This document shows, piece after piece, positions 1-22,920 of a stretch of 22,920 nucleotides of DNA; positions within the stretch are counted from its first letter, which is position 1; each line of letters opens with the position of its first letter. This stretch comes from a virus. The notes under the pieces are model-generated. The model was not told the origin of the DNA, did not search any database, and was given only the letters and a program-made list of their open reading frames with translations. The stretch is taken from IMG/VR virus record IMGVR_UViG_3300040806_000922, positions 1 to 22,920 of that record; one strand, 5' to 3'. The translations under genes were made by a program, and so were the position numbers.

Positions 1-2
1 GC

Positions 3-146
3 CTTTCGGCAAGCCCCTCCGGCGCGCGGTTCCGCAAGGAATACACGCGCGCAGAGTTGGGCGACTTCATCAACCGTCAAGGCGATTGGATTTTCGACAC
101 CGAAGGCGCGCTTTGCCAAGCAGATTATGGGGAGTGCATCGCATGA
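3..146 (+). CDS. C-terminal end of an unknown protein (5' truncated)
   Basis: An open frame runs from the window edge to a TGA at 144-146 and gives 47 residues, so the gene begins outside the window. The visible part is polar and mixed in charge, with an aromatic patch (GDWIFDTEG) and two cysteines near the end (ALCQADYGEC). I do not recognise the family. The frame is real rather than chance because the next gene starts with an ATGA overlap on its stop codon, the junction style used throughout the window. Its position upstream of the NusG-like gene places it at the end of an early or regulatory operon. Confidence 0.6.
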   Translation, partial: LSASPSGARFRKEYTRAELGDFINRQGDWIFDTEGALCQADYGECIA

Positions 147-355
147 CAAAACCCTCCTACATCGACCTCGAAAAAATGGTCCGCGCGATGGACACCAAGA
201 TTACCCGGATGGAGAAAGGCAGGCACAAGCAAGATCTGCGCGAAGGGCGGCTAACCGCCCGCATCACGGAGCTGGAGGAAAGCCTAGCGGCTATGGAGGC
301 CGCAAATAAGCGCCTACAGGCCACAATTTTGCAGTTGAGGGGTCAGGTATCATGA
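143..355 (+). CDS. Small coiled-coil protein, unknown function
   Basis: This encodes 70 residues. The frame stays open upstream to 86, but the ATG at 143 is preferred. It has a GGGGAG ribosome binding site at 129-134, eight bases away, and forms an ATGA overlap with the upstream stop. From about residue 10 to the end the chain is Lys/Arg/Glu rich with a heptad-like spacing of Leu, Ile and Met, so it is probably one long coiled coil. There is no membrane segment and no DNA-binding motif I recognise. It is coupled by a second ATGA overlap to the NusG-like gene, so the two are translated together. A role as a small phage accessory protein is all that can be said. Confidence 0.7.
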   Translation: MTKPSYIDLEKMVRAMDTKITRMEKGRHKQDLREGRLTARITELEESLAAMEAANKRLQATILQLRGQVS

Positions 356-906
356 ACACGCTTATTGCCTGCTCTACGGGCCGCATATCGCCGCTACCGG
401 GCCATGAGAAGATACCCGGTGCCTTTGCGGTCGAGAAACAGCTTCAAGACATGGGTATCGACGCCTGGACGCCGCGCAAAATCACATTCAAGCGCAGCGG
501 CAAGCGCAGATACGCGGAGGCGGTGGTCGAGCCTTACCTCAACGGCTACGTTTTCGCAGACATCCCCGACGAACTGTTCCAGCGCGCGATGACGGCAAAG
601 GGCGCTTACATGGCGACGATGTTCATCAGCCGGGCGGACAGGGCGCAGGTCGCAGCCTTCCGCCGCCGGGTGGAAGCGGAGAACGCGGAAGCCGAGCGCA
701 TTATCGCGGCCAAGGACCACGCGGCGATGTGTGCGTATAAGCCGGGCGATGCGCTGCAAATCCTGGCCGGGCCTTTTGCGGATCAGGTCGTCGAGTTCGC
801 CAGGCTGGTCGTGGCAGACCGCCCGCATATCGAGTTCACGGCGGATATGTTCGGGCGGAAGGTCAAGGGCAAGGTGGATGTGCTGGATGTGAAGGCGGCG
901 GGGTGA
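352..906 (+). CDS. NusG/RfaH-like transcription antitermination protein
   Basis: This encodes 184 residues, close to the usual length of NusG and RfaH (about 160-185). The N-terminal NGN-like part (about 1-95) has the family pattern: a helix around EKQLQDMGIDAW, then PRK, a basic stretch (FKRSGKRRY) and the strand VEPYLNGYVFADI, which corresponds to EPLFPNYLFVEF of E. coli RfaH. A charged linker (about 97-125) leads to a KOW-like C-terminal domain (about 128-182) with YKPGDALQILAGPFADQVVEF and a final VDVLDV strand. Family members bind RNA polymerase at the clamp helices and suppress pausing or termination. The usual N-terminal Trp-Tyr pair is replaced by LIACSTG, so it is a diverged paralogue. 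It sits just before the probable late promoter, which suggests a late-gene antiterminator. That role is inferred. Confidence 0.8.
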   Translation: MNTLIACSTGRISPLPGHEKIPGAFAVEKQLQDMGIDAWTPRKITFKRSGKRRYAEAVVEPYLNGYVFADIPDELFQRAMTAKGAYMATMFISRADRAQVAAFRRRVEAENAEAERIIAAKDHAAMCAYKPGDALQILAGPFADQVVEFARLVVADRPHIEFTADMFGRKVKGKVDVLDVKAAG

Positions 907-926
907 AAAAAATCACACAAACCCCC

Positions 927-955
927 TTGCGCATGAGGGCCACATGTCCTATATT
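927..955 (+). promoter_or_regulatory. Probable sigma70-type promoter
   Basis: TTGCGC at 927-932 and TATATT at 950-955 are separated by 17 bases. A start point near 962 would give a leader of about 37 bases before the 55-residue ORF at 999. The NusG-like gene ends at 906, so this gap of 92 bases is the first non-overlapping junction in the window. The -35 box is a partial match only. Confidence 0.5.
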
Positions 956-998
956 GAAGTCATAGGGCAATGAAGCCCGCCTAACAGGAGATAGACAG

Positions 999-1166
999 AT
1001 GGACAAAGTTTTGTATGGGCTTGAGAACTCGCACAATTGGGGTTGGGATTGGTTTTCGACCATAGAGGAGGCCCGCAATGCGTGGCGTGACCGTCGGTCT
1101 TTGTATGGTCACAACGAAAAGCCGCTTGTCATGACGCGCGCGCAGATCGAGCGCGAGAACCTTTGA
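999..1166 (+). CDS. Tryptophan-rich 55-residue protein, unknown
   Basis: This is a short gene of 55 residues. Its start is supported by an AGGAG ribosome binding site at 986-990, eight bases before the ATG, and by the promoter at 927-955. The N-terminal half is aromatic and rich in Trp (HNWGWDWFSTIEEARNAWR). The C-terminal half is charged and ends in a possible helix (MTRAQIERENL). I recognise no family. The HTH gene follows after a single base, so the two form an operon and may act together in regulation. It could be a partner or modulator of the HTH protein, but nothing in the sequence shows that. Confidence 0.6.
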   Translation: MDKVLYGLENSHNWGWDWFSTIEEARNAWRDRRSLYGHNEKPLVMTRAQIERENL

Positions 1167-1167
1167 C

Positions 1168-1347
1168 ATGACCCCCGCACAATTCAAAGCGGCCCGCGAG
1201 GCCCTCTGCCTCAGTCAGAACGATCTGGCTGAGGTTTGGGGCATGGGCGACAATGGCGGGCGGACCATCCGCCGTTGGGAGCGCGGGGAGCGCCCGCTTA
1301 ACCCTGTAGCGGCATACTGCATCAAGCTGATGCTGGAGCGCGAATAA
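1168..1347 (+). CDS. Small helix-turn-helix DNA-binding protein (XRE-like)
   Basis: This encodes 59 residues and amounts to a lone helix-turn-helix domain. LSQNDLAEVWGM (about 15-26) fits helix 2 of an XRE/Cro-type fold, and RTIRRWERGERPLNPVA (about 32-48) fits the recognition helix and the following loop, where the RRWERGER core is typical of this family. The turn contains an extra GDNGG insert compared with a minimal Cro. It follows the 55-residue gene by one base. Immediately downstream lies a promoter covered by an inverted repeat (1349-1391), so this protein is the obvious candidate to bind there. That link is inferred from position only. Confidence 0.75.
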   Translation: MTPAQFKAAREALCLSQNDLAEVWGMGDNGGRTIRRWERGERPLNPVAAYCIKLMLERE

Positions 1348-1348
1348 A

Positions 1349-1391
1349 ACTACATATTGCGTCAAGCGAAAAAATTGCTACAATATGTAGT
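1349..1391. repeat. Inverted repeat / candidate operator over a promoter
   Basis: ACTACATATTG (1349-1359) and CAATATGTAGT (1381-1391) are perfect 11-base inverted copies separated by 21 bases. The right arm lies inside a 13-base palindrome, CTACA-ATA-TGTAG (1378-1390). The left arm is one intact half of a similar site (CTACATATTGCGT). The repeat covers both boxes of the promoter at 1357-1384, so a bound protein would block it. The small HTH protein encoded just upstream is the likeliest ligand. Confidence 0.6.
1357..1384 (+). promoter_or_regulatory. Probable late promoter
   Basis: TTGCGT (1357-1362) and TACAAT (1379-1384) are separated by 16 bases, with an A-rich spacer. Transcription would begin near 1391 and enter the hairpin-rich leader and then the packaging and structural genes. 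It is the last good promoter-like sequence I can see before the long gene chain. Both boxes lie within the inverted repeat 1349-1391. The start site is a prediction. Confidence 0.5.
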
Positions 1392-1633
1392 CAAGGCTGA
1401 ACCGCGCGCGCACCTGGACTTTCTCCGGTCGCGTGGCGTCCCCCGCAGCTAAACGGGGAACAGGCGTCGCTCAATGGCAACGCCGCCACGGCCTTCAATG
1501 TGCCCACGGCTATCCTCCTCCGCATGTTCACTCTAGCCGTGGGCGCGCACCAATCCCGGCAAGCCAACGCCCTCTCCCCCTTGCACGCACTACACACAAG
1601 GGCGCAGCTTGCCGGGTCACACACAAGGCGCAC
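1391..1633 (+). other. Hairpin-rich non-coding leader (candidate antitermination or packaging site)
   Basis: No confident gene lies between the promoter at 1357-1384 and the HNH gene. The region can form a series of hairpins. CCCCG/CGGGG pairs at 1441-1445 with 1454-1458. GGCGT/ACGCC pairs at 1463-1467 with 1480-1484. A perfect 11-base stem pairs 1502-1512 with 1534-1544, and reaches 14 pairs when two G-U pairs are counted. A composite stem pairs 1555-1564 with 1607-1616 (10 perfect pairs) and then 1568-1573 with 1599-1604. None is followed by a T run, so these are not ordinary terminators. The position fits an RNA element used by the NusG-like protein, comparable in principle to put of HK022. 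It could also be part of cos. The HNH frame is open from a GTG at 1433 but its translation here is low-quality and Arg/His/Pro rich. Confidence 0.5.
1592..1628. repeat. Direct repeat ACACACAAGG, two copies
   Basis: ACACACAAGG occurs at 1592-1601 and again at 1619-1628, 27 bases apart. Both copies are followed by GCGCA or CGCA. The second copy supplies the AAGG that serves as the weak ribosome binding site of the HNH gene. The repeats could be binding sites, but they are short. Confidence 0.35.
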
Positions 1634-1921
1634 ATGGCATTCAACCACACGCAGTCACGGCATGAACGCGGATACGGTAGCGCGTGGGTCAAGCTGCGTA
1701 AGGTCATCCTCAAGCGGGATAGCTACCTCTGCCAAGCGTGCCTAGCACAAGGCAGGCCGACGCCAGCAACGGACGTGGACCACATCAAGCCCAAGGCCCA
1801 AGGCGGCACGGATGATGTGGCTAACCTGCAAGCGCTATGCCGTGCCTGCCATGAGGATAAGACCAAGCGCGAGAACGGATGGAAGCGCCAGGAGTTCGGA
1901 GAAGATGGATGGCCGAAGTGA
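1634..1921 (+). CDS. HNH endonuclease of the phage packaging type
   Basis: This encodes 95 residues from the ATG at 1634, which has AAGG at 1625-1628. The N-terminal part SRHERGYGSAWVKLRKVILKRD is the usual opening of packaging-associated HNH proteins. Two zinc-binding CXXC pairs (C33/C36 and C69/C72) flank the catalytic core DVDHIKPKAQGG (about 47-58), with H50, N64 and H73 as the HNH residues. Such proteins lie beside the terminase genes in many cos phages and help terminase cut the concatemer at cos (HK97 gp74 is the model). Its place directly before the small terminase supports that role. The frame could extend upstream to a GTG at 1433, adding 67 residues, but that extension lacks family similarity and lies over the hairpin region. 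Confidence 0.88.
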   Translation: MAFNHTQSRHERGYGSAWVKLRKVILKRDSYLCQACLAQGRPTPATDVDHIKPKAQGGTDDVANLQALCRACHEDKTKRENGWKRQEFGEDGWPK

Positions 1922-2050
1922 TGCGCAAAAATGCACAGAGGGAGGGGCGGTGCGATTTTCCATAGGGTTGGCCGGGGTACCGGCGTTGGGGCCCTTCTGC
2001 GCGCATCCACAAAATCCACGGTTCTAGAAATCTAGAAATATGAGGCAGTG
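1922..2050. other. Intergenic gap before the small terminase; possible cos region
   Basis: These 129 bases have no credible gene. They hold a purine-rich, G-rich run ending in GGGGCGGTGCG (about 1938-1955), a GCCGG-GGTA-CCGGC palindrome (1971-1984) and the TTCTAGA repeat (2022-2037). In HK97-like cos phages the cohesive end site lies beside the HNH and small terminase genes, so cos may be here. No sequence feature identifies the cut positions. The leader at 1391-1633 is the alternative location. Confidence 0.4.
2022..2037. repeat. Palindrome TTCTAGA-AA-TCTAGAA
   Basis: This is a perfect 7-base inverted repeat with a two-base centre. It can also be read as two tandem copies of TCTAGAAA (2023-2030 and 2031-2038). 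It ends four bases before the GAGG ribosome binding site of the small terminase (2042-2045). It could bind a dimeric protein such as the small terminase, or affect translation of that gene. Confidence 0.55.
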
Positions 2051-2434
2051 ATGGCGGGACGCCCGAGATTGCCGCAGGAGGTTGCGCATGTAACCGGGGC
2101 TGTGGCGAAGAATGCAGGTCGATTTAAGGGCCGCGCGACGCCAAAAGTCAAGAGCCTTGGGCCAGCGCCCAAGCGTTTTACGGATGAGCAGCGCGAGCTG
2201 TGGGATGAGTTCAATGCTGACTTCCCTTGGCTAGGCCGCAGCGACCGGGCGCTTGTTGAAAGTGCGGTGATCTTGCGGGCGATGATCCAGGAGCTTGGGG
2301 CCGACGCGCCGATTTCGCTTCACGCGCAGATGCGTCTTTGCCTGTCGTCCATGGGCGGCACGCCTGTTGACCGTAGCAAGGTGGCTGCGCCGGAAGAAGA
2401 GGCGCAAGACCCGGCTGATGAGTTTCTAAACTAG
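2051..2434 (+). CDS. terS: Terminase small subunit
   Basis: This encodes 127 residues from the ATG at 2051, with GAGG at 2042-2045. A GTG three bases earlier is in frame but too close to the ribosome binding site. The start (MAGRPRLP) and the stretch GRFKGRATPKVKSLGPAPKRFTDEQRELW match small terminases that pair with HK97-type large subunits: a basic, disordered N-terminus, then a helix after PAPKRFT with a conserved Trp (W51). WLGRSDRALVESAVILRAMI (60-79) is the central helical segment that usually mediates oligomerisation. The C-terminus is acidic (EEEAQDPADEF) and is the likely contact to the large subunit. The protein recognises phage DNA for packaging. It lies between the HNH nuclease and an AT-richer gene that separates it from the large subunit. 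Confidence 0.8.
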   Translation: MAGRPRLPQEVAHVTGAVAKNAGRFKGRATPKVKSLGPAPKRFTDEQRELWDEFNADFPWLGRSDRALVESAVILRAMIQELGADAPISLHAQMRLCLSSMGGTPVDRSKVAAPEEEAQDPADEFLN

Positions 2435-2455
2435 CAAGAATCAGGAGTAAGACGC

Positions 2456-3028
2456 ATGACGCGCACCGGCAACACGCTTCGCGTGACCTTTAGTGCTAAC
2501 ATAGACTTTGGCGAAGGATACCTGACAACAAAGTCATATGACACTCTGTCGAACATTCCGGCAAGTTATGGTTGGATGTGGGCAATGGACGTTGTTGGCG
2601 ATTGGCAATCTGAGATTGATCGTGTTTTGGACTACGCAAAGGCTCAGCATGTCGGCTGGATGGATGCAACGTCACCTAACAATGAACCCGCAGCCGATTG
2701 CCGGGAAGCCGCTCTAAGACTGTGGGAGGGGGGCGTTTGGCCGGATTCTTTTACGCTTACAGATTATGAAATCGGGGCAGAACTTGATTCTGATTTCCCT
2801 TATGGGTTGGACCCTGATTCCGAGTTTGATGAATACGTTTGTGGCGATGACTTTTTTGAGCTGATAAACAAGCGCGCTAAAGTGTTCGCAGATGAGGCAA
2901 TCGCAGAAATGAGGGAAAACGGCGTGTCATACCCTCATGGCAACAATCCGAGTATTTCGGATTTGACTATGTTCTATGTCCTGAAAGGTTTGGTCGGCAA
3001 AGGCGATAAACCGGCCCGCGTTCCCTGA
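2456..3028 (+). CDS. Unknown acidic protein inserted between the terminase genes
   Basis: This encodes 190 residues with a good AGGAG ribosome binding site about seven bases before the ATG. I recognise no family. The protein is strongly acidic, especially around 113-135 (ELDSDFPYGLDPDSEFDEYV), and rich in aromatic residues, with no signal peptide or membrane segment. A few features hint at a folded enzyme-like or binding domain, but no catalytic motif is visible. Its codons use A and T in third positions far more than the flanking terminase genes, and it interrupts a gene pair that is usually adjacent. It therefore looks like a recently acquired accessory gene (moron). Neither a promoter nor a terminator of its own is evident, so it is probably read with the late operon. 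Confidence 0.75.
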   Translation: MTRTGNTLRVTFSANIDFGEGYLTTKSYDTLSNIPASYGWMWAMDVVGDWQSEIDRVLDYAKAQHVGWMDATSPNNEPAADCREAALRLWEGGVWPDSFTLTDYEIGAELDSDFPYGLDPDSEFDEYVCGDDFFELINKRAKVFADEAIAEMRENGVSYPHGNNPSISDLTMFYVLKGLVGKGDKPARVP

Positions 3029-3029
3029 A

Positions 3030-4793
3030 ATGGTAGACCCGACGACCGCCTATGCTTTGGCGGTGCAATCTGGCGAGATCGTGGCTGGTCCGCATGTTCG
3101 GGACGCGGCGGCGCGTCACTTGCGGGACATGGAGGATGCCGGAGATCGCGGTTACTGGTTTGATGTTGAGGCGGCGGATCGGTTCTTTCGCTTCTGTGAG
3201 GCGGTTTTAAGGCTATCAGAGGGGCAGTTTGACGGGGTGCCGTTTAGGTTGCACCCGTCGCAGAAGTTTATCTGTGGGTCGCTGTTTGGCTGGAAGCGCA
3301 AGAGCGACGGCAAGCGGCGGTTTCGTCGTGCTTACGTCGAACAAGGAAAAGGAAACGGCAAATCTCCCATGGTTGGCGCGATTGGCCTTTACGGGCTGGT
3401 TGCCGATGGCGAGGCTGGGGCGCAGATATACGCGGCTGGCGCGACTAAGGAGCAGGCGGGGATTTTGTTTCGCGATGCTGTGGCGATGGTCGATCAGTCG
3501 CCTAGCTTGGACGCGAAGATAAGGCGCAGCGGCGGGCCTGGGCGGGAATACAACCTGGCGCATATGCGGTCTGGCAGTTTCTTCCGCCCGGTATCGCGGG
3601 AAACGAAAAAGACGGGTTCCGGGCCGCGACCGCATTTCGCGCTTTGCGACGAGGTGCATGAACATCCTGACGGCGGGGTCATCGAAATCCTTGAGCGGGG
3701 TTTCAAGTTCCGCGAGCAGCCGCTGCTTGTGATGATTACGAATAGCGGGTCGGATCGGCAAAGCATCTGCTGGCATGAGCGCAAGCACGCAGTGGCGGTT
3801 GCGGCGGGCGATGTTCAGGACGACACGACCTTTGCCTATGTTTGCGCCTTGGACGAGGGCGACGATCCGTTTGAAGACCCGTCTTGCTGGATCAAGGCAA
3901 ACCCGCTTTTGGGCGTGACGATCACGGAGGAATACCTGTCCATCCAGGTTGCGCAGGCGCGGAACATCCCCGCCAAGGCCAACGGGATCAGGCGCTTGCA
4001 TTTCTGCGAGTGGACGGACGCGGAAAGCGCGTGGATCAGCCGCTCGGCTTGGGAGGCTATCGAGGACCACACGCTCGACATCGAGGATTTCAGGGGGCGC
4101 GCAGTTTTTGCCGGATTGGACTTGTCAGCGAAAGCCGACCTTACGGCGAAGGCGCTGGTTTTCCCCGACGGCGAGACGGAGGATGGCCAGCCTAAGTTTG
4201 CGGCCTTTGTTCACGGCTACACGCCGGAAGAAACGCTAAAAGCGAGGGCCGAAAAGGACGGCGCGCCTTACGATTTGTGGGTTGACGCGGGTTTTATCAC
4301 GGCCACGCCGGGGAAAAAGACCCGTTTGGACTTCGTGGCGCAGGATTTGCTGGACGACGCTGCGGCGTTTGACCTTGATTTCGTGGCCTATGACAACTTC
4401 CTTATCGCTGATTTTGAGGCGATTTTGGGCGATATGGGGGCCGAATTGCCCATGCTTGACCACCCGCAGGGGTGGAACAAGCGGAAACGGACGACTGCGG
4501 ACGGGCAGGAAATCACGCTTTGGATGCCTGGAAGCATTGATGAGCTTGAAACGCTGATCCTTGAGGGGCGTTTACGGGTTCATGTGAACCCTGCGCTTCG
4601 CGCGGCTGTTTCGAGCGCGACTTTTGACCGATCCCCGGCTGATTTGCGGCGGTTCACGAAGCACAAGGCCACGGCGCGGATCGACATGGCTGTTGCGCTT
4701 GCGATGGCTGTCGGCGCGGCTACGGCGCGGGACTTTGAGGCCAGCAGCCCGACACCTTGGGATGTTGACCCTGAATATACACTGGTGGTTTGA
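3030..4793 (+). CDS. terL: Terminase large subunit (Terminase_1 / HK97-type)
   Basis: This 587-residue protein is the ATP-driven packaging motor and nuclease. The ATPase half has a Walker A variant QGKGNGKS (105-112), a Walker B with catalytic glutamate, HFALCDEVHE (D207, E208), and a coupling motif MITNSGSD (235-242). The C-terminal RNase H-like nuclease has the first acidic motif AGLDLSAKAD (D364, D370), a second acidic site in FVAYDNF (D455) and a late Asp in ARIDMAVALA (D552). The N-terminus (DPTTAYALAVQSGEIVAG) matches the family from its first residues, which fixes the start at 3030. That ATG follows the preceding stop by one base and has no clear ribosome binding site, so translation probably depends on ribosomes finishing the upstream gene. 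Confidence 0.95.
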   Translation: MVDPTTAYALAVQSGEIVAGPHVRDAAARHLRDMEDAGDRGYWFDVEAADRFFRFCEAVLRLSEGQFDGVPFRLHPSQKFICGSLFGWKRKSDGKRRFRRAYVEQGKGNGKSPMVGAIGLYGLVADGEAGAQIYAAGATKEQAGILFRDAVAMVDQSPSLDAKIRRSGGPGREYNLAHMRSGSFFRPVSRETKKTGSGPRPHFALCDEVHEHPDGGVIEILERGFKFREQPLLVMITNSGSDRQSICWHERKHAVAVAAGDVQDDTTFAYVCALDEGDDPFEDPSCWIKANPLLGVTITEEYLSIQVAQARNIPAKANGIRRLHFCEWTDAESAWISRSAWEAIEDHTLDIEDFRGRAVFAGLDLSAKADLTAKALVFPDGETEDGQPKFAAFVHGYTPEETLKARAEKDGAPYDLWVDAGFITATPGKKTRLDFVAQDLLDDAAAFDLDFVAYDNFLIADFEAILGDMGAELPMLDHPQGWNKRKRTTADGQEITLWMPGSIDELETLILEGRLRVHVNPALRAAVSSATFDRSPADLRRFTKHKATARIDMAVALAMAVGAATARDFEASSPTPWDVDPEYTLVV

Positions 4794-5999
4794 ATGCGGC
4801 TATTCAGAAGCAAAAAACCCGAAGAGCGGGCGACGGTGACGCAATCGTCGGAGCGCTTTTTTGAGGTTCTTGGGTTGTCGCCTTCCGGCGGCACCGGGCA
4901 GATTGTGAACGTCAAGACCGCTCTTGGCGTTCCTGCCGTTTTCGCGGCGGTGAATTTCATCAGCGGGACGATTGCGGGCCTGCCGCTGCACGTCTATCGC
5001 CGGGATGGCGAGGGGCGTGAGCGCGTTTCTGACGGTGTTGCGGCGCTGCTGCATGATGCGCCGAGTGACGAGATGACTTCTTACGCCTGGCGGCAATATA
5101 CGGTTACGCGCATCTTGACGGGCGGTCGCGGGCTGACGCAGATCGTGCGCAACGGGCGCGGGCAGGTGGTCGAGCTGGTGCCGATGGAGCCGTCCAGCAC
5201 GACCGTGCGGCGTGTGGGTGGCAAGAAGTTTTACGACTACGACATCGACGGCAAGAAGGTGCGCTATCCCGCGCGGGACGTGATCGACCTGCCGTTTATG
5301 CTGGACGAGGATGGGCTGTCGCATATCAGCCCGATCAGCGCTAACCGGGTGGCCATTGGGCGCGCGCAGGCGGTTCAGGAATACGCTTCGCGGTTCTTTG
5401 ATAACGGCGGGGTGCCGCCTTTTGCCGTGACGGGCAATTTCCAGAGCGGCAAGGCGCTAAACCGGGCGTCTGACGACCTGCACGACGCGGTTAAGCGCGC
5501 GGCCAAGGAGGGGCGTCAGGCGCTGACGCTGCCGTCTGGCCTTGAGATCAAGACGATTGGGGCGGACCCTGAGAAAACGCAGCTTCTGGAAACGCAGCGC
5601 TTTTGCGTCGAAGAGATCGCGCGGATTTACAGCTTGCCCCCGACTTTCCTGCAAGACCTGACGCACGGGACTTACAGCAACACGGAACAGCAAGACCTGC
5701 ACTTTGCCAAGCACACGCTCAAGCGGTGGGTCGAGCAGTTTGAACAAGAACTGAACCTGAAGCTTTTCGGGCGTGGGTCCGAATACTTTGTCGAGTTCAG
5801 CATGGACGGCCTTCTGCGCGGCGACTTCAAGACGCGCATGGATGGCTACGCGCAGGGCATCCAGAACGGTGTGATGACGCCGAATGAAGCCCGGCGCATG
5901 GAAAATCGCCCGGAAATGGATGCGGGCGGGAAACTCATGATCCAGGGCGCTACGGTGCCGATTGAGAACCAATTACAGGAGCCAAGCAATGAAGTTTGA
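4794..5999 (+). CDS. Portal protein (HK97 family)
   Basis: This encodes 401 residues, typical of the HK97 gp3 family (about 390-430). The protein forms the dodecameric ring at one capsid vertex through which DNA enters, and on which the terminase and neck dock. Family hallmarks are the N-terminal helix-strand region VNVKTALGVPAVFAAVNFIS (residues 40-59), the IAGLPLHVYRR segment, MEPSS before the wing, and the conserved stem and crown block with RIYSLPPTFLQD followed by YSNTEQQDLHFAKHTLKRWVEQFEQELN. The end, GVMTPNEARRMENRPEMDAGG, is also characteristic. The ATG directly abuts the TGA of the large terminase, and the last 11 bases overlap the protease gene. Confidence 0.93.
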   Translation: MRLFRSKKPEERATVTQSSERFFEVLGLSPSGGTGQIVNVKTALGVPAVFAAVNFISGTIAGLPLHVYRRDGEGRERVSDGVAALLHDAPSDEMTSYAWRQYTVTRILTGGRGLTQIVRNGRGQVVELVPMEPSSTTVRRVGGKKFYDYDIDGKKVRYPARDVIDLPFMLDEDGLSHISPISANRVAIGRAQAVQEYASRFFDNGGVPPFAVTGNFQSGKALNRASDDLHDAVKRAAKEGRQALTLPSGLEIKTIGADPEKTQLLETQRFCVEEIARIYSLPPTFLQDLTHGTYSNTEQQDLHFAKHTLKRWVEQFEQELNLKLFGRGSEYFVEFSMDGLLRGDFKTRMDGYAQGIQNGVMTPNEARRMENRPEMDAGGKLMIQGATVPIENQLQEPSNEV

Positions 6000-6600
6000 A
6001 CCACGCGGCAAGTGGCTGCGCCTGCCCGTCGAGGTTCGGGCCGAGGCTGACACTATCACTGTTGAAGGTTATGCGGCGGTTTTCAACCAGCCGACCGACA
6101 TCGGCGGATATTTCCGCGAGCAGATCGCGCCGGGGGCGTTTACGGATGCGATTGGCCGCGATGATGTTGTTTTCCTGATCAACCATGACGGCCTGCCGCT
6201 GGCGCGCACGCGCTCGGGCACGCTGGAACTGTCGCAGGATGACCATGGGTTGAAAATGCGGTCTGTTCTGGACCCGGAAGACCCGGATGTCCGCGCCATT
6301 GCGGGCAAGATGAAGCGCGGCGATCTCGATAAGATGTCATTCGCGTTCTACCCGGATGTTGAGGAGTGGGACGAAACGGGCGACGTGCCCCTGCGGACGA
6401 TCCGCTCGGCGGCGCTCTATGACGTGTCTATCGTCACGACCCCGGCCTATGACGGCACTGAAATCGGCTTGCGGTCGCTCAAGGCGTTCCGTGAGCAGCA
6501 GGCGAAGCACAATCGCAGCTTCGCCAAGGAGAGACTCCGCATGAAAATGCGGATGCACCCTGCATTCGCGCAGGAGGGCGGCGAGGTCCAGGAGGGCTAA
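5989..6600 (+). CDS. Prohead protease (HK97 family, peptidase U35)
   Basis: This encodes 203 residues from the ATG at 5989, chosen because AGGAG precedes it and the protein then begins MKFEPRGKW. An in-frame start at 5962 lies further inside the portal gene. The protease cleaves the scaffolding part of the capsid protein and itself during head maturation. The fold markers are EGYAAVFNQPTDIGGYFREQIAPGAF (26-51), the catalytic histidine in LINHDGLPLART (H66) and the catalytic serine in DKMSFAFY (S117). A conserved acidic segment, ALYDVSIVTTPAYDGTE, follows. The basic tail after about 165 is the part usually removed by self-cleavage. It overlaps the portal gene by 11 bases and precedes the capsid gene, the standard order. 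Confidence 0.93.
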   Translation: MKFEPRGKWLRLPVEVRAEADTITVEGYAAVFNQPTDIGGYFREQIAPGAFTDAIGRDDVVFLINHDGLPLARTRSGTLELSQDDHGLKMRSVLDPEDPDVRAIAGKMKRGDLDKMSFAFYPDVEEWDETGDVPLRTIRSAALYDVSIVTTPAYDGTEIGLRSLKAFREQQAKHNRSFAKERLRMKMRMHPAFAQEGGEVQEG

Positions 6601-6640
6601 CCCGTCATTAACCCGGCCCGCCGTGATGGCGACGCCTTTT

Positions 6641-6656
6641 CCCTTAGAAGGAGCCT
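6641..6656 (+). promoter_or_regulatory. Strong ribosome binding site of the capsid gene, shared with the tail tube gene
   Basis: CCCTTAGAAGGAGCCT lies four bases before the capsid ATG. Its AGAAGGAG core is a near-ideal Shine-Dalgarno sequence. The same 16-base block, with one change, precedes the tail tube gene at 9944-9959. The 60-base gap between protease and capsid genes holds nothing else I can identify. Confidence 0.7.
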
Positions 6657-6660
6657 AAAA

Positions 6661-7932
6661 ATGGCATCTATTAAAGAACTGCGCGAAAAGCAGGCGAATA
6701 TCGCTACCCTTGCGCGCTCCAAGTTTGACGAAATCAAGGACGACACCCCGGCAGAACGCGCCGCCGAAATCGAGCGTGAATTCGACGCCATGATGGCCGA
6801 TCACGACGCGATTGGTGGCAAAATCGAGCGCATGAAGCGGCTGGAAGCCGTTGAAGCGGCGCTTGACGCCCCCGTTGCCCCCGCTGCACGCGGTCGCGAC
6901 GGTGGTGTTGCTGCTGGCGAGCCTGCTGGTGGCCCGTCTTACCGCGAGGCGTTCCACGCCTATCTGCGCGCACAGGGCAACCTGGGCATGATGAGCGGCG
7001 AAGAGCGCGCGGTGCTGCAAGGCGGTTTTGACAAGCTGTCGCCTGAACAGCGGGCACAGACCACCACCAACTCGGCAGGTGGCTACTCGATCCCTGAGCA
7101 GATGATGGAGCGCGTTGTCGTCTCCATGAAGGCTTGGGGTCCGATGTATGACGGCGATGTCGTCACCGAGATCGTGACCAGCGGCGGCAACGCCATGCCG
7201 TTCCCGACCGTCAACGACACCACCGTCACCGCAGGCGCGCACACTGAAGGCGCTACCCTGACCGACGATGGCGGCAAGGACGTGACTTTCGGGACCAAGC
7301 AGCTTGACGCTTACGCCTTCGACACCGAATGGCTGCGCGTCTCGAAGGAACTGGCCGACGACAGCTTCGTTGCGATGGAAACCTTCATCGGCGGGCTGCT
7401 CGGTGAGCGTCTGGCGCGCATCGCCAACACCCAGCTTACCACCGGGTCGGGTTCCTCCGCACCCAACGGCATCGTGACCGCTTCGGCGCTCGGCACCACC
7501 GCCGCAGCTACCTCCGCGATCACTTGGGACGAGATCATAGATCTGGAGCATTCCGTTGACCCCGCTTACCGCGTGGGCAACCGGGTCGGCTACATGTTCA
7601 ACGACTCGACCCTCCAGGCCGTGCGTAAGCTGAAGGATGGCGATGGCAACTATCTCTGGCAGATGGGCAATGTCCAAGCAGGCATCCCCAACACCTTCAA
7701 CGGTCGCCCCTACTGGATCAACCAGGACATGGCGTCCCTGGGTGCCGCCGCGAAGGTCATGCTGTTCGGTGACATGTCGAAGTATTTTGTCCGCAAGGTC
7801 GGTCAGCCGCTCATCGGCGCGATCCAGGACAAGGACTTCTGGCCGGGCTTCGGCATCGCTGGTTACATCCGTTTCGACGGCGAACTGAGCGACACCGCAG
7901 CGGTCAAGCACCTGATCACCGCCGCTTCGTAA
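6661..7932 (+). CDS. Major capsid protein (HK97 fold)
   Basis: This encodes 423 residues with a very strong ribosome binding site, as expected for the most abundant virion protein. Residues 1 to about 70 are a charged helical segment (IKELREKQANIATLARSKF) that acts as a built-in scaffold (delta domain) and is normally removed by the prohead protease. An Ala/Gly/Pro-rich linker (about 70-92) precedes the mature N-arm (SYREAFHAYLRAQG). The region from NSAGGYSIPEQMMERVV matches the family core, followed by the E-loop and P-domain with TFGTKQLDAYAFDTEWLRVSKEL and the late strand GRPYWINQDM. The exact cleavage point cannot be read from the sequence. A strong hairpin starts at the stop codon. Confidence 0.95.
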   Translation: MASIKELREKQANIATLARSKFDEIKDDTPAERAAEIEREFDAMMADHDAIGGKIERMKRLEAVEAALDAPVAPAARGRDGGVAAGEPAGGPSYREAFHAYLRAQGNLGMMSGEERAVLQGGFDKLSPEQRAQTTTNSAGGYSIPEQMMERVVVSMKAWGPMYDGDVVTEIVTSGGNAMPFPTVNDTTVTAGAHTEGATLTDDGGKDVTFGTKQLDAYAFDTEWLRVSKELADDSFVAMETFIGGLLGERLARIANTQLTTGSGSSAPNGIVTASALGTTAAATSAITWDEIIDLEHSVDPAYRVGNRVGYMFNDSTLQAVRKLKDGDGNYLWQMGNVQAGIPNTFNGRPYWINQDMASLGAAAKVMLFGDMSKYFVRKVGQPLIGAIQDKDFWPGFGIAGYIRFDGELSDTAAVKHLITAAS

Positions 7933-7980
7933 TCGGCTTTCTGAGGGGGCGGGCGACTGCCCCCTTTCCCAAGCCGATTT
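7931..7980 (+). terminator. Hairpin after the capsid gene (terminator or attenuator)
   Basis: A 9-base outer stem AATCGGCTT/AAGCCGATT (7931-7939 with 7971-7979) encloses a 6-base inner stem GGGGGC/GCCCCC (7945-7950 with 7959-7964). The outer stem includes the last base of the capsid stop codon. Only a short T run follows the structure, so termination is probably partial. Such a hairpin can lower expression of downstream genes or protect the capsid mRNA 3' end. Confidence 0.65.
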
Positions 7981-7995
7981 GAAAGGAGGCCGCAC

Positions 7996-8181
7996 ATGGT
8001 CAAGGTTAAGCTTTTGGTTTCCCGCTCGGGCGCGGATGGCGCTTTTTCGGCGGGTGACGTGATTGAAGTCAGCGCGGACGAGGCCAAGCGCATGGCCGCA
8101 GCGGGTCAGTGCGAGTTGGTGCGTGCTGCTGCGCCTGAGAAGGCTGTCAAGCGCGCGAAGGCAGAGAAGGCCATCAAGTGA
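7996..8181 (+). CDS. Small post-capsid protein, unknown function
   Basis: This encodes 61 residues with AAAGGAGG just upstream. The pattern KLLVSRSGADGAFSAGDVIEVSADEAKRMAAAGQCE is a short beta-rich domain (about 1-45) of a kind often found directly behind phage capsid genes, with the GD.IEV and EA.RM..AGQ features. The last 15 residues are a Lys/Ala-rich tail. The family has no firmly known function; a minor head or neck component is possible. It ends in a GTGA overlap with the connector gene, so it belongs to the head-completion group. Confidence 0.7.
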   Translation: MVKVKLLVSRSGADGAFSAGDVIEVSADEAKRMAAAGQCELVRAAAPEKAVKRAKAEKAIK

Positions 8182-8744
8182 GCGGCTTTCTGACCCTCAA
8201 CACGGCGGCAGCGTCCACGCCCGTCACGCTGGCGGAGGCTAAGGCCCACCTGCGCGTTGATGGGTCGGATGAAGACGACCTGATCACGGCGCTGGTCGAG
8301 GCTGCTACGTCTGCGGTCGAAGAAGAGACGGGCCGCGCGCTTGTCACGCAGACCTGGGATTACGCGGTCGCGCAGCCAAGCGGCAAGGTTTACCTGCCCC
8401 TGCACCCGGTGGCGTCGGTTTCGACGCTGACCTATTACGACACCGCCGACAGCGCGCAGACGCTGACGGTCAGCGATTATTATCTGTTCAAGGGGCCGGA
8501 TAAGGCGTGGCTTGAGCCGAAGGACAATGTCGATTGGCCGGAAATGAAGGACCGGGCGGATGCGCTGACGGTGACTTTTGTTGCGGGGCAGGCCGTTGCG
8601 GATGTCCCGCAGGCGCTGAAACAGGCTGTCCTGTTGCTTGTGGCGCACTGGTTTGAACACCGCGAGGCGGTTGGCGACACTTCCGAATTGCCGCTGGCCT
8701 ATGGCTACCTGACGGCACAGCACAAGCTTGGGTGGGTGGCGTGA
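8178..8744 (+). CDS. Head-tail connector (gp6-like adaptor)
   Basis: This encodes 188 residues and starts with GTG in a GTGA overlap. The protein belongs to the gp6-like/gp15-like adaptor family that forms a ring under the portal. The N-terminal motif TPVTLAEAKAHLRVDGSDEDDLITALVEAATSAVEEETGRAL is the classical helical signature of this family, followed by TQTWDYAV. The middle part is a beta-rich extension with VHPVASVSTLTYY-type sequence, and the C-terminus (ADVPQALKQAVLLLVAHWFEHREAV) is the second helical segment. The order capsid, small protein, connector, head closure is standard for HK97-like heads. Confidence 0.9.
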   Translation: MSGFLTLNTAAASTPVTLAEAKAHLRVDGSDEDDLITALVEAATSAVEEETGRALVTQTWDYAVAQPSGKVYLPLHPVASVSTLTYYDTADSAQTLTVSDYYLFKGPDKAWLEPKDNVDWPEMKDRADALTVTFVAGQAVADVPQALKQAVLLLVAHWFEHREAVGDTSELPLAYGYLTAQHKLGWVA

Positions 8745-9076
8745 TTGGCTATCTCGACCAGCGCATCACGTTGAAGACGTTTACCACGACCACCGGGTCG
8801 ATTGGGGATGTCGTTAAGACGTGGGCGAACTTTGCGACCAGCCCTAACGTCTGGGCGCGCGTGACGCCTTTGCGTGGCGGCGAGGCGCAGGCCGAGGATA
8901 GGACGGTCGCGGTGCAACAGTATCGCTTCACGATCCGGCAGCGGTCGGACATTTCGGAAGAAGACCGGATTACCTGGCGCGGGGATGATTACAACATCCG
9001 CCGGGTCGAGCGGAACGGGCAGCGCAAGCAGTATCTGGATGTGATCGCGGAGCGGGGCGTCGGCAATGAGAATTGA
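8741..9076 (+). CDS. Head closure protein (SPP1 gp16-like)
   Basis: This encodes 111 residues from a GTG at 8741 in a GTGA overlap. An in-frame GTG at 8732 would add three residues. It fits the head-tail joining family: the N-terminal strand IGYLDQRITLKTF, then WARVTPLRGGE in the first sheet and the late motif SEEDRITWRGDDYNIRRVERNGQRKQYLDVIAE, in which the protein modified loop and strands are conserved. These proteins form the second ring of the neck and plug the portal channel after packaging. It overlaps the next gene by 11 bases. Confidence 0.88.
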   Translation: MIGYLDQRITLKTFTTTTGSIGDVVKTWANFATSPNVWARVTPLRGGEAQAEDRTVAVQQYRFTIRQRSDISEEDRITWRGDDYNIRRVERNGQRKQYLDVIAERGVGNEN

Positions 9077-9461
9077 TGTCGAGTTGACGGGTGTTCAGGA
9101 CGTTTATGACGTTCTGAGCCATGTTTCCGACCGCGAGGCGCGCAACATCATGCGCGCAACGGTTGGCGGCATGGCTGGCGAGATGCGCACATTGGCACGC
9201 GCCGAAGCCCCGCATGACAGCGGCGACTTGAAGCGCTCCATCAAGGTCAAGCGCCGGAAGATGGAGGGCAACAATGTTCGCGCCGATGTGATTGTCGAGC
9301 CGCGCGCTTTCTATTGGCGGTTTATCCAGAATGGCACGGTAAAGCAGTTTGAAAATCCGTTCATCACGCGCGCCTTGGAGCAGTTCAGGGCGCGGCAGAT
9401 GGGCATTTTCTTGCAGCAATTCGTGAAGAAGTTTCAGGCTGCACTGGCGAGGCGTGGCTAA
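9066..9461 (+). CDS. HK97 gp10-like neck / tail-completion protein
   Basis: This encodes 131 residues with the features of the HK97 gp10 family. They are a helix rich in Arg (REARNIMRATVGGMAGEMRTLARAEAP), the signature HDSGDLKRSIKVKRRK (about 50-65), and ADVIVEPRAFYWRFIQNGTVKQFENPFITRALEQ, where the YWRFIQNGT pattern corresponds to the usual Y..F.E.GT. The family takes part in joining the tail to the head or completing its proximal end. It overlaps the head closure gene by 11 bases and meets the DUF3168 gene in a TAATG junction. Confidence 0.9.
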   Translation: MRIDVELTGVQDVYDVLSHVSDREARNIMRATVGGMAGEMRTLARAEAPHDSGDLKRSIKVKRRKMEGNNVRADVIVEPRAFYWRFIQNGTVKQFENPFITRALEQFRARQMGIFLQQFVKKFQAALARRG

Positions 9462-9880
9462 TGTCCGTTGAGATTGACCTACAGGCAGCGCTGTATACGC
9501 GATTGGCGGCGCAGATCGTCGGCGTGGGCAAGGACTGCACGGCAGTTTATGACTACCCGCCGGAAACGGCGTCCTATCCTTACGTCACCTTTGGGCAAAT
9601 CATCCTTTCCAGCGAGGACGCGCAGACGCGAAATCGCTTTTCTGCGCTGATCCGGCTGCACACTTGGGATCGTTCCGGTGGAAGCCGCAAGGTGAAGAAC
9701 ATCCAGGGCGATATTTACGCTGCCCTGCACGATTACGACCTGCCGACGCCCGACGATGGCGGCGGCGCTGCAAACTGGTCTTGTTATTCGCTTCTGCGCG
9801 AGGCGAGTTTCACTGAGCGCGACCCTGACGGGGTTGTGCATGGTGTTTGTGAATATCGCGCGCTGATCCATTCCGCGTAA
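9461..9880 (+). CDS. DUF3168 tail terminator-like protein
   Basis: This encodes 139 residues. The pattern at the start, EIDLQAALYTRLAAQI, then VYDYPPETASYPYVTFGQ and LIRLHTWDRSGGSRKVKNIQGDIYAALHDYDL, is typical of DUF3168. These proteins sit at the top of the tail tube, as does gene 8 of the Rhodobacter capsulatus gene transfer agent. The gene begins one base inside the stop of the gp10-like gene. The 83-base gap that follows holds small hairpins (ACGCT-GTGA-AGCGT at 9924-9937) and the strong ribosome binding site of the tail tube gene. Confidence 0.88.
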   Translation: MSVEIDLQAALYTRLAAQIVGVGKDCTAVYDYPPETASYPYVTFGQIILSSEDAQTRNRFSALIRLHTWDRSGGSRKVKNIQGDIYAALHDYDLPTPDDGGGAANWSCYSLLREASFTERDPDGVVHGVCEYRALIHSA

Positions 9881-9943
9881 GCGGCCAGCCCTTTCCCGCG
9901 CCTTGGGCAAGCGCGTGATCTGAACGCTGTGAAGCGTCCATAT

Positions 9944-9959
9944 CCCCTAGAAGGAGCCT
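9944..9959 (+). promoter_or_regulatory. Strong ribosome binding site of the tail tube gene
   Basis: CCCCTAGAAGGAGCCT stands four bases before the ATG of the tail tube gene. It matches 15 of 16 bases of the block before the capsid gene at 6641-6656. Both genes encode the most abundant virion proteins. Confidence 0.7.
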
Positions 9960-9963
9960 CACC

Positions 9964-10365
9964 ATGGCTAATACCGCAGGCCGCGACTTTGTTCTGGCCA
10001 AAAACAGCACTACCATCGCATCGGTTCGCTCCAAGTCTGTGACCTGGAACGGCAACCCGATTGATGTGACCAACGACGACGACGATGGGGCCACCACCTA
10101 TCTCGCTGACACCTTTGCAAATACCACGCTGGAAATCAGCGTCGAAGGTCTGACCGACGATGACGTTCTTTCCGATCTGGCTTTTGCCACTGGCGACAGC
10201 GCAAAGCATCTGTCGGATATTACGCTGACCCGCGCGAACGGCGATGCGATTTCCGGCACCTTCATCCTGACCAGCTACCAGGAGACCGGGCAGTATGAGG
10301 ACGCCGTGACCTTCACCGCGACCCTTGTGCGTAGCGGCATCCACACCTGGACGCCGTCCGTCTGA
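9964..10365 (+). CDS. Major tail (tube) protein, TP901-1 type
   Basis: This encodes 133 residues. The N-terminus NTAGRDFVLAKN and the segment VTWNGNPIDVTNDDDDGATTYLADTFANTTLEISVEGLTDDDVL are typical of the TP901-1-like tail tube family, with the acidic loop following the GNPIDVTN strand. ANGDAISGTFILTSYQETGQYEDAVTFTATLVRSG is the conserved C-terminal half, with the YEDAVTF element seen across the family. The protein stacks as hexameric rings to build the tube along which DNA travels. The strong leader, and its position before the chaperone and tape measure genes, agree with this call. Confidence 0.92.
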   Translation: MANTAGRDFVLAKNSTTIASVRSKSVTWNGNPIDVTNDDDDGATTYLADTFANTTLEISVEGLTDDDVLSDLAFATGDSAKHLSDITLTRANGDAISGTFILTSYQETGQYEDAVTFTATLVRSGIHTWTPSV

Positions 10366-10754
10366 TGAAGGGCTTTGATGACATCGTGCTTGCTTGGGGC
10401 GGTGAGGAATACACCGTCCCGGCAGATCGGCAGCTTGAATTGATCATGCGTGTCGAGGATGGCCTTATCGCAGGCAAGGACCGTCAGGCTTTCCAGGTGC
10501 TTGTGCAGCGCAGCGGCCCGCCCGTTGCCCTGATCGGCAAGGTCTTTGCCGATGCGCTTATCTATGCGGGCGCGAAGGTGACGCATGTCGAGGTCGTGCG
10601 GGAAATCCAATCGGCAATCCGGCGCGGCGAGGGCGGTGTTTACGCGAAGATCGCGGACAAACTGTCTGAAATCCTTGGCGTTATCGAAGCCCCTGCCACG
10701 GACGAGGTGGGAAACGCAAAGGCGGGAAAGCCGAAAGACTCCGAGGCGGCTTAG
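10365..10754 (+). CDS. Tail assembly chaperone, short form (gpG-like)
   Basis: This encodes 129 residues and starts in a TGATG overlap with the tail tube gene. The first part (GFDDIVLAWGGEEYTVPADRQLELIMRVEDGLI) resembles the GTA-type tail chaperone or tube-associated family, with a short beta domain followed by helices. The gene occupies the classical place between the tube and tape measure genes, where lambda has G and GT. The last residues are read from an Ala/Lys/Asp-rich tail that contains the slippery sequence. Most ribosomes should end here at 10754, giving the short form. Confidence 0.8.
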   Translation: MKGFDDIVLAWGGEEYTVPADRQLELIMRVEDGLIAGKDRQAFQVLVQRSGPPVALIGKVFADALIYAGAKVTHVEVVREIQSAIRRGEGGVYAKIADKLSEILGVIEAPATDEVGNAKAGKPKDSEAA

Positions 10755-10942
10755 TCCGCAATATCCACCGCGCGTTTATCGGCGCGCAGTGGGTGCAGCC
10801 GCTTGATTTCTGGCGGCTGCGTCCCGGCGAGGTCTGGATGATCTGGGAAGCCCACAAGCCCCGCGAGGGCAACGGGCAAACAGATTTCGGGCGTCTGTAT
10901 GACTTGCTAAAGGAAAATAAGAATGGCGCAAGCGGTCGGTGA
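10365..10942 (+). CDS. Tail assembly chaperone, -1 frameshift product (gpGT-like)
   Basis: After the slip at 10724-10730 the ribosome would leave the short form after K122 and continue from 10730 in the -1 frame to a TGA at 10940-10942. The product has 192 residues. The -1 frame has no stop between 10682 and 10940. The extra 70 residues include FIGAQWVQPLDFWRLRPGEV and a following WMIWEAHKP. This is the DFWxLxPxE pattern seen in the second half of tail chaperones of this kind. No start with a ribosome binding site is visible for this half alone. The extension overlaps the tape measure start by 20 bases. In lambda the fused form recruits the tube protein to the tape measure. Confidence 0.85.
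10724..10730 (+). promoter_or_regulatory. Programmed -1 frameshift site, G GGA AAG
   Basis: In the chaperone reading frame the bases are split as G GGA AAG, the same heptamer and phase as the lambda G-T site. Slippage gives GGG AAA in the -1 frame. The zero-frame stop is 22 bases downstream. No clear downstream pseudoknot is needed by analogy with lambda, and I see only a GCGCG/CGCGC stem about 40 bases further on. Confidence 0.88.
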
Positions 10943-13151
10943 CGTTGTCGTCGCCTTGCGGGCTGACATTAGCCCGTTCCAGCAAGGTATGCAGCAAGCT
11001 ACGCGGTCGATGCGGACTGTGGAGCAGCGCGGGCAGGCGATGGGGTCGGCGCTTTCTGGTGCGGCGGGGAATGTCGCTAACCTGACGACATCGCTGAACC
11101 GCGCCAAGGGGCAGATGACCGCTGTTCAGGCGCGCATCAATAACCTTGTTGGCGTCACGGATCGGCTTTCTGGGTCTGCGCGGGCCAGTGCCGATGCTTT
11201 CCGGCAATTCGATCAGGCGCGGGCGCAGGTTGATGCCCTGCGGTCGTCATATGACCCGATGTTTGCCGCGTCGAAGCGTTACGAGGCGGCGGTTGACCAG
11301 CTAAACAACGCCCTCAGCCTCGGGGTCATCAAGCAACAGGAATATGAGACAGCCCTAGAGCAATTGGGGCGGTCTTATCTTACGGCAGAGGGGCAGGCGC
11401 AGGCGTTCGGGCGCAGTATGCAAGGCGCAACGGCCCACACGACAAACCTGATGTTCCAGTTCCAGGACATCGGGATGATGCTGGCAGCGGGGCAAAGCCC
11501 GCTTATGCTGGCGATGCAGCAGGGCACGCAGGTCAGCGGCATATTCCAGCAGATGCGCAACAGCGGCCAGAGCGCTTTCCGGGGCATTATCGGCGGTTTG
11601 GGCGCGATGGTTAGCCCCATGTCGCTGCTGACCATCGGGACGATTGCAGGCGGCGCGGCCTTGGCGCAGTGGGGCATGTCTGCGCTTGGTGCGCGGGACA
11701 ACGCGGCCAGCCTTGAAGACTCGATGGACGCCCTGAATACGGCGTTTAATACGTTCGAGCAGAATGCCGACATCGCGCAGACAAGCATAGTCGAGCTTTA
11801 CGGGCAATTCGGCGCATTCGCGGAGCAAATCCAGCAGACCGCGCGGCTGATGACGACGCTCGGCCTTGATGCCGCGATGGATGAAACGCGCAATGCCATT
11901 GTCGCGGTGCGCGCACCGCTTGAAAACATTAACACGCTGTTCCGCCAGTTGGGTGAAGCCCAGGATTACCTTGCAAGGCAGCAAGAACTCGGCGCGACCA
12001 GCCAGCAGATTTTCGACGCGCAGCAGAACGTTCAAGACCTGACAGATGACCTTGAGTCGGCGGCGGACGCGCTTGGCATGTCCGTGACGCAGGCGCGTCT
12101 TATGTCGGCACAATTTGACCGCCTGCAAGCCGCGAATGGCCCCGCAGAAGTGGCGGAAGCCGCTGCCGCAATTCTGCGCCATTTCGAGCGCATCCGCGCC
12201 CAAACCGGGGCGCTGCCGGAAGAGTTCCGGGTTATTGCGGAGAATTTGAGCGCTGTCCAACAGCGCGCGGCAAGTGCGGCGAATGTCCTCAATATAATGA
12301 GCGACACCGACTTGAGCAGCCTGACGGCGCAGGCGGCGGCATTGGCTGAGCAGCTTGGGATTAGTGCCGACGAGGCCCTTCGCCTACTGCGGAACATGTC
12401 TGGCGCTGGTGCGGGACGTGGTGCTTGGGGAATGCCGACGGGCGACCCGATATTCGACACCACCCCGGAGGACGTACCTGCTGGCGGTGGTGGCGGTGGC
12501 GGCGGCGGTCGTGACTTTGCCGCCGAGTTTGAGGCGCTGCAAACGCAGTTGATGACGGAAACCGAGCGCGTCCAGCTTGAATATGAAACCCGGCTGGAAA
12601 ACCTGCGCGAGTTCCGGGCGCAGCGCGTAGCGACGGAAGAAGAGTTCAACGAACTTGAGCGGCGCATCAACGCCGACCATGCAAACCAGATGCGTGATCT
12701 GGAATTGCAGGGCCAGAACGCGCGGCTTTCCGTTGTTAGCGGCATGATGGGCGACCTGGCAACGATCCTTGAGGCGGGCGGCAACCGCAACCTTGAGATC
12801 GTGCGCGGGTTCAAGATCGCGGAGGCGCTGATCTCTGGATACCAAGCGGCTGTTGACGCTTGGCAGCAGGGTATGCGCCAAGGCGGGCCTGCCGTGGCGG
12901 CGCTTTATACGGCGGGGTCGCTGGCCAAGACGGGCGCGCTGATCGCGCAGATGAAGTCAAGCAGCCGTGGCGGCGGCGTGGCCGCAGGTGGCGGCGCTGT
13001 CGCGGCCAACAGCACCGCAGCCCCGCAGGTCAGCCGCAACGTGGCGATCCAGCTAACGGGCGGCGATATGTTCTCGCGCGACCAGGTTATCCAATTGATT
13101 AACTCGATCAACGAAGCTGTCGAGGACGGAAGCATCGTGAGGCTCGTATGA
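10923..13151 (+). CDS. Tail length tape measure protein
   Basis: This 742-residue protein sets tail length and is the scaffold for tube assembly. It begins with MAQAVGDVVVALRADISPFQQGM, the usual opening of the TMP family, followed by long Ala/Gln-rich helices. LMFQFQDIGMMLAAGQSPLMLAMQQGTQ (about 175-202) is the signature of the prophage tape measure family (TMP_2). A hydrophobic stretch at about 218-250 (SPMSLLTIGTIAGGAALAQWG) is likely the membrane-inserting part used at DNA entry. A run of nine glycines (521-529) separates the main helical ruler from a charged coiled-coil region (about 533-600). By the common 0.15 nm per residue rule a tail near 110 nm would be expected. No lytic enzyme domain is visible. 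AAAGGAAA serves as ribosome binding site. Confidence 0.93.
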   Translation: MAQAVGDVVVALRADISPFQQGMQQATRSMRTVEQRGQAMGSALSGAAGNVANLTTSLNRAKGQMTAVQARINNLVGVTDRLSGSARASADAFRQFDQARAQVDALRSSYDPMFAASKRYEAAVDQLNNALSLGVIKQQEYETALEQLGRSYLTAEGQAQAFGRSMQGATAHTTNLMFQFQDIGMMLAAGQSPLMLAMQQGTQVSGIFQQMRNSGQSAFRGIIGGLGAMVSPMSLLTIGTIAGGAALAQWGMSALGARDNAASLEDSMDALNTAFNTFEQNADIAQTSIVELYGQFGAFAEQIQQTARLMTTLGLDAAMDETRNAIVAVRAPLENINTLFRQLGEAQDYLARQQELGATSQQIFDAQQNVQDLTDDLESAADALGMSVTQARLMSAQFDRLQAANGPAEVAEAAAAILRHFERIRAQTGALPEEFRVIAENLSAVQQRAASAANVLNIMSDTDLSSLTAQAAALAEQLGISADEALRLLRNMSGAGAGRGAWGMPTGDPIFDTTPEDVPAGGGGGGGGGRDFAAEFEALQTQLMTETERVQLEYETRLENLREFRAQRVATEEEFNELERRINADHANQMRDLELQGQNARLSVVSGMMGDLATILEAGGNRNLEIVRGFKIAEALISGYQAAVDAWQQGMRQGGPAVAALYTAGSLAKTGALIAQMKSSSRGGGVAAGGGAVAANSTAAPQVSRNVAIQLTGGDMFSRDQVIQLINSINEAVEDGSIVRLV

Positions 13152-14227
13152 CGGTAATCTTTGAAAGCGGCCTGAACGAGCCGCCCGCCGATTGGATCGA
13201 GTTGACGGAAGCGGATGTTACAAGCATCACCTTCCAGAACACGGGAAGCAAGACCGCTTACATCCAGGCGACGGCGGGCGATGCGCCGACCACGACGAGT
13301 GGCACGCTGACGGTCGAGCCGGGTGCGGGCGAGGTGGCTGTTGCGCTTGCGGACCTGTTCCCCGGCGTGGCCAGCGCTGACCGCCTGTGGGCCTATGCCG
13401 AGGCGCAGACACAAATGGCGGTTAGCCACGCGCCCAGCACCAACCGCACGGTGACGCTTTCCGCGACGGCTGATTTCACCACGGCGCGGATTGCCCACGC
13501 GGGCAATTGGCTATCCGGCGGCACGGCTACGGCCAGCAGCACGGCGACGGACTATTTCGAGGACGGGCCGGATACGTCGCTGACATATGAGAAGTGGAAG
13601 CCGTCCAGCCTCGCGGCGTCTTGGGAATACGACCACGGCAGCGCGGCGGAATGCGATTACTGCGTCATTGGCGCACATACGCTCGGCACCAACGGCAACA
13701 CGCTGCAAGTGCAGTATCATGACGGCTCGTCTTGGGTCGATCTTGTGCCCTCAAGCGCAATTACCACGGACGAGCCGATCTTTGTGCTGTTTACCGCACA
13801 GACGCGGCAGCGCTGGCGCATTTACATCAGCAACGGCACCGCGCCGGAAATCGGGGTGGTGAAGTTCGGCAAGGCGCTGGCCATGCAGCGGCCTATCTAC
13901 GGCGGGCATACGCCCATCCCGATGGCGCGGCAGACGATCCTGCGCAGCAATAAATCGGAGACGGGCGAATTTCTCGGGCGCAGCCGCCAGCGGACTTATC
14001 TGGCGACATCCTACGAGTGGCAGCACCTCACGGCGGCATGGGTGCGCGCTAACTGGCCCAGCTTCCAGCAGGCAATCGAGGAAGAGCCGTTTTTCATCGC
14101 GTGGCGCCCGGCGACGTTTGGCGATGTGGCGCTTGTGCAGACGGATCGCGTGCCCGTGCCGCAAAACATGGGCATCCGCGATCTGATGTCGGTCAGCCTT
14201 AGCGTTGTGGGGCGCGGGTATGAGTAA
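13148..14227 (+). CDS. Distal tail protein with an extra N-terminal domain
   Basis: This encodes 359 residues in three parts. Residues 1-96 form a beta-rich domain that is clearly related to the whole 93-residue protein encoded at 16575-16856. Shared features are LTEADVTSITFQNTGS, the GEVAVALADLFPG block, WAY and a final VSH. Residues 110-245 resemble a discoidin-like jelly roll, with GNWLSGGTATAS, YEKWKPSS, WEYDHG and QVQYHDGSSWVDL, so it may bind sugars. Residues 246-359 (GHTPIPMARQTILRS and EWQHLTAAWVRANWPSF) look like the distal tail (Dit-like) part that attaches to the tube end. It overlaps the tape measure stop in ATGA. I infer that it forms the ring below the tube. The sugar-binding role is a guess. 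Confidence 0.72.
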   Translation: MTVIFESGLNEPPADWIELTEADVTSITFQNTGSKTAYIQATAGDAPTTTSGTLTVEPGAGEVAVALADLFPGVASADRLWAYAEAQTQMAVSHAPSTNRTVTLSATADFTTARIAHAGNWLSGGTATASSTATDYFEDGPDTSLTYEKWKPSSLAASWEYDHGSAAECDYCVIGAHTLGTNGNTLQVQYHDGSSWVDLVPSSAITTDEPIFVLFTAQTRQRWRIYISNGTAPEIGVVKFGKALAMQRPIYGGHTPIPMARQTILRSNKSETGEFLGRSRQRTYLATSYEWQHLTAAWVRANWPSFQQAIEEEPFFIAWRPATFGDVALVQTDRVPVPQNMGIRDLMSVSLSVVGRGYE

Positions 14228-15977
14228 CACGACCATCGGGCGCGAGCCGATCCAGATCGTCGAAATCCAGCAGCCGTTTTGCGCGAACACCTTCGGCAGC
14301 GCGCCCTGCACGGCGACGGGCACGGCTGACACCAAGTGCTACAACACGCGCGCGACGTGCCAGGACACGGCGAATTTCGACCGCTCTTCCCTGTCTCTCT
14401 ACTTCGCCAAGGGCATGGTGGCGGATATGGGTGTTAGCGGTGCGCCGTATATCATCCCCTCGCTGGTTGGCGTTTCGACCAGCCCAACAAAGATCAACCT
14501 GGCGTCCTCGAACAGAGACGCGCAAGGCTTGGGCAACCGGGCGCTCTGCACGATCACCTTTCAGGACCACCAGCACACCGACAGGCGGGTCGATCCGTAT
14601 GTATCCGGGCGTAGCTGGAACCCGATGGTCGCGGATCGCGGGACGTTCTGGACGCGGTGGCTGCGGCGGAACAAATACCGCCAGAATGTCGTGATTAAGA
14701 TTTACGAGGGGTATGCGGGCGAAGCCTTGGGCGCGATGACCGTGCGGACGTATTTCCTGCAATCGGTCAGCGGCCCGGACAGCAACGGGCGCGTCGTGAT
14801 CCAAGGCAAGGACGTGCTGGCGCGGATCGAGGAGCGGAAGGCGCAGGCCCCGCTGGCAAGCCCCGGCCTGCTGTATGCGGCTATTACGGACAGCGCGACC
14901 AGCTTCGAAGTGGCGAACGCGGTGGAGGCCGATTATGCGGCCAGTGGCACGCTGCGTATTGGCGACGAGATCATGACCTACACGTCGCGGGCCAGTTCCG
15001 CGAATGGCGTGACCTTCAGCGGCGTTACGCGCGGGACGGACAACAGCACGGCGGCGGCGCATGATGTCGATGACGCGGTGCAGCAGTGCCTGCGGTATAC
15101 GAACGAAAACACCGACGACATCGTGGCCGATCTGCTGGCCACCTATGGCGGGATTTCTGCAAGCTATCTCGACACGGCAAATTGGGCGACTGAGTTCGAT
15201 ACCTACATGGTGGCGTATCGCCTGACGACGCTCATCACGGAGCCGACCGGGGTAAATGAACTGCTGTCGGAGTTGCAGACGCAGGCCATGTTTTATCTGT
15301 GGTGGGATGAGCGCGCGGCAAAGGTGAAATTCAAGTCGATCCGGGGCGTGGATGCTGACCCGGACACGCTGACGGACAGCGCGCACATCTTGGAAGGCTC
15401 GTTTTCTTTGTCGGAGGCCCCGCGCGAACGGGTGTCGCAGGTCTGGATTTACTACAACCGCACGGACTTTGTTAAGGCGGACGACGATCCGCTGGCCTAC
15501 GCTTCGCAGTTCGTTGTCGCCAACTTGGAAGCAGAAACGGACGACCTTTATGGCGAGAAGTCGATCCGCAAGATTTTTGGCCGCTGGTTGCCGACAAGCG
15601 CCTTGGCGGAAAACACCGCGTCCAAGCTTATAACCCGGTATGTGGATATCCCATCCAAGCTGAAATTTCGCATGGACGCGAAGGACCGGGCCTATTGGGT
15701 CGGCGATACGGTCAAGATCAGCCACTACCTCGACGTTGATGATTACGGCGCGCGGCGCGTGCGGCAATGGACGATCACCAGCGCGGAGGAAAAGGTGCCG
15801 GGTGAGGTGGTGGAATACACCGCCGAGGACACCACGCTTTATGGGCGCATTCATTACGTCATGGCGAGCGGGGCGGCGGATTACCCCGGTTATGACAGCG
15901 CACCTTTCAAAAATTGTTACATCGGGGACAGCAGCGGCCTGCTGTCGGACGGTGAGCGGGCAGGGAAGATATCATGA
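14220..15977 (+). CDS. Tail hub/tip protein with a four-cysteine (Fe-S type) cluster
   Basis: This encodes 585 residues from the ATG at 14220, which overlaps the previous stop. A TTG at 14205 is possible but unlikely. Four cysteines near the N-terminus, C21, C30, C40 and C47, lie in a FCANTFGSAPCTA plus KCYNTRATCQD pattern. Their spacing (9, 10, 7) matches the first and last gaps of the [4Fe-4S] cysteines of lambda tail tip protein gpL (9, 23, 7). The next part (RGTFWTRWLRRNKYRQNVVIKIYEG) and the repeated strand elements (TLRIGDEIMTYTS, GVTFSGVTRGTDNS) resemble hub/DUF2163-like tail proteins. The C-terminal third (YVDIPSKLKFRMDAKDRAYWVGDTV) is characteristic of hub domains. It probably forms the central tip and helps open the host envelope. 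Confidence 0.75.
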   Translation: MSNTTIGREPIQIVEIQQPFCANTFGSAPCTATGTADTKCYNTRATCQDTANFDRSSLSLYFAKGMVADMGVSGAPYIIPSLVGVSTSPTKINLASSNRDAQGLGNRALCTITFQDHQHTDRRVDPYVSGRSWNPMVADRGTFWTRWLRRNKYRQNVVIKIYEGYAGEALGAMTVRTYFLQSVSGPDSNGRVVIQGKDVLARIEERKAQAPLASPGLLYAAITDSATSFEVANAVEADYAASGTLRIGDEIMTYTSRASSANGVTFSGVTRGTDNSTAAAHDVDDAVQQCLRYTNENTDDIVADLLATYGGISASYLDTANWATEFDTYMVAYRLTTLITEPTGVNELLSELQTQAMFYLWWDERAAKVKFKSIRGVDADPDTLTDSAHILEGSFSLSEAPRERVSQVWIYYNRTDFVKADDDPLAYASQFVVANLEAETDDLYGEKSIRKIFGRWLPTSALAENTASKLITRYVDIPSKLKFRMDAKDRAYWVGDTVKISHYLDVDDYGARRVRQWTITSAEEKVPGEVVEYTAEDTTLYGRIHYVMASGAADYPGYDSAPFKNCYIGDSSGLLSDGERAGKIS

Positions 15978-16495
15978 CGACTTACACGGCGATTACGAAT
16001 GGCGAGATTGACCAGGACAGCCCGGTTACACAGCCATTGCTGACCGCGCTGCGGGATAACCCCATTGCCATTGCCGAGGGCGCTTCAGACGCGCCGAGAA
16101 TTGATGGGGCGGCGCTTGAGAATGTGTTTCTTGGGTTTAGTTCGCTAAGCGGTTGGTCAAGCGCATTCACATTTAAGGCGACACAAACGCAATACATTAT
16201 CGCCAAATATAATTTCGCAAGCCCGTCACCTTCCAATTTTACCCCACAAGTGCGGTTTAGCACGGATGGCGGCTCCTCGTGGGGAAGTGGGCAGGCAATA
16301 TTGGGCAACACAGCATCGCAAGGCGACTACTGGCTGGCGCTTAACTTGCAGGACGGAACTGGGCAGACCCTGACGGATTTTATCGGAGCCGGAACCACCA
16401 CCACGGTAACTGTTCCTAGCGGGGCAGATGCGATTTCATTTTACGCGCTTACAAGCGGCGCTGTCATGGCGTTCTGCCTTGGCGGCGTAAGTTAA
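15974..16495 (+). CDS. Tail appendage protein
   Basis: This encodes 173 residues and starts in an ATGA overlap. The N-terminal 40 residues (YTAITNGEIDQDSPVTQPLLTALRDNPIAIAEG) are the conserved docking segment seen at the start of many phage tail appendage proteins. Beyond about residue 55 the composition changes: the DNA becomes clearly AT-richer, and the protein turns into a Ser/Thr/Gly-rich beta domain with aromatics (FSTDGGSSWGSGQAILGN and TVTVPSGADAISFYALTSG). This suggests that the C-terminal part is a swapped receptor-binding or decoration domain on a conserved anchor. A vestigial coding tail lies immediately downstream at 16491-16550, in another frame. Function as a minor tail fibre is inferred. 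Confidence 0.65.
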   Translation: MTTYTAITNGEIDQDSPVTQPLLTALRDNPIAIAEGASDAPRIDGAALENVFLGFSSLSGWSSAFTFKATQTQYIIAKYNFASPSPSNFTPQVRFSTDGGSSWGSGQAILGNTASQGDYWLALNLQDGTGQTLTDFIGAGTTTTVTVPSGADAISFYALTSGAVMAFCLGGVS

Positions 16496-16550
16496 CACCG
16501 ACGCGGGCAAGGCGTATCTGTATCGCCGCCGCAATTACACCACCGACTAA
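16491..16550 (+). pseudogene. Vestigial C-terminus of an earlier tail protein
   Basis: In a frame different from the preceding gene, 19 codons (VNTDAGKAYLYRRRNYTTD) run to a TAA at 16548-16550. They have strong G/C-ended codon use like the core genes and end cleanly before the next ribosome binding site, yet a stop lies just upstream and no start exists. This looks like the end of the original gene, left behind when the AT-richer segment of the appendage gene was swapped in. It is short, so chance cannot be excluded. Confidence 0.4.
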
Positions 16551-16574
16551 ATCCCAAATGAATGGAGGCCGAGC

Positions 16575-16856
16575 ATGGCACAGAACACCACCACCACCCT
16601 CACCGCTGCAACCTGGACGCAGCTTACCGACGCGGATGTGACGACGATCACCTTCCAGAACACCGGGTCGCAGTATATCCAGATCAAGGGCACGACCGAC
16701 GCGACTGCCCCGACCGATGCGACGGGCGCGCTGCGGTATAACCCCGGCCAAGGCGAGTTGAACACCGCGCTTGCGGATTTGTTCCCCGGCATCGCCGCCG
16801 TGCGTGTCTGGGCCTATTCGGACATTGCCGTGCCCGTCATGGTTTCGCACGTTTGA
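16575..16856 (+). CDS. Small tail protein, paralogous to the N-terminal domain of the distal tail protein
   Basis: This encodes 93 residues with GGAGG at 16564-16568. Almost the whole protein aligns with residues 15-96 of the distal tail protein: ATWTQLTDADVTTITFQNTGS against DWIELTEADVTSITFQNTGS, then ELNTALADLFPG against EVAVALADLFPG, then VWAY and a final MVSH. One 17-base stretch is identical (16647-16663 and 13226-13242). The fold is probably a small beta sandwich; the sequence has no cysteines and no signal peptide. The gene is followed after nine bases by the large modular tail protein. It might form a decoration or a connector between tail tip and fibres. The function is unknown. Confidence 0.7.
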   Translation: MAQNTTTTLTAATWTQLTDADVTTITFQNTGSQYIQIKGTTDATAPTDATGALRYNPGQGELNTALADLFPGIAAVRVWAYSDIAVPVMVSHV

Positions 16857-16865
16857 GGTGGCGCT

Positions 16866-19568
16866 ATGCGTGATATCGTTTCCCCCCTGATGGGGCTGCG
16901 CTCGCCGTTTGGCGGGCGTGTTGACCAATACAAGGCGGGGGGCTTCCGGCCCACGCTTGTCGCGGATATGACGCGGGACTATTACCGCAGCACGTCGCGC
17001 CAGACCTTCGACGACCTGTTTACCCATTCCCGCCTTGGCAATGCCACGATGGTGGACTCTGACGGGCTGCTGAAGTGGGGGCCGCATAACCTGCAAGACT
17101 ACTCTGAAGACCTTGCAAGTACGTCGGCCTCTGTGTCAAACGTTACAATTTCAAGCAATGTCGCGACTGCACCTGACGGGTCTGCTACGGCGGATAAGCT
17201 GGTTTCATATAACGGCACGGGGGTCACACAGTGGATAAGATTTTTGCGTCTTGGCCCGTCTGATGTTGACTCTGTTTGGCGGATTGCCGCGAAGGCCGAT
17301 GGCTTCCGGTATATTACCATCGGTTATTCAAATACTGGATCGTATAACGCAGAATATGATCTGCAAAATGGCGTTGTCTCTGCATCACCTGCCGTTGGTA
17401 ATTCCACAGCAAGCATTACTGAGATTGGCGATGGTTGGTATTGGCTGGAATATGCTTACAACCACGCTGGATCAATTATGTTCATCTCAACTTATGGCTC
17501 CTCTTCCGGCGTTGCGTTAGGTGGCGCGGATACTTCTATTGTTGGTGATGGCTCGTCTGGCGTTTTGCTCTGGGGCAACCATCAATACCGCAGTGACCTT
17601 GGCGGCATGGCCCCTGTGCCCCCTGACGCCCGTGTTGCAGGCAGCACCACCTATGTGCCCACGACCTCGACCGCGAAGTATCTGCCCCGGCGGCATAACC
17701 ACGTCTACAACGGCACCGCTTGGGTTGACGCGGGCACCCTGATCGAGACCGAGGCGCGGACGAACTTGGTGACGTATTCGGAAGTTATGTCCACCAGTTT
17801 CACGGTCACATCAAACGCCACCATCTCTGACGGCTCTGGGTTCTCGACGGTGACAGATAATGCTGTTAACGACGAACATTTCGTCATGGCCTCAAATGTT
17901 TTTACCCCAGATGGCGCGGCGAGAACTTGGGCTGTTGATGTGAAAGGCGGGTCGGCCCGCTACGCCGTGATCTCCCACGCTAATACCTTGTCCTCTACCC
18001 TAAACACATACATCTTCGACACCACGTCCGGTGTGTTTACGGCAACAACCAGTGACCCGGCCTATGTCATTACAGGCTCTTACTTCGCGATCCCTCTGGG
18101 TGACGGATGGTATAGGATTGGGTTTTCGTCTGACCTCAACAGCACATCCTATGATAACTTTATCATCGGGATTTCCTCCGGGCCAGATTTTGCAGATAGG
18201 ACATATGCAGGTTCTGGCGATACTGTTCTGTTCCGTCGCCCCCAGCTCGAAGCAGCCTCCACCCCCTCCAGCTACATCCCGACCAGTGGCAGCACCGTCA
18301 CCCGCGCGGCAGACACCAGCGGCCTGACGATCCCTGCGTATTCCACCACCCGCACCACGGGCAGCGAGCTTGTGACGAATGGGACGTTTGATAGTGATGT
18401 CAGTGGGTGGACGGATGGCTCTGGTGCGGGCGGATCAATTTCGTGGAATGCGTCTGGGTATATAGACCTTGTGAACTCAACGGGTGTCGCAAGAACAAAC
18501 CAATCGTTTGCGACTGTCGTGGGTAAAACCTATATTGCTACCGTTGAAAAGGTCGCAAACTCCTCCGGGATAAACATTGGCACCACCGTAGGCGCGGGGG
18601 CATCGAATGGTGACATTTACATTGGGGCCTATAATGCCGTCAATGAAGTTATTGTGTTCGTTGCGACTTCGACAACAACTTACATAGGCGCATATAACAG
18701 TAGTGCGGGAGTGACCGCCTCCATCGACAACATCTCCGTCAAGGAGGCCGCGCGCATCGCCCCGTGGCCCACCCCCCGCGTGATTGGGGAGGAGCTGGTG
18801 ACGAATGGGGGGTTTGACGCCGACAGCGATTGGACGAAGGGGGCTGGCTGGACGATCAGTGGTGGGGTGGCAACTAAGGCCGCAGGGACTGCATCATTGA
18901 TCTCGCAATCGCCTGGGCTGTCCCTTGGAAAAGTTTATCAGGTTTCGTTTACAGTATCGGGCGGAACCGCTGGCACGATAAAAGCATACGTTGGCTCCGG
19001 TGGTGCAGGGACGACCGTTTCTGCTAACGGGACTTATACACAACAGGTCGTCTGTCAATCGAGCCTCCTGTTTTCCATGTATGCTGACGCCACATTCGAC
19101 GGCTCCATCGACAACATCTCCGTCAAGGAAATCGACCCCCTGTCCGTCAGCATCCAGATGGAGGGCACGATGACTTACGCGGATACGAACCAAGCAGCAG
19201 AAGCAGAGTTTTTCCACTGGCAGGCTGACACAAATAACCGCATCCAATCGTTCCTGAGAACGAACGTCTCACCCAACGATGCGCGCTTTCAGCAAGGGGC
19301 GGCTGGTGTCTTTGATACGGTAGACGGTGGCACCTACTCCCCCGGCGTCAACGTCCCCTTCAACATCGCCAGCCGCCACGGGTCTACCTTCGTCAACGGG
19401 GCTGTAGGGGGGACGGCTTTAACTGCCGACACAACGCCGACAGCCCTGCCCGACTTGTCTTCGACAGACCTTCAGATCGCCTATGACTTCATGGGCAACA
19501 TCGAGCAGGTTCGCATCTGGACGGTAGACATCGGGGATACTGGTATTGCGGAGGCAAGCAATGGTTGA
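16866..19568 (+). CDS. Large modular tail protein with repeated carbohydrate-binding-like domains
   Basis: This 900-residue protein begins with IVSPLMGLRSPFGG, a virion-docking type start. Several modules follow. Two head-spike/lectin-like modules (about 75-245 and 299-482) each open with NL..YSE. The first carries DGWYWLEY, the second DGWYRIGF and a closing QLEAASTPSSYIPTSG. Two related CBM-like modules (about 500-627 and 641-755) each start with ELVTNG.FD and end with SIDNISVKE. A LamG-like end (about 757-890) contains FNIASRHGSTFVNGAVGG and IEQVRIW. Lectin-like modules of this sort bind surface glycans in other phages, so a receptor-binding or tail-fibre role is likely. GC content varies between modules, a sign of module exchange. 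GAGGTGG is the ribosome binding site, and the HNH-AP2 gene overlaps the end. Confidence 0.75.
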   Translation: MRDIVSPLMGLRSPFGGRVDQYKAGGFRPTLVADMTRDYYRSTSRQTFDDLFTHSRLGNATMVDSDGLLKWGPHNLQDYSEDLASTSASVSNVTISSNVATAPDGSATADKLVSYNGTGVTQWIRFLRLGPSDVDSVWRIAAKADGFRYITIGYSNTGSYNAEYDLQNGVVSASPAVGNSTASITEIGDGWYWLEYAYNHAGSIMFISTYGSSSGVALGGADTSIVGDGSSGVLLWGNHQYRSDLGGMAPVPPDARVAGSTTYVPTTSTAKYLPRRHNHVYNGTAWVDAGTLIETEARTNLVTYSEVMSTSFTVTSNATISDGSGFSTVTDNAVNDEHFVMASNVFTPDGAARTWAVDVKGGSARYAVISHANTLSSTLNTYIFDTTSGVFTATTSDPAYVITGSYFAIPLGDGWYRIGFSSDLNSTSYDNFIIGISSGPDFADRTYAGSGDTVLFRRPQLEAASTPSSYIPTSGSTVTRAADTSGLTIPAYSTTRTTGSELVTNGTFDSDVSGWTDGSGAGGSISWNASGYIDLVNSTGVARTNQSFATVVGKTYIATVEKVANSSGINIGTTVGAGASNGDIYIGAYNAVNEVIVFVATSTTTYIGAYNSSAGVTASIDNISVKEAARIAPWPTPRVIGEELVTNGGFDADSDWTKGAGWTISGGVATKAAGTASLISQSPGLSLGKVYQVSFTVSGGTAGTIKAYVGSGGAGTTVSANGTYTQQVVCQSSLLFSMYADATFDGSIDNISVKEIDPLSVSIQMEGTMTYADTNQAAEAEFFHWQADTNNRIQSFLRTNVSPNDARFQQGAAGVFDTVDGGTYSPGVNVPFNIASRHGSTFVNGAVGGTALTADTTPTALPDLSSTDLQIAYDFMGNIEQVRIWTVDIGDTGIAEASNG
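18719..19129 (+). repeat. 27-base direct repeat within the modular tail gene
   Basis: A 27-base sequence at 18719-18745 recurs without change at 19103-19129. Both copies encode the end of the CBM-like modules, with SIDNISVKE in each. The rest of the two modules is much less alike at the DNA level, so the identity points to recent duplication, gene conversion or recombination at this junction. Confidence 0.85.
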
Positions 19569-20097
19569 CGCATGCAAACTGCCAGACATCTTTGACTACA
19601 GCCCAGAGACGGGAAAACTGTTCTGGAGAAGGCGATCCGAAAACGTAGACCCGCGTTCACAGCAGAGAAAGTTGTTTAATGCGCGGTTCGCGGGGAAGGA
19701 GGCGTTCACAGCCAAAAACTCTGATGGGTATTTTTCTGGCAAACTGCTTGGCGCGTCCATGAAGGCTCATGTTGTGGTCTGGGCGTATTACTACGGCGAA
19801 TGGCCTGATGGGGAAATTGACCACATTGACGGGGATCGTGGCAACAACCGGATCGAAAATCTCCGTTGTGTTGATAAGTCCACGAACCAGAGAAACGCAT
19901 CCATCAGAGTAGATAACACCAGCGGGCAAGTCGGGGTGACCTTTAACAAAGCATCTGGGCGCTGGCGGGCAAGAATAAACCGCAACGGTCAGCGAGTGTT
20001 CATCGGCTCTTTTGTTAGATTCGAAGATGCCGTAACCGCGCGCAAGGATGCAGAAGCTGAACTCGGCTACCATGAAAACCACGGGAGAGCAGCATGA
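19561..20097 (+). CDS. HNH endonuclease with AP2 domain (homing type)
   Basis: This encodes 178 residues from the ATG at 19561, with GGAGG at 19550-19554. An in-frame TTG at 19546 lies before that site and is unlikely. The N-terminal part resembles the start of free-standing HNH homing enzymes (LPDIFDYSPETGKLFWRRR). The core AHVVVWAYYYGEWPDGEIDHIDGD with NNRIENLR follows (residues 69-102; H70, D87, H88, N100). The C-terminal AP2-like DNA-binding domain (about 118-174) contains NTSGQVGVTFNKASGRWRARI and FVRFEDAVTARKDAE. Such genes are mobile and cut DNA at alleles lacking them. The gene is AT-richer than its neighbours, and it overlaps both the preceding tail gene (8 bases) and the next gene (ATGA). 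Confidence 0.88.
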   Translation: MVDACKLPDIFDYSPETGKLFWRRRSENVDPRSQQRKLFNARFAGKEAFTAKNSDGYFSGKLLGASMKAHVVVWAYYYGEWPDGEIDHIDGDRGNNRIENLRCVDKSTNQRNASIRVDNTSGQVGVTFNKASGRWRARINRNGQRVFIGSFVRFEDAVTARKDAEAELGYHENHGRAA

Positions 20098-20609
20098 GTA
20101 TCAACATCGGCACAGAAGAAGCCCCGATCCTTGTGAATGTCGCCCTGAGTGGTGGCATGGTTGACGCCTACGTCCGGGCCACTGACCGCGCTACCTTCGA
20201 CGCTGCCGCCCTTGTGGCGGGCCTCACCTACGAGGTCATGCAGACGGTGGTGGACGAAGAGGGCAACGAGACCACCGAGGGCACCGGGGAAATCAGAACC
20301 GCAAGGGGCGTGGAAATCCACCACATCGGCCCCGTGGTCATCACCCCGGCGGTTCTGGACGAGGAGGGCAACGTCACCACCCCGGCAGTCATGGACACCC
20401 GGCACCATGTCAACTTCCGCATGGGTGAGCCTGCTGTCAGCCGCACGGACGAAGATGGCACACTCCTCTGGCAGCGTTGGGCCGCGCAGTGGACAGCCGC
20501 CGGGGCAGACGACACCAACCGGAACAATGCCGAGGAAGGCAAGGTTCTGATGGGTGTCAGCCTCATCGATCCTGACACGATCAGCAGCAAGGCGCAAACG
20601 GTCCTCTGA
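20094..20609 (+). CDS. Tail-associated protein, unknown function
   Basis: This encodes 171 residues with GGAGA before the ATG, which overlaps the HNH-AP2 stop. I do not recognise a family. The sequence (INIGTEEAPILVNVALSGG) is beta-rich and acidic, with repeated EEGN elements (VVDEEGNETTEGTGE and VLDEEGNVTTPAVMD) and no membrane segment. A conserved-looking aromatic part (LLWQRWAAQWTAAG) precedes the end. Its place between the large tail protein and the lysis genes suggests a small virion or fibre-assembly protein. The G/C-rich codon use matches the core genes, unlike the inserted endonuclease before it. Confidence 0.65.
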   Translation: MSINIGTEEAPILVNVALSGGMVDAYVRATDRATFDAAALVAGLTYEVMQTVVDEEGNETTEGTGEIRTARGVEIHHIGPVVITPAVLDEEGNVTTPAVMDTRHHVNFRMGEPAVSRTDEDGTLLWQRWAAQWTAAGADDTNRNNAEEGKVLMGVSLIDPDTISSKAQTVL

Positions 20610-20932
20610 TGCTTGCGGGCATGTTCAGGACGCCTAGCAGCTTTGCGGACGACCCGCGCGGCTTTGCCTTCAATCAAGGCGGTCACGCGGGCGTTGGTAT
20701 GCTGCTGGCATGGGCTTTCGGCCTGTGGGTGCTGTTGCCCCTCGGCGTGGCCTATGCGGCTTGGGAGGGCATCCAGTGGCGGCGCTACGGCGGCGATGAC
20801 TGGGACTGTGTGCAAGATTGGTGTTTCGTCATGACCGGGGCCGTGGCGGCGCATCAACTGGCGCTGTTGCCGATCCTCGCGGCGTGGCTGCTGGCCGGGT
20901 ATTTGCGGCGGGTGGATGCAGCATCCGGCTAA
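20609..20932 (+). CDS. Small membrane protein, unknown function
   Basis: This encodes 107 residues and starts in a TGATG overlap. Two or three membrane segments are visible, around 25-50 (GMLLAWAFGLWVLLPLGVAYAAW) and 75-97 (FVMTGAVAAHQLALLPILAAWLL). Between and before them are polar elements: FNQGGHAGVG at the start of the first helix and WEGIQWRRYGGDDWDCVQDW in the loop. The regular spacing of NQ, GH, WE and Q suggests an integral protein with a conserved polar core rather than a simple holin. It overlaps the next membrane gene by 17 bases and opens the lysis-region cluster. A role in lysis or in the membrane is inferred from context only. Confidence 0.65.
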   Translation: MLAGMFRTPSSFADDPRGFAFNQGGHAGVGMLLAWAFGLWVLLPLGVAYAAWEGIQWRRYGGDDWDCVQDWCFVMTGAVAAHQLALLPILAAWLLAGYLRRVDAASG

Positions 20933-21353
20933 TAGGGGCGTCGATGTCTACGGCCAGGGGCAGGCCGTTCTGGCGCTTCTGCATTTCTTCCCCCTTAGCA
21001 TCATGTGGGCGGCGGCTGCGGTCTTTGACCGCCAGCTTGTTGATGACAGCTATGGCCCCGTGATCCTTGCGCTTTGGGTTGAGCAGTGGGTCGCCCCGCC
21101 TGCCGTGGGCGCTTTCATGGTGCTGCTCGGCATCTACTGCAAAGGCTGCACGGCGGTAGCGCGGGCCGCGCTGCGGTTTGTCGGGTCAATCATTCTCTGC
21201 ATCGCGGTCCTAGCCTTTGGGGTCGCGGGCCTGTGGGGCGCGGATGTGAAGCCGATCTTTGTTTACAGCATCACCACACCGCCGATGGTCGCGGCGATGA
21301 TCTGGTTAGGCTGGCGTGATTTGAGGGCAGGGCTATGGGGGCCGAGACTGTGA
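20916..21353 (+). CDS. Multi-pass membrane protein, unknown function
   Basis: This encodes 145 residues. Four hydrophobic segments are visible, around 17-37 (VLALLHFFPLSIMWAAAAVF), 58-74 (WVAPPAVGAFMVLLGIY), 86-107 (LRFVGSIILCIAVLAFGVAGLW) and 115-132 (FVYSITTPPMVAAMIWLGW). The loops are short and carry the only charges. The ATG at 20916 lies inside the previous gene, which is usual here, but its ribosome binding site is weak. The family is not recognised. It may be a holin-like or accessory membrane protein of the lysis region, but holins are usually smaller. Confidence 0.6.
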   Translation: MQHPANRGVDVYGQGQAVLALLHFFPLSIMWAAAAVFDRQLVDDSYGPVILALWVEQWVAPPAVGAFMVLLGIYCKGCTAVARAALRFVGSIILCIAVLAFGVAGLWGADVKPIFVYSITTPPMVAAMIWLGWRDLRAGLWGPRL

Positions 21354-21589
21354 GCATGTTTGAACTGACGCAAGCCATGTGGGCGGGCTTTATGGTCAGC
21401 GTTCCCATCGCCCTCGCCGTGATCGTGGCGCGGATGGTCTGGCGGGCGGGTGGCCTGCCAGTGCCGGAAACAATGCGCCTTTTGGAAACGATGGTTGAAG
21501 AGCATGAGCATACGAGAACCAGAGTGGCCGCATTGGAGCACAGACTTCAAAAGCTGGATGGCGTGGTGCCTTTTAGGAGGCAACGGTAA
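21335..21589 (+). CDS. Single-pass membrane protein with coiled coil (holin/spanin-like region)
   Basis: This encodes 84 residues from the ATG at 21335. A GTG at 21350, in a GTGA overlap with the previous stop, is an alternative start and gives 79 residues. One membrane helix spans about 14-34 (MWAGFMVSVPIALAVIVARMV). The rest is soluble and contains a heptad-like stretch (MRLLETMVEEHEHTRTRVAALEHRLQKLDG, about 47-76) that should form a coiled coil. This topology occurs in small phage membrane proteins such as i-spanins and some holins. The ending FRRQR is basic. Function is not proven by sequence. Confidence 0.6.
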   Translation: MGAETVSMFELTQAMWAGFMVSVPIALAVIVARMVWRAGGLPVPETMRLLETMVEEHEHTRTRVAALEHRLQKLDGVVPFRRQR

Positions 21590-21792
21590 TGGATTGGAAC
21601 CAACTGATCGAGCAGCTTGGCGGCGGTCTCAGCGCGGTCGTCATCGCTGCTTTGGGCTTCGCTGTGTGGCGCTTGGCGAAACTGCTGATGGAAAGCTACC
21701 AAGCCCGGATCACGCGGGAGCAGGAACACGCGCGGGAACTGATGCAGACCATCGACACGGTGCGCAGCCTGACGCGGGGGGCGGGGCAATGA
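21589..21792 (+). CDS. Small membrane protein with amphipathic tail (holin candidate)
   Basis: This encodes 67 residues with a TAGGAGG ribosome binding site before the ATG, which shares a base with the previous stop (TAATG). One hydrophobic helix lies at about 11-29 (GGGLSAVVIAALGFAVWRL). The tail is helical and charged (ESYQARITREQEHARELMQTIDTVRSL). The size and single-helix topology fit some class III holins and small membrane anchors. The neighbouring genes have similar architecture, so the products may work as a complex. A direct test would be needed to name it a holin. Confidence 0.6.
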   Translation: MDWNQLIEQLGGGLSAVVIAALGFAVWRLAKLLMESYQARITREQEHARELMQTIDTVRSLTRGAGQ

Positions 21793-21950
21793 TGTGGATG
21801 CCGTGGAAGCGGAAGCCAAAGGCCGACCCGCTGAAAGATTTGGAAGCCTCGACCGACGATCTGAAAAAGCAGCTGCACGACCTGCGCGAGCGGCTGCTCC
21901 GCGAGACGGTGCAGCATACAGCGGCGAGGGCCGAAGAAGATGGCAAGTGA
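21789..21950 (+). CDS. Small charged coiled-coil protein
   Basis: This encodes 53 residues from the ATG at 21789, in an ATGA overlap with the previous gene. The frame extends further upstream but only as a shadow of the two preceding genes. The N-terminus MMWMPWKRKPK is Trp- and Lys-rich, and the rest (DLEASTDDLKKQLHDLRERLLRE) is a clear amphipathic coiled coil. It has no membrane helix, though the MMWMPW start could touch a membrane. It overlaps the next gene by 11 bases. It could be a partner of the neighbouring coiled-coil membrane proteins. Family and function are unknown. Confidence 0.6.
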   Translation: MMWMPWKRKPKADPLKDLEASTDDLKKQLHDLRERLLRETVQHTAARAEEDGK

Positions 21951-22269
21951 TTGGGCAAGCTTTCTCAGCGGCACCGCGCTGCTGATCGTCGGGGCGGCTG
22001 TTATGTGGGTATATCGCCCGCGCCGGGGCTGGTGCTGCACGCCCTCCGGGGTGCTTGGCATGGCTATCTTTCTGGGCTTCTTCGCGGCGGTGACAAACAC
22101 GTTGTATTGGCAAGTCTGGGGCCAACTGGCGGTCGAGTTCGGGGGCATCATCACGGTCTATCAACTGCGCGACGTGGGTAAGTGGGTCGATCTGATCGTG
22201 AAAGGCGGCGCGGCGATTGCGGGCGTGCTGCACCTGTGGGCGATTAAACTGCAAAGGGATCAGGCATGA
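21940..22269 (+). CDS. Multi-pass membrane protein, holin candidate
   Basis: This encodes 109 residues. Hydrophobic segments lie at about 8-26 (FLSGTALLIVGAAVMWVY), 38-56 (VLGMAIFLGFFAAVTNTLYW), possibly 60-75 (WGQLAVEFGGIITVYQL) and 86-104 (IVKGGAAIAGVLHLWAIKL), so three or four membrane passes are possible. A basic loop with two cysteines (RPRRGWCCTPSG) sits between the first two. The gene directly precedes the endolysin in an ATGA overlap, and the endolysin lacks a signal peptide, so a holin must be present. Of the small genes here this one has the best position and topology. The assignment is inferred. Confidence 0.62.
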   Translation: MASDWASFLSGTALLIVGAAVMWVYRPRRGWCCTPSGVLGMAIFLGFFAAVTNTLYWQVWGQLAVEFGGIITVYQLRDVGKWVDLIVKGGAAIAGVLHLWAIKLQRDQA

Positions 22270-22910
22270 ACAGGCGTGAATTTTTCGCGGCGATCCGGCA
22301 CCCGCTTTTCAGCGGGCGCTTGAACCAGGCGCAAGTGGACGGGATGGAGGCGATCCTTGACGAAGCGCGCAGCCTGCCGCTGGCATATGTGGCCTATTGC
22401 CTCGCCACGGCGCATGGCGAGACGGGCGGGCGGTTTGTGCCGATCCAGGAGAACATGAATTACAGCGCGCGCCGCATCCCGCAGGTTTTCAGCGCGCGCC
22501 GCTTGAAGGGCCACACGCCGGAAGAATTGGCGGGCAATCCGCGCTTGCTGGCAAATACGGTATATGGCGGGATGCTTGGCAACGATGCCCCGGGTGACGG
22601 CTGGACCTATCGCGGGCATGGCCTTGTGCAGGTGACGGGCAAGGACAATTTCCGGCGCTTTGGCGATCTGATCGGCGTGGACCTTGTGCGCTACCCGGAG
22701 CGGGCGCTTGAACTGCCCATCGCGGCGAAGGCGCTGATCGTGGGTGTCGTTGACGGCCTCTACACGGGCAAGAAGGCAAGCGACTATCTCGACAGCAGCC
22801 CGCCGGACTATGTGAACGCGCGGCGGATCATCAACGGCACCTTCGCGGCGGCGAAATACGCCATGTATGCGCGCGAGTATGACGCGGCGCTCAAGCGGGC
22901 GGGCTGGTGA
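22266..22910 (+). CDS. Endolysin, GH19 (chitinase/lysozyme)-like
   Basis: This encodes 214 residues. The pattern YCLATAHGETGGRFVPIQENMNYSA (44-68) holds the likely catalytic glutamate E52 and matches the AT.HETG signature of GH19-type phage endolysins. It is followed by NTVYGGMLGNDAPGDG (97-112) and the GH19 block WTYRGHGLVQVTGKDNFRRF (113-132). Near the C-terminus, NARRIINGT is the usual conserved substrate-side element. The enzyme cuts the glycan strand of peptidoglycan to lyse the host. No signal peptide or anchor is visible, so it needs a holin. It starts in ATGA at the end of the holin candidate. The ATG of another gene follows directly at the stop. Confidence 0.87.
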   Translation: MNRREFFAAIRHPLFSGRLNQAQVDGMEAILDEARSLPLAYVAYCLATAHGETGGRFVPIQENMNYSARRIPQVFSARRLKGHTPEELAGNPRLLANTVYGGMLGNDAPGDGWTYRGHGLVQVTGKDNFRRFGDLIGVDLVRYPERALELPIAAKALIVGVVDGLYTGKKASDYLDSSPPDYVNARRIINGTFAAAKYAMYAREYDAALKRAGW

Positions 22911-22920
22911 TGTTCGGGCT
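22910..22920 (+). CDS. Start of the next gene (3' truncated)
   Basis: A TGATG junction (22908-22912) places an ATG on the last base of the endolysin stop codon. Only MFG and part of a fourth codon are visible. The only support is that this junction type is used for other real genes here (20609 and 10365). Confidence 0.35.

Follow-up and report, generated by a model that had tools for sequence, protein, structure and literature searches.

A probable -1 programmed frameshift in the tail assembly chaperone gene of a metagenomic phage contig, as judged from its relatives

Phage lambda makes its tail assembly chaperone in two versions, the short gpG and, less often, the frameshifted gpGT, and tailed phages have counterparts of this pair (Levin 1993; Xu, Hendrix and Duda 2004; as reviewed in PMC5009743). 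Of the two portions, G binds the tape measure and T binds the major tail protein (PMC5009743). The phiCbK-like Caulobacter phages have AAAAAAC as their slippery site, with GGGAAAC in Colossus (PMC3556154), and frameshifted chaperones are already on record from phages of Rhodobacter capsulatus (PMC8601537). The difficulty posed by second halves that lack a start codon has also been discussed (PMC10885494). Based on very strong comparative evidence we propose that a -1 programmed ribosomal frameshift very likely lets one start codon serve two tail assembly chaperones in the IMG/VR virus record IMGVR_UViG_3300040806_000922.

The chaperone gene and its -1-frame extension

The window, i.e. the whole stretch of 22,920 bases analysed here, carries a siphovirus-like structural module with genes for TerL, the portal, a prohead protease, an HK97-type capsid protein, head-tail connectors and the major tail protein, followed by a 129-aa ORF and the tape measure gene. 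This order puts a two-part chaperone after the major tail protein gene and ahead of the tape measure gene, as is typical of frameshifted tail chaperones. Two HNH endonuclease ORFs are also present in the window, at 1433-1921 (upstream of the terminase genes) and at 19546-20097 (after the tail genes). The features of the chaperone region are:

9964..10365, + strand: major tail (tube) protein gene, 5' neighbour of the chaperone (PF06199 Phage_tail_2, 2.7e-7; phrog_1407, 7.7e-13)
10365..10754, + strand: zero-frame tail assembly chaperone ORF, 129-aa short form (ORF call; family alignments; AlphaFold2)
10709..10715, + strand: G GGA AAC, second in-phase heptamer, possible auxiliary site or chance (phase)
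10724..10730, + strand: G GGA AAG, likely -1 slippery heptamer, in phase (phase; conservation; FW spacing)
10730..10942, + strand: -1-frame extension, C-terminal domain, 70 aa plus stop (P-x-x-FW-x-L-x-PGE motif, FW at 10808-10813)
10923..13151, + strand: tail tape measure protein gene (phrog_19487, tail length tape measure, 1.2e-39)

The chaperone ORF consists of an N domain (approximately residues 1-105) and a disordered tail. AlphaFold2 models the short form with a mean pLDDT of 83, confidently predicting an N domain of two strands followed by helices, while residues 110-129, within which the likely slip site lies, score below 50; the C-terminal domain is modelled as helical, at lower confidence than the N domain.

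A previous sequence-only reading had proposed that G GGA AAG stands in the right phase and that the -1 frame is open beyond it. Both points are borne out: the zero-frame codons at 10724-10730 read GCG GGA AAG, and the -1 frame runs from 10670, just downstream of the preceding stop, to a TGA at 10940-10942, encoding ...GKAERLRGGLVRNIHRAFIGAQWVQPLDFWRLRPGEVWMIWEAHKPREGNGQTDFGRLYDLLKENKNGASGR and overlapping the tape measure start (ATG at 10923) by the 20 bases noted in that reading. Its further statement that the second half has no start codon applies to the conserved part; in-frame candidates occur later, namely GTG 10793, the first ATG, GTG or TTG past the slip site and 21 codons into the extension, and ATG 10838, which lies past the FW motif. 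Past the zero-frame stop the -1 frame is free of stops and, whichever relative is compared with the window, its translation is the best conserved of the frames; the differences from the close relative L014 fall 15, 7 and 34 times at codon positions 1, 2 and 3 of the -1 frame, a third-position bias. The extension, with a consensus of about LVRxLYxxxVGxGWVSPxEFWRLxPGEVWWI, is conserved as a protein and has no start of its own.

Conservation of the slippery site and the -1 frame

Relatives, numbered here as loci, were gathered by several routes. Queries with the chaperone and with the extension retrieved L001/L017 (69% identical, with G GGA AAG only) and L003/L021 (47% identical, with A AAA AAG at the equivalent place). 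Scanning with the major tail protein, a query that can have no bias toward the heptamer, recovered L014-L022; all complete chaperones in this set have an extension in the -1 frame and a site in the right phase, which is canonical except in L019 and L020 (G GAA AAG). The loci fetched solely through the major tail protein (L014, L015, L016, L017, L018, L019 and L021) all possess the -1 frame and an in-phase candidate site, the heptamers at the equivalent place in loci fetched in this way being GGGAAAG, AAAAAAG, AAAAAAA and GGAAAAG. The -1 frame, whose loss in close relatives would by the sequence-only reading's own test refute the frameshift, is retained in them. A scan with the chaperone N domain gave 63 loci, nearly all of which combine a slippery site with an FW extension in the -1 frame. 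An alignment of eight major tail proteins was too diverse to serve as a scan query, tblastn of the fusion against phage records gave a single non-significant match, and two scans of bacterial genome contigs returned zero relatives.

The same layout is seen in the isolated phages GJ44, Pan4, PB15, P12026, 1N2-2 and SL25, which have homologous major tail proteins. In the deposited records of isolated phages (L007-L013) the second half appears as a separate short CDS or is missing, with no frameshift product; in Idiomarinaceae phage 1N2-2 the region of the C-terminal half bears no annotated gene. Gene finders miss such a hidden half, as the sequence-only reading suggested.

For statistical analysis the loci, mostly fetched regardless of heptamer although several (L032-L037) were picked by their extension, were thinned to 44 with N-domain identity below 70%, and the null model replaced the overlap's codons by synonymous ones drawn according to the usage of the contig in question. 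An in-phase X XXA AA[A/G/C] is found in the overlap of 36 of the 44 loci against 6.55 expected (P ~5e-32, with shared ancestry only partly removed), and by phase such heptamers number 41 in phase versus 4 and 7 in the other two. The eight remaining loci comprise five with G GAA AAG (L008, L019, L035, L037 and L070), one with G GGG GAG (L069), one with A AAC CCT (L096), these non-canonical sites having been spotted post hoc, and L011 (ctOK67), with an ATG overlapping the chaperone stop. In the last of these (L011:3263-3454) the C-terminal domain thus has its own ATG, which suggests coupling, not frameshifting, in that lineage. In all 44 loci the -1 frame carries an FW-type C-terminal domain, usually 23-32 codons past the site, and the distance from site to FW motif (27.4 codons, SD 3.7) varies less than that from the zero-frame stop to the motif (15.4, SD 7.8). 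Between site and motif 22 of the 44 have no ATG, GTG or TTG, and 30 have no ATG; in L092 and L094 the FW codons even lie upstream of the zero-frame stop. Folding of the downstream RNA revealed no consistent stimulator (window z-score ~0, family mean -0.65). Strong downstream hairpins were observed at two of the G GAA AAG loci, L035 and L037.

The G GAA AAG heptamer takes the place of the relatives' G GGA AAG or A AAA AAG in five loci whose overlap has no canonical heptamer:

L008:3216, L019:3764, L035:2968, L037:2962: G GAA AAG
L070, in phase, 30 bases ahead of the zero-frame stop: G GAA AAG

On a weakly supported tree its presence in these five lineages amounts to 4 parsimony changes. We consider it somewhat more probable than the converse that the site drifts among G GGA AAG, A AAA AAG, C CCA AAG, G GGA AAC and G GAA AAG at one aligned place, in which case G GAA AAG would be a working natural -1 site, with tRNA-Glu re-pairing on GGA by a middle-position U.G pair. 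For GGGGGAA, a comparable shift of tRNA-Glu onto GGA through G:U re-pairing has been discussed (PMC10885494); our literature search on G GAA AAG in frameshifting turned up no work bearing on bacteria or phages.

The proposed frameshift and competing readings

We posit that most ribosomes would terminate at 10752-10754 and release the 129-aa short protein, while a minority would slip at G GGA AAG (10724-10730), where the tRNAs on GGA and AAG would re-pair on GGG and AAA. Slipped ribosomes would then translate the -1 frame to 10942, giving a 192-aa fusion with an extra 70-aa domain that has no start of its own. We infer such slippage in the host, at a rate leaving the fusion as the minor product, and by analogy with lambda gpG/gpGT the tail-assembly roles may be envisaged as follows: binding of the tape measure protein would fall to the N domain common to both forms and recruitment of major tail protein subunits to the rare C-terminal domain, and neither form would remain in the finished tail.

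The overlap also contains G GGA AAC (10709-10715), 15 bases upstream of G GGA AAG and absent from the sequence-only reading; under the synonymous-codon null the chance of any in-phase heptamer in the window's overlap is 0.07. We regard 10724-10730 as the likely favoured slip site, with 10709-10715 as a possible auxiliary one, because the bases cGGGAAAG are invariant across the window and its closest relatives, L014 and L017, and because G_GGA_AAG ranks, along with A_AAA_AAG and C_CCA_AAG, among the top three -1 heptamers by efficiency in E. coli measurements (PMC4066793). All three occur in the chaperone family. It is unlikely, though deserving of some weight, that the frameshift is real but takes place mainly or also at G GGA AAC, which would shift the junction by a few residues: this heptamer is in phase inside the open -1 frame, is the sole in-phase site in about ten more distant relatives (e.g. 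L079, L081, L090 and L097) and has the sequence reported for Colossus (PMC3556154). Yet the stretch around it is unconserved and the heptamer is absent from L014 and L017, both of which retain G GGA AAG; its distance to the FW motif would be 31 codons, against the 26 that separate G GGA AAG from the motif in the window, L014 and L017 alike; and G_GG.A_AA.C is called a low-efficiency site in E. coli (PMC4066793).

The C-terminal half might instead be a separate protein, whose translation would begin past the zero-frame stop, through coupling or re-initiation, at a start codon that is internal or non-standard. Such a reading could draw on L011, where the ATG overlapping the stop (ATGA) is annotated as a separate start, and on the in-frame GTG or ATG ahead of the FW motif in some loci, the window's GTG 10793 among them, from which a short internal product could arise. 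It is nonetheless very improbable, as half of the 44 loci offer no such codon between site and motif, conserved residues in the window, L014 and L017 lie upstream of every possible start, the FW codons of L092 and L094 precede the zero-frame stop, and the in-phase heptamers would be left unexplained. The window being a single metagenomic contig, an assembly or sequencing indel could in principle have split one long ORF, but the identical frame break recurs in tens of independent contigs and in GJ44, Pan4, PB15, P12026, 1N2-2 and SL25, which rules out sequencing error and renders this explanation negligible. The programmed frameshift is our preferred reading.

Relation to known chaperone families

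Neither half of the window's chaperone gave an informative match when scanned directly against Pfam and PHROG, lambda G and T included. A search of a viral structure library gave N15 GT only weakly (E 0.22, prob 0.20) and otherwise mostly unnamed viral proteins and weak chaperone matches, and neither a sequence search of solved structures nor Foldseek against the PDB returned anything meaningful; neither sequence nor fold places the window's protein in the lambda gpG/gpT family. The description of the extension as a gpT-type half holds for position and mechanism, but does not extend to detectable sequence homology with lambda gpT. The relatives are more informative: 3 of 15 zero-frame relatives match GTA-gp10 (PF11836 Phage_TAC_11; best 8.8e-8), the window's own protein being below threshold, and 8 of 16 second halves match Phage_TAC_6 (PF09550; best 4.3e-7), the window's extension again being below threshold. 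Comparison of the window group with the isolate group by hhalign gives a prob of 99 for the zero-frame part and 98.5 for the extension. Via these relatives, the window halves appear to resemble GTA-gp10 and Phage_TAC_6, their nearest named families.

Very probably, many uncultured phages, and several isolates that are otherwise annotated, make their GTA-gp10-like chaperones as frameshift fusions. This adds a missed half-gene to the phage tail module and corrects its annotation, and it provides a natural series of interchangeable slippery sites, one of them non-canonical, that is suited to reporter testing.

The locus is a newly documented example of a known phage frameshift mechanism and no new kind of system. 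The proposed mechanism matches that of lambda gpG/gpGT; the GTA-gp10/Phage_TAC_6 pair is matched by its relatives, whereas the window halves themselves reach no Pfam threshold. The phiCbK-like Caulobacter phages (gp93/gp94; PMC3556154) likewise have a -1 frameshift ahead of the tape measure gene, but with a heptamer unlike the window's favoured site; the likeness is drawn from this layout.
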